Shown here piece after piece: positions 1 through 64,000 of a DNA stretch of 64,000 nt. The position numbers were made by a program, and so were the translations under genes. How positions within the stretch are numbered: position 1 is the first letter of the stretch; every line of letters starts with the position of its first letter. The notes under the pieces were generated by a model that worked only from the letters and a program-made list of their open reading frames with translations, was not told the DNA's origin and searched no databases. The DNA is from Rhodanobacter sp. Soil772 (GTDB lineage Bacteria; Pseudomonadota; Gammaproteobacteria; Xanthomonadales; Rhodanobacteraceae): positions 222,689 to 286,688 of the forward strand of contig NZ_LMSK01000003.1 of NCBI RefSeq assembly GCF_001428385.1, given 5' to 3'.

Positions 1-2
1 GA

Positions 3-34
3 GCCAGGAAAGTGCAGGAAAGCACTTTCTTGGC
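3..34. other. stem-loop upstream of ruvB
   Basis: A 13-bp stem (positions 3-15 with 22-34, one G-T wobble) closes a six-base purine loop. No T-run follows, so it is a poor intrinsic terminator. It lies 70 bases upstream of ruvB, where ruvA usually sits in related genomes, so it may be a processing or attenuation structure between the two genes. Confidence 0.4.
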
Positions 35-105
35 ACAGAGGGGACGGCTGCCTTTGCTGGTGATTCCCGCTCCTTTTCCCACGCGTGAGCCGCCATAATG
101 CCGGC

Positions 106-1147
<1,042 letters not shown>

Positions 1148-1155
<8 letters not shown>

Positions 1156-1567
1156 ATCCGCTCCCACGCCGCCCTTCAGCTGGAAGGTACGGGTCTACTG
1201 GGAAGACACCGACGCCGGCGGCGTGGTCTATCACGCCGGCTACCTGCGCTTCATGGAGCGCGCCCGCAGCGAGTGGATGCGCGCGCTCGGCGTCGACCAG
1301 ATGGCGTTCAAGCAGGCCACCGGGCTGGCCTTCATGGTGCGCGACATGCACATCGACTTCCTCAAGCCAGCCCTGCTGGATGATGAACTGTCGGTAACGG
1401 TCGAAGTCAAAGAACGGCGCGCAGCCAGTATCCTGTTCGCCCAGACGATCACGAAGACGGACGGCAGTTGCCTGATCCGCGCAAGCGTCCGGGTGGCCTG
1501 CGTGGACCTCGGGCGCATGCGGCCGGCCCCGATACCGGCCGACCTGATCCCGCAACCCGCACCCTAG
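1148..1567 (+). CDS. ybgC: YbgC-type acyl-CoA thioesterase (tol-pal associated)
   Basis: Hot-dog-fold thioesterase of 139 aa. The N-terminal signature [15 protein letters not shown] (19-33) contains the Asp (D22) that aligns with the catalytic Asp18 of E. coli YbgC. The family hydrolyses acyl-CoAs in the cytoplasm and is linked to phospholipid metabolism at the division site. It is the first gene of the classical ybgC-tolQRAB-pal-cpoB cluster. The start at 1148 overlaps the ruvB stop; an alternative ATG at 1133 would add five residues. tolQ follows after 34 bases. Confidence 0.93.
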
Positions 1568-1601
1568 ACAACCAAGCCGACTGGCGGAGAACCTGCAAGC
1601 A

Positions 1602-2288
1602 ATGAACGGTGGACTGAATGTATTTTCGCTGGTCGCGGATTCGAGCGTGCCGGTAAAGCTGGTGCTGCTGATCCTGCTGGTGTTCTCGTTCCTGTCGTGG
1701 GTGATCATCATCCGCAAGTACTCGCAGACCAAGGCGGCGATGGAAAACGCCGAGGAGTTCGAGGAGCGCTTCTGGTCCGGCGGCGACCTGGCCCAGCTGT
1801 TCCGCGAAGTCAGCAACCGCAACGGCGGCACCGGCGGCATCGAGAACATCTTCGAGTCGGGCTTCCGCGAGTTCGCGCGCCAGCGCCAGCGCAAGACCCA
1901 CGACACGCGCAGCGTGATCGAGGGTTCCGAACGCGCCATGCAGGTCGCCGGCACGCGCGAGATCGGCCTGCTCGAGCGCAACCTGGAATTTCTCGCCAAC
2001 GTCGGCTCGATCAGCCCGTACGTGGGCCTGTTCGGCACCGTGTGGGGCATCATGGGTGCGTTCCAGGGCTTGGGCGACATGAAGGACGTCACCATCGCGG
2101 TGGTCGCGCCGCACATCTCCGAGGCGCTGATCGCCACCGCGATGGGTCTGTTCGCGGCGATCCCGGCGCAGTGGGCGTACAACCGCTACGCCACCAAGGT
2201 CGAGCGCATCGCGTCGCGCTACGACGTGTTCCAGGAGGAGTTCTCCTCCGTGCTGCAGCGGCAGATCCAGACCGACGACGTCGCCTGA
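1602..2288 (+). CDS. tolQ: Tol-Pal system inner-membrane proton channel subunit TolQ
   Basis: TolQ (228 aa) is the MotA/ExbB-family subunit that with TolR uses the proton motive force to energise TolA, keeping the outer membrane attached during constriction. It shows an N-terminal membrane helix (about 17-39), a cytoplasmic loop, and two C-terminal helices with the family sequence VGLFGTVWGIMGAF. A purine-rich SD (GGAGA) lies upstream of the ATG. tolR begins 13 bases after its stop. Confidence 0.97.
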   Translation: MNGGLNVFSLVADSSVPVKLVLLILLVFSFLSWVIIIRKYSQTKAAMENAEEFEERFWSGGDLAQLFREVSNRNGGTGGIENIFESGFREFARQRQRKTHDTRSVIEGSERAMQVAGTREIGLLERNLEFLANVGSISPYVGLFGTVWGIMGAFQGLGDMKDVTIAVVAPHISEALIATAMGLFAAIPAQWAYNRYATKVERIASRYDVFQEEFSSVLQRQIQTDDVA

Positions 2289-2301
2289 GCGGAGAGCAGC
2301 C

Positions 2302-2740
<439 letters not shown>

Positions 2741-2754
<14 letters not shown>

Positions 2755-3685
2755 GGCGACGCCGAAGGCGGTCGTACTTTCCGCCATCCTGCACATCGGC
2801 ATCGTGGGGTTCTTGTTCCTCGCGGTGCTGCCGTGTTCGACCTACGAGAACGTGTTCAACGCGCTGCATCTGCCGGCGTGGATGAACCCGATCACCTGCG
2901 CGAAGCCGCTGGAGCTGCAGGGCCAGATCATCGAGGCGACCCTGATCGGCCCCACCGGCAGCCCGCCGCCGAAGGCGGTGAAGGTCAAGCCGGTGCCCAA
3001 TTCCACCCCGCCGCCGCCGACCGTGCCGCCGCCGACCCCGCCGCCGCCCGAGACGCCGCCGGTGAGCGCGCTGCCGCCGCCGCCCAAGCACGTCGACGTG
3101 AAAGACCAGGAGCGCGTGGTCGAGGATGCCGCGCAGAAGGCCGAAGAGGCCAAACAGCTGCAGGAAGAGAAGGAGCGCCAGCGCCAGTCCGAACTGGATG
3201 CGGAAGCGGCCAAGAAGAAGGCGGAACAGAAGAAGAAGCTCGACGAGCTGTTCGCCAAGATGGACGCCGCCTCGGCCCAGACCAAGCAGCTGGACAACAA
3301 GGCGAAGCAGGCCAAGCAGCAGTTGGAGGACCTGAAGAACGCGCAGGACGACGGTCAGCCCGACCTGCCGGCCGCGGCGCAGCGCCAGACCGGCAACAAC
3401 AGCCAGAACAGCAACCTCGCCGACGAATACGCGGCGGCCATTCAGAATGCGGTCACGCCGAACTGGTTAAGGCCGGATAACATACCGGCAGTTCCGTGCC
3501 AGGTTCATATCGTGCAGTCGCCCGGCGGTGACGTGATGAGTGCCACCGTCGATTCCAGCTGCCCGTACGACGATGCTGGCCGGCGTTCGGTCGAGAATGC
3601 GGTACTGCGCACCAAGACCTTGCCCTACAAGGGCTTTGAAAGCGTGTTCCAGCGCAACCTCACCTTCACATTCAGGCCGCAATGA
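2741..3685 (+). CDS. tolA: Tol-Pal system protein TolA
   Basis: TolA (314 aa) spans the periplasm from TolQR to TolB/Pal. It has one N-terminal membrane helix (about 10-30), then a proline-rich stretch (about 85-112), a long Ala/Lys/Glu/Gln helical or coiled-coil rod (about 118-205), and a C-terminal globular domain (about 225-314) with the two cysteines typical of TolA domain III. The proline block before the rod is more TonB-like than in E. coli TolA. Its stop overlaps the tolB ATG as ATGA. Confidence 0.94.
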
Positions 3686-5013
3686 TCAAGCCCATGCGCA
3701 AATTCAGCTCAAGCTTCGCCGTCATCCTGCTGGCCGCGATGGCGTTGTTCGCCGGCCCTGCCGCCGCCCAATCGTTGAATGTCGACATCGTCGGCGGCGT
3801 CAAGACCGCCACCCCGATCGTGGTGGTGCCGTTCGCGCAGGCCGGCGGGGCGCCGTTGTCGACCGACATCGCCGACGTGATGCGCAACGATTTCAACCGT
3901 TCCGGCAAGTTCCGTTCGCTGGCCAAGAGCGACATCGTGGAGTTCCCGTCCAAGGGGTCGGACATCAAGTTCGCCACCTGGCGCCTGCTGAAGCAGGACT
4001 ACATCGTGGTCGGCAACGTCCGGGATGCCGGCAACGGCATGGTGCAGGTCGAGTACGAGCTGTGGGACGTCAACAAGCAGCAGAGCCTGCTGCACCAGCA
4101 GATGCCGCCGGCACCGGTGGGCGACCTGCGCGGCGTGGCGCACCAGATCGCGGACATCGTCTACGAGAAGATCACCGGCGTGCGCGGCGCCTTCTGGACC
4201 CGCATCGCCTACATCACCGCGGTCGGCCTGGGCAACAACACCACCTATTCGCTGATCGTGGCCGATTCGGACGGCTACAACCCGCAGGTGGTGGCGCGCT
4301 CGAAGGAGTCGCTGCTGTCGCCGTCATGGTCGCCGGATGGCCGCAAGATCGCCTACGTCTCGTTCGAGAGCGGCAATTCGTCGATCTACGTGCAGGACAT
4401 CACCACCGGTTCGCGCCAACTGGTGGCCGCCCATGCCAGGGGCATCAACGGCGCGCCGGCATGGTCGCCGGACGGCAGCAAGCTGGCGGTGGCGCTGTCC
4501 TACGTCGGCAACCTCGAATTGTTCGTGCTGGACCTGGCCAGCCGCCACGAAACCCGGCTGACCAACAGCCTGGCGATCGACACCGAGCCGGTCTGGGCGC
4601 CTGACGGGCAGAGCATCTATTTCACCTCCGACCGTTCCGGCCGGCCGCAGATCTACCAGGTTCCGGCCAGCGGCGGCACGCCGCAGCGGATCAGTTTCCA
4701 GGGCCAGAACAACGCGAACGCCTCGGTGAGCTACGACGGCAAGCAGATCGCGATGGTGCAGGGCAACGGGAACGTGTATCGTATTGTCATCATGGATCGC
4801 AGTCTGGGTGACCAGGTGCGTCCTCTCTCGCCGGGCCCGATCGACGAGTCCCCGAGTTTTGCTCCGAATGCCAGCATGCTGCTGTATGCCGCTACTGAAG
4901 GACGTCGCGGCGTGTTGTACGCCGTATCGGCTGACGGTCTGGTCCGCCAGCGCCTCGTACTTTCCGATGGCGACGTGCGCGAACCCGCCTGGGGGCCATA
5001 CCGGCAACGTTGA
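3682..5013 (+). CDS. tolB: Tol-Pal system periplasmic beta-propeller TolB
   Basis: TolB (443 aa) is a soluble periplasmic protein that binds Pal and TolA. A Sec signal peptide (positive MRKF, then a hydrophobic core ending AAA|Q) precedes an N-terminal D1 domain and a six-bladed propeller. The propeller repeats WSPDG-type motifs: WSPDGRKIAY, WSPDGSKLAV, WAPDGQSIYF. The ATG at 3682 overlaps tolA; an in-frame ATG at 3694 gives a shorter signal peptide and is possible. A stem-loop follows the stop. Confidence 0.96.
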   Translation: MIKPMRKFSSSFAVILLAAMALFAGPAAAQSLNVDIVGGVKTATPIVVVPFAQAGGAPLSTDIADVMRNDFNRSGKFRSLAKSDIVEFPSKGSDIKFATWRLLKQDYIVVGNVRDAGNGMVQVEYELWDVNKQQSLLHQQMPPAPVGDLRGVAHQIADIVYEKITGVRGAFWTRIAYITAVGLGNNTTYSLIVADSDGYNPQVVARSKESLLSPSWSPDGRKIAYVSFESGNSSIYVQDITTGSRQLVAAHARGINGAPAWSPDGSKLAVALSYVGNLELFVLDLASRHETRLTNSLAIDTEPVWAPDGQSIYFTSDRSGRPQIYQVPASGGTPQRISFQGQNNANASVSYDGKQIAMVQGNGNVYRIVIMDRSLGDQVRPLSPGPIDESPSFAPNASMLLYAATEGRRGVLYAVSADGLVRQRLVLSDGDVREPAWGPYRQR

Positions 5014-5018
5014 TTTTC

Positions 5019-5046
5019 ATGCTGCTGCACGCAAGTGCGGCAGCAT
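5019..5046 (+). other. GNRA-type stem-loop in the tolB-pal gap
   Basis: Six bases after the tolB stop, a 12-bp stem with one T-G wobble (5019-5030 with 35-46) is capped by the loop GCAA, a GNRA tetraloop. No T-run follows. It could be an mRNA 3'-end protector or processing site separating tolB and pal messages. The remaining ~200 bases before pal hold no gene. Confidence 0.45.
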
Positions 5047-5261
5047 AATGCCCAGGGACTGGGCCCGGACAGCGCCTTTGCGGCGCGTTTCGGTTTCCGG
5101 CTGTGGCGCCTTGCCGCGTCATGGCCAGTCAGAGCGACCGTGCAGCGTCACGCACTGTCGATCTTTCAAGTGTCAAAATAACAGCCGGTCGACCGGCGTC
5201 AGCTGTCCCGTAACCTCAGTCGTCATCGTTTGTCGGAACTCAACTCGTAAGGAACGTCACC

Positions 5262-5768
5262 ATGAATAAGACCGTTCGCGTCGCCCTGGTTGCCCTGCTC
5301 TGCGTAGGCGCGGCCGCTTGCTCCAAGAAAGCAGAAGTCAAACCGCAGCCCGCTCCGGAGCAGGCCGCTCCGACCCAGGCCCCCGTGTCTGATGGCAAGT
5401 ACACCCCTGCCGACCTCGATACCGATGCCTGCCTGCGTCAGCGCGTCGTGTACTTCGACTTCGACAAGACCGAGATCAAGCCGGAATTCCAGCAGATCAT
5501 GGCGTGCCACGCCAAGTACCTGCAGGACCGCCCGACCTCGCACATCCGTCTCGAAGGCAACACCGACGAGCGCGGCACCCGCGAGTACAACCTCGGCCTC
5601 GGCGAGCGTCGTGGCAATGCCGTCTCCGACGCGCTGCAGGCCAACGGTGGCTCGGCCAGCCAGCTCGAAGTGATCAGCTACGGCAAAGAGAAGCCGGTGT
5701 GCCGTGAGCACAACGAGGATTGCTGGAGCAAGAACCGCCGCGTCGAGATCGTCTACACGGCGCAGTAA
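5262..5768 (+). CDS. pal: peptidoglycan-associated outer-membrane lipoprotein Pal
   Basis: Pal (168 aa) is the outer-membrane lipoprotein that binds peptidoglycan and TolB. The signal peptide ends GAAAC with the lipidated Cys at 20, followed by SKK. The C-terminal OmpA-like domain carries FDFDKTEIKPE and the peptidoglycan-binding sequence GNTDERGTREYNLGLGERR. The SD AAGGA lies 8 bases before the ATG. The 248-base gap after tolB suggests pal also has its own promoter. Its TAA overlaps the cpoB start. Confidence 0.96.
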   Translation: MNKTVRVALVALLCVGAAACSKKAEVKPQPAPEQAAPTQAPVSDGKYTPADLDTDACLRQRVVYFDFDKTEIKPEFQQIMACHAKYLQDRPTSHIRLEGNTDERGTREYNLGLGERRGNAVSDALQANGGSASQLEVISYGKEKPVCREHNEDCWSKNRRVEIVYTAQ

Positions 5769-6631
5769 TGATGAAGCGACTGGCTAACAGCTTTGCAGCC
5801 AGGTTCAGCATGGCGGGCGCAATCGCGTCCGCCATGCTGTTCGCGTTCCCGGCATTCGCGCAGGACTCGCGGTTGAGCCTCGCCGATCGCGTCACGCGGC
5901 TGGAACAGCAGGCACAGAACAAGGACCAGTCCGGTACCGGCATGGTCAACCAGATGCAGCAGCTGCAGGCACAGGTGCAGCAGTTGCAGGGACAGATCGA
6001 GGAACTGCAGCACCAGTTGCAGACGCTCGACGACAAGAACAAGGCCCAGTACACCGACCTCGACGCCCGCATGGGTCGCCTCGAGGGAGGCAGTGCGGGC
6101 GCCGCCGCCACGGCAGGCAACAACCCGCAGACGCAGGCCGGCAACCCGGCCGCCGCGGCCAGTGCCGCCGCTACCGCCGGCAACACGGCGGCAAGCCAGC
6201 CGGCCACGGCCGGTAACAGCAGCACCGCTGCTGGCGATCCAGCCGCGGCCCAGGCCGCCTACGATGTGGCCTTCAAGGCGATTCGCGCGGGCAATTACGT
6301 GGAGGCTTCGCGCGAGTTCCGCAGCTTCATCCAGCAGTACCCGAACCATGCGCTGGCGCCGAATGCCTGGTACTGGCTCGGCGAGTCGTACTACGCCACC
6401 ACCAATTATCCGGTTGCGCTGGAGTCGTTCCAGCAATTGCTCAGCCAGTTTCCGCAGAGCGACAAGGCCCCCGACGCGCTGCTCAAGGTCGGCTACAGCC
6501 AGCTGGAACTTAAGCAGACCGCGGCGGCGAAGACCACGCTGACCCAGGTCACCACCAAGTACCCGGGTTCCAAGGTGGCCAGCCTGGCCCAGGAACGCCT
6601 GCAGCGCCTGCAACTGCAGTCGGGCAACTGA
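5768..6631 (+). CDS. cpoB: Tol-Pal associated cell division coordinator CpoB (YbgF)
   Basis: CpoB coordinates peptidoglycan synthesis with Tol-driven outer-membrane constriction. The product (287 aa) has a signal peptide ending AFA|Q, a coiled-coil trimerisation segment rich in Gln and Leu (about 45-95), an Ala/Gly/Asn/Thr low-complexity linker (about 115-165) and C-terminal TPRs (about 168-285). The ATG at 5768 overlaps the pal stop (TAATG); the next codon is also ATG. The linker is longer and more repetitive than in E. coli. Confidence 0.93.
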   Translation: MMKRLANSFAARFSMAGAIASAMLFAFPAFAQDSRLSLADRVTRLEQQAQNKDQSGTGMVNQMQQLQAQVQQLQGQIEELQHQLQTLDDKNKAQYTDLDARMGRLEGGSAGAAATAGNNPQTQAGNPAAAASAAATAGNTAASQPATAGNSSTAAGDPAAAQAAYDVAFKAIRAGNYVEASREFRSFIQQYPNHALAPNAWYWLGESYYATTNYPVALESFQQLLSQFPQSDKAPDALLKVGYSQLELKQTAAAKTTLTQVTTKYPGSKVASLAQERLQRLQLQSGN

Positions 6632-6643
6632 GCAGGTAGCGAT

Positions 6644-7330
6644 ATGGGTGGTAATGACGCGCGCGAGGCGTCCGGCACGCCTGCCGTTGCCGAGCGCTTG
6701 CGCATCACCGAGATCTTCCACTCGATCCAGGGCGAGGCCGATGCGATCGGCTGGCGCACCGTGTTCGTGCGCCTTACCGGCTGCCCACTGCGCTGTGTCT
6801 GGTGCGATACCGAGTACTCGTTCTACGGCGGCAACTGGCATGCGATCGACGACATCCTCGCCGAGGTCGCCTCGCATGGTGCGAAGCACGTCTGCGTGAC
6901 CGGCGGCGAGCCGCTGGCGCAGAAGCGCTGCCTGATCCTGCTGCGCAAGCTGTGCGACGCCGGCTACGAAGTGTCGCTGGAAACTTCCGGTGCGCTGGAC
7001 GTCTCCATGGTCGACCCGCGCGTGCGCAAGGTGATGGACCTGAAGGCGCCGGACTCGGGCGAGAGCCAGCGCAACCTGTGGTCGAACCTCGACCACCTGC
7101 TGCCGCACGACCAGATCAAGATCGTCATCGCCAGCCGCGCCGACTACGAGTGGGCGCGCGCGATGCTGGCCGAGCACGCGCTGGCGGATCGCTGCATGGT
7201 GCTGTTCTCGCCGGTGCACGGTGCGGTCGAGCCACGTGATCTCGCCGAATGGATCATCGCCGACAAGCTGCCGGTGCGCTTCCAACTGCAACTGCACAAG
7301 TTGCTGTGGAACGACGCGGCCGGAAGGTAA
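6644..7330 (+). CDS. queE: 7-carboxy-7-deazaguanine synthase QueE
   Basis: QueE is a radical-SAM enzyme converting 6-carboxytetrahydropterin to 7-carboxy-7-deazaguanine in the queuosine pathway. In 228 aa the three cluster cysteines are C47, C51 and C54 (CPLRCVWC, spacing CX3CX2C). FHSIQGEAD and VTGGEPLAQ are further family signatures. It starts 13 bases after cpoB and is followed by queC, the next pathway step. Tol-Pal plus queEC is a recurrent gammaproteobacterial arrangement. Confidence 0.94.
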   Translation: MGGNDAREASGTPAVAERLRITEIFHSIQGEADAIGWRTVFVRLTGCPLRCVWCDTEYSFYGGNWHAIDDILAEVASHGAKHVCVTGGEPLAQKRCLILLRKLCDAGYEVSLETSGALDVSMVDPRVRKVMDLKAPDSGESQRNLWSNLDHLLPHDQIKIVIASRADYEWARAMLAEHALADRCMVLFSPVHGAVEPRDLAEWIIADKLPVRFQLQLHKLLWNDAAGR

Positions 7331-7431
7331 GAGGCGGCCATATTGCTGTAGGCGACAAGAGAACCCGCGCGCCGGCCTGTGTCGCCGGTGGCGTTCGCGA
7401 CCGGTGACCGGTCACTCCAGGTGGAAACATC

Positions 7432-8118
7432 ATGTCTCAAAGCACATTGCGCAAAGCCGTCGTACTGGTCTCCGGCGGCATGGATTCGGCCGTCACCATC
7501 GCGCTGGCGCGCGAGCAGGGCTACCAGGTGCATGCGCTGAGCGTGGCCTACGGCCAGCGTCACAACTCGGAGCTCGCCGCGTCCGATCGCGTGGCGAAGA
7601 TGCTCGGTGCGGTCGAGCACAAGACCGTCGGCATCGACCTGCGCAGCATCGGCGGCTCCGCGCTCACCGCCGACATCGACGTGCCGCTGGATACCGTGGA
7701 CAGCAGCGACATCCCGGTGACCTACGTGCCGGCGCGCAACACCATCATGCTGTCGATCGCGCTGGGCTGGGCCGAGGTGCTCGGTTCCAGCGACATCTGG
7801 TGCGGCGTCAATGCGGTCGACTACTCGGGTTATCCGGATTGCCGCCCCGCCTTCATCGAGGCGTTCGAGGCCCTAGCGAACGTCGCCACCAAGGCCGGTG
7901 TCGAAGGTGCCGGGATCCGCATCCACGCGCCGCTGATGCGCATGAGCAAGGCCGACATCGCGCGCGAAGGCCAGCGGCTGGGCGTGGATTTTTCGGCCAC
8001 GGTCAGCTGCTACCAGGCCGACGACGACGGCCGTGCCTGCGGTCATTGCGACGCTTGCCGACTGCGTGCACAGGGCTTCCGCGAGGCGGGCCTGGTCGAT
8101 CCCACGCGCTACGTCTGA
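7432..8118 (+). CDS. queC: 7-cyano-7-deazaguanine synthase QueC
   Basis: QueC is an ATP-dependent enzyme producing preQ0 from 7-carboxy-7-deazaguanine. The 228-aa product has the PP-loop SGGMDSAV (14-21), the substrate loop [14 protein letters not shown] and the C-terminal zinc site CGHCDAC with an upstream Cys in VSCYQA. The SD AGGTGG lies 8 bases before the ATG. The 101-base gap after queE contains no preQ1-riboswitch-like fold that I can recognise. Confidence 0.95.
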
Positions 8119-8136
8119 ACGACCCGATGCGCTTGC

Positions 8137-8165
8137 TTGTGCCGTTGCCGCCCAGCCCGTAAAAT
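8137..8165 (+). promoter_or_regulatory. predicted sigma70 promoter for tRNA-Lys
   Basis: TAAAAT (8160-8165, 5/6 match to the -10 consensus) lies 17 bases after TTGTGC (8137-8142, a weak -35). It would start transcription about 27 bases upstream of the mature tRNA. Confidence 0.5.
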
Positions 8166-8199
8166 TGTCGGCTTGAGTTTTGCCGCAGTTTTGCGTGAT

Positions 8200-8275
8200 G
8201 GGTCGTTAGCTCAGTTGGTAGAGCAGTAGACTTTTAATCTATTGGTCCCGGGTTCGAATCCCGGACGACCCACCA
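8200..8275 (+). tRNA. tRNA-Lys (anticodon TTT)
   Basis: Complete 76-nt cloverleaf. The acceptor GGGTCGT pairs with ACGACCC and CCA is encoded. D arm: GCTC...GAGC. Anticodon stem GTAGA/TCTAT holds the loop CTTTTAA with anticodon TTT (Lys). The T arm CCCGG-TTCGAAT-CCGGG is canonical. A terminator follows eight bases later. Confidence 0.98.
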
Positions 8276-8282
8276 GTTTTCG

Positions 8283-8309
8283 GAGCGTCCTGACGGGCGC
8301 TCTTTTTTT
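8283..8309 (+). terminator. intrinsic terminator of tRNA-Lys
   Basis: An 8-bp stem (GAGCGTCC with GGGCGCTC, one wobble) with loop TGAC is followed by seven T. It separates the tRNA from the convergent histidine kinase gene. Confidence 0.9.
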
Positions 8310-8335
8310 GTCCTTGCCGGCGATCGCGCGCGACT

Positions 8336-10240
8336 TCAGTCGTCGCCGTGGGCGACGGTCCACACCGACATCATCGCGCGGCGCAACTGTTGCGGTGAAA
8401 CCGGCTTGTACAGCAGCGGGACCTTCGCGGCGATAATTTCGCGCAGGCGGTCGATGCGGGTTTCGCCGGTGATCAGCAGGCGGGCGAACGGCGCCTCGCC
8501 ATCGCGCTGGTAGTGCTGGTCGAGCGCGGCGAAGACGTCGATACCGCGTTCGCCGCCGCGCAGGCGCAAGTCGGAGATCACGATGTCGGGCGGCCCGGGC
8601 CAGTTCTCGACGGCCTCCAGCGCCTGCAACCGATCCTCGGCTACTTCCACTTCGCAGCCCCAGCTGCGCAGCAGGAAGTGGATGCCGGAAAGGATGGCTG
8701 GGTCGTCATCCACGACCAGCACGCGTTTGCCGACCAGGTCGATGGGTACGTCGTCGTCGGGTACGGGCAGCTCCGGGCGTGCGTCGGTGGTCGGCAACTG
8801 GAAGTGAAACACGCTGCCGCGACCGAGCCGGGATTTCACCATGACCTCGGTATCGAGCAGCTCCGCCAACCGCTGCACGGTGGGCAGACCCAGGCCCAGG
8901 CCCGAGTGCGAGCCGTCGTCGAGCCCGACGTCGGCATGGTCGTCGATGCGGTAGAACTCGTCGAACACGCTGGAAATGTGTTCCGGTGCGATGCCGCTGC
9001 CGGTATCCCGGACCTCGATGCGCACCCGGCCATCGCCGGCACGCCGGACGCCGACCAGCGCGCCGCCGTGGCGGGTGAAGCGCAGGGCGTTGCTGACCAG
9101 ATTGTTGAGTATGCGGGTCAGCATGGTGCGGTCGCTGCGTACCCACACCCGGGTGGGGTGGATCGTCAGCTGCAGCCCGCGCTGCTCCGCGACCATGTCG
9201 AAATTGCGGCGGACCTCGGCGAAGACCTGGTTGAGCGGGAACTCGCTGATCTCGACCTGCACCGCGCCGGTTTCCAGCCGCGACAGGTCGAGCAGTTCGC
9301 CGAACAGGTGGTCGAGCGACTGCACGCATTCCTGGATGTGGGCGATCCGGTCCAGCCGCTGCGGGTCGTGTTCGTTCACTGCCAGCGCGGAAGAGAACAG
9401 GGTCAGCGCGTACAGCGGTTGGCGCAGGTCGTGCGAGGCGGCCGCCAGGAAGCGCGACCTGGCCAGGCCGACCGCTTCCAGCGCGGCGTTCTTGCGGGCC
9501 AGTTCCTGCGTGGCCTGTTCGATCTGCTGCTCCATCCCGCGCTGCACGTCGTACAGCGCGGCCGCCGCATGGTTGAAACCCCGCTGCAGTTCACCGATCT
9601 CGGTGCGGTCGGTCACCACCACTTCCACCTGGCGGTCGCCCTGGCCGAGCTGGCGCACGGCACCGGCCAGATGACGCAGCGGCGCACCGATCCAGCGCGC
9701 CGCCCGCCAACCGATCACGCCGGCCACGCACAGGCTCAGCACCAGGACGACCAGTGCATAGCGCAGGCTTGCGTGCTGGGCGGCGATCGCGTCGTGCAGG
9801 CTCACGTCCACCAGCACCGAGCCCAGCGTTGTCGTTCCGGGCTGGTCGCGATCGAACACGTCGCGCACCACGGTCAGGATCTCCTGCGGATCGCGACTGT
9901 CGTCAGGCTCGTGGTGATCGGCCAGGATCTGGCCGGCGGTGGTGCGGATCTGCACGCGCGTCACATGCGGCAGGTTGCCGATCGAATCGGCGATCCGCAC
10001 CAGCTCGCGCAATTGCATCGTGCGCAGCGGCTGCAGGCTGATCGAGGCCGCCTGCGTGGCGATGGCTTCGGCGTTGCTGTGCGCCATCTGGCGCAGGTTG
10101 GCCTGCTGGCGCTGGGTCAGGAAGGTCACCAGCAGCGCGGCGGTGATCAGGGCGGGTACCAGCGCCACAAAGGCCAAGCGCTGCATCAGCGACATGCACT
10201 GCCACAGGCGTGCGGGCCAGGAGTTGGTCGCCATGTCCAT
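8336..10240 (-). CDS. orphan hybrid sensor histidine kinase with C-terminal receiver
   Basis: 634-aa inner-membrane kinase. A membrane helix (about 21-42), a periplasmic sensor of ~115 aa and a second helix (about 161-180) are followed by a HAMP region and coiled coil. The HisKA box is ASHDLRQPL (H270). The HATPase domain has the N-box (N379/N380), DTGSGI (412-417) and GLGLGL (447-452). The C-terminal receiver has VVDDDP (D511/D512), phospho-acceptor D557 in ISDLRL, T591 and K612. The SHDLRQP group often works with LuxR-type regulators, but no regulator or output gene adjoins it here, so signal and targets are unknown. A second in-frame ATG lies two codons in. Confidence 0.9.
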   Translation of the reverse strand: MDMATNSWPARLWQCMSLMQRLAFVALVPALITAALLVTFLTQRQQANLRQMAHSNAEAIATQAASISLQPLRTMQLRELVRIADSIGNLPHVTRVQIRTTAGQILADHHEPDDSRDPQEILTVVRDVFDRDQPGTTTLGSVLVDVSLHDAIAAQHASLRYALVVLVLSLCVAGVIGWRAARWIGAPLRHLAGAVRQLGQGDRQVEVVVTDRTEIGELQRGFNHAAAALYDVQRGMEQQIEQATQELARKNAALEAVGLARSRFLAAASHDLRQPLYALTLFSSALAVNEHDPQRLDRIAHIQECVQSLDHLFGELLDLSRLETGAVQVEISEFPLNQVFAEVRRNFDMVAEQRGLQLTIHPTRVWVRSDRTMLTRILNNLVSNALRFTRHGGALVGVRRAGDGRVRIEVRDTGSGIAPEHISSVFDEFYRIDDHADVGLDDGSHSGLGLGLPTVQRLAELLDTEVMVKSRLGRGSVFHFQLPTTDARPELPVPDDDVPIDLVGKRVLVVDDDPAILSGIHFLLRSWGCEVEVAEDRLQALEAVENWPGPPDIVISDLRLRGGERGIDVFAALDQHYQRDGEAPFARLLITGETRIDRLREIIAAKVPLLYKPVSPQQLRRAMMSVWTVAHGDD

Positions 10241-10540
10241 CCGCCCCTACCTCCCCTGTATTACCCCGCGCCAGCGCGCCGGGCCAGGTCCAGCCCTTGC
10301 CCGTGCATGCGGGTGATCTGGACCTGACATAACACTAGCGCGAAATGGGTAGATTGACAGCTGCACCGGGACGCACGAGGCGTTCCGTCTGCCGGCCCTT
10401 GGGAAGCTGGCACTGGCGACGACACCTCGCGGCACATGGTCGACGGAGCTTGCGTCCCGCAGTTTCGAGTAGGGTGGCGCCGTCGCGTTGGGGGGAGCAA
10501 CGGCCATCGCGGGCGATCCGCCTCGCCCGAGGCCGTGGTG

Positions 10541-10566
10541 CAGGCGCGACGGGAGGGTCGCGCCTG
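10541..10566. terminator. hairpin after pilY1 (no T-run); only feature seen in 10241-10579
   Basis: A perfect 10-bp stem (CAGGCGCGAC with GTCGCGCCTG, loop GGGAGG) lies 14 bases past the pilY1 stop and probably ends the pilin operon. It lacks a T-run, so it may be a Rho-assisted or 3'-stabilising hairpin. The rest of the 339-base gap should hold the kinase promoter, but I see no convincing -35/-10 pair and no gene. Confidence 0.45.
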
Positions 10567-10579
10567 CTGAGCCCGGCGA

Positions 10580-13500
10580 CTATTTCAGGCCTTCGGTGAA
10601 CCAGTAGGTACGCTTGCGCTTGCCGGTGTTGGGCGGAGTGACCTTGTTGGCACCCAGTGCCGAGGAGTTGTTGCCGCCGCCCGGCCCGGTCTGGTTGCCG
10701 CCGCCGATCAGGACCGGGGTGTACACGCCGCTATTGGCAGTGACTTCGACCAGACCGAATACCGGCGAGGGCGGCAGGCCGCCGCCGTCGAAGGGGACGT
10801 AGCCTTGGCCGTTCAGGCCCGCGCCGGTCAGGAAGTTGATCGCGTAACCGCGCGCGAGACCCAGGTTCCCCTTGCACACGAAAGTGTTGCTTGAAGCATC
10901 GGGTGTATTGGTGCCGAAGTAGGTATAACCCGCCACTGTCAACGGTGCATTCACGGCCTTTTCGCCATTGCTGGTTGTGACTCCTTGAGCGTTGGTGGTT
11001 GTGCCCCCCAAGGTGATGAAGAAGCCCTTCGGGGCGCCGGTGGAGGAGGAATAGGCATACGGTGTTCCTCCTGTGAGAGCAGCGGTTGCATCGGTGAGCA
11101 TGGATTCGGTAATCGTGGTCCAGCCACTCGGTGGGGTGAGGCCGGTGTTGGTGTCCTGCAGCATGTAGTAACGGTTGAATACGGTGGACGCCGCATTCGC
11201 CAGCAGCGGGTGCTCGCGATCACCGCTAGCGGCCACCACCGCGTCGAAGCTGCCGGTCGGGGTGACGTCGGGCGGGTAGAAGAACTTGCGGGCGTTGGTG
11301 CCGGTGCCGCCGAGGCTGGCGAGCTGGGTCACCGTCCACTTTGTCGAGTCGGCGTCATTGATGTCGGCACGCCAGATATTGCCGCCCAGGTCGGCGGTGT
11401 AAAGGCGATCGGTGTAACCATCGCCATTGGTATCGAGCAAGGTGACGTCGGCAGGGATCGCGTAGGTCATGGCGGTGACGTTCGTCGTGCAGCCGCTCGG
11501 GCAGGCAGTCCACACCGGGTTGCCCGAGAAGGCGTCCAGCACCACGATCGCGTTCCCCATGCTATCGGGAGCACCTACCGGGTCGGCATCCTCTTCAGGG
11601 GCATAGCCGCCGCCCATGATGAGCACGGGATTCGTATTGCCGTTGATCAGGGCCAGTTTGGGCTGCGACCAGGTCTGGCCGAGTGCGGGGATGTCGACGT
11701 TGGTCTTGCTCCACAGGAATGCCGGTGCGGTCGGGTCGCTCACGTCGAACGCGTAGATCAGGCGACCGCCGCGGCGTGCCGTGACATAGATATAGGTCTT
11801 CGAAGGCGTGGTGCGCAGATCCTGGTAGACCGTGGTGGTGCCGTCGAAGAAGTAGTCCTTGCCACTGCCGGTAGCGGTTGCACCCAGCGTGAGCGATGGG
11901 GTGTTGTTGTACAGGTGCTGGAATTTACCGAAAAAGTCCGGGGCGATGAACGACCACAGCTCGCCGCCGGGACGCACGTAGCGTGTAGGTGCAGATGGAG
12001 TACTGGTAGTCGTGATGACGGTGGGGGGCGGAGTGGTCGCGGTAGAGGGAGCGCCCGTGTTGCCGTTGACGGCACGGAAGAGGCCGTCATTGGAGCCGTA
12101 GAACACCACGATGCCAATGGAACCGCCGTAATTGACCACCGCTGGCCGCGAGTGCAGCACGTCGCCGTGGATGGAGGGGCGCACGGGTGTGGAACCTAAG
12201 CCGCCGGGCCCCGCCGGGTTCTCGATGCCGGTGCCGGTGTTGTTGTCCGTGCCGCGGATCCAGTTGATCAAATTCGTGGTAGTCGGGGTCGTAGTGGTAC
12301 TGGTACCGAAAGTTGTGTTGCTGCCCAGCGTGGCGACATCGAACTTGGTGGTGGACAGCGCCGCATTTCTGGTGCAGCCACTTGTTGGGCAGGTATAGAT
12401 CGCGCGAATCGTCTGATCGGTGAGGTAATCCGCGCGTGTCATCTCGGCGACGCCGCCCTTGTCGACGATCTGGCCGTCGGGGGCGTCGAAGGTGCCGCCA
12501 GATCCTTGAACGGTGGAGTCCAGATGGACCCAGAAGCCGGAGGGGGGGGTGGGGGGAGTGGTGGTGGGGGGAGTGTTGAAGCTGGGCCAGTTGGTGACGG
12601 GCGTGCTGGTGGTGTTGACCTGGAATGGGCCGTCGCGCAATTGGGTGGTGGTGCCCAGGGTGGTGAGCAGGGTGGCGGGCAGGTGATCCGCCGTCCAGAA
12701 GCTGAGCGCGTTGGGCGTGATGAAGCCGGTGCCGGAGTTGGTGATCGCCGGGTGGCGCAGCGAGTCTTCCATCTGGACTTGCTGGCTACCATTCAGGTCG
12801 GTATAAAAACCGAGCTGATACTGCTTGAGATTGCCCGCCCAGCGCGGAGCGCCTCCGGCATCCGGGCGGAACATGCCGACATACACCTGGTTCAGCGAGG
12901 TGCCTTGGGCGTTCACGCTGACCGGCAGGCTCACCGAAGCGAACACGCTGTTGGTCGCCTGCACTTCGGTCAGGATCGTGTTGAACGCACTGATCAGCGC
13001 GGCCACAGCGTTTGTATCGGTCCCATTGACGTAGAAATATTTGCCGCCGCCGTATGAGGCCATGCTCTTGATCAGGTTGACGTGATCGATGCATTTTTGG
13101 CTCGGGTTTCTCCCCGTATCGCAACCATCCGTAACGGCGATGGTGTAGGTAATGATGTTCTGGCGGGTATGCGCGGTCGACGCGGGAATGCCGGAAAGAT
13201 CGGCCGTGCTGTACATGAACTGAGCCCACTCGTCGGCCCAGTTCTGCTGGTCGCCGGAGGGGGTCAGCGGGATGATCCCCGGGGTAACTCCGCCGTTGGC
13301 CGTCGTCAACTTTGATTGTGGGAGCGAAACGTTGTTTGACGTTTTGGGTGAATTGTTGCCGGTCACATTGGCCAGATAGATGATGAAGTTCTGTTGGCAC
13401 GTGTCCGTGGTCGGCTTTTTGTACTTGGTTCCCGATATACCCTGGGTGCCGCTGAAGAAGGCATACGCCTCCTGCATGGATTCGTCCACCTTGTTCGAGC

Positions 13501-13999
13501 CGGCGCCGAAAGCCATGCCGGTGCCGCCGGGGCCACCGCTCAAGATCGCGGTCATAAAATTGCTGGCGCCAGCGCTGTCCAGCAGCGGAAGCGGGCCGGG
13601 TGCAGGTGTGGGACCCGGATAGAAGAACCGTCCGCCACCGGTACTATCTGGAGCGAACATCATTAGGCCCATGTTGACCTTGCCGTTCAACTGGCTGGTC
13701 GACGAGCCAATCCCTTGGACCAGGTTGTACAGAGCGCATTGATCGACCAGTAGATCACTGGTGTTGCTGAGCCCGAAGGTACTGCAGGCGGAGGAGCCGG
13801 AGGGGACTGGTTTGAAGGCCGCATTGGCAGCATCGGCGTTGTCCAGCACGAGCAGGACGTTCGGCTGGCCGCCGCCCGTCGTGTTGACGGTGTACAGGTC
13901 GATATCCTCGCCGTTGACCATGCCCGGCAGCGCCAGGGCCGCGGCGATCAGCACGAAGAGACGCAGCCGGTGGTTCAAGACAATGCGCGCGTGTGGCAT
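10580..13999 (-). CDS. pilY1: type IV pilus tip adhesin/assembly factor PilY1
   Basis: PilY1 is the large pilus-tip protein that, with minor pilins, primes pilus assembly and mediates adhesion and surface sensing. From the ATG at 13999 (SD GGAGGAG) the product is 1139 aa with a signal peptide. The N-terminal vWA-like half starts VLLVLDNADAAN, where the MIDAS motif DxSxS would be expected, so this site is degenerate. The C-terminal half is the PilY1 propeller, with a calcium loop DTNGDGYTD encoded near 11410-11437. A Thr/Pro-rich segment is encoded by C8, C6 and C6 runs (12542-12571). Last gene of the minor-pilin operon, 34 bases after pilX. Confidence 0.93.
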   Translation of the reverse strand: MPHARIVLNHRLRLFVLIAAALALPGMVNGEDIDLYTVNTTGGGQPNVLLVLDNADAANAAFKPVPSGSSACSTFGLSNTSDLLVDQCALYNLVQGIGSSTSQLNGKVNMGLMMFAPDSTGGGRFFYPGPTPAPGPLPLLDSAGASNFMTAILSGGPGGTGMAFGAGSNKVDESMQEAYAFFSGTQGISGTKYKKPTTDTCQQNFIIYLANVTGNNSPKTSNNVSLPQSKLTTANGGVTPGIIPLTPSGDQQNWADEWAQFMYSTADLSGIPASTAHTRQNIITYTIAVTDGCDTGRNPSQKCIDHVNLIKSMASYGGGKYFYVNGTDTNAVAALISAFNTILTEVQATNSVFASVSLPVSVNAQGTSLNQVYVGMFRPDAGGAPRWAGNLKQYQLGFYTDLNGSQQVQMEDSLRHPAITNSGTGFITPNALSFWTADHLPATLLTTLGTTTQLRDGPFQVNTTSTPVTNWPSFNTPPTTTPPTPPSGFWVHLDSTVQGSGGTFDAPDGQIVDKGGVAEMTRADYLTDQTIRAIYTCPTSGCTRNAALSTTKFDVATLGSNTTFGTSTTTTPTTTNLINWIRGTDNNTGTGIENPAGPGGLGSTPVRPSIHGDVLHSRPAVVNYGGSIGIVVFYGSNDGLFRAVNGNTGAPSTATTPPPTVITTTSTPSAPTRYVRPGGELWSFIAPDFFGKFQHLYNNTPSLTLGATATGSGKDYFFDGTTTVYQDLRTTPSKTYIYVTARRGGRLIYAFDVSDPTAPAFLWSKTNVDIPALGQTWSQPKLALINGNTNPVLIMGGGYAPEEDADPVGAPDSMGNAIVVLDAFSGNPVWTACPSGCTTNVTAMTYAIPADVTLLDTNGDGYTDRLYTADLGGNIWRADINDADSTKWTVTQLASLGGTGTNARKFFYPPDVTPTGSFDAVVAASGDREHPLLANAASTVFNRYYMLQDTNTGLTPPSGWTTITESMLTDATAALTGGTPYAYSSSTGAPKGFFITLGGTTTNAQGVTTSNGEKAVNAPLTVAGYTYFGTNTPDASSNTFVCKGNLGLARGYAINFLTGAGLNGQGYVPFDGGGLPPSPVFGLVEVTANSGVYTPVLIGGGNQTGPGGGNNSSALGANKVTPPNTGKRKRTYWFTEGLK

Positions 14000-14033
14000 G
14001 ACGACTCCTCCGCGGGAACGGATGCGAGGTTGA

Positions 14034-14591
14034 TTAATTGGGGCAGGGCGTGCCGATCGGCACCTGGACGGAGGCACCCTGGTGCACGGTGACAGCGACG
14101 GCAGTGTTGCTCGGATCGGTGACGGCGGACTGGATGTCCCATTGCGTCGCCGAGCACATCGAGGGTGCCGCCGGCGGTGGAGATACCGAGGAGGCCGGAC
14201 CGGGCAGGGTCAGGTTGCCGTTGTTGTTGTTTGGCGTCTTGCAGACATCGCCTACCGGCAGGGACGCGTTCGGGATCACTTTGCTGTCGAGGCAGGATGG
14301 CGGTGAAACCTGCGCGGTGAAATCCGTGACACCGTCGCCGTTGACGTCGACCTGCACGGGGGTGGTGGCGGTGATCGGCAGCCGGACGAACGGCTGGCTC
14401 ATCACCTGCTCGATGCCCTGTTGCGCCACGGTGCCAGCTTCCAGACGGTACTGCTGATTGGCGGCGACCTTGGTGTTGATCATGCTCGAACTGACCATGG
14501 AAATGGCGAACAGCATGAAGATGATCAGGAAGATCAGCGTCATCACCAGGGTGAAGCCGCGCTGCGAGGCGCGAGACGGAGGGGTCTTCAT
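14034..14591 (-). CDS. pilX: minor pilin PilX
   Basis: PilX (185 aa) is a minor pilin of the tip complex. The prepilin signal is QRG|FTLVMTLIF (cleavage after G12). Position +5 of the mature protein is Met, not the usual Glu, as expected for the PilX/GspK position at the very tip. The long hydrophobic helix is followed by a Cys-containing globular domain. The start codon overlaps the pilW stop (TAATG). Confidence 0.88.
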   Translation of the reverse strand: MKTPPSRASQRGFTLVMTLIFLIIFMLFAISMVSSSMINTKVAANQQYRLEAGTVAQQGIEQVMSQPFVRLPITATTPVQVDVNGDGVTDFTAQVSPPSCLDSKVIPNASLPVGDVCKTPNNNNGNLTLPGPASSVSPPPAAPSMCSATQWDIQSAVTDPSNTAVAVTVHQGASVQVPIGTPCPN

Positions 14592-15706
14592 TACTGGTTC
14601 TCCCTCAGGCCGCCGGTGTTCCAGATACGTGCGACGGTACCGTAGACGTGCCGCTTGTAGTGGTCGTTGTACGGGCCGTTTGCTGTCGCGCGGCCCAGGT
14701 CATAGGTGCGGGTGTCGGTCCAGCTGGCGGTGTTGTCGAGATTGCGCGAAAGCAGGTTGACGCGCACAGCGGTAACGTTGGGCCAATTGGCGGTGCCGGA
14801 TGTGATCCATGTGTAAGTGGCGGCCGCAGCCACTGCCGCGCAGGCCGGCACGGCGCTGTTGTCCACGGATGGGTTATCGACGTAGCAATCTGGCGAGCCG
14901 TTGTTGTCGGTGTCCACGCCGTAGCTGTAGTGCACGTCCTCGATGCCGGTAACCAGCGAGGAGACCTGGATGTTATTGGGTGCGCCGGGCGCGAACTCGG
15001 CCACCTTCAACGTCGGCGTGGTGTCGGCGCCAGGACCGGTGCAGACATCGCAGGTGGCCACGTAGTAGCTGCGCTCGACGTACTGGCGCAACTCGGCCGT
15101 GGTACCGGTGGTGCTGCAGGGCTGGCCGGCAATGGGCGCCTTGGTGAGCAGGGTGAAGGCGCTGGCGGTATTGCTGTAGACCATCGATACGCTGTCGGTC
15201 TCGCAGCCGGATCGCTGCAGGTAGTAATTGGTACCGTCAGCCGTGGCGCTGGTGCTGCCGGAGACGTAGCTGACGGTGAGGACTTCCGTGCCGAGCTTCA
15301 TGTTCGTAAGTTTGGCCGCCAGGCATGCGGGAACAGTGGCGGCCAGCGCCGGCCCGTAGACCGGGAGCGGGACGGTGAGTGTGGTGAAACCCATCGATGC
15401 CGGCGCTGTGGCGCAGGGATCCGACAGGGCATAGCTGGTGGTGGCGACTGGCTGGCTGGCACGGCCGTAAAAGCCGGCCATCTCGATGTCGCGCGTGATG
15501 GAGTGCAGGGCGAAGCGGCCGTTCTCGACCTGCTCGGAAGTCTTGTTGAACTCCGAACGTGCCTTGCTGGTGGAGACGTACAGCGAGCTGAGCCCGGCCA
15601 GCAGCGCCAGGCCGATGGCGACGGCGATCATCAGCTCGATCAGGGACATGCCCGCCTGGTGGCGGGCATGCGACAGGGGCTGGCCGTGAGCGCGAGGAGT
15701 CATCAT
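14591..15706 (-). CDS. pilW: minor pilin PilW
   Basis: PilW-family minor pilin of 371 aa from the ATG at 15706. The class III signal ends HQAG|MSLIELMIAV, with Glu at +5. The domain after the helix contains DIEMAGFYGRA, recurrent in PilW, and several Cys pairs. The ATG overlaps the pilV stop as ATGA; an open frame continues 27 codons further upstream but into pilV, so it is not used. The product joins PilV, PilX, FimT and PilE in the tip complex that recruits PilY1. Confidence 0.88.
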   Translation of the reverse strand: MMTPRAHGQPLSHARHQAGMSLIELMIAVAIGLALLAGLSSLYVSTSKARSEFNKTSEQVENGRFALHSITRDIEMAGFYGRASQPVATTSYALSDPCATAPASMGFTTLTVPLPVYGPALAATVPACLAAKLTNMKLGTEVLTVSYVSGSTSATADGTNYYLQRSGCETDSVSMVYSNTASAFTLLTKAPIAGQPCSTTGTTAELRQYVERSYYVATCDVCTGPGADTTPTLKVAEFAPGAPNNIQVSSLVTGIEDVHYSYGVDTDNNGSPDCYVDNPSVDNSAVPACAAVAAAATYTWITSGTANWPNVTAVRVNLLSRNLDNTASWTDTRTYDLGRATANGPYNDHYKRHVYGTVARIWNTGGLRENQ

Positions 15707-16257
15707 GTCGTCGTGAGGTTGGCGATCTGGATTTCGACGCTGATTACGCGCCGCTTGTTGTTGTCGCCGAGCGAGGCCTTTCCGCACGACAGCTTCGGTA
15801 CAGCGGTGGACATCAGGCCTTGCCAGGCGACGCTGACACGATAGATCTGGTTGACCGGGTCAACCACCTGGTCGACGCAGCCCACCGCGCCGATCATGGC
15901 GCCGACTTTGTTGCCGCTGGAGACTTCGCTGGAACCGAGCAGGGCGTTTTGCCATGCAAGGAGATCGGCGTTGGCCGTGGCGATCTGGACGGCCGAGCCC
16001 GTAGCGCAGACGGGCAGTGGAACGCTGGTCGTGCTGAGGCCGGCGGAGCCATTCGAATAGCACGCGGCGACCTGCCGGTTGGCGTTGATGCGCGAGACCA
16101 TGTCCTGCACCAGGGTCAACGCCTGCACCCGCTGGTACGACTCCATCTCGCTGCGCGTGGATTTGGCCATCAAAGTGACGGTGCCGAGCAGGGCGATGGC
16201 TGCGATGACCAGCGACACCAGTGCCTCGATCAGCATCATGCCGGTCTGGTTTTTCAT
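15703..16257 (-). CDS. pilV: minor pilin PilV
   Basis: PilV minor pilin of 184 aa. The short leader MKNQTG is cleaved before MMLIEALVSLVIAAIAL, and Glu11 is at mature +5. The globular part has paired cysteines (AACYSN, LPVCAT, VGCVDQ, KLSCGK). It overlaps the fimT stop by four bases at its start and the pilW start at its end, so translation of the pilin genes is tightly coupled. Confidence 0.88.
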   Translation of the reverse strand: MKNQTGMMLIEALVSLVIAAIALLGTVTLMAKSTRSEMESYQRVQALTLVQDMVSRINANRQVAACYSNGSAGLSTTSVPLPVCATGSAVQIATANADLLAWQNALLGSSEVSSGNKVGAMIGAVGCVDQVVDPVNQIYRVSVAWQGLMSTAVPKLSCGKASLGDNNKRRVISVEIQIANLTTT

Positions 16258-16730
16258 GTGCAGGTGACCTTGGTGGACTCGACGCGGCCGGTGGCGCCCA
16301 CTGTGACGGTGAGACAGAGCGGCTGCGAGCCGGTCTTGTTGAGTGGCTTGATCGTGAACGTGGCCCCGGTGCTGGTCATCCGGCCGTTGCCGTCGAAGCT
16401 GAAGCTTTGGCCGTTGGTCGGCGCGATGACGATGTTGCCGAGGGCAGGCTGCTTGCGGATGGTAGCGGCGGGGGTGGTCTGACTGACTACCCAGCCCTGG
16501 CTCCAGTCGGTCGCGCTGTTGGCCGTAACGTCGACGATGGCGTTGCGCTTGATCGCCTCGCTGCGCGCCAGCGCCACCGTAGAGTTGATGTCCATCGAGG
16601 CGTTCTTGACGCTTTGCGACTGCAGGAACGGTCGCATCGAGGGGACGGCGATCATCAGCAGCACGGCGAAGATGGCCAAGGTGACCAGCATCTCGATCAG
16701 GGTGAAGCCGTGGCTACGTGATGTGCGCAT
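16254..16730 (-). CDS. fimT: minor pilin FimT/FimU (GspH family)
   Basis: GspH/FimT-type pseudopilin of 158 aa. The leader MRTSRSHG is cleaved before FTLIEMLVTLAIFAVLL (Glu13 at +5). The following domain contains VALARSEAIKRN, a common FimT/GspH segment after the helix. In some Xanthomonadaceae FimT binds DNA during uptake; the product here ends in a short Cys-containing tail. It lies 3 bases after pilE. FimT and FimU are hard to separate by eye. Confidence 0.85.
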   Translation of the reverse strand: MRTSRSHGFTLIEMLVTLAIFAVLLMIAVPSMRPFLQSQSVKNASMDINSTVALARSEAIKRNAIVDVTANSATDWSQGWVVSQTTPAATIRKQPALGNIVIAPTNGQSFSFDGNGRMTSTGATFTIKPLNKTGSQPLCLTVTVGATGRVESTKVTCT

Positions 16731-16733
16731 GGC

Positions 16734-17225
16734 TCATTTCCAGCAGTTCGTGGCGCCGGTACTGGCCTTCTTGCTGCCGTCGCCGTTGAGCGTGAGCGTT
16801 TTGCAGCCGGTGTCGCGGACCTGGCTACCTTTTGGCGTGGCCGTGATGGTGTAGTCCGGCGGCGTGCCGCCCGAGGCGGAGGCCGCGGTAGCCACCATAT
16901 CGACTCTGTAGTTGGAGTCCACCGTGTTCGGCACGCTGTAGCCGAGCGTGCTCAAGTTGCCGGCGAACTGCCGGCTGTCGACCAGGTAGCGTTCCTGCGC
17001 GCTGGCGATTTCCTGCATGACGCTCTCGGCCGCCGAGCGGTTGGAGCGCAAGGTGTACTGGTAATAGCTGGGAACGGCGATGGCCGCGAGGATGGCGATG
17101 ACCGCCACCGTGATCATCAGCTCGATCAGGGTGAAACCCCGTGTACGTGCCGTGACCTGCGCCTGCCGCAAGCGCGTGCGCGCCGGTGACATGGACCGTC
17201 GATCGGATTGGATCGAAACTGGCAT
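16734..17225 (-). CDS. pilE: minor pilin PilE/ComP-like
   Basis: Type IV pilin of 163 aa. Prepilin cleavage is after G30 in TRG|FTLIELMITVAVIAILA, Glu35 being +5. The C-terminus has the two-cysteine D-loop (GCKTL...TNCW). It resembles PilE minor pilins and the ComP DNA-uptake group. The ATG at 17225 has a strong SD (AGGGGGG) six bases upstream but gives a long 30-aa leader; an internal ATG at 17192 would give 19 aa. First gene of the operon; promoter at 17316-17344. Confidence 0.85.
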   Translation of the reverse strand: MPVSIQSDRRSMSPARTRLRQAQVTARTRGFTLIELMITVAVIAILAAIAVPSYYQYTLRSNRSAAESVMQEIASAQERYLVDSRQFAGNLSTLGYSVPNTVDSNYRVDMVATAASASGGTPPDYTITATPKGSQVRDTGCKTLTLNGDGSKKASTGATNCWK

Positions 17226-17264
17226 ATTCCCCCCCTAGGGCCGCCGGCATTATTTCAGTTGACC

Positions 17265-17276
17265 GACAAGCTTGTC
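17265..17276. promoter_or_regulatory. 12-bp perfect palindrome in the pilE leader
   Basis: GACAAGCTTGTC lies downstream of the predicted pilE promoter and 39 bases upstream of the pilE start. It could be an operator or a short RNA hairpin of the leader. Confidence 0.35.
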
Positions 17277-17315
17277 CGTGTGCTGCGTCACGGGCTAACG
17301 CCATGCCTGACAGGG

Positions 17316-17344
17316 AATATGAGATGTTCCTGAATCAATGTCAA
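17316..17344 (-). promoter_or_regulatory. predicted sigma70 promoter of the minor-pilin operon
   Basis: On the minus strand a perfect TTGACA (17344-17339) is followed after 17 bases by CATATT (17321-17316, 4/6). Transcription would start about 85-90 bases before pilE. No sigma54 -24/-12 element was seen. Between the promoter and the TVP38 gene a hairpin (17404-17429, GGCCCGG arms) may end the upstream unit; the rest of this 301-base gap holds no gene. Confidence 0.65.
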
Positions 17345-17526
17345 TTTACTGATTTACGGGCATTTGGCTGTACCGCTGAACCTTGCGCATGATCTTTCAG
17401 CTTGGCCCGGAAAGCGGTTCATCCGGGCCGCCGGCGTACTCCGGCTCGGAACCGGCAGAGGCCTGAGCCGGTCGATGGCGTCGTCGAAGGCGCTGATCGC
17501 CCCGCGTCGCGGCCGGATTCCGGCGT

Positions 17527-18249
17527 TCAGTCGATGTGCCTGGTTCCTTGGCGGTGGCGCCGGGTGATGCGCTCGATCAGCAGCGGCAGCAAGGCGAGCA
17601 GGGCGATCGCGCCCAGTGGCAGCAGCACTTCGCGGTGCATGAACAGGGCGATGCCGAAGCTGTCGCTCCGACTCATGGCCATGGCGTCGCCGAGGCCGGC
17701 GCCGATCGAGGTTTCGAAGATCAGCGAGACGGTGCCGCCAAGCCAGCTGGCGCCGAGGAACAGCCACAGCGGGCAGCGCAGCCATGCCAGCGCCACGGTC
17801 ACCCCGCCGAACGGCACGACCGGCACGAAGCGCAGGAACAAGGTGTAGCTCACCGGGTGCCGTTCGAAGCCGTGGCGCAGGCGCGCCACGAAGGCCGGCG
17901 GCTGGCGGCTGCCGGGGCCGAACGCGTAGCGGCTGGCCAGGTACAGAACCAGCGAGCCCAGGGTAAGCCCGACCGACGAGCACAGCGTGGCGTCGACCAC
18001 GCCGAACGCGAAGCCGCCGGCCAGGATCACCACGATGGTGCCGGGGATCCCGGTGGCCACGGTCAGCGTCAGCAGTCCGATGAAGGCCAGTCGGGTCAGC
18101 CACGGGTGTCCGGCGATCTGTACGTGCAACTCGGCCTGGTGCGCCACCAGCTGGTGCGGGCTCAACTGGTCCAGCGAGCCGGAGGCAAACAGGACGATGC
18201 CTGCCAGCACCAGCAGGATCAGCGGCAGCGCGGCACGCCAGCGATTCAA
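17527..18249 (-). CDS. TVP38/TMEM64 (SNARE-associated/DedA-like) membrane protein
   Basis: Polytopic inner-membrane protein of 240 aa. GIPGTIVVILAGGFAFG and FLRFVPVVPFGGVTVALAW fit the TVP38/TMEM64 (VTT, PF09335) signature, with helices at both ends. Family members are candidate lipid or small-molecule transporters; the substrate is unknown. The start is taken as TTG at 18249, overlapping the TGA of the preceding deaminase gene. An in-frame open stretch continues upstream inside that gene and is not used. Probably the last gene of a glnS-deaminase-TVP38 unit. Confidence 0.8.
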   Translation of the reverse strand: MNRWRAALPLILLVLAGIVLFASGSLDQLSPHQLVAHQAELHVQIAGHPWLTRLAFIGLLTLTVATGIPGTIVVILAGGFAFGVVDATLCSSVGLTLGSLVLYLASRYAFGPGSRQPPAFVARLRHGFERHPVSYTLFLRFVPVVPFGGVTVALAWLRCPLWLFLGASWLGGTVSLIFETSIGAGLGDAMAMSRSDSFGIALFMHREVLLPLGAIALLALLPLLIERITRRHRQGTRHID

Positions 18250-18809
18250 TAGGGTGTGCCGGTGGCGCCGTAAGTGGCCAGTACCTCGCGGGCCTGGTCG
18301 CGCAGGATGTCGCGGCGCACGACGATGTTGCGGCGGGCCAGCTCGCCGATCCAGTCGGCCGGCAGCGGGCCTTCGTCGAATTCGGTAAGTTCCTCGACGT
18401 CTTCGGCGCGGGCGCCGATCAGCAGCTCGTCGATGCCGGCCCACACGCTGGCGCCGTAGCACTGGCAGCAAGGCTGCGAACTGGTGGCCAGCACGTAGTG
18501 GCCGCCGTCCTCGTTCAGCCGGTGCCGGCTGAGCCGCTGCTGCGCGATCATGATCACCATCATCTCGGCGTGCGCGACCGAGCAGCTCTGCGGCACCACC
18601 CGATTCACCCCGACCGCGACCAGTCGGCCGCTGTGACTGTTGAACACGGCCGCGCCGAACGGGCCGCCACCGCCGCGATCCACATTTTGCCGCGACAGCT
18701 CGATGGCCAGGCCAACGCGCTCCTCGTCGCTCTGGTAACGCCGGTTGGTATCGGCAACGTCGCCGATCCACGGCGGCAGGGTCAGGTGGATCTGCAGGGG
18801 CAGCATCAT
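18246..18809 (-). CDS. CMP/dCMP-type zinc deaminase (guanine/tRNA-adenosine deaminase-like)
   Basis: Cytidine-deaminase-fold protein of 187 aa. The zinc signature is HAEMM (H80, E82) plus PCCQC (C114 and C117), with PFGAAVFN (50-57) before it as in nucleoside and guanine deaminases. It has extra N- and C-terminal sequence compared with the core ~150-aa fold. The substrate cannot be read from sequence. The SD GGAGAA precedes ATG 18809, ten bases after glnS, so it is probably co-transcribed with glnS. Confidence 0.82.
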   Translation of the reverse strand: MMLPLQIHLTLPPWIGDVADTNRRYQSDEERVGLAIELSRQNVDRGGGGPFGAAVFNSHSGRLVAVGVNRVVPQSCSVAHAEMMVIMIAQQRLSRHRLNEDGGHYVLATSSQPCCQCYGASVWAGIDELLIGARAEDVEELTEFDEGPLPADWIGELARRNIVVRRDILRDQAREVLATYGATGTPY

Positions 18810-18819
18810 TGTTCTCCGC

Positions 18820-20589
<1,770 letters not shown>

Positions 20590-20713
20590 CGGGCTGGACT
20601 CGCAAGCGGTGGCGGAAACGTCCAAGTTTACCCTGTCGTCGCCACTGGGCGCAGGGCGGCCGATGGCCGTCGGGAGGCTTGCCCCGCGTCGCCGTGCGGG
20701 TTAGCGTGCAGGC

Positions 20714-20989
20714 ATGCACATCGTCTACCGCGCCGAAAACCTGTTCGATGCCCATCTGGTCAAGGATGCGCTGGAGGCCGACGGCATCCCGGCGTTCATT
20801 GCCGGCGAGTACCTCACCGGCGCGGTGGGCCAGCTGCCGGCGATGGATTACATGGCGGTGATGGTGCCCGAATCGAGCCTGGCGATCGCCAACGGCATCG
20901 TGGGCGAGGTCGAAGCCCGGCTCAGCGAGGCGCGGCAGGCGATCGTGGACGATGATCTGCCGGACGACCCGCTGACCGTGCCTTGCTGA
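20714..20989 (+). CDS. DUF2007 small protein
   Basis: 91-aa protein matching the DUF2007 pattern: an N-terminal beta-alpha unit (MHIVYRAENLFDAHLVKDAL) followed by GIPAFIAGEYL and MVPESSLAIANGIVGEVEA. The family is proposed to be a signal-transducing or regulatory domain resembling the PII fold; no function is established. It is divergent from glnS and stops 33 bases before apt, so the two may be co-transcribed. Confidence 0.75.
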   Translation: MHIVYRAENLFDAHLVKDALEADGIPAFIAGEYLTGAVGQLPAMDYMAVMVPESSLAIANGIVGEVEARLSEARQAIVDDDLPDDPLTVPC

Positions 20990-21021
20990 GTCATGTGGCC
21001 GGCACGCTCCCAGGAAGCCCC

Positions 21022-21540
21022 ATGCAAGACCTCGCCGCACTGATTCGCGCCGTACCCGATTTTCCCCGCCCCGGCGTGATGTTTCGCGACGTCACCCCGT
21101 TGCTCGCCGATGCCGGCAGCTTCGCCCGTTGCATCGACGCGCTGGCCGAGCCGTGGCAGGGCAGCGGCGTGCAGGCAGTGTGCGGCATCGAGGCGCGCGG
21201 CTTCATCTTCGGCGCCGCGCTGGCGCAGAAACTGCACGCCGGCTTCGTGCCGCTGCGCAAGCCGGGCAAGCTGCCGCCGCCGGTGGTGACGGTGGACTAT
21301 CAGCTGGAATACGCCAGCGACCAGCTGCAGGTGCAGCGCAATGCGTTCAGGCCCGGCGAGCGCGTGCTGCTGGCCGACGACGTGCTGGCCACCGGCGGCA
21401 CCCTGGCGGCGGCTGCGGCCCTGGTCGGCAAGCTGGGTGCCGAGTTGCTCGGCGCCAGCGTGGTGATCGAGCTGCCCGCGCTGCAGGGACGCAGCCGCTG
21501 GCATGCCGGCAAGCCGCTGCACAGCTTGCTGCGTTACTGA
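21022..21540 (+). CDS. apt: adenine phosphoribosyltransferase
   Basis: Apt salvages adenine to AMP using PRPP in the cytoplasm. The 172-aa product has the type I PRTase PRPP loop VLLADDVLATGGTL (115-128), VPDFPRPGVMFRDVTPLL at the N-terminus and GIEARGFIFG in the hood region. The ATG at 21022 is chosen because the upstream in-frame ATG overlaps the preceding gene and adds non-conserved residues. Confidence 0.95.
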   Translation: MQDLAALIRAVPDFPRPGVMFRDVTPLLADAGSFARCIDALAEPWQGSGVQAVCGIEARGFIFGAALAQKLHAGFVPLRKPGKLPPPVVTVDYQLEYASDQLQVQRNAFRPGERVLLADDVLATGGTLAAAAALVGKLGAELLGASVVIELPALQGRSRWHAGKPLHSLLRY

Positions 21541-21569
21541 GTCCCGCCTGTCGCTGCGGTCGGCAGCGC

Positions 21570-22169
21570 TCACGGCGCCGCGGCGTCGACCCTTTCCACA
21601 TAGATCAGCTCGCACGCACCGGCGCCGGTGTCGTCGCGGGTCAGCGAGGTATTCCAGTGCCAGCCGCCGGCGCGGCTGGCGTCGACCAGGAAGCCTTCGA
21701 TGTGCACCAGCTGGCCGGGGCGCACCTGGTCGAGCTGGCGCTTCACGTCCGCGTCGGCGGGGATCATGTGCATGTTCGCGCTGGAGGTTTCGATCTCGCG
21801 GCGCGGGATCGGAAATGCCTTGACGTGCCAGTAGTAGAAGCGGCCGGACTGGCTGATGTCGATGTTTGCCAGCACCGCGCTGTCGGACATGCGGCCCCAG
21901 CCGAGCGCGAGGTCGAGCGGGATCAGCTCGGCGTCGGCGCCGGAGGAGTATTCCTTGCGCGACAGCACGCGGGCGGTGATGTCGAAGTGGGCGCGGGTGG
22001 TCAACGTGGTGTCGCCACGCTGCAGCTGCGCTCCGTGGTCGAGGTCGACCTGCACCGGCACTTCGGCGGCGAGCACGCCAGGTTCGGGTTGCAGCGGTGC
22101 GTGATGCCTGCGCGAGAACACGCCCAGCAGCACCAGCAGCAGGGCGGCGGCGATCGGGAGTTTGCGCAT
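21570..22169 (-). CDS. conserved hypothetical membrane-anchored protein
   Basis: 199-aa protein not assigned to a named family. An N-terminal signal anchor (about 4-19) precedes a periplasmic domain. Sequence blocks FDITARVLSRKEYSS, LALGWGRMSD and ISQSGRFYYW and the C-terminal TGAGACELIYVER look strongly constrained. The start lies two bases after the DUF3501 stop, so it is the distal member of that unit. A role in the peroxide/redox cluster is inferred only from position. Confidence 0.6.
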   Translation of the reverse strand: MRKLPIAAALLLVLLGVFSRRHHAPLQPEPGVLAAEVPVQVDLDHGAQLQRGDTTLTTRAHFDITARVLSRKEYSSGADAELIPLDLALGWGRMSDSAVLANIDISQSGRFYYWHVKAFPIPRREIETSSANMHMIPADADVKRQLDQVRPGQLVHIEGFLVDASRAGGWHWNTSLTRDDTGAGACELIYVERVDAAAP

Positions 22170-22171
22170 GC

Positions 22172-22753
22172 TCAGGCGAAATCCGCCGCCAGGGCGCGCG
22201 ACTGCCCGGGTGTGAGCGTGGTGTCGACCGGCATCGCCGGCAGGGTCGAGGCTAGTGCGACTGCAGCGCCGGCGCGCCAGTCCGCGATCATCGCGGGGCT
22301 GAGTTCGAAACGCAGGAAGTGCACGGCGGCGGTCTTCTCGTCGTTGCTGCGCTCCATGTCCTCGTCGGCGATCGCGGCGACCGCGGCGTGGCCGTGCACG
22401 CTCAGCGCGATCGCATGCTCGATATGGCGCAGGCGTATGAGTTCATGCTTGCGCTGTTCGACGTCGGCGTATTCGATGAGCATGGTGGCCTTGAGGTTGC
22501 TGCCGTCGGGGACCAGCGGATTGTAGGCGTCCAGTTCATCCTGGATGCCGTCCACCTCGAAGATGCGCTCGATGCGCAGCATTTCCTGCACCTGGTACTG
22601 GATGCTCAGGCGGTCTTCGAAGATCAGCGTGAGGTGCTCGCCGAGATGCACCGTACGCTGCTTCTTGTGCGCCATCACGCGGGCGCGGAACTCGTTGCGC
22701 TGCTGCGCGTAGGTTTCCAGGCTGAGCAGGTCGGCGCGGGTGAGTTTTTGCAT
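22172..22753 (-). CDS. DUF3501 family protein
   Basis: 193-aa soluble protein recognised as DUF3501 from its start (KLTRADLLSLETYAQQRNEF) and the central block LIFEDRLSIQYQVQEMLRIERIFE. No catalytic motif is evident. In Proteobacteria this family commonly neighbours rubrerythrin and a GlpC/HdrB-like Fe-S protein, as here, so a shared role in peroxide or redox handling is likely but unproven. SD GGAAAC precedes the ATG. A REP pair separates it from the Fe-S gene. Confidence 0.82.
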   Translation of the reverse strand: MQKLTRADLLSLETYAQQRNEFRARVMAHKKQRTVHLGEHLTLIFEDRLSIQYQVQEMLRIERIFEVDGIQDELDAYNPLVPDGSNLKATMLIEYADVEQRKHELIRLRHIEHAIALSVHGHAAVAAIADEDMERSNDEKTAAVHFLRFELSPAMIADWRAGAAVALASTLPAMPVDTTLTPGQSRALAADFA

Positions 22754-22802
22754 GATGTTTCCGTCAGCGCGATGCCGATGAGTACGTGCGGAAGTTTCAT
22801 AT

Positions 22803-22888
22803 TGCCGTCATTCCCGCGACAGCGGGAATCCACCTTGATCTTCGGCCGCGCGTGAAAATGGATTCCCGCTTGCGCGGGAATGACGGCA
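22803..22888. repeat. REP-type palindromic pair
   Basis: Two inverted REP units (22803-22833 and 22860-22888), each a GTCATTCCCGC/GCGGGAATGAC-type hairpin, face each other across 26 bases. This is the REPIN layout common in Xanthomonadales intergenic regions. It sits inside a probable operon and may form an RNA stem that modulates downstream expression. Confidence 0.8.
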
Positions 22889-22903
22889 GTGAGGGCATGT
22901 GCC

Positions 22904-24247
22904 TCAAACGCCGTACGCCTTGCGTAGCAGACTCAACGGATGCTCCGCGCCGGGCTTGTCGTCGAGGCCGTGGGCGATGTGGCCGCCGGCCATCGGGCAG
23001 TCGCTGGTGAAGTGGTCGGGGTTGGCCTGGCTCACCCGGTTCTCCACCGGCTTGGCCAGCTTGCGCGAGAGTGCGTAGGTCTTGTGCTTCACGCCGTAGG
23101 TGCCGTCGTGGCCGGAGCAGCGCTCGATCGTGACGATTTCGGTGCCCGGCACCAGCTGCAGGATGTCGCGCGTCTTCGGGCCGATCTTCTGCACGCGCTG
23201 GTGGCACGGCACCTGCCAGGCGACCTTGCCCAGCGACTGCTTGAAGTCGGTCTGCAGCAGGCCGGCCCTGTGCCGTTCGGCCAGGTATTCGAACGGATCG
23301 AAGAAGCGCTCGCGCACCAGCGCCACGTCGGCATCGTCGGGAAACATCAGCGGCAGTTCCTGCTTGAACATCAGCACACAGGACGGGATCGCCGCGGTGA
23401 AATCCCAGCCCTCGCGCGCCATCTTCGCCAGCACCGGGATGTTGCGCTCCTTGTACTTCTTCACCGTTTGCAGGTCGCCCAGTTCCAGCTTGGGCATGCC
23501 GCAGCAGCTTTCCTGTTCGACCAGCTTGGTCGGGATCGCGTTGTGCCGCAGCACCGCGGCGAGGTCCTCGACCACCACCGGGTCGGAGTGGTCGCAATAG
23601 CAGGTGGCGAACAGCGCCAGCTTGCCGCGCGTGCGGCCGGCGGGAACCGCTTCGCCGCTGCCGTCGAGATCGCGCAGACGCTTGCGCGCGGTGGGCGAGT
23701 GGTATTCGGGCACGCGCGCCTTCGCGTCGACGCCCATGGTTTTTTCCAGCAGTTGGCGCGCGCCCGGGTTGCGGTTGGCGGCGTTGATCACCTGCACCAC
23801 CACCGGAATCGAGGCGAGCTTGCCCACGGTGCGCGTGCTGGACAGGATCTTCGACGACAGCGGCACGCCGTCACGCTCGAACGCCACCGCCTTGGCACGC
23901 AGCATCAGGTGCGGGAAATCCACGTTCCACGGATGCGGCGGCGTGTACGGACACTTGGTCTGGTAGCACAGGTCGCACAGGTAGCACTGCTCGGTGACCT
24001 TGGGATAGTCGGCCTTGTCGACGCCGTCGATCTCCATCGTCGCCGACGCGTCGATCAGGTCGAACAGGGTCGGGAAGGCGTGGCACAGGCTGACGCAGCG
24101 GCGGCAGCCGTGGCAGATGTTGAACACGCGCTCGAGTTCGGCATCCAGCGATTGCTGGTCCATGAAGTCGGGGCTGGTCCAGTCCAGCGGATGCCGCGTG
24201 GGCGCGTCCAGGTTGCCTTCGCGCGTGTCTTGGGTGGGATCGGCCAT
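22904..24247 (-). CDS. GlpC/HdrB-like (Fe-S)-binding oxidoreductase
   Basis: 447-aa Fe-S protein. Two ferredoxin-type clusters are indicated by C45/C48/C51/C55 and C88/C91/C94/C99. The C-terminal half has two HdrB/GlpC-type cysteine-rich modules: ESCCGMPKL, intact, and ERCSGHDGTYG, in which the first Gly-preceding Cys of CCG is Ser. No flavin or membrane domain is present, so it needs partners. Position between rubrerythrin and DUF3501 suggests it passes electrons to rubrerythrin. SD GGAAGAAG precedes the ATG. Confidence 0.82.
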   Translation of the reverse strand: MADPTQDTREGNLDAPTRHPLDWTSPDFMDQQSLDAELERVFNICHGCRRCVSLCHAFPTLFDLIDASATMEIDGVDKADYPKVTEQCYLCDLCYQTKCPYTPPHPWNVDFPHLMLRAKAVAFERDGVPLSSKILSSTRTVGKLASIPVVVQVINAANRNPGARQLLEKTMGVDAKARVPEYHSPTARKRLRDLDGSGEAVPAGRTRGKLALFATCYCDHSDPVVVEDLAAVLRHNAIPTKLVEQESCCGMPKLELGDLQTVKKYKERNIPVLAKMAREGWDFTAAIPSCVLMFKQELPLMFPDDADVALVRERFFDPFEYLAERHRAGLLQTDFKQSLGKVAWQVPCHQRVQKIGPKTRDILQLVPGTEIVTIERCSGHDGTYGVKHKTYALSRKLAKPVENRVSQANPDHFTSDCPMAGGHIAHGLDDKPGAEHPLSLLRKAYGV

Positions 24248-24286
24248 CGTCTTCTTCCCGCAAATCAGGAGGGAATCCCATAACCC

Positions 24287-24370
24287 GTCATCCCGGCGAA
24301 AGCCGGGATCCAGCGTCTTTACATTGGGACTGCCGAGTCGCTGGATTCCGGCTTTCGCCGGAATGACGGT
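24287..24370. repeat. REP-type palindromic pair
   Basis: Two inverted REP units of the GTCATCCCGGCGAAAGCCGGGAT type (about 24287-24313 and 24342-24370) lie between the rubrerythrin and Fe-S genes. The stem differs from the pair at 22.8 kb (CCGGC versus CCCGC core), so they are distinct subfamilies. Confidence 0.8.
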
Positions 24371-24389
24371 CTTGGTTGTTGGCGGCTTC

Positions 24390-24809
24390 TCAGCCCAGTT
24401 CGCCCAGCGCCTTGGTGAAGCGGTTCGCGTGCGAGCGCTCGGCCTTGGCCAGGGTTTCGAACCAGTCGGCGATCTCGTCGAAGCCTTCCTCGCGCGCGGC
24501 CTTGCTCATGCCCGGGTACATGTCGGTGTACTCGTGGGTTTCGCCGGCGATGGCGCTTTTCAGGTTCAGCTGGGTGCCGCCGAACGGCAGGCCGGTGGCG
24601 GGGTCGCCCACCGCTTCGAGGTATTCCAGGTGGCCGTGGGCGTGGCCGGTCTCGCCTTCGGCGGTGGAGCGGAACACCGCGGAGACATCGTTGTAGCCCT
24701 CGACGTCGGCCTTGGCGGCGAAGTACAGGTAGCGGCGGTTTGCCATCGACTCGCCGGCAAAGGCGTCTTTCAGGTTCTGCTCGGTCTTGGAGCCTTTCAG
24801 GTTGCTCAT
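24390..24809 (-). CDS. rubrerythrin (ferritin-like domain only)
   Basis: 139-aa ferritin-like diiron protein. The helices carry Glu/His ligands in [36 protein letters not shown] and [10 protein letters not shown]. The C-terminal rubredoxin domain of classical rubrerythrin is absent. Family members reduce hydrogen peroxide with electrons from a redox partner, presumably the neighbouring Fe-S protein. The ATG at 24809 has SD GAGG; an upstream in-frame ATG (24860) lacks support. An OxyR-type site lies 96 bases upstream. Confidence 0.85.
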
Positions 24810-24904
24810 GACATCACCTCGTGGCGTTGGGCTGGGAGGGGTTGCGAGTGCGGCCTTCACGGTCGTGACCTGCCGAGCCTAGCGCCCGGCGGGCGAATGC
24901 TGAA

Positions 24905-24941
24905 ATTGATTGTCTGGATCGGACGAATAGCCTGCAGCTAT
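24905..24941 (-). promoter_or_regulatory. OxyR-type site upstream of rubrerythrin
   Basis: Four 4-base elements spaced by exactly seven bases: ATTG, GGAT, ATAG, CTAT (matches 3, 2, 4 and 4 of 4 to ATAG-N7-CTAT-N7-ATAG-N7-CTAT). It overlaps the oxyR stop codon. Just downstream on the minus strand a weak TTTCAG-18-TAGGCT promoter could be OxyR-activated and drive rubrerythrin. Confidence 0.55.
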
Positions 24942-25909
24942 CGGCGCGCCGCCTTGCGCGCGGGCCGGACGGGTTCCGCCGGCACGGCGGGCGAGGCTGC
25001 CGTATGCGGGTTCAGCAGATCGGCCGGCAGTTGCCGGAACACCGCCGCCATCCGCTTCAGGAATCCGGCCATCGCCGAACTCTTGCGCCAGACCATCGCG
25101 ACACGCCGGCTCGGCGGCTGGCCCTTGAACTCGATCAGGTGCAGGTTATCCAGCGGCGCCACCGGCGGCTTCACTGCGGTGACTGGCAGCAGGGTGATGC
25201 CGACGTTCGCCGCCACCATCTGCCGCAGCGTCTCCAGGCTGGTGGCGCGGAAACCGCTGCGCTCGACGGCGCCGGCGAGGTGGCACACCTCCAGCGCCTG
25301 GTCGCGCAGGCAGTGGCCGTCTTCCAGCAGCAGCAGGTTCTGGTTGGACAGGTCGGCCAGTTTCAGCTGGCCTTGCTTGTGCGCCAGCGGATGGGCTTCC
25401 GACACGGCCAGCAGGAAGGGTTCTTCGAACAGGAACTCGGTATGCAGGCTGTCTTCGTGCAGCGGCAGGGCGAGGATGCCGGCGTCCAGCTTGCCCTCGC
25501 GCAACAGGCGCAGCACCGCCTCGGTCTTTTCCTCGACCAGCAGCAGTTCCAGCTGGGGGAACGCCTTGCGCACCAGCGGCAACGCATGCGGCAGCAGATA
25601 CGGCCCCAGGGTGGGGAAGATGCCCAGCCGCACCGTGCCGGATTCCGGATCCAGCGTGCGCCGGGCCACGCTGCGGATCTGCTCGATGCCGTTGAGCACG
25701 TCGCGCGCGCGGATGGCGATGTCGCGGCCGACTTCGGTCAGCAGCACCTTGCGCGGGGTGCGCTCGACCAGCGGCACGCCCAGTTCCTCCTCCAGTTTCT
25801 TGATCTGGGTGGACAGGGTGGGCTGGCTGACGAAGCAGGCCTCGGCCGCGCGGCCGAAGTGGCGATGCTCGGCCAGGGCCACCAGGTACTGGAGATCGCG
25901 CAGATTCAT
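24938..25909 (-). CDS. oxyR: hydrogen-peroxide-sensing LysR regulator OxyR
   Basis: OxyR is the LysR-type peroxide sensor. From ATG 25909 it is 323 aa, starting with the helix-turn-helix MNLRDLQYLVALAEHRHFGRA. The redox cysteines are C200 and C209 in CLRDQALEVC, with the same spacing as C199/C208 of E. coli. The C-terminus has a ~20-residue Ala/Pro/Arg tail. An upstream in-frame ATG would place the start inside the predicted OxyR site, so 25909 is chosen. Transcribed toward rubrerythrin, which it probably controls. Confidence 0.95.
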   Translation of the reverse strand: MNLRDLQYLVALAEHRHFGRAAEACFVSQPTLSTQIKKLEEELGVPLVERTPRKVLLTEVGRDIAIRARDVLNGIEQIRSVARRTLDPESGTVRLGIFPTLGPYLLPHALPLVRKAFPQLELLLVEEKTEAVLRLLREGKLDAGILALPLHEDSLHTEFLFEEPFLLAVSEAHPLAHKQGQLKLADLSNQNLLLLEDGHCLRDQALEVCHLAGAVERSGFRATSLETLRQMVAANVGITLLPVTAVKPPVAPLDNLHLIEFKGQPPSRRVAMVWRKSSAMAGFLKRMAAVFRQLPADLLNPHTAASPAVPAEPVRPARKAARR

Positions 25910-25928
25910 GGATCGTCCCGGCTCGGCA

Positions 25929-25965
25929 ATAGCCATACGCTATGGCTGGGATGGTAACAATCAAT
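25929..25965. promoter_or_regulatory. OxyR-type binding site between oxyR and the divergent unit
   Basis: ATAG-N7-CTAT-N7-ATGG-N7-CAAT with exact seven-base spacing (4, 4, 3 and 3 of 4 matches). It begins 20 bases before the oxyR start codon, the usual place for OxyR autoregulation. Its right end abuts a promoter reading in the plus direction. Confidence 0.75.
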
Positions 25966-25994
25966 TGGAGCAATGCAAGCGAGGGTCCTATGCT
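25965..25994 (+). promoter_or_regulatory. predicted OxyR-activated plus-strand promoter
   Basis: TTGGAG (25965-25970) and TATGCT (25989-25994) are 18 bases apart, directly next to the OxyR site. The weak -35 touching the regulator site is the arrangement expected of an OxyR-activated promoter. Predicted start: A at about 26001. Confidence 0.45.
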
Positions 25995-26000
25995 GTGCCC

Positions 26001-26109
26001 ACGTTGTGCTTTTGACACCCCGCGCGCTGGAGCTCCCCCTCCCTCTCCCCCGCAGGCGCGCGGGCTTCCCCGGCCGGTGATGAAGCTTGCTTCGTCGCCG
26101 GTTTTTTTT
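26001..26109 (+). ncRNA. candidate OxyR-controlled small RNA (OxyS-like position)
   Basis: The predicted transcript of about 109 nt runs from the promoter beside the OxyR site to a strong terminator. Its first hairpin has a 9-bp GC stem (26019-26027 with 26056-26064) and a 28-base loop that is almost entirely C and T, able to pair with G-rich ribosome-binding sites. Its second hairpin is the terminator. Position and size recall E. coli OxyS, divergent from oxyR, but there is no evident sequence similarity. It could instead be an attenuated leader of the aminopeptidase gene. Confidence 0.45.
26074..26109 (+). terminator. intrinsic terminator upstream of the aminopeptidase gene
   Basis: A 12-bp stem with two wobbles (26074-26085 with 26090-26101), loop CTTG, then eight T (26102-26109). 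It lies 120 bases before the aminopeptidase start and 110 bases after the OxyR site, so it must end a short transcript or a leader. Confidence 0.85.
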
Positions 26110-26231
26110 CGCCTTTCTCCGCAGGCGGTTCCGCGTCGCGCCTGCCGCGCGGCGGGCATGCCTTCTGGCACTGGGTCGGAAGTCATGCCGCCTCTAGTTT
26201 GGGGTTTTCCCCCACGCCAGAGAAAGTTCTC

Positions 26232-28934
26232 ATGCGCCGACTCGTCCGTCCTCTTCTGCTCACCGCGCTGGCCGCCTGCTGCGGCGCCGCGTTTGCCGCC
26301 ACCGCCGATCAGGCGCCGCAGGGCCGCTTGCCCGGCTGGGCCGTGCCGCAGTCCTACCAGCTGGCGTTCAAGGTCGATCCGGCGCAGCAGGATTTCTCCG
26401 GCACCACCACGATCAAGGTCAAGCTGACCCAGGCCTCCGACCACCTGTGGCTGGACGGCGCCGAGTTGAAGGTGTCGAAGGTGACGATCACCGACGCCGC
26501 CGGCAAGGCGCACGCCGGCAAGTACGTCGCGGTGGATCCGAAGGCCGGCGTGGTGCGGGTGGATTTCGGCAGCACCCTCAAGCCGCAGCAGCTGACCGTG
26601 AAGTTCGAGTACACCGCGCCGCTCAACGCGCAGCTGCAGGGCCTGTACAAGGTCACCGCGAAGGGCCAGCCGTACGCGATGACGCAGATGGAACCGATCA
26701 GCGCGCGCTTCGCCTTCCCCGGCTTCGACGAGCCCGGCTTCAAGACCCCGTTCGACCTCAGCATCACCGTGCCCGACCACGAAAACGTGGTGGCGAACAC
26801 CCAGCAGGTGAAACAGGCGCCGGCCGGCAAGGGCTGGAAGACCGTGACGTTCGCGCAGACGCTGCCGCTGCCGACCTACCTGGTCGCGTTCGCGGTCGGC
26901 CCGTGGGACATCGTCGCCGGCCCGGACATCTCGCCGACCGCTTATCGCGCCAAGCCGCTGCAGCTGCGCGGCATCGCCGCCAAGGGCGAAGGCCAGCGCA
27001 TGCAGCACGTGCTGGGCGAAACGCCGAGCATCATCCACGCGCTGGAAAACTACTACGGCTTCGGCTACCCGTTCGACAAGCTCGACCTGCTGGCCGCGCC
27101 GGATTTCGAGGCTGGCGCGATGGAGAACCCGGGCCTGGTCACCTTCCGCGACTGGCTGCTGCTGATCGACAAGGATTCGCCGGCGCGCAACGTGCAGGGC
27201 TCGTTCAACGTCAACGCGCATGAACTGGCGCATCAGTGGACCGGCGACACGGTGACCACCGAATGGTGGAACGACATCTGGCTCAACGAGGCGTTCGCCA
27301 CCTGGATGCAGCAGAAGGTCACCATGCAGGTGCACCCGGAATACCGCGCCGACCTCGACCGCGTGCGCGGCGGCCAGGGCGCGATGAACAACGACAGCCT
27401 GGTCAGCGCGCGCAGTATCCGCCAGCCGATCACCGGCAACGGCGACATCATGACCGCGTTCGACGGCATCACCTATCAGAAGGGCGCCAGCGTCATCGGC
27501 ATGTTCGAGAACTACGTGGGCGAGAAGACCTACCAGAAGGGCATGCGCGCGTACATCCAGAGCCAGAAGTACGGCAACGCCACCGCCGACGACCTGGTCT
27601 CGGCGATCGCCACCGCGGCCGACAAGGGCGATGCGTTCAAGCACGCCTTCAAGAGCTTCCTCGACCAGTCCGGCGTGCCGTACGTGGCGACCAAGCTGGA
27701 GCAGAAAAACGGCCAGACCGTGCTGCAGCTGAGCCAGAGCCGCTACCTGCCGCTCGGCAGCCGCGGCGACGCGCAGCGCATCTGGGGCGTGCCGGTGTGC
27801 GTGCGCTACGGCACCGCCGCCAGCGGCAAAGATGGAGCACCGTCCAGCAAGGTGGCCTGTGAAATGCTCGACAAGGCAACCGGTTCGATGGTGCTGGCCG
27901 GCGCCAGCAAGCCGACCTGGATCATGCCGAACGCGAACGCCAGCGGCTATTACCGCTTCAGCCTCGACAAGTCGGAACTGGACGGGCTGGTCAAGCAGGT
28001 CGGCAAGCTCAGCGATGCCGAGCAACTCGCCTACGCCGACGCGATCAGCGCCAGCTTCCGCCATGGCGACCTCGATGCCGGCGACATGCTGGCCGCACTG
28101 CAGCCGTTGACCGCTTCGAAAATCCGCGAAGTGGCCACCGTGCCGCTGGACCAGGCGGCGCAGCTCTACCACCGCATCGCTGCCACCGATGCGCAGCGCG
28201 CCCGCCTGGCCGACTGGGCGAAGGCGGCCTACCTGCCGCGCCTGGAGCAGCTCGGTTACCAGCGCAAGGCGGGCGAGCCGGAAGACGACTCGCTGATGCG
28301 CAGCAGCCTGGCCAGCTCGCTGGCGTTCGATTTCAAGCTGCCGGAAGTGCGTGCAGCCCTGCTCAAGCAGGGTGAGGCGGCACTCAAGCCGAACGCGGAT
28401 GGCCGTCTGAACCTGGCCGCCGCCGATCCCGACCTGCTCGGCGATGCGCTGGGCGTGGCGGTGCAGGAACATGGCAAGAGCGCGGTCGATGCGTTGATCG
28501 CCGAGCTGCCCAGGACCAGCGATCCGGCCCTGCGCAACGGCATCCTCGGCGGCCTGGCCAGCGTGGAGGATCCGGCGCTGACCGAGCAGGTGCGCAACTT
28601 CGCCCTGACCAAGCCGGTCAAGGTCGGCGAGATGGGCATGCTGCTGCGCGCCGGCCGCGACACCCTGGCCCAGCGCAACGCGATGTGGACCTGGTTCACC
28701 GCCCACTACCAGCAGATCCTCGATCGCACCGGCAGCTTCTCCGGCGGCCGGCTGCCGTCGCTGGCCGGTGGCGGCGGCTGCAGCACGGCCGAGTACGAAC
28801 GCCTGCAGGCGTTCTTCAAGCCGCGCGAGAAAGATGCCGCCGGCATCGGCCGCGGCCTGGCGCAGACCGGCGAATCGATCCAGTTGTGCAGTGCGCTGAA
28901 AGCGAAGCAGGATCCGGCCGCGATCCTGCGCTGA
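26232..28934 (+). CDS. M1 family zinc aminopeptidase
   Basis: 900-aa metallopeptidase of the M1 (aminopeptidase N) family. GAMENPGLVTF is the substrate N-terminus motif. HELAH (H330, E331, H334) with NEAF (E353) forms the zinc site, and an ERAP-like C-terminal domain follows. The leader MRRLVRPLLLTALAACCGAAFAA could be cut by signal peptidase I (AFA|A) or act as a lipobox (LAAC), so the enzyme is exported and perhaps lipid-anchored. ATG 26232 is preceded by AGAGAAAG. The 5' leader contains the terminator at 26074-26109. Confidence 0.93.
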   Translation: MRRLVRPLLLTALAACCGAAFAATADQAPQGRLPGWAVPQSYQLAFKVDPAQQDFSGTTTIKVKLTQASDHLWLDGAELKVSKVTITDAAGKAHAGKYVAVDPKAGVVRVDFGSTLKPQQLTVKFEYTAPLNAQLQGLYKVTAKGQPYAMTQMEPISARFAFPGFDEPGFKTPFDLSITVPDHENVVANTQQVKQAPAGKGWKTVTFAQTLPLPTYLVAFAVGPWDIVAGPDISPTAYRAKPLQLRGIAAKGEGQRMQHVLGETPSIIHALENYYGFGYPFDKLDLLAAPDFEAGAMENPGLVTFRDWLLLIDKDSPARNVQGSFNVNAHELAHQWTGDTVTTEWWNDIWLNEAFATWMQQKVTMQVHPEYRADLDRVRGGQGAMNNDSLVSARSIRQPITGNGDIMTAFDGITYQKGASVIGMFENYVGEKTYQKGMRAYIQSQKYGNATADDLVSAIATAADKGDAFKHAFKSFLDQSGVPYVATKLEQKNGQTVLQLSQSRYLPLGSRGDAQRIWGVPVCVRYGTAASGKDGAPSSKVACEMLDKATGSMVLAGASKPTWIMPNANASGYYRFSLDKSELDGLVKQVGKLSDAEQLAYADAISASFRHGDLDAGDMLAALQPLTASKIREVATVPLDQAAQLYHRIAATDAQRARLADWAKAAYLPRLEQLGYQRKAGEPEDDSLMRSSLASSLAFDFKLPEVRAALLKQGEAALKPNADGRLNLAAADPDLLGDALGVAVQEHGKSAVDALIAELPRTSDPALRNGILGGLASVEDPALTEQVRNFALTKPVKVGEMGMLLRAGRDTLAQRNAMWTWFTAHYQQILDRTGSFSGGRLPSLAGGGGCSTAEYERLQAFFKPREKDAAGIGRGLAQTGESIQLCSALKAKQDPAAILR

Positions 28935-28950
28935 GCGGCAAGGTGGAACT

Positions 28951-28984
28951 GAAACAGCCGGCGCGCAAACGTGCCGGCTGTTTC
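28951..28984. terminator. bidirectional terminator between convergent genes
   Basis: A 12-bp perfect stem (GAAACAGCCGGC with GCCGGCTGTTTC) with a ten-base loop lies between the aminopeptidase and the convergent gene at 29.0 kb. The A/T ends of the stem give U-runs in both directions. Confidence 0.75.
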
Positions 28985-29021
28985 ATTTGCGTGGATCGAA
29001 GAGCCCTTCGGCCAGTCGCGG

Positions 29022-29534
29022 TCAGTTCGCGGGGACGGCATCCTTCGGCACGTTGGCATCGATCCAGCCGATGACGAATGCCTCAAGCGCCACCCGCGGC
29101 GGCGCCTCGATCCCGGCCTCCCGCGCGAACGCGGCGACCGCCTTGATGAAGGATTGCCTCGACTGGCTCGATGCCTGCCGCGCGGCAGCCTGCTGCTGCC
29201 GCAGCCGGACGATGTGCGGCGATGGCTGGCCCGGCTTGGCGAATTTCTGATACCGGCGCAGCTCGTCGGCCACCACGTCCGTATCGTACGACGCCTGCAG
29301 CACGGCCTTGCGCGCCTTCAGCAATTGGATCAGATGAGCGGCGGCTGGCGTCGGTTGGCCGGAGCCTTCCGCGACCAGGGAAATGCGGGCGAGTGATGGC
29401 GGCAGCCGGGCCACGGGCATGGGCGCCGATGCGTCGATGTGCTCCAGCTGGCTCAGGAAGCCGGCGTGGGGGAAGGGCTTCGGGGTTGCCATGGGGAGCC
29501 TGATGGTGGAGAGGTTGGACGATACGTTCTTCAT
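29022..29534 (-). CDS. hypothetical protein
   Basis: About 170 aa, not recognised. The N-terminal half is Pro/Ala/Ser-rich. The C-terminal half has helical Gln/Ala/Arg-rich sequence (LRQQQAAARQASSQSRQSF) and ends in a short hydrophobic stretch EAFVIGWIDANV. No signal peptide. The start is uncertain: ATG 29534 coincides with the rise in G/C third positions, ATG 29492 has a better SD (AGG), and the frame is open to 29627. It is divergent from the V4R-like gene. Confidence 0.55.
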   Translation of the reverse strand: MKNVSSNLSTIRLPMATPKPFPHAGFLSQLEHIDASAPMPVARLPPSLARISLVAEGSGQPTPAAAHLIQLLKARKAVLQASYDTDVVADELRRYQKFAKPGQPSPHIVRLRQQQAAARQASSQSRQSFIKAVAAFAREAGIEAPPRVALEAFVIGWIDANVPKDAVPAN

Positions 29535-29749
29535 CGGCGGGATGCCACGGCGGCGGTTGAAAGCTGCCGTGGCAGCGGCAAAAGAAGGGCATGCGAGATG
29601 CTCAAGTGTGGCCCCGATATCGCTCATTCCTTCCGGTTGGTCCTAGAATCTCCACGTATCGCGGACGTCTTCCGCTGCAGCGCATGGCCTGCACACGGCG
29701 ACGTCGCTCCACACAACGTGTTCCATTGGCATCGCCTACAGGGGGCTGG

Positions 29750-30751
29750 ATGATCGAGCTGGAAATCCAGGGCCTCTCGGAAAGCCGGAAGGGGCTGCTG
29801 ATCGAGGTCGGACGACTCGTCCTGGCCAGTGGCTTCGCGCTGCAGCGGCAACGCCTGATGCAAGGCGAACACGGCATCCTGCTCAGCGTGATCGTGCGGG
29901 GGCCATCCCGCGCCCGACGCACACTCGAGGCGGCGCTGGATGGCTGCGATCGTTTCATCAGCGTCAAGCTGTTTCCCTACACCGAGGACGAGCCGAGGCC
30001 GCATTTCGCGATCTCGCACAAGCGCACACGGCCGGCGGTCATGGCGCCGCCGGCACCGGTCGGGCCGGTGGTCACACCGGTCGTACCGGTGGCCACTCCG
30101 TCGCCTGGCGTGGCGTTGCCGGTAGCGGCGACGGCGGCCGAGCCCGAGGCGGCCGGACCGGTGGCGACACCTGTCGTGGCGAGCCCGCCAGCGCCGCGGC
30201 AGGCATCCTCGCCCGAGCCGGAGTTCGAGTTCATCCAGCCCACGCCACGGGCACCTGCACCGGCGAAGTCCGTGGAGACGGCGCTGTTCGTCGAACTGGT
30301 TGCACTGGCGCCGGATGAGGCGGCGGTCGACAAGGCGTTGCAGGATCTGGAGCACGACTACCCGCGGGTACTGCCGCAACTGCTGGCGCTGCAGCATGCG
30401 GTCGCCGCGGATGCGCGCGAGCCCTCGCTCGCGCTGGCCGGCCGGCGCATGGGCACTTGGGTGTTCGGGCGCGAGTACGCGCTGGATGGCGGACTGGACC
30501 TGCGCGAGGCGGTCGAGCGCCTGGGCATTCCTGCCTTGCGCGCGCTGGTCGAGGCCGACCAGCAGGGCATGCAACTGCACATCCACGACAGCCCCCTGTG
30601 CGCGGAAGACGGCCAATCCGGCTGCAGTTTCTTCAGCGGTTTTCTGCAGGGCCTGCTGGAGCCGGCCATCGCGCCGGGAACGCTGTCGATCTTTCCGGTT
30701 TGTTGTCGCAGTTATGGGGCGGGGGAGTGTGTGTTGGCGATTTCGGATTGA
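29750..30751 (+). CDS. ACT-like plus V4R-like two-domain protein
   Basis: 333-aa soluble protein. Residues 1-95 resemble an ACT-type beta-alpha domain. Residues ~100-185 are a Pro/Val/Ala linker. The C-terminal ~130 aa end in a pattern typical of V4R (4-vinyl-reductase) ligand-binding domains: FFSGFLQGLLEP, then two adjacent cysteines and YGAGECVLAI. V4R domains bind small hydrophobic ligands or heme-related molecules in regulators; no DNA-binding or enzymatic output is visible here. SD AGGGGG. Domain calls are by eye and moderate. Confidence 0.6.
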   Translation: MIELEIQGLSESRKGLLIEVGRLVLASGFALQRQRLMQGEHGILLSVIVRGPSRARRTLEAALDGCDRFISVKLFPYTEDEPRPHFAISHKRTRPAVMAPPAPVGPVVTPVVPVATPSPGVALPVAATAAEPEAAGPVATPVVASPPAPRQASSPEPEFEFIQPTPRAPAPAKSVETALFVELVALAPDEAAVDKALQDLEHDYPRVLPQLLALQHAVAADAREPSLALAGRRMGTWVFGREYALDGGLDLREAVERLGIPALRALVEADQQGMQLHIHDSPLCAEDGQSGCSFFSGFLQGLLEPAIAPGTLSIFPVCCRSYGAGECVLAISD

Positions 30752-30785
30752 GTGACATTGCGGTGATGGTGATTTCGCTGCCCTC

Positions 30786-30818
30786 GGCCGTCATTCCGGC
30801 GAAAGCCGAAATCCAGCG
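30786..30818. repeat. single REP-type palindrome
   Basis: GTCATTCCGGCGAAAGCCGAAATCC-like unit with an imperfect hairpin, of the same subfamily as the 24.3-kb pair. It immediately precedes hairpin-array repeat copy A. Confidence 0.65.
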
Positions 30819-30836
30819 CCTTGCTTCCAGGCGTTG

Positions 30837-31092
30837 AGTCGGAGCAAGAGCTTTCGTCCTCCTTCGGAGGGCGAGTTACTTTCTCTCGCTTGCCCGAGAG
30901 AAAGTAACCAAAGAGAGAGGCACCCCGCTTACGCGCTTTCCGGGCTTCCTGCCCGGAAAGTCCGCGGGCGGGTTACGGGGTTTGTCGACAGGGCATCCTG
31001 CCCTGACGCCAAACTGGTTCGCATCCATGCGAACCACCCTGCGGGCTGATCCTCCACCCGCCCGCCGCTTCAGAGGGGCCCCCGGGTAGAGC
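30837..31092 (+). repeat. hairpin-array repeat, copy A
   Basis: About 255 bases made of successive hairpins: 30875-30908 (14-bp perfect stem), 30936-30960 (10 bp, loop TTCCT), 30989-31005 (6 bp, loop ATCCT), 31016-31035 (GGTTCGCA/TGCGAACC around TCCA), then GGGTAGAGC and a further hairpin at 31094-31110 (loop ATCCT). A homologous inverted copy lies at 31308-31563. The short open frames across it look like translated repeat rather than genes. The whole 30752-31749 gap contains no gene I can support. Confidence 0.8.
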
Positions 31093-31184
31093 GACGCGCA
31101 TCCTGCGCGTACTTTTCAGAAGAGCCAGATCGACAGCAACAGCAACAGCAAAAAACCACGCGCCACCTTTGACGCATCGCCTGC

Positions 31185-31212
31185 TCGTCATTCCAGCGAA
31201 GGCTGGAATCCA
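31185..31212. repeat. REP-type palindrome between repeat copies
   Basis: TCGTCATTCCAGCGAAGG followed by CTGGAATCCAG forms a REP hairpin in the spacer between hairpin-array copies A and B. Confidence 0.7.
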
Positions 31213-31307
31213 GTGCCTGGGGTACAGCCATGAAGTCGCAGGGATGGCGCACGCTGCGAGGCTTGGCTTTTCAGCTCTCCACCGAGTGCGGGCCACGATG
31301 GTCCGCT

Positions 31308-31563
31308 GCTCTACCCGGGGTCCCTTGTGCGGCGGTGAGTCGGGGACGACAGGCCGCGTAGCGGGAGTCGACATGGATGGCGACTCCTTTTCGTCCGGAC
31401 AGGAGTCCGGTCGAAAAGCCCGGCCCCGGCTCACGGACTTGCCGGGCAGGAAGCCCGGCAAGCGCCAAGCGGGGTGGCCTTTCTCTTTGGTTATCTTTCT
31501 CTTTGGCCACGCAAAGAGAAAGTAACTCGGGCGCCGAAGGCGCACGAAAGCTCTTGCTCCGAC
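31308..31563 (-). repeat. hairpin-array repeat, copy B (inverted)
   Basis: Inverted homologue of copy A. Equivalent hairpins are at about 31489-31525 (GTTACTTTCTCTTTG stem), 31438-31462 (CTTGCCGGGC/GCCCGGCAAG, loop TTCCT on the minus strand), 31395-31410 (CCGGAC/GTCCGG around TCCT) and 31365-31386 (GAGTCG/CGACTC). Stem sequences differ from copy A at paired positions while TCC-containing loops are kept. Outer ends share CGGAGCAAGAGCTTTCGT, inner ends CGGGTAGAGC. Confidence 0.8.
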
Positions 31564-31749
31564 GTCGCTGGCGAAGAAGTCAGAACGCGGAATAGCCGTT
31601 TCCGGCAGAGGCTTCGCCGGATTCAGGGCGGATAAACGCGGTCGGATTTGCAGGCGTGGCGATCTGTACGAGAGGACGCAAGCGTGGGTGCTGATCGTTT
31701 GATCGGCGCCATCATTTGGCGGACACCCCGCATCGGCTCAGTCTGGGGC

Positions 31750-31801
31750 TTGACATGACGTAAAAACTCCTTAAACTCTAAAACTTCGAGTTAATAAGTT
31801 T
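31750..31801 (+). promoter_or_regulatory. promoter with four-half-site operator for the AT-rich gene
   Basis: TTGACA (31750-31755), 16 bases, TAAACT (31772-31777). Overlapping and following the -10 are four half-sites in an eight-base register: AAACT (31773), AAACT (31781), AGTTA (31789), AGTTT (31797), symmetric about TCG at 31786-31788. This is a typical layout for a ribbon-helix-helix autorepressor. Confidence 0.7.
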
Positions 31802-31811
31802 AGGGGTTTTT

Positions 31812-32315
31812 ATGAGCAAAACGATAGTCGTGACAGACCAGTTGTACGAGCGCTTAGCTGCACTCGCACGGCCCTTTGTTGATAAGGACCCGGCCGACGT
31901 CATTGGCTGGCTGATAAAAATTCAGCAAGAGAGCTGCACGCAAACGCCATCGAATGTCGCTCAACCAGCTGCCGATATAAGTGACCGATCGCCTAGGGAG
32001 CGAGGCGCGATCGTCGACCTAGACGGTACGACAGTTCGTTCGGACTCAGTTCCAGATCTTTGCATGAAGGTTATGGAATACCTTCATGCGCATGGGCATT
32101 GGGGCAAAGTTGCAGGGCTGGCCCCTTACAGGACAAGTACACAGCGCTACCTTTTCTCGAAAACTCCCAAGCACCCAAACGGAAACGATTTTTTTGTGTC
32201 TATTAAGTGCCACGAGATGTACGTTGAAGTTCACAAAAACTACAAGACTTCGATTGGGCAGCTTGCACGGTTGGCCGCTAAGTGTGGCGTAACACTTACT
32301 TATAAAGGCACTTGA
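31812..32315 (+). CDS. AT-rich gene: ribbon-helix-helix-like N-terminus plus unknown domain
   Basis: 167-aa protein of unknown function. The first ~40 residues (TIVVTDQLYERLAALA, then DVIGWLI) look like a ribbon-helix-helix or SeqA-type DNA-binding unit. A short linker leads to a domain with DLDGTTVRSDSVPDLCMKV, YRTSTQRYLFSK and YVEVHKNYKTS, which I do not recognise. Base composition is clearly more AT-rich than all neighbours, suggesting acquisition by transfer. SD AGGGG lies five bases before the ATG. The symmetric operator on its own promoter suggests self-repression. Confidence 0.7.
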   Translation: MSKTIVVTDQLYERLAALARPFVDKDPADVIGWLIKIQQESCTQTPSNVAQPAADISDRSPRERGAIVDLDGTTVRSDSVPDLCMKVMEYLHAHGHWGKVAGLAPYRTSTQRYLFSKTPKHPNGNDFFVSIKCHEMYVEVHKNYKTSIGQLARLAAKCGVTLTYKGT

Positions 32316-32379
32316 GAGCGATAGTCGCCTCACATCGCTTCAAGATGTAGCTCGTTCAGCTCGCGGCATCAACCACACT

Positions 32380-33393
32380 TCACGCCGTCGGTTCAACCCG
32401 CAACACCAACTTCCCCCGATGACTCCCATCGAACAACCGGTTGAGCACGACGGGCGCATTCTCCAGCCCCTCCGCCACCGTCTCCTCCGCCTTCAACTTT
32501 CCCTCGCGAATCCACCCGCCAAGCGCCTGCACCGCCTCGCGCGTCTTGGTGTAGTCGAGCACCAGAAACCCGCGCATGCTCAGGCGCTTCATCACGCATA
32601 CGCTGAAATCGTCGCTGGGGCGTTCGGTGCTGTTGTAGCTGGAGATCAGGCCGCATAGGGCGACGCGGCCGCCGATGACCATGCGCGCGAGCACCGCGCG
32701 CATCACCTCGCCGCCCACGTTCTCGAAGTTGACGTGCACGCCGTCCGGGGTGGCGGCTTTCAGTTGCTGCTTGAAATCGGCGGCCTTGTAGTCGACGGCG
32801 GCGTCGAAGCGCAGTTCGTCGGTGAGGTAACGGCACTTGTCGGCGCCGCCGGTGATGCCTACCACGCGCGCACCCATGATCTTGCCGAGCTGGCCGGCGA
32901 TGGAGCCGACCGAGCCGGCGGCGGCGGAGACCACCAGGGTTTCGCCGGGTTGCACCGGGGCGATCTCGGTGAGGCCGTAGTAGGCGGTGATGCCGCTCAT
33001 GCCGCAGGCACCGAGCAAGGTGGGCAGCGGGACGCCGGGATCGGCGGGCAGGTGCGCGTAGCCCTTGGCGCTCTCGTGCAGTACCAGGTAGTCCTGCCAG
33101 CCGGTGACGCCTTGCACCAGGTCGCCTTCGCGGTATTGTGCCGAGCGCGACTGCACCACGCGGCCCAGGCCGAGCGCGCGCATCACCTCGCCGATCGCCA
33201 CCGGCGGCAGGTATTGCGGGATGTCGCGCATCCACACGCGGTTGGTCGGGTCCATCGAGATATACAGCACGCGCACCAGCACTTCGCCGTCTTTCAGCGC
33301 GGGCACGGGCCGTTCGAGCAGGTCGAAATCCTCGCGCCGGACCAGGCCTTCGGGACGGGTCTTGAGGCGCAGTTGGCGATTGAGCTGGGACAT
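32380..33393 (-). CDS. NADPH-dependent MDR oxidoreductase (CurA/leukotriene B4 dehydrogenase-like)
   Basis: Zinc-free medium-chain reductase of 337 aa, the NADP-dependent alkenal/one oxidoreductase group. Motifs: ISMDPTNRVWM near the N-terminus, GMSGITAYYGL, and the nucleotide loop SAAAGSVGSIAGQLGKI, then GVHVNFENVGG. Zinc-ligand cysteines of classical alcohol dehydrogenases are absent. Probably reduces activated C=C bonds of enals or enones. Start at ATG 33393 gives MSQLNRQLRL, the usual family start; ATG 33420 is also in frame. Confidence 0.9.
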   Translation of the reverse strand: MSQLNRQLRLKTRPEGLVRREDFDLLERPVPALKDGEVLVRVLYISMDPTNRVWMRDIPQYLPPVAIGEVMRALGLGRVVQSRSAQYREGDLVQGVTGWQDYLVLHESAKGYAHLPADPGVPLPTLLGACGMSGITAYYGLTEIAPVQPGETLVVSAAAGSVGSIAGQLGKIMGARVVGITGGADKCRYLTDELRFDAAVDYKAADFKQQLKAATPDGVHVNFENVGGEVMRAVLARMVIGGRVALCGLISSYNSTERPSDDFSVCVMKRLSMRGFLVLDYTKTREAVQALGGWIREGKLKAEETVAEGLENAPVVLNRLFDGSHRGKLVLRVEPTA

Positions 33394-33600
33394 GCGGTTC
33401 ACCGTGATGGGAAAGCGCATTCCACTATACGGCGCCGTCGTTGTCGGCACGTAACCCCGTTGTGCCACCGGCTGCGTTGAACCAGTGATCGGAATCGTTT
33501 CGCGCCGATGCGCCGCAACGGCAACCGGGGCAGGCGTGACGGTGTGCCTGTCGTGTTCCACTTACACTGTGCCGACCGCACGGCGCACAGGGAGAACTGC

Positions 33601-36600
33601 ATGCTTGCTCGAACGCTCGGACTGCTGGGTCTGTGGTTGCTACTGGCGGCGCCGCTGCCGGCGCAGGACGTACCGCCGCCGTTGCGCGACTGGCAGGGCT
33701 GGGTGCTGCACGACGTGCCGCAGCACGACTGCCCGTTTCTCGCCACCCAGATGCCGAACGCCGGCAGCTATCAATGCGCCTGGCCCGGTCGGCTGACCCT
33801 CGATGCCGGCAAGGACGGCGGCCGCTTCGGCCTGGACGTGCGCGTGGATGCGCCGAGCTGGGTGGCGTTGCCCGGTGACGCGAAGAGCTGGCCGCAGCAG
33901 GTCAGTGCGAACAACCAGCCGGCAACCGTGCTGCAGCGCGCCGGCCAGCCGATGCTGTGGCTGACGTCCGGCGACTATCAGTTGCGCGGCACGCTGCCGT
34001 GGACGGCGCGCCCGGCGCGCATGCGCGTGCCTTCGGCGATCGGGCTGGTGGCGCTGAGCGTCGATGGTGCGGCGGTCACGCGCATCGAGCGCAACAGCGA
34101 ACAGCTCACCCTGGGCGAGGCCGCCGCCGCGCAGCGCGCCGCCGATGCGCTGTCGCTGCGCGTTTATCGCCGCCTCGCCGACGGCCTGCCGGCCACGCTG
34201 GAAACGCAGCTGCAGTTCAACGTCACCGGCAGCGCGCGCGAGCAGGCGCTCGGTCCGGTGTTGCCGGAGGGTTTCGTGGCCACCGCCTTGTCCGGCGACT
34301 TGCCGGCGCGGCTGGAAAGCGATGGCCAGCTGCGCGTGCAACTGCGGCCGGGCCAGTGGACCGTCACGCTCGCCGCGCGCAGCGTCGCGCCGCTGGCCAA
34401 GGTAGCGCTGAAGCTGCCGCCGGCGCCGTGGCCGCGACAGGAGATCTGGAGTTACGACGATGCTCCCGCCCTGCGCAACACCCGGGTGGAAGGCAACGCC
34501 ACCGATGCCGCGCAAGCTGGTGTGCCGGGCGAGTGGAGCGATCTGCCGGCCTTCGTGCTGGACGACGGCGCGGGCCTGGCGATCGAGCAGGGCACGCGCG
34601 GCGACGAGGGCGGCAAGGGCGACCAGCTGCATCTGCAACGCCAGCTGTGGTTGGACTTCGACGGCGGCGGCCTCAGTGTGGCCGACCGCCTCAGCGGCGA
34701 GCTGCGTCATCACCAGCGCCTCGATGTGGCGGCGCCGTGGCAATTGCAGCGGGCGAATCAGGGCGGCGAACCGCTGCTGGTCAGCAAGGGCGAGGACGGC
34801 CGCAGCGGCGTCGAACTGCGCGAGCAGCAGCTCGATCTCGACGCCGGCCTGCGCCTGCCCACGCATCGCGGCGCGATTCCCAGTTCCGGCTGGCAGCTGC
34901 CGCTGGAAAGCATCGACGCCACCTTGCACTTGCCATACGGCTACCGCCTGCTCGGCGCGATCGGCGTGGATCGCTCGCCCGATTCGTGGGTCGGGCAGTG
35001 GAGCTTGCTCGATCTGTTCGTGGTGGCCTTGATTACGCTGCTCGCCGGCCGTCTGCTTGGCTGGCCGTGGGCGCTGCTGGCGGCCGGCTATCTGGCGCTG
35101 GCGCAGCACGAGTCCAGCGCGCCGCTGTGGACGCTGGCCGTGACGCTGGCGCTGGCCTTGTTGCTGCGTGCGTTGCCGGAAGGCCGGCTGCGCACGGCGG
35201 CACGCGCTGGCGCGGTGGCGATCTTTGTGCTGGCGGTGCTGTGGACGCTGCCGTTCGCCGCGGCGCAGTTGCAGTACGCGTTGCATCCGCAACTGGAAGG
35301 TGGCAGCCAGGCACGGATCGTCTCGGCGGGTTACGTCGAGCAGGCTGCACGGGAAGAGGCCTATGCGAATGCGCAGATGAAGATGAAGCAGCAAGTGGCG
35401 CCGGCGCCCGTCGAAGAGATGGCCGCCGCCGCGCCATCGGCCGACGACGCAATGAAGGACAAGCCAGTACGGGGAGACTCCGGCCTGGTGGCAAGCGGCC
35501 GTTCGAATCAGGCGCTGTCTTCGGTCGTGGTCATGGGAACGAAGATGTCGAACCTCGGCAGTACCGGCAACAACCGGATCGACAGCCGCAGCGTGATCCA
35601 GGCCGGCGCCGGCATGCCGAGCTGGAATCAGGGCAACGATTACCGGCTCGGCTGGTCCGGCCCGATCACGGCGGAGCAGAGCACGCGGCTGGTGATCGCG
35701 CCGGCGTGGCTGGTGCGGCTGCTGCGGGTGGTCATGGTGGGACTGCTGGCGCTGCTTCTCGCCAAGCTGGTGCCGCTGCTACTGACACCTCTGCGTGGCC
35801 GCTGGCGCGACTGGCGCGGCGGTGGTGCGGTGAGCGCCGCCTTGCTGGCCATCGCGCTGCTGCCCACGGGCGTGCATGCGCAGAGCCTGCCCAGCCAGGA
35901 CTTGTTGAACCAGCTGCGCGACCGGCTGACCGAGGCGCCGAAGTGCGCGCCGGCCTGCGCCGTCGTGGCGCAGGCGCAAATGCAGGCCAGCGGCGACACG
36001 CTCGATATGGAGCTGGAGGCGCACATCGGCGCCGCGGTCGCATTGCCGCTGCCGCAGGCCGACGATGCCCTGCAACTGCTCGATGTCGGCGTGGACGGCC
36101 ATGCGAATGCACCGCTCAGCCGTCGCGGCGATCAACTGCTGCTGCGGCTGGATCGTGGCGTGCACCGGGTCAGCCTGCGCTACCGCATCGGCGCGACCGA
36201 CAACGCCAGCCTGCGCTTTGTGCTGCGCCCGCAGCGCATCGCGTTCAGCGGTCAGGGCTGGTCGCTGGCTGGTGTCGACGACGGCCGCCCGCTGGGCGAC
36301 AGCATCGCCTTGCAGCGCATGCGTACGGCCAGCGACGGCAAGGGCTTGCCGCCCGTGCAAAGTTTCCCACCCTATGTGCGGCTGACCCGCCGCCTGCAAC
36401 TGGGCGTCGACTGGACCGTCGAGAACACGGTCGAGCGCATCGCCCCACAGGATGGCGGCTTCAGCGTCACGCTGCCGCTGCTGCCGGGCGAGCATCCGCT
36501 GGGCGACGACGCGCTGGTGAAGGATGGCCGCATCAGCATCACCTTCAACGCGAACAGCGGCGCGGTGAGCTGGGGCAGCCGGCTCGACCATGCGACGAAG

Positions 36601-37752
36601 CTGGCGCTCAAGGCACCGGCACTGGGCGAGCGTGCCGAGGTATGGGAAGTCCACGCCGCGCCGATGTGGCACGTGGACGCGAAGGGCGTGCCGACCAGCG
36701 CCAGCGACGACGGGCTGCTGTACCAACCGCTGCCCGGCGAAAGCCTGCAACTGGCCTTCAGCAAGCCGGTGGCGATCGCTGGCGACAGCCTGGCGTTCGA
36801 TGGCGTGCAGGTAACCAGCCGCGCCGGCGAACGTGCCACCGAAACCACACTGAGCCTGCGCGCGCGCAGCACGCGTGGCGGCGAGCACGCGATCAGCCTG
36901 CCGGCCGGTGCCGAGTTGCTGGATGCGAATCGCGACGGCGAATCGATCAACCTGGCCGTGCGCGACGGCAAACTGAGCTTGCCGCTGCTGCCCGGCGAAC
37001 ACGACTACACGTTGCGCCTGCGCGAGCCGCACGGGGTCGCCGCACGCACGCGCGCGCCGGCGTTTGCGTTGCATGCGCCGGTGGCGAACGTCGACCTGGC
37101 GCTGCAGCTGCCGCAGGATCGCTGGGTACTGTGGACGTGGGGGCCGACCACCGGTCCGGCGGTGTTGTACTGGTCGCAGCTGGTCGTACTGCTGTTCGCC
37201 GCGTGGCTGCTGGCGCGTTACGCACCGACGCCGCTGCGTTTCCGGCACTGGCTGCTGCTGGGGCTGGGCTTCTCCGCGTTCGCCTGGAGCGCCTACGCGC
37301 TGGTGGTGGTGTGGCTGATCCTGCTGGGCCTGCGTGCGCGCAGCACGCCGTCGGAGCAACTGGGCAGCACGAAGTTCAACCTGATGCAGCTGGGCCTCGC
37401 GCTGCTCACCCTGCTGGCGCTGGTGGTGCTGATCGGCGCGGTGCCGAAGGGCCTGCTCGGCCTGCCGGACATGCACGTGGCCGGCAACGCGTCCAACGCG
37501 TGGAACCTGCGCTGGTTCGCCGACCAGAGCGCCAATGCGCTGCCCGGCGGTGGCGTGCTCAGCGTCTCGCTGTGGGTCTACAAGCTGGCCATGCTGGCGT
37601 GGGCGTTGTGGCTGGCATGGTCGCTGATCGACTGGCTGCGCTGGGCGTTCGACGCGTGGACGCGCGGCGGCTACTGGCGCAAGCCCGCGCCGAAGCCGGG
37701 CGTGGCGCCGCCGCAGCTGCCGCCATCGGCAACGGAGCCGCCGCATGCCTGA
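33601..37752 (+). CDS. 1383-aa two-half envelope/membrane protein
   Basis: Very large envelope protein with no function I can name. A signal peptide (1-21) precedes an exported beta-rich region of ~450 aa. A helix cluster (about 475-560), a low-complexity Ala/Met/Pro segment, another helix and an internal signal-like sequence ([14 protein letters not shown], encoded near 35841-35882) follow. Then comes a second exported beta-rich region and C-terminal membrane helices (about 1190-1350). The two halves resemble two exported proteins joined end to end. The ATG at 33601 is chosen by the signal peptide. Overlaps prmC by eight bases. Confidence 0.75.
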
Positions 37753-38569
37753 TGTCCGCAGCATGCTGGCCGCCGCCACTGATCGGCTCGGCGAGCGCGT
37801 CGACGCCGAACTATTGCTGCTGCACGTGCTGCAGCAGCCACGCAGCTGGCTGTTCACCCACGCCGACGATGTGCCGGATATGGACGTCCAGACGGCTTAT
37901 GCCACATTGGTCGAACGTCGTGCCGCGGGCGAGCCGGTGGCTTATATCACCGGTCGGCGCGGCTTCTGGTCGCTGGATCTGGAAGTGAGCCCGGCCACAC
38001 TGATCCCGCGCCCGGAAACCGAACTGCTGGTCGAACTGGCACTGCAGCGCCTGTCGCTCGTCGCCGTCTGCAGTGTGGCCGACCTCGGCACCGGCAGCGG
38101 CGCGATCGCGCTGGCGATTGCGCGCGAGCGGCCACGTGCGCGGGTGATCGCCACCGACGCCAGCACCGCCGCACTCGCCGTGGCCCAGCGCAATGCGCAA
38201 CGCCATGCCATCGGCAACGTCGCCTTCGTGCACGGCGACTGGCTGGCGCCACTTGCCGGCCAGCACTTCGACCTGATCGTCTCCAACCCGCCGTACATCG
38301 AAGCTGCCGACCCGCACCTGGCGCAAGGCGACCTGCGTCACGAGCCTGCCGGCGCCCTGGCCTCCGGCCCCGACGGCCTCGACGACATCCGCCGCATCGT
38401 GTGCGACGCCCGCGCCCACCTGCACCCCGACGCCTGGCTGCTGTTCGAGCACGGCTGGAACCAGGGCGCCGCCGCCCGCGCGTTGCTCGCCGAATCCGGC
38501 TACACCGAGGTATTCACGGCGCAGGATCTGGAGTCGCGCGACCGGGTCAGTGGTGGGCGCCTCGGGTAG
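37745..38569 (+). CDS. prmC: peptide chain release factor N5-glutamine methyltransferase PrmC
   Basis: SAM-dependent methyltransferase of 274 aa that methylates the GGQ glutamine of release factors. SAM motif DLGTGSG (113-119), the catalytic NPPY (181-184), and the family sequence [14 protein letters not shown] (62-75) followed by [12 protein letters not shown]. prfA, its frequent partner, is not adjacent; instead the gene overlaps the large membrane protein gene by eight bases. Confidence 0.94.
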
Positions 38570-38584
38570 GCCGTCGCGCGCCGA

Positions 38585-38603
38585 CCGCCCGCCTGTGGGG
38601 CGG
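38585..38603. terminator. hairpin between convergent prmC and dxs
   Basis: CCGCCC pairs with GGGCGG around a seven-base loop in the 40-base gap between the two stops. No T-run, so efficiency is uncertain. Confidence 0.4.
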
Positions 38604-38609
38604 CGGATT

Positions 38610-40502
38610 TCAGCCCGCGCTGGCGATGCTGGCGGCGGCCAGTTGCGGGAAGCGCGCGCGGATCGCGTGGCGGATGCCGGGCAGGTCGAGGCCGGCCATG
38701 CTCAGCACTTCCTCGCGGCTGCCGTGTTCGAGATAGGCGTCCGGCAGGCCCAGGTGCAGGATCGGCAGGGTGATGCCGTGCGCGGCCAGGCATTCGGCCA
38801 CGGCGGAGCCGGCACCGCCGGCGACCGCGTTGTCTTCCAGGGTGACGAAGGCATCGTGGGTTTGTGCCAGCTCCACGATCAGCGCCTCGTCCAGCGGCTT
38901 CACGAAGCGCATGTTGACCAGGGTGGCGTCGAGCTCGGCGGCGATCGTGGCGGCCGGTGCCAGCATCGCGCCGAAGCTGAGCAGGGCCAGGCCGTGGCCG
39001 CGTCGGCGCAGTTCGGCCTTGCCGATCGGCAGCGTGTCGAGTTCCTGGTGGATCGCGGCGCCGGGGCCGGTGCCGCGCGGGTAGCGGATGGCGGCGGGGC
39101 CGTGGTGGTGGAAGCCGGTGCTCAGCATCATGCGGCACTCGTTCTCGTCGGCCGGGGCCATGATGACCATGTTCGGCAGGCAACGCAGGAAGGTGAGGTC
39201 GAAGCTGCCGCAATGGGTGGCGCCATCGGGGCCGACCACGCCGGCGCGATCGATCGCGAAGGTGACGTCGAGGTTCTGCAGCGCCACGTCGTGGATCGCC
39301 TGGTCGTAGGCGCGCTGCAGGAAGGTGGAGTAGATCGCCACCACGGGCTTCACGCCTTCGCAGGCCATGCCGGCGGCCAGGGTCACCGCGTGCTGCTCGG
39401 CGATCGCCACGTCGAAGTAGCGCTCGGGGTAGGCTTTCGAGAAGTGCACCAGGCCGGAGCCTTCGCGCATGGCCGGGGTGATCGCCAGCAGGCGCTCGTC
39501 GGCGGCCGCCTGGTCGCACAACCACTCGCCGAAGATGTCGGTATAGGTCGGCTTTGCCGCCGCGGCTTTCTTCACCACGCCGGCCTGCGGGTCGAACGGG
39601 CCCACCGCGTGGTACTCGATCTGCGCCTGTTCGGCCGGGGCGTAGCCCTTGCCCTTGGTGGTGATCACGTGCAGCAGCTGCGGGCCAGGCAGGTTCTTCA
39701 CCGTGCGCAGCGCCTGCAGCAGTTTCGGAATGTTGTGGCCGTCGATCGGGCCGGTGTAGTGGAAGCCCAGTTCCTCGAACAGCGTCGAGGGCACGAACAT
39801 GCCCTTGGCGTGTTCCTCCCAGCGCTTGAAGAAGCGACCCATGAAGGACTGCTTCGGGATCGCCCGCTTGGCCCGCTCGCGCCACTCGTTGAGGCGGCGG
39901 CTGGCCATCGCGCGGGCCATCATCTTGGTCATCGCGCCCACGTTTTCGCTGATCGACATGCCGTTGTCGTTGAACACCACCAGCATGTCCGGCTCGGCGT
40001 CGCCGCCGTGGTTGAGCGCCTCGAACGCCATGCCGGCGGTCATCGCGCCGTCGCCGATCACCGCCACGACCTTGCGGTGGTCGCCCTTGTGCTGCGCGGC
40101 GATCGCCATGCCCAGCGCGGCCGAGATCGAGGTGGACGAATGGCCGACGCCGAAGGTGTCGTACTCGCTTTCCTCGCGGCGCGGGAACGGCGCCAGGCCG
40201 CCCTTCTTCTTGATCGTGGTGATGCGGTCGCGGCGGCCGGTGAGGATCTTGTGCGGGTAGCACTGGTGGCCGACGTCCCACACCAGGCGGTCGTGCGGGG
40301 TGTCGAATTCGTGGTGCAGCGCCACGGTGAGTTCCACCACGCCCAGGCCCGCACCGAAATGGCCGCCGGAACTGGCCACTGCCTCGATCAGGTATTGGCG
40401 CAGCTCGTCGGCGACGGCGGGGAGCTTGTCATCGGGTACGCGGCGCAGGTCGGCCGGCGTCTCGATCGACGCCAGGTGGGGGTAGTGGGAAAGGTCGTTC
40501 AT
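38610..40502 (-). CDS. dxs: 1-deoxy-D-xylulose-5-phosphate synthase
   Basis: Dxs is the thiamine-diphosphate enzyme that starts the MEP isoprenoid pathway from pyruvate and glyceraldehyde-3-phosphate. 630 aa, full length. Landmarks are [17 protein letters not shown], the ThDP-binding [14 protein letters not shown] with VVFNDN, and [19 protein letters not shown] in the pyrimidine domain. The ATG at 40502 gives [10 protein letters not shown], the usual start; in-frame ATG codons further upstream are not supported. Confidence 0.96.
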
Positions 40503-40647
40503 CTGCGTATTGTTGGTCCAGCGGCGGGGCGGGGCAAGGGCAGACATCTGAACAGGCGGTGGCAGTGGCGCTGCGGCAGGCTCTCCACGCGGCACACACG
40601 TGCGTGCGGCAAGGCTGGGCCGGTCCTCCGATTCAGGGAATGCCACC

Positions 40648-41082
40648 ATGTCCGTGCGCAAGCTGCTCCGCCGTTTTGCCGAGGGCACCTCACGCCAGGC
40701 CGGCAAGCCGATGGCGTTCATCCTGGCCGCCACGCTGGTGCTGCTGTGGGCGACAACCGGGCCGCTGTTCGGCTACGGCGACACCTGGCAACTGGTGATC
40801 AACACCTCCACCACGATCATCACCTTCCTGATGGTGTTCCTGATCCAGAGCAGCCAGAACCGCGATACCGCGGCGCTGCAGATCAAGCTGGACGAGTTGA
40901 TCCGCACCAGCCAGGCGCACAACGCGCTGTTGAACCTGGAGGAACTGGACGAGGACGACCTGGAACGCATCCGCCGGCATTACTGCAAGCTGGCACACCA
41001 GGCCTACGGCAGCCTGTCCACGATCGAGCGGGGGATCAAGGACATGCACAACGACGAGGGCGAGGACGACTTGGCCGATTGA
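40648..41082 (+). CDS. low-affinity iron permease family protein
   Basis: 144-aa membrane protein with two predicted helices (about 20-40 and 48-70). [19 protein letters not shown] and [20 protein letters not shown] are the recognisable block of the low-affinity iron permease family (PF04120, named after yeast Fet4). The C-terminus is acidic and cytoplasmic. Bacterial members are far shorter than Fet4 and iron transport has not been shown. Divergent from dxs. Confidence 0.82.
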
Positions 41083-41097
41083 GCTGGCCGGCTGAGT

Positions 41098-41715
41098 TCA
41101 GGCCGCCACCAGCGAGGGCATGGACATGGAGCGCCGGTCACGCGGCAGCCGGCTGACCAGGAATTCCATCTGGTCGGCCAGGATGTTGCGGTTGGACAGG
41201 ATCAGGTGCTCGACCCAGCTTGGCCGGTACGGCACCGCCAGCAGCGGCATGTCGGCTTCCTGCGGGGTGCGGTTGCTCTTCTTCAGGTTGCACGCAAGGC
41301 AGGCGCTGACCACGTTCTCCCACTCGTCCTTGCCGCGCTTGGAGATCGGCAGCACGTGGTCGCGGGTGAGTTCGGCGCGGGTGAAGTGCTCGCCGCAGTA
41401 CAGGCAGATGTGGCGGTCGCGGGCGAACAGCGCGGTGTTGGTCAGTGCCGGCGCCGGGTCGATCGCGTGTTCGCGGCAACGGCCGGTGCTGGCGATGATC
41501 GGGTGCAACTGCAGCAGGCTCTGCGCGCCGAGCAGGCGGTTGTGGCCGCCGTGCACGACGAGGCAGGGGTCGCCCAGGGTCCAGGCAACCGCGTCACGGA
41601 CGTACAGGCAAACCGCCTCCTGCCAGCTGATCCAGTCGAGGATGCGGCCGGCGGCGTCCAGTGACAACACGCGGGTCGCATTGAGATCGGCCCGACTTGG
41701 CACTTCCATCAGCAT
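41098..41715 (-). CDS. HNH endonuclease domain protein
   Basis: 205-aa protein with a C-terminal HNH nuclease module: CLYCG (C104, C107), TRDHVLPISKRGKDEWENVV (H120, N134) and CLACN (C139, C142), the zinc-stabilised form. The N-terminal ~90 aa are conserved in a group of stand-alone bacterial HNH proteins of unknown role. No restriction methylase or phage gene adjoins, so a restriction or packaging role is not supported. SD AAGGA precedes ATG 41715. Confidence 0.85.
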   Translation of the reverse strand: MLMEVPSRADLNATRVLSLDAAGRILDWISWQEAVCLYVRDAVAWTLGDPCLVVHGGHNRLLGAQSLLQLHPIIASTGRCREHAIDPAPALTNTALFARDRHICLYCGEHFTRAELTRDHVLPISKRGKDEWENVVSACLACNLKKSNRTPQEADMPLLAVPYRPSWVEHLILSNRNILADQMEFLVSRLPRDRRSMSMPSLVAA

Positions 41716-41865
41716 GTAAATCGTCCTTCAGCCAGGGGCTTCGAAAGAGCGTTCAGGCAATGCAGGGTGCTTGTCCGGGGCCAGCATAGAACAATTTCGT
41801 TGCAATTCGCATGCAAATGAGGCAGCGGCACCCCTGGCAGGACAGTCGCCGTTGCGGATAAGCGC

Positions 41866-41874
41866 TGATATGAT
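41866..41874 (+). promoter_or_regulatory. extended -10 promoter for sapC
   Basis: TGATATGAT gives an extended -10 (TGn) with TATGAT at 41869-41874. No good -35 accompanies it, as is usual for extended -10 promoters. The predicted leader of sapC is about 80 bases. Confidence 0.5.
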
Positions 41875-41957
41875 TACCAGTCAACGCAGACCCTACGCCG
41901 GGTTTGGTAGGGGCGCTTGGTGGTGACCCGGCACGGCGGTGGGCAGAGGTGGACAAC

Positions 41958-42740
41958 GTGGCTGAAGTTCTTTTCTACGAGCATCCGGTACCGCTCAACC
42001 GTGTCGAGCACAAAGACCTGCGCATGAAGGCCGTGCCGAACGTGAAGTTCGCCATGAACGCGCATTCGGTACCGCTGACCGGCGTGGAGTTCGGCATCGC
42101 CGCGCGCGACCTGCTGATCGTGTTCGCCGGCACCAGTATCGCCGACGCCGGCCCGGTGGCCCTGCTGGGCCTGCGCCAGAACGAAAATCTGTACATCGAC
42201 GCCAGTGGCCAGTGGGCGCCGGACACCTATGTCCCGGCCTTCGTGCGCCGCTACCCGTTCGTGCTGGCCGAGAAGCCGGCAGGGCAGGAAGGCGACGACT
42301 TCACCGTGTTCCTCGACGAGCGCTACGAGGGCTTCAACGCAACCGAAGGCCAGCGCCTGTTCAAGGAAGACGGCACCGACAGCGAACTGCTGGCCAATGC
42401 CGTGGGTTTCCTCGGCGATTTCCAGCAGAACGTCGCGCGCACCAAGTGGTTCATGGAGCAGCTGAACAAGCACGACCTGCTGGAGCCGCGAAACGTGCAG
42501 CTGCAGAAGGAAGGCAAGGACGGCCAGCAGGGCAAGTCGATCAACCTCAGCGGCCTGTTCGTGGTCAACGAGGAGAAGCTGCGTGCGCTGGACGAGAAGA
42601 CCTGTCAGGAGTTCCTGCGCGAAGGCATGTTCGGCTGGATCTATGCGCACCTGCTGTCGCTGACCAATATCGACCGCCTGGCGCGTCGGCTGGACGTGCG
42701 CGAGCAGGCCGAAGCGGCTGCCGGCACGATCACGAACTGA
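41958..42740 (+). CDS. SapC family protein
   Basis: 260-aa protein of the SapC family (PF07277), named from a protein near an S-layer locus in Campylobacter; function unknown. Typical sequence: YEHPVPLNRVEHKDLRMK at the start and YVPAFVRRYPFVLAE, then LFKEDGTDSELL. The start is taken as GTG 41958, five bases after SD AGAGGTGG; a second GTG three codons upstream and an ATG at 41904 are less likely. A terminator follows. Confidence 0.82.
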   Translation: MAEVLFYEHPVPLNRVEHKDLRMKAVPNVKFAMNAHSVPLTGVEFGIAARDLLIVFAGTSIADAGPVALLGLRQNENLYIDASGQWAPDTYVPAFVRRYPFVLAEKPAGQEGDDFTVFLDERYEGFNATEGQRLFKEDGTDSELLANAVGFLGDFQQNVARTKWFMEQLNKHDLLEPRNVQLQKEGKDGQQGKSINLSGLFVVNEEKLRALDEKTCQEFLREGMFGWIYAHLLSLTNIDRLARRLDVREQAEAAAGTITN

Positions 42741-42764
42741 TCGCTCCCTCCCGCTGATCGCAAG

Positions 42765-42789
42765 GAAGCCGCCCTCGGGCGGCTTCTTT
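42765..42789 (+). terminator. intrinsic terminator after sapC
   Basis: GAAGCCGCCC and GGGCGGCTTC form a perfect 10-bp stem with loop TC, followed by TTT. It also lies downstream of the convergent acetyltransferase gene and may serve both. Confidence 0.8.
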
Positions 42790-42800
42790 CGTTGGCGCGT

Positions 42801-43277
42801 TCAGCGGACCGGCTTGGCCAGCCGCAGCAGGTCGGGTGCGTAGCCGTTGTCTTCGTACAGCGCCCGGGCGCGCTCGTTGCCGGGGAACACCGCCAGCGTC
42901 ACCAGCTGGCATTGGTGTTCGCGCGCCCAGGTCTCGGCATGCGCCAGCAGCGCCTTGCCGACGCCACGCCCCTCGTGCTGCGGCGCCACCGCGATGTCGG
43001 AGATGTGGCAATTGCTGCGCCCGGTGAAAAAATCCGCGGTGCGCTGCAGGTGGATGAAGCCGGCCCGTTCGCCGTCTTCGTCCTCGGCCACGAACAGGTA
43101 GCTGTTCGCCGGCTGGTCCTCCAGGTGGCGCAGCAGGTCGTTGCGGATGCCCTCGATGCATTCGTGGCGGCGGCGCCATGGCGGCAGCGTGAAATCCACG
43201 AAACGCGGCACCTGTTCGAGAATGAAATCGTCGTCGTCTTCTTCGGCCAGGCGAATCAGCAGGGACATGTCGGTCAT
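42801..43277 (-). CDS. GNAT family N-acetyltransferase
   Basis: 158-aa acetyltransferase. Acetyl-CoA motif A is ISDIAVAPQHEGRGVGKALL (Q/RxxGxG/A), followed by GNERARALYEDNGY typical of motif B. The N-terminus has FVDFTLPPWRRRHECIEGI. Substrate unknown. ATG 43277 and ATG 43268 are both possible; neither has a strong SD. Confidence 0.85.
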   Translation of the reverse strand: MTDMSLLIRLAEEDDDDFILEQVPRFVDFTLPPWRRRHECIEGIRNDLLRHLEDQPANSYLFVAEDEDGERAGFIHLQRTADFFTGRSNCHISDIAVAPQHEGRGVGKALLAHAETWAREHQCQLVTLAVFPGNERARALYEDNGYAPDLLRLAKPVR

Positions 43278-43437
43278 GAGGATCGAGTCGGTGGCTGGGT
43301 GACGCTGCCGTTTCTACACCTTGCATGGTGGCTGCGGTAGTCCCTGCCGGCGCGTGTATATTTTGCGGAGCACGACAAAGGCCGGGGCGAGCATCGGCCT
43401 GGTCTTGCCGAACGGCATCCACGCAAGGAAATCGCCC

Positions 43438-44877
43438 ATGTCGACCACCCGCCGCCTCCACATCCAGCCTGCCGGGGATCCGGTGCTCGCGCAGGGCATG
43501 CGCGACATCCACGACGACCTGAAGCTGCCGTCGGCGTTTCCGCCGGAAGTCGAGGCCGCCGCGGCGCAGGCGGCCGCGAACCCGCGGCTGCCGGCGCTGG
43601 ATCGCAGCGACATCGCCCTGGTGACCATCGACCCGCCCGGCTCGATGGACCTGGACCAGGCGATGCATGTCGAGCGCGCCGACGGCGGTTATCGGGTGTA
43701 CTACGCGATTGCCGACGTCGCCGCCTTCGTCAGCGCCGGCGACCCGGTCGACCTGGAAGCGAACCGGCGCGGCGAGACGCTGTACGGCGCGGACGCGAAG
43801 ATCCCGCTGCACCCGAAGGTGCTGTCCGAAGGTGCCGCCTCGTTGCTGCCGGGCCAGTTGCGGCCGGCGCTGTTGTGGACGATCGATCTGGACCGGACCG
43901 GCGAAGGCATCGCCGTCGACGTGCGGCGCGCGAAGGTCAGCAGCCGCGCCCGGCTCGACTACGCCGGCGTGCAGCAACGCATCGACGCCGGCACGGCCGA
44001 GTCGATGTGGGCGGTGTTGCGCGAGATCGGCGAGTTGCGCCGGCAGCGCGAGTTCGCCCGCGGCGGCGTCAGCCTGCCGCTGCCGGAGCAGGAAGTCAGC
44101 GTGGTCGATGGCCGCTGGAAGCTGGCGTTTCGTGCGCGCATGCCGATCGAGGACTGGAACGAGCAGATCTCGCTGCTGACCGGGATGGCCGCCGCGCACC
44201 TGATGGTGCAGGCCAAGGTCGGCCTGCTGCGCACCTTGCCGCCAGCCGATCCGCGCGCGATCGAGCGCCTGCGTGTCACCGCGCGGGCGCTCGGCATCGC
44301 CTGGCCGCCCGGGCTGGATTATCCCGGCTTCATCCGTTCGCTGGATCCGTCGAACGACGTGCACGTGGCGATGCTGACCGCCTGCACCAGCGTGCTGCGC
44401 GGAGCCGGCTACGCGGCGTTCGACGGCGCGCTGCCCGCGCAACCGATGCACTCGGCGCTGGCCGCGCAATACACCCACGCCACCGCGCCGCTGCGCCGGC
44501 TGGTCGATCGCTACACCGGCGAAATCTGCGTGGCGCTGTGCGCGAAGCAGCCGATACCGGCGTGGGCGCTGGCCGCGCTGCCGGGCCTGCCGGTCACCAT
44601 GCAGGCTTCCGGCCATCGCGCCGGCCAGTACGAAAGCGCCGTGCTCAACCTGGCCGAAGCCGCCGTGCTGGCGCCGCGCGTGGGCGAAGTCTTCAACGGC
44701 GCGATCGTCGAGGTCGCCCACGACGATCCGGGCAAGGGCACGGTCATCGTGCGCGACCCGGCGGTCGAGGCCAGCGTGTCCGGCAGCGTGAGTCTTCCGC
44801 TCGGTGCCGACGTCAGGGTGAGCCTGGTCGAGGCCGACCCGGTCAGACGCGTGACGCGTTTCGAACTGGCGGGGTGA
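43438..44877 (+). CDS. RNB-domain exoribonuclease (RNase II/R-like, short form)
   Basis: 479-aa protein with the RNB nuclease domain. The active-site stretch is TIDPPGSMDLDQAM: D65, D71 and D73 match the metal-binding Asp series of RNase II, while the fourth Asp position is Gln74. YTHATAPLRRLVDRY is the conserved RNA-anchoring block near the domain end. It is shorter than RNase II (~640 aa) and RNase R (~800 aa), with a small C-terminal S1-like end and no clear N-terminal cold-shock domains. SD AAGGAA precedes ATG 43438. Confidence 0.85.
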   Translation: MSTTRRLHIQPAGDPVLAQGMRDIHDDLKLPSAFPPEVEAAAAQAAANPRLPALDRSDIALVTIDPPGSMDLDQAMHVERADGGYRVYYAIADVAAFVSAGDPVDLEANRRGETLYGADAKIPLHPKVLSEGAASLLPGQLRPALLWTIDLDRTGEGIAVDVRRAKVSSRARLDYAGVQQRIDAGTAESMWAVLREIGELRRQREFARGGVSLPLPEQEVSVVDGRWKLAFRARMPIEDWNEQISLLTGMAAAHLMVQAKVGLLRTLPPADPRAIERLRVTARALGIAWPPGLDYPGFIRSLDPSNDVHVAMLTACTSVLRGAGYAAFDGALPAQPMHSALAAQYTHATAPLRRLVDRYTGEICVALCAKQPIPAWALAALPGLPVTMQASGHRAGQYESAVLNLAEAAVLAPRVGEVFNGAIVEVAHDDPGKGTVIVRDPAVEASVSGSVSLPLGADVRVSLVEADPVRRVTRFELAG

Positions 44878-45183
44878 CCGCGGCGGTTGCCGTTCAATCG
44901 CGTGGTGGGTCGGGAGGTGACCGGCGTGGCCTGAACCCCTGGTGCCGTACCACTCGCGCACCTAGCCGGCGCCGACTCCGAGCTGGCCATTCCTTCGTGG
45001 CACAGCGTGCAGGAAACGCCGGCGGCAATCCTGGAATTGCGGCGGATTCTGCGCTTGCAGATATCCGCGGCGAAAGGCGATCAGCGCTAGCGTCGCCTGG
45101 CGGCCCACACGTGCGAATTGTGAAAGGAGCGCGCCGCGTGTCAGATTCGCGGCTTCGTCGACAGGTTCGGAACGGGGAAATCC
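44878..45183. other. intergenic gap with no supported gene
   Basis: 306 bases between the RNB nuclease and the alpha/beta hydrolase. I see no gene, repeat or strong terminator. A purine-rich SD (GGGGAAA) for the hydrolase lies at its end; a promoter should be present but no clear -35/-10 pair stands out. Confidence 0.5.
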
Positions 45184-46215
45184 ATGCGTAAATCCATCGC
45201 CGCCGCCGTGTGGCTATCGGCGGGCGCCATGTTGCCCATGTCATGCCTGGGCCAGCAAAAGCCCACGCCGCCGATCGTCACCGATCCGATTTACGCGAAG
45301 CCGCAGCAATTGGTGGACGTGGACCACGGACGCCGCATGAACCTGTACTGCCGCGGTTCCGGTTCGCCCACGGTGATCCTCGATGCCGGCATGGGCGACT
45401 CCACGATTGCCTGGGCGCTGGTGCAGCCGGCGCTCGCGAAGCGGACGCGGACCTGCTCGTACGACCGCGCCGGCCTGGGTTTCAGCGACGCGGCCACGCG
45501 TCCCGGCACCGTGGACAACATGGCCGCGGACCTGCACGCCTTGTTGCGGGCCGCGCATGTCGCGCCGCCTTACGTGCTGGTCGGCCATTCGCTGGCCGGC
45601 ATGACCGTGCGCGTGTTCGCCGATCGCTATCGTGACGAGGTGGCCGGCATGGTGGTGGTCGAAGGCTCGCATGAGGATCAGTCCACGCGCGGCTGGGCCA
45701 TCGGCGAGCCCGGCCAGAAGGCGAAGTGGGACGCGTACCTGAAGGACGCACATGCCTGCGTGGACGAAGCCGGCAAAGGCCTGGTCAAGGGCACGCCGGC
45801 CTTCGCGAAGTGCGTCGGCGACGCCGACCCCCGCTTCAGCACGGCGATCAACGAGGCGCAGCTGGCCTACGGGGCCAGCGTGAAATGGCAGGCTGCAGCG
45901 GCCTCCGAACGGGAGAACGTGTTCTACGCCGGTGCGGAGCAGACCCGCGCCACGCGCAAGGACTTCGGCGACATGCCGATCATCGTGCTGACCCATGCGC
46001 CATACCCGAAGTCGAAGGACGAGACGCAGGAGCAACGCGATCAGCGCACCTTGCTATGGGAGGATCTGCACACGCAGGTGGCGGCGATGTCCACTCGCGG
46101 GGTGAACGTGATCGTGCCGCGGGCTGGCCACTACGTGCAGTACGACCGCCCGGAAATCGTCATCGATGCGGTGAACCAAGCGGTGGCGATCGCGCGGGAA
46201 CAACGCGCGAACTGA
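45184..46215 (+). CDS. exported alpha/beta-hydrolase
   Basis: 343-aa alpha/beta-hydrolase. An N-terminal signal sequence (about 1-23, ending SCLGQQ, possible but weak lipobox) implies export. LVGHSLAGMTVR holds the nucleophile Ser136, and the late RAGHYVQYDRPE supplies the His. The strand LDAGMGDSTIAWALVQP forms the oxyanion region. Two cysteines in the lid (DAHAC, FAKC) may form a disulfide. Substrate unknown. The gene stands alone. Confidence 0.85.
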   Translation: MRKSIAAAVWLSAGAMLPMSCLGQQKPTPPIVTDPIYAKPQQLVDVDHGRRMNLYCRGSGSPTVILDAGMGDSTIAWALVQPALAKRTRTCSYDRAGLGFSDAATRPGTVDNMAADLHALLRAAHVAPPYVLVGHSLAGMTVRVFADRYRDEVAGMVVVEGSHEDQSTRGWAIGEPGQKAKWDAYLKDAHACVDEAGKGLVKGTPAFAKCVGDADPRFSTAINEAQLAYGASVKWQAAAASERENVFYAGAEQTRATRKDFGDMPIIVLTHAPYPKSKDETQEQRDQRTLLWEDLHTQVAAMSTRGVNVIVPRAGHYVQYDRPEIVIDAVNQAVAIAREQRAN

Positions 46216-46228
46216 TCTTCGCCATGCT

Positions 46229-46253
46229 CCCTCCCCTGCAAGGCAGGAGAGGG
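46229..46253. terminator. imperfect hairpin after the hydrolase gene
   Basis: CCCTC-C-CCTGC and GCAGG-A-GAGGG form an interrupted stem 14 bases past the stop. No T-run. Similar CCTCTCCC palindromes occur in intergenic regions of related genomes. Confidence 0.35.
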
Positions 46254-46415
46254 TTGGGGTGGCTCTTGGTCTGGTCTGGCCCGGAGCTATCGTGGCACGT
46301 CCTCGCCGTGCGTTTGTCTCTTGTGAAGACGGGGCCAATGCCGGTGTTCCCGGGGTTGATGCCGCCGCGTGCAGCGTATCGCACGCGGTGACGGCCAAAC
46401 GGCTGCGCCGGGTGG

Positions 46416-49400
46416 TCAGTCCTTCGGCCTGAAGTCCCAGTGGACCTTGACCGTGCCCAGGTTCCCCTCGCCGAGCGCGGAGCCGACGCTGTCCATCTCG
46501 CTTATCCAGCTGGTTTTTTCCAGGGAGTTGTCCGCGATCTGGGATTGGGTGAGCGCCGGGAATTGGGCGGACCCCTGGATCTGCTCCGACGAGGTGACGT
46601 GCCCCTCGCCCGTCACGGAGTGGAACCACAGCCTGCCCTCGTAGGACTTGTCACCGCCTATCAACTCCCATCGCTTGCCCGAGCCATACACCTGCCCCTG
46701 CAGGTAGAACGAATAGGTGCAGTCTCGCCTCAAGGTGAGGACGAGCATCGTGCCGTCCTCCGACATGCCTTTCTCGAACGGCCGCAACGTGCCGTTGCCG
46801 GTAAAGGTGTCGGTCCATTCGAGCCGACCCCGTTCGTCGAATTCCTCCTTGGTGTATTGAACGTTGGCGGTTCCGCTCGGGTTAGGGCTGAAGTAGCGCA
46901 CCAGGTAGTCCCCACCGCGCCATTGGCGCCGGGTGTCTTCCGGCATGTCCGCGCTCAGGCTGACGTTGAAGCTGTAGACGGAATGCCTGCCATGCTTGTC
47001 GTAGACGTCGCGCGACTGGTTGTAGGACACGCTGCCGGTCCAGGCCTTGTTCTCCAGCAGGTTCGTGCATGCGCCCGTGACGGCCACGGACACGGGCGCC
47101 GTCTTGGTGTCCTTCGCCGTGCCGCGGGTCATGCTCAGGGTCGCCACGTAGCTGCCCCGGGTCGTGTAGCGGTGGTCGGCCTCCGTGACCGCGGTGCAGT
47201 CGTCGAACGTCTGCTTGCCGGAGCCGTCGCCGGGATCGAGCACGCAGCTTGGCGGCGCCTCGTCCGGCGGCAGCGGAATGTTCCAGTTGAAGTGCGTATC
47301 CAGCGGCGCCTCACCGCTGGACGGCGAGACCTTGAACTCCCAGTCGGGGTAGATCTCGGTCGACCCGTCGGCGTTGGAGCCCCCCAAGCTGATGGTCGCC
47401 ACGTAGGCGCCGTCGGTGCCGTCGTTCAGGCGCGAGGTGTACGGGTATTCGTGCGAGATCGAGCTGGTTTCCCGGCAGTCGGCGATGTGCTCGACCGGCG
47501 TGCCGTCGCCGAAGTCCACCGTGCAGGCCAGCGGGCCTTTATCCTCCAGCGCCTCGGCGATTTCCCAACGCAGCTCGACGTCCATGGGCGCGGCGCCGTG
47601 ACGCGGAAACGGTTCGAGCTTGACGCCCACGTCGATCTTCTTGGAGATCGACAGGATGTCCTCGCCGAAGGCTCCTCCGGTGTAGACGCAAATGATGCAC
47701 AGGCTATGGTCGACGAGTACCTTGCTGCGATCGCCCGTTGCGCGCATCTCGACGCGCACACCGGTCTTGCCATGCCCCTTGGCTTCCCAGGTCAGCTCCT
47801 TTTCCCGCGCCACGACCACCTGCTGGTCATAGCTGTACAGGGTCACCAGGTCGTCGCTGTTGATCTTGGCCGGGCCCCAGGTCATCGGCGGCATGGTGAA
47901 CACGCCGGGATTCACCCCCGCGGTCGATCCGGGCGTCATGTATTCGGATCCGCGCAGTGCGGTCTGGTAGATGTCGATGGTGAAGTCGAAGACTTTCACC
48001 AGCGCGTCCTTGTATGCCTCGCTGAACTTGATGTTCGGTCCGATCACCATCTTGGCCAGGTCCACCAGGTCCATCACGGTGACCGTTTGCGGGTTGTTCC
48101 TCGCCTCCACCTCGATGACCACCTTGGCGGTCTCGCCCACGCGCATCAGTTCCTTGTGCTCGACCACCTCGAAGCGGGTGACCTTGGCGGGCAGCAGCGA
48201 CAGCGAGACCTTCTCCATCACGAAACTCGTCACGCTCAGCAGCGAGCTGACCACCATGTTCAACGTCACCGCGACACCGGCGCCAGTACTCGCACCACCG
48301 GCGGCCGCCCCGCTGAACGCCAGCGCCATCGTGCTGGCGTACAGGTCGGCCGTCGGCTTGACGACCTCCTGCGAAAACGCGGAAAGCACCACCTGGACCT
48401 GCATCAGGCAGGCGATTTCGAAAGCCTTGTCGTTGCCGCCCCGGCACTGCAACGCGGCGACCGCGCTGCCGGCGGAATGACCGGCACCGCCGAACGGCAC
48501 GTCGCCGCCGGCTGGTTCCTGGCCGGTCATGACGAACGCATTGCCGCGGCCCCATGCCGAGTCGGCCACCCACGCGGCGGTCAGGGCGCCTGCCGTTTTC
48601 AGCAGGTCGCCGGGATAGGCCATCGCGTCGGTGGATGCGCGGTACGGGCCCGACCGGAAGCCAAGTCCGGAGGCCTGCAGCGTGGCGGCCATCGCCTTCA
48701 TCGGCGCGGCCACCGAGGTGCCTGCCGCTTTCGCAACGCTGGCGAGGGCGCCCAGCCCGGCCGGCCGGCCCGGCGCCTGCGCCGTGGTCGGGGTCGCCGG
48801 CGCGGGCTCGCCGCCCACGGCGTCTGCGTAGGCGTCGAGGTGGTCGGCGGAGCCACTGGACGCCAGCAGCGCGTCGGTCAGTTCCAGCTCGGGTTTCGCA
48901 CCGGCCAGCAACGGCGAGGTGCCGGCGAGTACCGCGGCCAGCGAGTGATCCCCTTCGCTGACCAGGGCGCGCAGCGTCGTCAGCATCGCCTGGCGGTAGG
49001 CCCGCTCCTCCTGGTGCTGTACCGGCAAGGCCGTGAGGATGCGCTCGTAGCCCTGGGTGATCCTGGCCAGCGAACGCTGCACACCGGCGGTGGTGCCCGG
49101 CGCGCGCTGCAGCTCGGTGACTTGCAACCCGCCCTGGCTGGCGGCGACCAGGGCGTCGTCCCGATGGACTTCCAGCGGCTGCGGCTGCGCCGGCGGCACC
49201 GGCCAGTTGTCCGGTCCCAGGTACAGTGGCACGAGGATGCGGATGCGGCCGTCGGCCAGTCGCTGGGCCGCCGCCGGCTGGTCGCCGACACGCACATCGA
49301 GGTGCTCACCGGCGAGCACCGGCACGCCGCTCAGCAGCACCGGCGCGCCGGGTGCTGCGGTGGCGGGCGCGAAGGTCAGCACCGCCGGCTTGGCCGGCCC

Positions 49401-49718
49401 GGCTGCCTCGGCGCTGGCTGGCGCGGCAGACACCGTCGGCGCGTTGCCGGGCGGGCGAAGCAGCAGGACGCAGGCCGCCACCAGCAGCACACCCGCCACA
49501 CCGACGACGAGGCGTCGCTGCGGCAGCTTCATGTAACCCCGCTGCAGCAGTGGCCAGACGGTGTTGCGCCACCCTCGCCACGCGGCCGGCAACAGCTTGC
49601 GGACAACGAAATTGCCGATCGCGGCCAGCAGCAAAAAGAGCCGTCGTGCCAGCCACCAGAGGCCCTTGCCGACGGCAAGGGCGAGGCGTTTGAGCAGGTG
49701 GTTCCAGTTCGTCGTCAT
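46416..49718 (-). CDS. large envelope protein with IPT/TIG-like and two PKD domains
   Basis: 1100-aa protein. Hydrophobic helices at about 17-40 and 68-88 anchor it. An IPT/TIG-like domain (about 110-170) follows. The middle (about 200-690) is unrecognised, with a small-residue, Gly/Ala-rich membrane-like segment near 470-500. Two PKD domains come next (about 710-785 with VDFGDGTP; about 805-880 with LDPGDGSG). The C-terminal ~200 aa are unrecognised. Cysteines in each PKD and CIICVY suggest disulfides outside the cytoplasm. It ends the ECF sigma/kinase unit and is a likely regulated output. Confidence 0.75.
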   Translation of the reverse strand: MTTNWNHLLKRLALAVGKGLWWLARRLFLLLAAIGNFVVRKLLPAAWRGWRNTVWPLLQRGYMKLPQRRLVVGVAGVLLVAACVLLLRPPGNAPTVSAAPASAEAAGPAKPAVLTFAPATAAPGAPVLLSGVPVLAGEHLDVRVGDQPAAAQRLADGRIRILVPLYLGPDNWPVPPAQPQPLEVHRDDALVAASQGGLQVTELQRAPGTTAGVQRSLARITQGYERILTALPVQHQEERAYRQAMLTTLRALVSEGDHSLAAVLAGTSPLLAGAKPELELTDALLASSGSADHLDAYADAVGGEPAPATPTTAQAPGRPAGLGALASVAKAAGTSVAAPMKAMAATLQASGLGFRSGPYRASTDAMAYPGDLLKTAGALTAAWVADSAWGRGNAFVMTGQEPAGGDVPFGGAGHSAGSAVAALQCRGGNDKAFEIACLMQVQVVLSAFSQEVVKPTADLYASTMALAFSGAAAGGASTGAGVAVTLNMVVSSLLSVTSFVMEKVSLSLLPAKVTRFEVVEHKELMRVGETAKVVIEVEARNNPQTVTVMDLVDLAKMVIGPNIKFSEAYKDALVKVFDFTIDIYQTALRGSEYMTPGSTAGVNPGVFTMPPMTWGPAKINSDDLVTLYSYDQQVVVAREKELTWEAKGHGKTGVRVEMRATGDRSKVLVDHSLCIICVYTGGAFGEDILSISKKIDVGVKLEPFPRHGAAPMDVELRWEIAEALEDKGPLACTVDFGDGTPVEHIADCRETSSISHEYPYTSRLNDGTDGAYVATISLGGSNADGSTEIYPDWEFKVSPSSGEAPLDTHFNWNIPLPPDEAPPSCVLDPGDGSGKQTFDDCTAVTEADHRYTTRGSYVATLSMTRGTAKDTKTAPVSVAVTGACTNLLENKAWTGSVSYNQSRDVYDKHGRHSVYSFNVSLSADMPEDTRRQWRGGDYLVRYFSPNPSGTANVQYTKEEFDERGRLEWTDTFTGNGTLRPFEKGMSEDGTMLVLTLRRDCTYSFYLQGQVYGSGKRWELIGGDKSYEGRLWFHSVTGEGHVTSSEQIQGSAQFPALTQSQIADNSLEKTSWISEMDSVGSALGEGNLGTVKVHWDFRPKD

Positions 49719-49784
49719 GTCCGTCGTTCACCGCAAGAGGGAAGAGTGGTGCAACGTGTCCGGGTGGGCTGCCCGGACACGGGG

Positions 49785-50960
49785 TCAGCGACCGATCAGG
49801 CCGCGCAGCAGGCCCTTGGCCGCGTCCTTGACCGGTAGCGGGGACGCGCCCGGCGCGCCGGCGCCGAACGACATCAGCATCGCGGTCGACTTGTTGCGCA
49901 CGTGCACGTTCCAGCCGGCCTGGCTGATCGTGCGTTCGCTGCCGTAGGCGATCATCTGCAGCACCGGCGCGGCGTTGCCGTTGCCGGCGAACACCTCGCG
50001 CGGGATCGAACAACTGCGCGCATCGGCGTTCAGCAGGGTGCGCGAGCCGGTCCACTGGGCGATCTGCTTTTCGGGCAGGTAGCCGATCAGTTCCGGGCCA
50101 GCGTAGCCGTCCTGCGAACTGCTCCACATCACGATCGTGTCGCCGTCCATCGCGGTGCCGTGGATGAAGTAGGCGCGCGCGCCGTCCACCGCATCCCAGT
50201 GCAGCGTCGGCCCCTGTTCGGCCTTGCTCTCGCTGCGCAGTTTCAGCGCGGGCATGAAGTCGTGGTCGTGCGCCAGCTCGAACTGCATCGTTTCGGGCAA
50301 GCCCTCGCCGGTCACGCGGTGGGTGCCGACCAGCGACGCCTTGGCGGAGACCGTTTTGCGGCTGGACGGGTTCGGCCACAACACGTGCTGGGGGCCGGGG
50401 TCGATACCCGACGACGGCACCTGCCGCGGGGTGGGTGCGCGGCCGCTCTGCACCGGCTTGCCGTTGCGGATCGTCACCGTGTACTCGGCCGGCTGGCCCG
50501 CGCGCACCTGCTCGCCGCAGCCCCAGTAGTAGCGCATGCGGAAGGTGCCGCCGTCGGCGGGCATCTGGTGGGCAGGCGGGCTGTCGGCCAGCGGGGCCGC
50601 GGCGCCGCGCGGGGAGGGCAGCAGCTCGATTCGCTCGCCGACCCGAAGGCCCTTCGGCACGAACTGGCTGGCCGGCGTGCCGGGGTGCTGGCGGTTGTGC
50701 AGGGCGATGTCCAGGTACTTGCCGGCCATACCGGGGCTGCGCGCCATGCCATAGCTGGCGGTCTGGCCGCTCATCGCGTTCGCCATCCGGCCGATGCTGC
50801 CCATGCCGGGCATGCCAGGCATGGCGTGGGTCGCCACGTCGATGTACAGCTCCGCTGGCTTGGGCTTGGGTTTGGTCTGCGCGCTGGCGTCCATCGGCAG
50901 CGCGGCAGCGATGCCGACAGCCAAAGCCGAGGCGGCGAGAAACAGGGAAGAAGTGTGCAT
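49785..50960 (-). CDS. exported Met/Gly-rich hypothetical protein
   Basis: 391-aa exported protein of unknown function. Signal peptide MHTSSLFLAASALAVGIAA ends near ASAQ. The mature start has HAMPGMPGMGSIGRMANAM, a Met/Gly/His segment that could bind copper or another soft metal. The rest is a beta-rich domain with a fibronectin-like strand pattern (LHWDAVDGARAYFIHGTA) and paired cysteines. Lies between the kinase gene and the PKD-protein gene, 66 bases from the latter, and is probably co-regulated. ATG 50960 is chosen by the signal peptide. Confidence 0.65.
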   Translation of the reverse strand: MHTSSLFLAASALAVGIAAALPMDASAQTKPKPKPAELYIDVATHAMPGMPGMGSIGRMANAMSGQTASYGMARSPGMAGKYLDIALHNRQHPGTPASQFVPKGLRVGERIELLPSPRGAAAPLADSPPAHQMPADGGTFRMRYYWGCGEQVRAGQPAEYTVTIRNGKPVQSGRAPTPRQVPSSGIDPGPQHVLWPNPSSRKTVSAKASLVGTHRVTGEGLPETMQFELAHDHDFMPALKLRSESKAEQGPTLHWDAVDGARAYFIHGTAMDGDTIVMWSSSQDGYAGPELIGYLPEKQIAQWTGSRTLLNADARSCSIPREVFAGNGNAAPVLQMIAYGSERTISQAGWNVHVRNKSTAMLMSFGAGAPGASPLPVKDAAKGLLRGLIGR

Positions 50961-51098
50961 GGGCGGCGCCCTCGTTGGGGCGGGCCGAAACGGCGGCCCG
51001 GCCGAGCCCGGCGAGTCCGGGTCTCCCATAAACGAGATTCGTGCGCGAAAACTGACAGCCGCCATCGCGGGCGGCCCGGCGGCCGGTGGCTCGCCGCC

Positions 51099-53720
51099 CT
51101 ACGGCAGCGCCGTGCAGCGGGCCTGGCTGGTCGCGGCGACGCAGTGCGCCAGCGGGGTGACGCTGGCGAAATCGCCCAGGCCGGCGAGTAGTTCTGTCGT
51201 GGCGGCCGCATCGCCGGTGTCCCGGGCCAGCAGCAGCGACAGCATCCAGGGGCGCTGCCAGTCGCGCGCGAGGCTTACCGGCGGAAGCTCGCTGCGCAGC
51301 CCGGCGAGAAGCTGTGACGCCTCCGCGCGGTTGCCGCCCAGGAGGTGCCGCTCGGCCTGCGCCAGCCGGTAGGTCAGCGGCGGCTCGACCCCGGCCGGCG
51401 GCGCGCAGCCTGCGAGCGTTTGCGTGGCGGCCTCCGCTTTGCCGCGGTGCCACTGGATCGAGGCGGCCAAGCCGCAGGCGGCGAGGCCGGCGCCCTGGTG
51501 GGTCAAGCCGTGCTTGCCGATGATGGCCGAACTCCGGCCCAGCACTTCGGTCGCGCGGGCGGACTGGTTCAGCGCCGTCAGCACGTAGGCATGGCCGCGA
51601 TAGCAGGATTCCGCATGCAGATCCATGCGCTTGATGCGGTCGTCGATCGCGCTGCTTGTCTCGTAGTGTTCGAGGGCCTCCGCGTGCCGGCCGCGTTGCA
51701 TCAGGTACGCCGCGAGGTTGCAGTGGGCGAGCGACGCATGCAGGTGGGGCCGGGTATAGATGCGATCGGTGATCTCCACCGCCTGCCGTGCCAACGCCTC
51801 GGCGCGCTCGAGCCGGCCGGCCTTGCGCATCGTGGTGGAGGCATCGGCGGCGGTGTACGCGTAACTGCCGCTCTGTTCCCCGTCCAGCGCGCGGACCATG
51901 CGCAGGCGTGTTTCCTGCAGCTGGATGCGTTCGGCGAAATCCGCGGGCCGGGCGAAGGCGATGGACACGGCAAGACCGTTGAGCGTGTCCAGGTGCAGCC
52001 GCGAATTTTCCAGCGTGCTTCCGGCGATGCGCGCCAGCGCCTGCCGGTGCAGCGCTTCGGCCTCGGTCGGGGCGGTGGTCGCCAGCGCCATGCCCAGCGC
52101 GTTCATGGCACGCAGATGGTCGGCGACCGGTGTTCCCAGTTGATGATCGAGGGCCAGGGCGGCGCGGGCGTGGCGGATCGCTTCGGCGGTGTTGCCGCGC
52201 ACACGGTGCAGTCGCGCCAGTTCCTTGTGGATGGCCGCGGCTTGGCGTGCATGGGTTTGCCCGGCGCCGCCCGCGGCAGCGATCAGTTCCAGCGCTTGTT
52301 CGAGATCGCGTGCGGCGTCATCGAGCCGGTTCAGGCGCAGGCGCGAAACCCCGGTCAGGTGGAGGATGTCGGCGGCAGCCAGCGGATCGCTGGCGACGAT
52401 GTTCTCGCGCGCCTGGCTGGCGCCTTCGTCGAGCAGGTCGAGCGCGCTGGGAATGCCGCCCGCATCCGGGTTGGTGGATTCGAAGACGTGTTGCAGGAAG
52501 TCGCGCACCAGCGTTGCCCGCTGCGCCTGCGTGCGCGCGTTCGCCGCCTCTTCCCTGGCGATGCCCGCTTGCCACAGCGTGGTCGCCACGCCGCCGGCGA
52601 GCGTGAGCAGCAGCAGGCACGCCGCGGCGACGCCGACCTTGTGGCGGCCGACGAACTTGCGCAGCCGATAGCCCGGCCGCGGCTTCTGCGCCAGCACGGG
52701 CAGGCCGGCGAGCCAGCGGCGCAGGTCGTCGGCCAGTGCCTCGGCCGAGTGATAGCGCTGCTCCGGCGCTTCGGACAAGGCCTTGAGCAACACCCGGTCG
52801 AGGTCGTTCTTCAGCGGCACGTAATGGCGGTGGCAGGCGTCGCCATCGGCGCGGACCAGCAGCGAAGGCCGGGTGGATCGGCTGCTTTCGGCCGTCGTCT
52901 GCGGCGTGCGTCCGGTGAGCAGGCGGTGGAGCAGGGCGCCGAGGCCGTAGACGTCGATGGCGGTGCTCGGCAAGGCGCCGTGCAGCTGTTCGGGCGCCGC
53001 GTATCCGGGCGTCATCGCGCGCAACATCGTCTGCGTGCGTTCCTCGGTGGAGCCGGTGAACTGGCCGATGCCGAAGTCGAGCAGGCGCACATGGCCGGCA
53101 GCCTCGATCAGCACGTTCGAGGGCTTGAGGTCCCGGTGGATCACCAGGTTGCGATGCGCGTAGGCGGCGGCGTCGCAGACCTGCAGATAGAGCCGCACGA
53201 TCGCGCGTGTATCGAGCGCGTGCGATTCGCACCAGTGGTCGATGCGCTCGCCCTCGACCAGCGGCATCGCCAGCCAGCAGGTGCCGTCGTCGGCCACGCC
53301 GGAGTCGAGCAGCGGGGTGATGTTGGGGTGGTTGAGGCGGGCCAGGATCGCCGCCTCGCGCTGGAAACGGTCGCGGCCGGCGATGCCGAGCGCGCCGAGG
53401 GTGAGGATCTTGATCGCCGCCTGCTGCCGCGCCATGCCCTGTTCGCGCCAGCCGCGATAGACCACGGCCATGCCGCCGCGGCCAAGTTCGGTTTCCAGCG
53501 TCCAGCCGCCCAGGCGGCAGCCGCTGAGGTCGCCGCCGCCCGGGTCCAGCGAGGCCCGCGGCTGCCGGTGCGCGGCCAGCAGTTGTTCGAGCCGCCGCCG
53601 CACCGGCGCGGGCAGTACCTGCGCGGCCAGCCAGTTGTCGCGTTCGCCCTCGGGCAGGTCCAGCCACTGGTCGAAGGCCGCGTCGGCCGCCCGCCAATGC
53701 GCCAGCGTCTCAGCGTCCAT
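51099..53720 (-). CDS. transmembrane Ser/Thr protein kinase with TPR region (sigma-factor-linked)
   Basis: 873-aa Hanks-type kinase. An N-terminal helical region (1-60) typical of sigma-linked kinases precedes the kinase domain: G-loop LGRGGMAVVYRG (79-90), K104, HRDLKPSN (195-202), DFG (215-217), APE (242-244). All catalytic residues are present. One membrane helix (361-383) leads to a periplasmic TPR region (about 400-870), probably the sensor. It overlaps the ECF sigma gene by 11 bases. In Xanthomonas (PknS/EcfK) and Vibrio (PknT/EcfP) such kinases activate the partner sigma factor by phosphorylation. Confidence 0.92.
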   Translation of the reverse strand: MDAETLAHWRAADAAFDQWLDLPEGERDNWLAAQVLPAPVRRRLEQLLAAHRQPRASLDPGGGDLSGCRLGGWTLETELGRGGMAVVYRGWREQGMARQQAAIKILTLGALGIAGRDRFQREAAILARLNHPNITPLLDSGVADDGTCWLAMPLVEGERIDHWCESHALDTRAIVRLYLQVCDAAAYAHRNLVIHRDLKPSNVLIEAAGHVRLLDFGIGQFTGSTEERTQTMLRAMTPGYAAPEQLHGALPSTAIDVYGLGALLHRLLTGRTPQTTAESSRSTRPSLLVRADGDACHRHYVPLKNDLDRVLLKALSEAPEQRYHSAEALADDLRRWLAGLPVLAQKPRPGYRLRKFVGRHKVGVAAACLLLLTLAGGVATTLWQAGIAREEAANARTQAQRATLVRDFLQHVFESTNPDAGGIPSALDLLDEGASQARENIVASDPLAAADILHLTGVSRLRLNRLDDAARDLEQALELIAAAGGAGQTHARQAAAIHKELARLHRVRGNTAEAIRHARAALALDHQLGTPVADHLRAMNALGMALATTAPTEAEALHRQALARIAGSTLENSRLHLDTLNGLAVSIAFARPADFAERIQLQETRLRMVRALDGEQSGSYAYTAADASTTMRKAGRLERAEALARQAVEITDRIYTRPHLHASLAHCNLAAYLMQRGRHAEALEHYETSSAIDDRIKRMDLHAESCYRGHAYVLTALNQSARATEVLGRSSAIIGKHGLTHQGAGLAACGLAASIQWHRGKAEAATQTLAGCAPPAGVEPPLTYRLAQAERHLLGGNRAEASQLLAGLRSELPPVSLARDWQRPWMLSLLLARDTGDAAATTELLAGLGDFASVTPLAHCVAATSQARCTALP

Positions 53721-54276
53721 CGCCGGCCTCGTCGAGCATCGCCTGCAGGAACGCGCGGGCGCGCTCCCATTCGCGGTACACGGTGCGTTCGGAACACGCC
53801 AGCAGGCGCGCGATTTCGCTGAATTCCAGCCCCGCGAAATAGCGCAGATCGACGATCCGGCGCCGCTGCGGGCTGATCGCCTCCAGTGCCTGCAGGCACT
53901 CTTCCAGCGCCAGCACGTTGGTCGTCGCCACCGGCATCTGCGGGATCTGGTCGTCGAGGCTGACCATGAGCTGCCCGCCGCCGCGCTTTTCGCTGACGCG
54001 CTGGCGGGCGTGTTCGACCAGGATCCAGCGCATCGCCTGCGCCGAGATCGCGAAGAAGTGGTTGCGGTCGGCCAGCGGCAGCGGCTTGCCCTGGGTGATC
54101 CGCAGGAACAGTTCGTGCACCAGCACGGTCGGGGTCAGCGTGGCCTGGTTGCCGTGCAGGCGCGCGTTGGCCAGGCGCAGCAGCTCGGGGTACAGCGCTT
54201 CGAACACGGCCCCCAGTTGCGCGGGCTCGCCGTCGCGGGCAAGTGCGAGCAAGCCGGTGATGTCAGTGTCGGACAC
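53710..54276 (-). CDS. ECF sigma factor of the kinase-associated (ECF43-like) group
   Basis: 188-aa ECF sigma factor from GTG 54276 (SD AAGG). Region 2 includes AVFEALYPELLRLANARL and region 4 RRRIVDLRYFAGLEFSEIA with SERTVYREW. In region 2.2 the usual acidic residues before VxEvFLR are replaced by TLTPTVLVHELFLR, with threonines at about 46, 48 and 50. In Vibrio EcfP the same exchange makes activity depend on phosphorylation by the neighbouring kinase. No anti-sigma gene is present. First gene of the unit kinase, exported protein, PKD protein. Confidence 0.88.
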   Translation of the reverse strand: MSDTDITGLLALARDGEPAQLGAVFEALYPELLRLANARLHGNQATLTPTVLVHELFLRITQGKPLPLADRNHFFAISAQAMRWILVEHARQRVSEKRGGGQLMVSLDDQIPQMPVATTNVLALEECLQALEAISPQRRRIVDLRYFAGLEFSEIARLLACSERTVYREWERARAFLQAMLDEAGDGR

Positions 54277-54525
54277 GTGTGCCTTCCCCCAGGCAGATCC
54301 CGCCAGCGGCGCCAGTAGCCACTTGCCGGGCATGCCGTTGCCGAGTTTTCAGTTTCAGGCTGCGAGCCCGGGATTGCGCATGCAGCCGGCGAAGCATGGC
54401 GTCACTGCCATTCGTGCCAGAGGCAACTTTCTACCATATCCACCGGCGTGGCGGGCTCGATCTGGATTTCGTCGTCCAGGCCGCGTGATCGGGGTCTCGT
54501 GACCGGCCGGAAACACGGAGTCGGG

Positions 54526-54567
54526 CGGTGGCAGGTTCATGGATCCGGATCGATGAACCTGCCACCG
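54526..54567. repeat. 15-bp perfect inverted repeat
   Basis: CGGTGGCAGGTTCAT (54526-54540) and its exact complement (54553-54567) flank 12 bases that include GGATCC. It lies 250 bases upstream of the sigma gene. It could be a terminator without a T-run, an operator, or an end of a small mobile element; no T-run follows on either strand. Confidence 0.6.
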
Positions 54568-54590
54568 GTTCTTGCGCGGCGATGTCGGCA

Positions 54591-54755
54591 TCAGTGCACA
54601 CGAAAGCATGCCGACGCTGACGAAGGCAGGTAGCTTTCTTCACCCACGCGGCGGCAGTGTGCGATCAGGTCAGCTTCGGCGCGGCGGGCCCGTTGCCAGT
54701 CTTCACGCGTGAACGCAAACCCGTCGACCGCGCAGCCGCACGTGGTCGGAGCCAT
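54591..54755 (-). CDS. possible small ORF in the decayed patch
   Basis: A 54-aa frame from ATG 54755, with GAGGTGG just upstream, ending near the inverted repeat. Residues 14-42 (GFAFTREDWQRARRAEADL onwards) look protein-like and helical; the rest does not. No family recognised. It overlaps the transposase remnant in another frame, so it may be a fragment or chance frame. Confidence 0.25.
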   Translation of the reverse strand: MAPTTCGCAVDGFAFTREDWQRARRAEADLIAHCRRVGEESYLPSSASACFRVH

Positions 54756-54819
54756 CCACCTCATACGCTGAAGACAGGACCTTCGCCAAATCCATGCCGA
54801 TGGTTATAGTGCCGATGGA
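54703..54819 (-). pseudogene. IS110-type transposase N-terminal remnant
   Basis: About 38 codons read SIGTITIGMDLAKV and then VDGSDHVRLRGRR before a stop. IS110-family transposases begin with TIGIDLAKNVF...GVD...VLR, so this looks like a truncated start of one. The remainder of the transposase is missing. Rest of the 54277-55242 gap: the inverted repeat at 54526, a short GGCCT/AGGCC hairpin near 54863, and no supported gene. Confidence 0.4.
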
Positions 54820-55242
54820 AACTTCCTCTTCTGCTGGCGGTTGTGTCGCAACAGCATCATGGCCTTCGAGGCCGTAAAGGGAGAAAGTCTCTTTTTACTC
54901 GTTCAAGGCGGACGGCTACGCCGCCGCTTATCCGGGTAGCAACACGTCACGAAGAGCGGCAAAGCGGCCTTGGTGGAGGCTGTGGTGAGTCGTCCAACCG
55001 CTCGCTCAAGACGAACGACTGGGTAGCATCCGGCTATTCGCCCAGGTGACGCGCGAAAGGCCGCTGACCCGTTTTGTCGGGTCGGCCCAATGAGAATTCT
55101 CGTCGACAAAAATTTGGTCCAGCTGTTTCATCCGGATTTCGATGGATCGGTGAGCCGACTTCTTCCCGGCTCCACACGGCGTCCCTTCTTTTTCCACATG
55201 CCGGGAGGACGCTTGCAGTACCACTCATGCGGAGGCGGGGCC

Positions 55243-55815
55243 ATGGCAGCGAATACGGGAAACAGTGGCGGGCGGCGCGGGAATCGTTGGAGGCCGGCGG
55301 TCTGGGGCGCCGCGGCGGGTTTGCTGTTGCTGCCTTTGGTGGCGATGCAGTTCACCGGGGACGTGGTCTGGACGCCGTTCGATTTCATGGTCTTCGGCGC
55401 CATGCTGCTCGCCGCCTGTGGCACCTACGAGTTGGGCGCGAGGGTGTCGAGCAACACCGCGTACCGCGCCGCGTTCGGCGTGGCGGTCGCGGCGGGATTC
55501 ATCCTGGTTTGGGTGAACCTTGCCGTCGGCATCATCGGCACGGAAAACAATCCGGCCAACTTGATGTTTGGCGGAGTGCTCGTCGTCGGCATCATCGGCG
55601 CGCTCATCGCGCGCTTCCGGCCTCACGGCATGGCACGCGCGTTGATCGCGACGGCCGTCGCCCAGGCGCTGGTCGTCGTGATCGCCGTGGCCGCTGTAAT
55701 CGAATTCGATTTTGCCTTGGTGGGACTGACGGTGTTCTTCGTCGCGATGTGGCTCATATCGGCCGGGTTGTTTCGAAAAGCGGCGCGGGAGCGAACTCCC
55801 GCGGGTGCGCTTTGA
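55243..55815 (+). CDS. small polytopic membrane protein
   Basis: 190-aa inner-membrane protein of unknown function. A basic N-terminus (about 1-18) is followed by five or six hydrophobic helices. FTGDVVWTPFDFMVFGAMLL (about 37-56) is a conserved-looking block seen in small bacterial membrane proteins. The ATG at 55243 follows the SD GGAGGCGGGG; the frame is open a further 51 codons upstream without conserved features. Convergent with the CocE-type hydrolase gene. Confidence 0.75.
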   Translation: MAANTGNSGGRRGNRWRPAVWGAAAGLLLLPLVAMQFTGDVVWTPFDFMVFGAMLLAACGTYELGARVSSNTAYRAAFGVAVAAGFILVWVNLAVGIIGTENNPANLMFGGVLVVGIIGALIARFRPHGMARALIATAVAQALVVVIAVAAVIEFDFALVGLTVFFVAMWLISAGLFRKAARERTPAGAL

Positions 55816-55893
55816 CAACTCTGCAAAAGACTTCGCCTCAATGCCGCGCGCTGTTTTATCTCTGCAGAGCGTTGCCGATCGTGCTTCGAACTC

Positions 55894-57858
55894 TCAGCCG
55901 CCCACCACCGGCAACGCAATGAAGCTCGCCTGCGCCGGCGTGTGGTACACGCGCTGGGTCGCCTTCACGTAGTCCGCCGGCTTGGCGAAAAAGATGTTCG
56001 GCACGAAGGTCTGCGGGTTGCGGTCGTACAGCGGGAACCAGCTCGATTGCACCTGCACCATGATGCGGTGGCCGGGCAGGAAGACGTGGTTGGCGGCGGG
56101 CAGGGCGAAGCGGTAGGGCAGGGGCCGGTTGGCGGCGATCGGCTTGGCTTCGGTGAAGCCTTCGCGGTAGCGGCCGCGGAAGATGTCCATCGCCACGGCG
56201 AGCTGGTAGCCGCCCATCTCGGGTTGCTCGGCAACCTGGTCGGGGTAGACGTCGATCAGCTTGACCACCCAGTCGCTGTCGCTGCCGCTGGTCGAGGCGA
56301 CCAGGTTCACTTCGGGCGCGCCGCTGATGGTGAGCGGCGCGGTGAGCACGTCGCTCACGTAGGTGACCACGTCGGTGCGGCCGGAGGCTTCGCGCTGGTC
56401 GTCGACGAGCCATTGCGACCAGGTCTGGCCGTCGCCATAGCCGATCGGCTGGATCGGACGTGCGCGGAACGGTACCGGGTGCGCGGGATCGGAGACGTAT
56501 TCGTCGTAGGCGTCGCCGCCGGCGGGTGAGCCGAAGCCGAGCTTGTGGTCGGCCTGCAGGTACAGTGCGCGGCTTTTCGCGGCGCAGCCGCTTTCGCAGG
56601 CGAGCGGCCAGCGCGGCAGCCGCTGCCACTGGTTGCTGCCGGTCTGGTAGGCGGTGACCGGCGCGAGGCCGGCCTTCGGCGCGCCGTCCTTCAGGTATTG
56701 CGCCAGGTACGGACGCAGGATCTTTTCGCGGAAATACTTCGCGGTGTCGCTGCCGAAGCGGATCGCGCCGAGCGAGCTGCCCTCGTCGATCTCCTGGCCG
56801 TGGTGCCACGGACCCATCACCAGCTTGACCATGTTGTCGCTTGAGTCCTTCGGCTTGATCGTGCGGTACACGGCCAGCGCGCCGTAGATGTCTTCCTGAT
56901 CCCACAGGCTGTGCACCAGCATTACCGGCACCTTCAATGGCTGCGCGGCGAGCAGCTTGTCCACCGCCTGCTCGCTCCAGAAGCTGTCGTAGGCGGGGTG
57001 CGCCAGCAGCTTGTTCCAGAAGCCGAGCTGGCGCATGCCGTAGGCGTCGGCGAGCGCGCCGGCCGAGCCGTAATGCATGAACAGGTCGTATTCGTCGCGG
57101 TAGCTGGTCCACCACTTGATCGAGTTGTCGCGGCTGGCGGTCTGCTCGTACATGTAGGCCATGTTCTGCTGGCGGAACGCACCGTGGTGGAACCAGTCGT
57201 CGCCCATCCAGCCGTCCACCATCGGGTTCATCGGCACGGAAACCTTCAGCGCCGGATGCGGATGGAACAGCGCCATCAGCGGCTCGAAGCCGTCGTAGGA
57301 AATGCCCAGGATGCCGACCTTGCCATTCGACTCGGGGATGTTCTTCACCAGCCAATCGATGGTGTCGTACGTGTCGGTGGCGTCGTCCACCGGGGTGGGG
57401 TTCAGTGGGCCGTGCAGTGGCCGGTTCATCACGTAGTCGCCTTCGGAACCGTACTTGCCGCGCACGTCCTGCACCACGCGGATGTAGCCGTCCTCGACGA
57501 TGATGTCGGCGGCGTTGTCGTAGCCCTCGAGCATCGGGCCGAGGTGGCCGCTCATGCTGTGCGTGGTCAGCGCCTTGGCGTCGTACGGCGTGCGGGTGAG
57601 CAGGATGCCGGCGTGGTGGGCACCCTTCGGGATCAGGATGACGGTGTGCAGCTTCACCCCGTCGCGCATCGGGATCATCACGTCGCGCTGCACGTAGTCG
57701 AAGCTGCCGGTGGCCGGCACGAACTTCGCCGGCGTTTCGCTGGGGTAGTCCGGGTACTTCGCCTGCGGTGCATCGGTGGCTTGCAGCATGCCGCCCGTGG
57801 CGAGCAGCAGGGCGAACAGCGCAGGCCTCAGGCCTGCAACGAATCGACTCGACGTCAT
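55894..57858 (-). CDS. exported CocE/NonD family hydrolase (X-Pro acylpeptidase-like)
   Basis: 654-aa serine hydrolase of the CocE/NonD family (S15-like). A signal peptide (about 1-28) is followed by VMIPMRDGVKLHTVILIPK, the family entry to the alpha/beta-hydrolase domain. LGISYDGFEPL holds the nucleophile S187, and a C-terminal jelly-roll domain follows (from about 430). Members cleave X-Pro peptides, cephalosporin or glutaryl amides; substrate unknown here. ATG 57858 gives a clean signal peptide. Confidence 0.9.
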   Translation of the reverse strand: MTSSRFVAGLRPALFALLLATGGMLQATDAPQAKYPDYPSETPAKFVPATGSFDYVQRDVMIPMRDGVKLHTVILIPKGAHHAGILLTRTPYDAKALTTHSMSGHLGPMLEGYDNAADIIVEDGYIRVVQDVRGKYGSEGDYVMNRPLHGPLNPTPVDDATDTYDTIDWLVKNIPESNGKVGILGISYDGFEPLMALFHPHPALKVSVPMNPMVDGWMGDDWFHHGAFRQQNMAYMYEQTASRDNSIKWWTSYRDEYDLFMHYGSAGALADAYGMRQLGFWNKLLAHPAYDSFWSEQAVDKLLAAQPLKVPVMLVHSLWDQEDIYGALAVYRTIKPKDSSDNMVKLVMGPWHHGQEIDEGSSLGAIRFGSDTAKYFREKILRPYLAQYLKDGAPKAGLAPVTAYQTGSNQWQRLPRWPLACESGCAAKSRALYLQADHKLGFGSPAGGDAYDEYVSDPAHPVPFRARPIQPIGYGDGQTWSQWLVDDQREASGRTDVVTYVSDVLTAPLTISGAPEVNLVASTSGSDSDWVVKLIDVYPDQVAEQPEMGGYQLAVAMDIFRGRYREGFTEAKPIAANRPLPYRFALPAANHVFLPGHRIMVQVQSSWFPLYDRNPQTFVPNIFFAKPADYVKATQRVYHTPAQASFIALPVVGG

Positions 57859-57956
57859 GGTGGCTCCCCGGGTGGACAACGCAACACAGGGTAACCGCAA
57901 CGGCGGTTCCGATGGATGCCGGCCCATGTTGGCAAGCCTGTTGCTTGGTTCAGGGC

Positions 57957-58193
57957 ATGAGTGACCTTGCCTACGACATCAGCTACCTGCTCGACAGCGA
58001 ACCGGCCACGGCCGCGGCGCCGGCGCTGCGCGTAGCCAGAGCTGCGCCGGCCGCACCGGCGCCATCAGTTCTGCCGGGCGTTGCCGCTGCACAGGTCGCC
58101 CTGGCGCGGGAGCTGCTGCAGGTTGCCGAAGTCCACGAAGAATGGATCAGGCAATACCTGCACACGCAGAGCAGCGCCCAGGGCCGCCCGTGA
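57957..58193 (+). CDS. small hypothetical protein
   Basis: 78-aa frame starting MSDLAYDISYLLDSEP, with an Ala/Pro-rich middle and a helical end VAEVHEEWIRQYL. No family recognised. The start follows a weak SD. It is divergent from the CocE-type gene and convergent with the acyl-CoA dehydrogenase. Plausible but unproven gene. Confidence 0.4.
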   Translation: MSDLAYDISYLLDSEPATAAAPALRVARAAPAAPAPSVLPGVAAAQVALARELLQVAEVHEEWIRQYLHTQSSAQGRP

Positions 58194-58256
58194 GGCGCCT
58201 GTCGTTGCAGAGCAAAACCTGACCCGGTTGGACACATCCGGCTGCCCATCGACCCA

Positions 58257-58282
58257 TGAAAAGCCCGGGACTGGCCCGGGCT
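58257..58282 (-). terminator. intrinsic terminator of the acyl-CoA dehydrogenase gene
   Basis: AGCCCGGG and CCCGGGCT (58262-58282) form an 8-bp perfect stem with a five-base loop. On the minus strand it is followed by TTTT and lies 28 bases past the stop. Confidence 0.75.
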
Positions 58283-58310
58283 CCGGTTTGCCGGATGGCT
58301 CGGCGACGAC

Positions 58311-60086
<1,776 letters not shown>

Positions 60087-60116
60087 GGTGATTCCTTCGG
60101 TGGAAAGCGGGGATGT

Positions 60117-60593
60117 CTAGCGATACGTGTTGGGGATGCCCGGCACCGGCGAGATCCAGTCGTTGCCGTTGAAGTCGAACGAGCGCGGCTTGGCCTCCTG
60201 CTCGGGCTTGGCGCTGGCGCTGCCGCTGACGCGATAGGCCAGCGCGCCAGCACTGCCCTTGGCGGCGATCGCCTGCAGTGCCTGGGTCATCGCCGCGGTG
60301 GGCAGCACGTTGAGCTGGATCACGTCGCCGGCGAGCTCGGGAATGTCGAGGTCGAAGGTGGCGTGCAGCCGCACCGGTACCAGCTCGGCGAGCTGCAACT
60401 GGCCGTCCAGCGACTTGAAGTCCATCCCGCCGTAGCTGTTGTTCTGGATGCGCACGGTCAGCTGCCACTGCCCGTTCGGCAGCACCACCAGTTGCTGGAT
60501 GGTGACGTTCGGCGGGTACACGCTCTTCTTCGCCGGTCCACAGGCGGCCAGGCCCAGCAGCAGGACGGGGATGATCCAGCGCAGCAGACGCAT
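60117..60593 (-). CDS. LEA-like lipoprotein
   Basis: 158-aa lipoprotein with lipobox LLGLAAC (Cys18). The mature part has a single beta-sandwich pattern (NVTIQQLVVLPNGQWQLTV, then RIQNNSYGGMDF) resembling LEA2-type water-stress domains, and a Lys/Gln-rich tail. Function unknown; paired with acyl-CoA dehydrogenase in one unit. SD GGAGAAG lies just after the palindrome at 60605-60618. Confidence 0.7.
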   Translation of the reverse strand: MRLLRWIIPVLLLGLAACGPAKKSVYPPNVTIQQLVVLPNGQWQLTVRIQNNSYGGMDFKSLDGQLQLAELVPVRLHATFDLDIPELAGDVIQLNVLPTAAMTQALQAIAAKGSAGALAYRVSGSASAKPEQEAKPRSFDFNGNDWISPVPGIPNTYR

Positions 60594-60604
60594 CGCGGCT
60601 TCTC

Positions 60605-60618
60605 CAAACGATCGTTTG
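60605..60618. promoter_or_regulatory. PsrA-type operator
   Basis: CAAACGATCGTTTG is a perfect 14-bp palindrome. It fits the Pseudomonas PsrA rule (C/G)AAAC-N(2-4)-GTTT(G/C). It lies between a -10 (60626-60631) and the lipoprotein SD, a position suited to repression. PsrA is a fatty-acid-responsive TetR regulator of beta-oxidation genes. Confidence 0.65.
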
Positions 60619-60625
60619 AATACCG

Positions 60626-60631
60626 ATTCTA
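60626..60631 (-). promoter_or_regulatory. -10 element of the lipoprotein/acyl-CoA dehydrogenase unit
   Basis: TAGAAT on the minus strand (5/6 match). The -35 region is weak. The predicted start falls at the edge of the palindrome. Confidence 0.4.
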
Positions 60632-60836
60632 ACCGCGATCGAGGGGGTTGGCGCCAGTAGCGGCGAATGGTTGCCGGCGGAAGGGTTGCGGATCCATCAG
60701 GAACTTCGGCCAGTGCCGGCAGGATCGCGGCAGACGCGAGCCTGGCTTCCGCATGCGCCGTCCTGGCGAAGGTTTCGCGGTTACCCGCAAACGGGCATCA
60801 TCGTCGCTTCCACTTTCATCCGCAGGGTTCCGCCGC

Positions 60837-61304
60837 ATGTCACGACGCTTTGTTGCACGCCGCTCGCCGATCCACGGCAACGGCGTGTTCGCCACCGCCC
60901 CGATCGCCAAAGGCGAGGAAATCATCGAGTACAAGGGCAAGTTGATGAGTCACGCGGAGGCGGACGATCTGTACGGCGACGGCGGCGAGACCGGCCACAC
61001 CTTCCTGTTCACCTTGAACGACGACTACATCATCGACGCCAACCAGGGCGGCAACAGCGCGCGCTGGATCAACCACAGCTGCGCGCCGAACTGCCGCGCG
61101 CTGGTCGAAGAAAGCGCCAGCGGCGACCCGCGCCGGGATCGCGTGGTGATCGAGGCGATCCGCAACATCAAGCCGGGCGAGGAGCTCACCTACGACTACG
61201 GCATCGTGCTCGACGTGCCGCATACGGCGCGCCTGAAGAAGCTGTGGGTTTGCCTGTGCGGCTCGCCGAAATGCAGCGGCACCCTGCTCAAGCCGAAGCG
61301 CTGA
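60837..61304 (+). CDS. SET-domain lysine methyltransferase
   Basis: 155-aa stand-alone SET protein. The pseudoknot motif NHSCAPNC (79-86) and ELTYDYG (116-122) are intact, and a post-SET zinc cluster WVCLCGSPKCSGT (C139, C141, C146) is present. The I-SET insert is short. Such minimal SET proteins use SAM to methylate lysines of proteins; bacterial targets are mostly unknown. ATG 60837 is chosen because homology begins there. Convergent with the EF-G-like gene. Confidence 0.88.
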   Translation: MSRRFVARRSPIHGNGVFATAPIAKGEEIIEYKGKLMSHAEADDLYGDGGETGHTFLFTLNDDYIIDANQGGNSARWINHSCAPNCRALVEESASGDPRRDRVVIEAIRNIKPGEELTYDYGIVLDVPHTARLKKLWVCLCGSPKCSGTLLKPKR

Positions 61305-61383
61305 GGGCAAAAGTGGGTGGAGGGGAGCGAGAAACGAGAGAAGCCCCTCGTTCATTCTTCTCCACCCACTCCACGCTTCATTT

Positions 61384-63423
61384 CTATTCTTCTTCCACGT
61401 GCGGTTTCCACGCCTCGCTGAGCTGCTTCTGCACGGTGGGCGGTACCGCTTCGTAGTGGCTGAGGTCGAGGCTGTAGCGGCCGCGGCCGCCGGTCATCGA
61501 CTTCAGTTCGGTAGGGTAGTCGGTCAGTTCGGCCAGCGGCGCCTGCGCCTTGATCACCAGCTCGCCGCCGCGCTGGGTATCGGTGCCCAGGATGCGCGCG
61601 CGCTTGCTGGCGAGGCCGCCGGTGACGTCGCCCACGCTGTTCTCGGGGATCGCCACCTCGACGTTGACGATCGGCTCCAGCACGATCGGCTTCGCCTTGC
61701 CGACGGCGTCCAGGAATGCCTTCTTGCCGGCGCTGATGAAGGCGACTTCCTTCGAGTCGACCGGGTGGTACTTGCCGTCGTACACGGTCACGCGCAGGTC
61801 CTGCAGCGGATAGCCGGCGACGGCACCGTGTTCCATCGCCTGGCGCACGCCTTTCTCGATCGCCGGCAGGTACTGGCCGGGGATCACGCCGCCCTTCACC
61901 GCGTCGACGAACTCGAAACCGGCGCCGCGCTCGAGCGGTTCGATGCGCAGGAACACCTCGCCGAACTGGCCGGCGCCGCCGGTCTGCTTCTTGTGCTTGT
62001 GGTGACCCTCGGCCTGGCCGGCGATGGTTTCGCGATACGCGATCCGCGGCGGGTGCGAATCCACCTCGACGCCGTAGCGTTCGCGCATGCGCTCCAGCAT
62101 CACCTTCAGGTGCAGGTCGGACAAGCCGCGCACCACCGTCTCGTTGAGCTCCTTGTGATGCTCGACGCGAAAGCACGGGTCTTCCTCGGCCAGCCGCCCC
62201 AGCGCGTTGGAGAGTTTCTGCTCCTGGCCCTTGTGCCGCGGCTCCAGCGCCAGCCCGAACATCGGCGAGGGAAACGCCAGCGGCGCCAGCGTGATCAGGT
62301 CCTCGTCGTGCGAATCGTGCAGCACCGCGTCGAAATGGATTTCCTCCACCTTCGCCACCGCGGCGATGTCGCCGGGGACTGCCGCCTCGATCTCCACGTG
62401 GGTCTTGCCCTGCAGGCGGAACAGGTGGCCGACCTTGAACGGCTTGCGGCCGTCGTCGACCAGCAACTGGCTGTCGCGGCGGATCGTGCCCTGCCACACG
62501 CGGAACACGCCGAGCTTGCCCACGAACGGATCGTTGACGATCTTGAACACGTCGGCGATCACGTGGGCCGCGGGATCGGCGCTGATCTTGAGCGGCGTGC
62601 CGTCGCTGCGCGCGAACGGCGGCGGGTTGCCCTCGGCCGGATTCGGCAGCAGACGCGCGGCGACGTCCAGCAGTTCGGGCACGCCCGCGCCGGTGCGGGC
62701 GCTGACGAAGCAGATCGGCACCAGGTGGCCTTCGCGCAGGCACTGCTCGAACGCGTCGTGCAGTTGCTGCGGCGTCAGCGCACTTTCGCCGGCATCCAGG
62801 TAGCGGTCCATCACGGTCTCGTCGACTTCGACCACCTGGTCCAGGATGCGCTGGTGCGCCTGGGCCAGCGAGGAAAAGTCGGTGGCGCCCTCGGTGTGGA
62901 AGAAGCAGTCCAGCACCCGGTTGCCGCGGTTGGCAGGCAGGTTCACCGGCAGGCATTCGTTGCCGAACTCCTCGCGCAGCGCATCCACCAGCGCGGCCAG
63001 GTTGGCGCCGTCGAAGTCGATCTTGTTGATCACCAGCACGCGGGCCAGACCGCGCTTGTGCGCGTGCATCATCATGCGGCGGGTGCCGTATTCGATGCCG
63101 TTGATCGCATTGACCACGATTACCGCGGTTTCCACCGCCGACAACGACGCCAGCGTGGCGCCGCGGAAATCGGCGTAGCCGGCGGTGTCGATCAGGTTGA
63201 GGTGGCAGTCGCCGTGGTCGAGGTGCGCGATGCAACTGTCGATGGAATGGACGCGCGCCTTTTCCTGCGCGTCGCTGTCCGACACCGTATTGCCGCGCTC
63301 GACCGTACCCGGCGTCTGGATCGCGCCGCCGGCCAGCAGCAGCGCTTCGAACAACGTGGTCTTGCCCACGCCGGCGTGTCCGGCGAGCGCGATGTTGCGG
63401 ATGCTTTCCGTGGAATGCGTCAC
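61384..63423 (-). CDS. elongation factor G-like GTPase (EF-G2 type)
   Basis: 679-aa five-domain translational GTPase. G1 GHAGVGKT (15-22), G3 DTAGYADF, and G4 NKID are intact. The canonical switch I motif RGITI is replaced by KARVHSIDS, which separates this EF-G-like paralogue group from the housekeeping factor. Domain IV and V sequences (GGAGQFGEVFLRIEP, MTGGRGRYSLDLSHYE) are clear. Its role beyond EF-G is not established. The start is GTG 63423 after a strong SD (GGAGGG, seven bases). Confidence 0.9.
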   Translation of the reverse strand: MTHSTESIRNIALAGHAGVGKTTLFEALLLAGGAIQTPGTVERGNTVSDSDAQEKARVHSIDSCIAHLDHGDCHLNLIDTAGYADFRGATLASLSAVETAVIVVNAINGIEYGTRRMMMHAHKRGLARVLVINKIDFDGANLAALVDALREEFGNECLPVNLPANRGNRVLDCFFHTEGATDFSSLAQAHQRILDQVVEVDETVMDRYLDAGESALTPQQLHDAFEQCLREGHLVPICFVSARTGAGVPELLDVAARLLPNPAEGNPPPFARSDGTPLKISADPAAHVIADVFKIVNDPFVGKLGVFRVWQGTIRRDSQLLVDDGRKPFKVGHLFRLQGKTHVEIEAAVPGDIAAVAKVEEIHFDAVLHDSHDEDLITLAPLAFPSPMFGLALEPRHKGQEQKLSNALGRLAEEDPCFRVEHHKELNETVVRGLSDLHLKVMLERMRERYGVEVDSHPPRIAYRETIAGQAEGHHKHKKQTGGAGQFGEVFLRIEPLERGAGFEFVDAVKGGVIPGQYLPAIEKGVRQAMEHGAVAGYPLQDLRVTVYDGKYHPVDSKEVAFISAGKKAFLDAVGKAKPIVLEPIVNVEVAIPENSVGDVTGGLASKRARILGTDTQRGGELVIKAQAPLAELTDYPTELKSMTGGRGRYSLDLSHYEAVPPTVQKQLSEAWKPHVEEE

Positions 63424-63671
63424 GATGCGACCCTCCCATGCAGGGCGTGGCCTCGTGGCATGAACGGCGCCGCGCGAGGCCGCGCGTTGGCGGCTGACGA
63501 TGGCGGGCCGTCATGGTCGTCTTGCACCTGTGCAGGGCGTGGCGTGCACCGGGCAAGCGGTCATGGCGGAGAGACGGCGCGTGGCGCCGTCCGCCTAGCC
63601 TTGAGCGAACCATGGGTGCGGTCAAGCTGCAGTGCGGGGAACCGGCGCGGCGCTGCGGCGGTCTGAATGAG

Positions 63672-64000
63672 ATGCGCCGTGATCCCGCCTGCCGCCGTCC
63701 GATGCTGGGCGGTGGTTCAAGCGCGATCGGCCATCCTGTCCGCCGTCACCGTCCACGAGGCACCGTCATCGTCCCTCCGCAGCAGCTTGCCCAGCACCGC
63801 CCACTGTCGCCGGACCCGGAGCCCGCGGAGCAGCCGGGTCGCGGGCTGAGTCCGCTGGACGGTGCAGCGCGGGCGCTGCTGCGGCAACGACGCTGGCACG
63901 AACCACGGCACGAGCGCCGCCAGCACTGGCTGGCGCTGGTGGTGGCCGGCCTGCTGCATGCGCTGTTCGTGTTGGTGATCTGGCAGCAGATGCGGCCGAC
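63672..64000 (+). CDS. partial gene: membrane-anchored protein, N-terminal part
   Basis: Frame open from ATG 63672 (alternative ATG 63702) to the window end. It encodes a Pro/Gln/Arg-rich cytoplasmic start, an Arg-rich stretch, and a membrane helix LALVVAGLLHALFVLVIW. This layout resembles TonB-like or similar energy-transducer anchors, but the rest is outside the window, so no family is assigned. A hairpin (63573-63591, 8 bp) lies in the gap before it, shared with the divergent EF-G-like gene. Confidence 0.55.
   Translation, partial: MRRDPACRRPMLGGGSSAIGHPVRRHRPRGTVIVPPQQLAQHRPLSPDPEPAEQPGRGLSPLDGAARALLRQRRWHEPRHERRQHWLALVVAGLLHALFVLVIWQQMRP

Follow-up and report, generated by a model that had tools for sequence, protein, structure and literature searches.

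What is encoded between oxyR and the aminopeptidase gene that follows it in Rhodanobacter sp. Soil772, and why should an OxyR site stand there? We analyzed a window of 64,000 nucleotides, part of a genome of 3.57 Mb (G000), in which the original prediction placed a small RNA under OxyR control. The features discussed below are as follows.

24938..25909, minus strand: oxyR, gene for a LysR-type peroxide sensor, divergent from the predicted RNA
25929..25943, plus strand: left OxyR half-site ATAG-N7-CTAT, a motif match
25950..25965, plus strand: right OxyR half-site GATGGTAACAATCAAT, adjoining the -35
25966..25995, plus strand: putative weak promoter TTGGAG-18-TATGCT, read from the sequence
26001..26109, plus strand: predicted RNA of ~109 nt, its presumed start placed from the -10
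26019..26064, plus strand: hairpin 1, a 10-bp GC stem closing a C/U-rich loop of 26 nt, from the fold
26072..26109, plus strand: hairpin 2, an intrinsic terminator with eight T, from the fold and a terminator scan
26232..28934, plus strand: aminopeptidase N-like gene (pepN), its best NCBIfam matches being aminopeptidase N models, all below cut-off

An OxyR site and a candidate RNA divergent from oxyR

The oxyR product has the NCBIfam OxyR model as its top match (E 1.3e-94), with 316.9 bits falling slightly below the cut-off of 329. A full OxyR-type site with exact 7-base spacing had been claimed upstream of the RNA, and a pattern scan confirmed it: ATAG-N7-CTAT-N7-ATNG-N7-CNAT is matched exactly at 25929-25965. 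With up to three mismatches allowed, the scan gave five matches, compared with 0.52 expected from shuffles; two are this same site on either strand and two are a site at 24905-24941. The latter, which departs from the pattern at one base when read on the minus strand, precedes a rubrerythrin-like gene located after oxyR, which suggests that OxyR may control a further peroxide-detoxifying enzyme.

The proposed promoter fared less well. Its letters are in place, but they agree with the sigma-70 consensus at only 3/6 and 4/6 positions, and a consensus scan found no promoter; nor were single consensus promoters found. A poor sigma-70 consensus would suit an activator-dependent promoter.

The MFE fold of the element has -47.6 kcal/mol and a z of -3.59, a value that none of 200 shuffles matched. 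The GC stem and C/T-rich loop of the original prediction are present, with 26019-26028 pairing with 26055-26064, but the loop measures 26 nt rather than the 28 bases announced, and four loop bases are paired within it: GGAG pairs with CUCC, leaving the tract partly closed in the window genome. The strong terminator expected ~109 nt past the predicted start is there, as a hairpin at 26072-26103 with eight T running up to 26109. No Rfam family matches the element; the sole window hit at gathering level is a tRNA, and in 11 related loci no family attains its gathering score. We rejected a small protein encoded in the predicted RNA, as no reading frame is common to the 23 ahpC-less genus genomes (window included); frames of 22-24 codons that open with GTG or TTG occur in a few close relatives.

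Past the terminator, a conserved block with a palindrome of the TGCC-TTCT-GGCA type occupies 26146-26200, upstream of pepN, in the 23 ahpC-less genomes. By eye, it also occurs in many pepN loci with or without the RNA, and it is perhaps an operator or an unusual promoter. The aminopeptidase gene itself is not thought to be part of the RNA and stands as its downstream neighbor.

The element in relatives with and without ahpC

At the DNA level, 28 of 60 genomes proved to contain the stretch, every one of them within the genus. In six of them (G004, G015, G016, G017, G018 and G027), the parts carrying the site and the hairpins lie ~620-700 bases apart. The gap in G016 is filled by a gene for an AhpC-type peroxiredoxin, with ahpD after the terminator, and ahpC and ahpD are found at the same place in G004 and the five others of this set.

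We then ran the covariance search that the original prediction had put forward as a check. A model built from 24 genus sequences (R1) scores the window, itself one of the 24, at 90.5 bits. At E ≤0.01, and under filtering that drops weaker matches, it matched 36 of the 45 genomes in the genus and 85 of the 233 in the family. Among 40 loci fetched from these matches, 32 carry the element beside oxyR, 20 of them behind ahpC and 12 without ahpC. We set aside the other eight, weak matches away from oxyR (E 7.8e-7 to 0.005), as probable chance. In ahpC carriers, other genera included, the same OxyR site is followed first by ahpC, then by the element and then by ahpD. The element has the position of a 3'UTR-derived sRNA, behind a coding gene, in 20 of the 32 oxyR loci; this is not so in the window itself, as G000 has no ahpC orthologue. 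Genome comparison supports the original claim of a small RNA that stands free, is controlled by OxyR and has a C/U-rich loop, through its position, compensatory changes, diverged flanks and the lack of a shared ORF. In relatives, the element is the ahpC 3'UTR and ahpC-ahpD spacer.

CU-loop hairpins with other stems were found behind ahpC in genera g22, g23, g35 and g37 by a hairpin scan, and by eye at the same place in Lysobacter L153. Three further observations concern related loci. Repeated units of the type GTAGGAGCGCACCCTGTGCGCGA lie between ahpC and ahpD at L198 (G020), where they apparently replace the element. At two ahpC-less loci of genus g25 with a full OxyR site (L234 and L235, of G123 and G126), successive C/U-rich hairpins fill the oxyR-pepN gap, several seen by eye and one by the hairpin scan; such a series is possibly a multi-loop version of the RNA. 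In Xanthomonas vasicola, an Rfam sX9 match (L146:1354-1430) lies ~3.6 kb from oxyR.

The two hairpins show compensatory changes. In alignment A1, 12 of 25 pairs changed on both sides and 95.1% of cells are paired; none of 500 shuffles reached the changed-pair count, the paired-cell share or the covariation score, while 69 of 500 had as many further pair types as A1. These shuffles ignore relatedness, and the structure was drawn from the same sequences. Slid versions of A1 gave at most 2 pairs and 52.9%. Both hairpins contribute, with 5 of 12 modeled pairs changed on both sides and 94.2% of cells paired in hairpin 1, and 7 of 13 and 96.0% in hairpin 2. RNAalifold also returned both hairpins from alignment A2 (25 sequences from several genera), with 10 of 14 pairs changed on both sides; nine of these ten lie in the terminator and one in hairpin 1, for which only four pairs were predicted.

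Conservation along the locus was measured as mean pairwise identity among the 23 ahpC-less genus genomes, with each gap scored as a mismatch; the segments were delimited by eye and deviate from the fold by 1-3 bases. The right half-site stands at 0.97, the left at 0.76 and the -10 at 0.70. From 0.43 between the start and the stem, identity rises to 0.87 and 0.85 in the two arms of stem 1. The loop has 0.68, the terminator hairpin 0.67 and the T run 0.90, and identity falls to 0.20 past the terminator. Among ahpC-less genomes, hairpin 1 is decaying in G214 and reduced in G212.

Probable loss of ahpC and the fate of the OxyR half-site

An AhpC orthologue, 88-100% identical, is present in 15 of the 45 genus genomes. 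We rejected relocation of ahpC, as the best match in the remaining 30 is a paralogue of 36-39% identity. Across the family, AhpC was found in 91 of 233 genomes at E ≤1e-60. Within the genus, 12 genomes have both gene and element (G010 is doubtful, its R1 match overlapping the end of ahpC), 24, the window genome among them, the element alone, 3 ahpC alone (one being G020) and 6 neither. Some assemblies are incomplete (G211 85%, G214 86%, G011 and G005 89%), and their loci show oxyR and pepN with no ahpC between them.

We counted losses on an OxyR tree of 104 rows, made by a quick search that left 37 of 101 inner branches with support below 80. Its rows are those with a full oxyR at hand rather than a random sample, and include 41 of the 45 genus genomes (G011, G020, G022 and G215 were left out). 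Both ahpC and element occur in 33 rows, the element alone in 36, neither in 24 and ahpC alone in 11. The element state came from the hairpin scan, followed by hand edits; in each region, 0-11 of 100 mononucleotide-shuffled versions also give a scan hit. Nine rows were set to plus from R1 (G010, G025, G029, G134, G143, G144, G145, G212 and G214), whereas G096 was set to minus despite its scan hit. What the scan had matched in G145 was the terminator, and the other eight of the nine are carriers by R1 match only. Lysobacter L150 and L153 were scored as minus by the scan, despite a CU-loop hairpin seen by eye in L153.

On the assumption that ahpC, present in the outer rows, was only ever lost (regain being possible), the best tree gives 21 losses, 11 of them in sets holding a row with the element. 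Collapsing branches below 80 leaves 13 losses, 7 in such sets, and collapsing those below 95 leaves 10 and 5. Two of these last five have R1 matches, namely Rhodanobacter and the set of g28, g31, g33 and g44; the sets of g22, g23 and g25 owe their element to the hairpin scan and position. In five genomes (G078, G080, G093, G123 and G126), none of them among the R1 matches, the element was called by the hairpin scan, and 3-11 of 100 shuffled versions of their regions give a hit as well; without these five, 2 retained losses stand at support 95.

Within Rhodanobacter, the -35 of the 23 ahpC-less genomes reads TTGGA in 20 and TTGGG in G212. The other two, G007 and G209, have TTTGA, common among ahpC carriers, together with longer, different leaders, which suggests at least two losses of ahpC within the genus. 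By eye, the bases before the stem in some ahpC-less genomes resemble the ahpC 3'UTR of carriers; this would put the end of the deletion near the ahpC stop codon.

We further compared the OxyR half-sites across these states, scoring them against a genus-derived consensus that favors the genus. The left half-site averages 7.5-8.0 of 8 in every state. The right one, read at the expected distance and scored out of 16, averages 14.6 with the element alone, 13.4 with both, 11.6 with ahpC alone and 8.5 with neither. When the best match within 140 bases of oxyR is taken instead, 33 of 36 ahpC-less rows with the element score at least 12, compared with 2 of 24 without it. The three element-alone rows below this value are G078 (9) and G080 (8), both of g22, and G093 (10), whose ahpC-carrying relatives score 11; G128 and G136 are the rows with neither ahpC nor element in which the half-site is kept. 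Phylogenetically independent contrasts on supported branches number four, ~2 concordant and almost none discordant, and are not significant. The predicted half-site is thus strongly associated with the element in the raw counts, with too few independent contrasts for significance.

A proposed regulatory RNA and its alternatives

We propose that the element encodes a regulatory RNA with a CU loop, activated by OxyR, which is part of the 3'UTR in ahpC carriers and free-standing after loss of ahpC, and put the probability of this reading, drawn from sequence comparison, at about 60%. The ancestral order would have been oxyR, the divergent OxyR site, ahpC, the element and ahpD, if the direction of the changes is as we infer. 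The lineage of the window would have lost ahpC and ahpD, bringing the element directly behind the ahpC promoter. Oxidized OxyR would then drive the RNA alone, with transcription from the predicted start and induction by peroxide as expected consequences. The CU loop, conserved and presented by a stem as in CU-loop sRNAs, would most likely pair with G-rich ribosome-binding sites and lower translation of target mRNAs in peroxide stress. Perfect 8-nt partners close upstream of an ATG number 4 in the own genome, against 4 in a reversed control; none lies before a convincing gene, and target prediction by perfect complement led nowhere.

The element might instead be a mere cis device of the ahpC-ahpD operon, stabilizing the 3' end of ahpC mRNA and attenuating ahpD, and a leftover in genomes without ahpC. 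Its place between the two genes in carriers and its terminator end fit such a device, and signs of decay fit a leftover: the half-site has decayed in G078 and G080 while their hairpins remain, and the hairpin of G214 is decaying. The half-site association also comes without significant independent contrasts. We nevertheless consider this unlikely, since in the 23 ahpC-less genus genomes conservation of the flanks is far below that of the stems, the loop and the T run, and the activating half-site is kept in 33 of the 36 ahpC-less carriers. The original prediction had named another alternative, an attenuated OxyR-controlled leader of the aminopeptidase gene from which some transcripts read through into pepN. 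That gene is indeed next, in the same direction, in the window and in most ahpC-less genus genomes examined. Yet the element also precedes ahpD, and two ahpC-less loci with it, L078 (G256) and L122 (Dyella sp. OK004), have no pepN match nearby. The block of 0.75 identity before pepN is separated from the terminator by the stretch of 0.20, and a similar block, by eye, precedes pepN in ahpC-less genomes that lack the element. Taken together, these observations make a pepN leader improbable.

We regard as slightly more improbable still that the RNA is a protein-binding decoy, such as an RsmA/CsrA sponge acting through a GGA on the loop's 5' side. Of 24 genus sequences, 20 have GGAG in the loop beside the stem, and the 3'UTR-derived RsmU of Xanthomonas offers a precedent, as far as the accessible part of that report goes (PMC7694677). 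However, GGA is absent from the other four and from many A2 sequences of other genera, in which the pyrimidine tract is still there.

Our preferred reading, an OxyR-activated CU-loop RNA, bears on function as well. Judging from the genomes compared, more than one loss of ahpC seems to have left the element in place with its peroxide switch unchanged; an RNA so retained probably has a role of its own. Many bacterial sRNAs stem from mRNA 3' ends, and a separate role of the tail is hard to prove. Here, evolution seems to have run the deletion experiment repeatedly: the coding gene is gone, and the tail and its peroxide switch stay. We suggest tentatively, at a little under even odds, that these OxyR-controlled CU-loop RNAs form a family so far undescribed, whose age may reach back to the common ancestor of Rhodanobacter and Lysobacter, and which began as an ahpC tail and became independent several times, the RNA and not the peroxidase being under lasting selection. 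In a literature search, mostly among papers outside subscription, we recognized no description of this RNA in the text available. Natural sets of strains with and without ahpC, and with and without the element, offer material for testing a peroxide-responsive RNA outside enterobacteria.

Comparison with known RNAs

The original prediction likened the RNA to OxyS. In E. coli, OxyS is divergent from oxyR, lies behind an OxyR site and is ~110 nt long with an intrinsic terminator at its end; peroxide induces it through OxyR, and it pairs with its targets in an Hfq-dependent manner. The likeness stands in position and predicted control, the element likewise pointing away from oxyR and having an OxyR site by its putative promoter, a predicted length of ~109 nt and an intrinsic terminator, but it extends neither to the Rfam model nor to the fold. 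We rejected membership of the OxyS family, which we take to be RF00035, as 25900-26240 gave no Rfam OxyS match at E up to 5 and the fold differs: the element has two hairpins and a CU-rich loop, and would derive from an ahpC 3'UTR element.

The original prediction also pointed to C-rich-loop RNAs such as sX13 in Xanthomonas. In the accessible part of the sX13 report, mRNAs bearing G-rich motifs close to their start codons are repressed through the C-rich loops of sX13, without need of Hfq; the gene adjoins polA, and the RNA forms three stems, each with C-rich loop sequence, and is described as constitutively expressed (PMC3771888). Like sX13, which comes from the neighboring family of Xanthomonadaceae, the element would be a structured RNA exposing a C-rich loop, and by analogy its loop may act like those of sX13. 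It differs in lying between oxyR and pepN with two main hairpins, outside what that text defines as sX13.

The loops of CcsR1-4 in Rhodobacter sphaeroides carry the CU-rich motif CCUCCUCCC. In the part of the literature accessible on them, these alphaproteobacterial RNAs derive from the 3'UTR of ccaF1 and are induced by oxidative stress (PMC8625941). Our element has a CU-rich motif as well and would resemble them in its proposed 3'UTR origin and predicted induction by oxidative stress; it differs in that the 3'UTR is that of ahpC rather than ccaF1 and the host is not an alphaproteobacterium. A parallel in arrangement is MalH/MicX of Vibrio, where, according to the section available of a review, one locus yields, depending on the species, either an RNA cut from the 3' end of an mRNA or an RNA transcribed from a promoter of its own (PMC9438474). 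The same alternation by species would hold here, with the difference that in the ahpC-less genomes the coding genes are gone and the predicted RNA stands behind their promoter.
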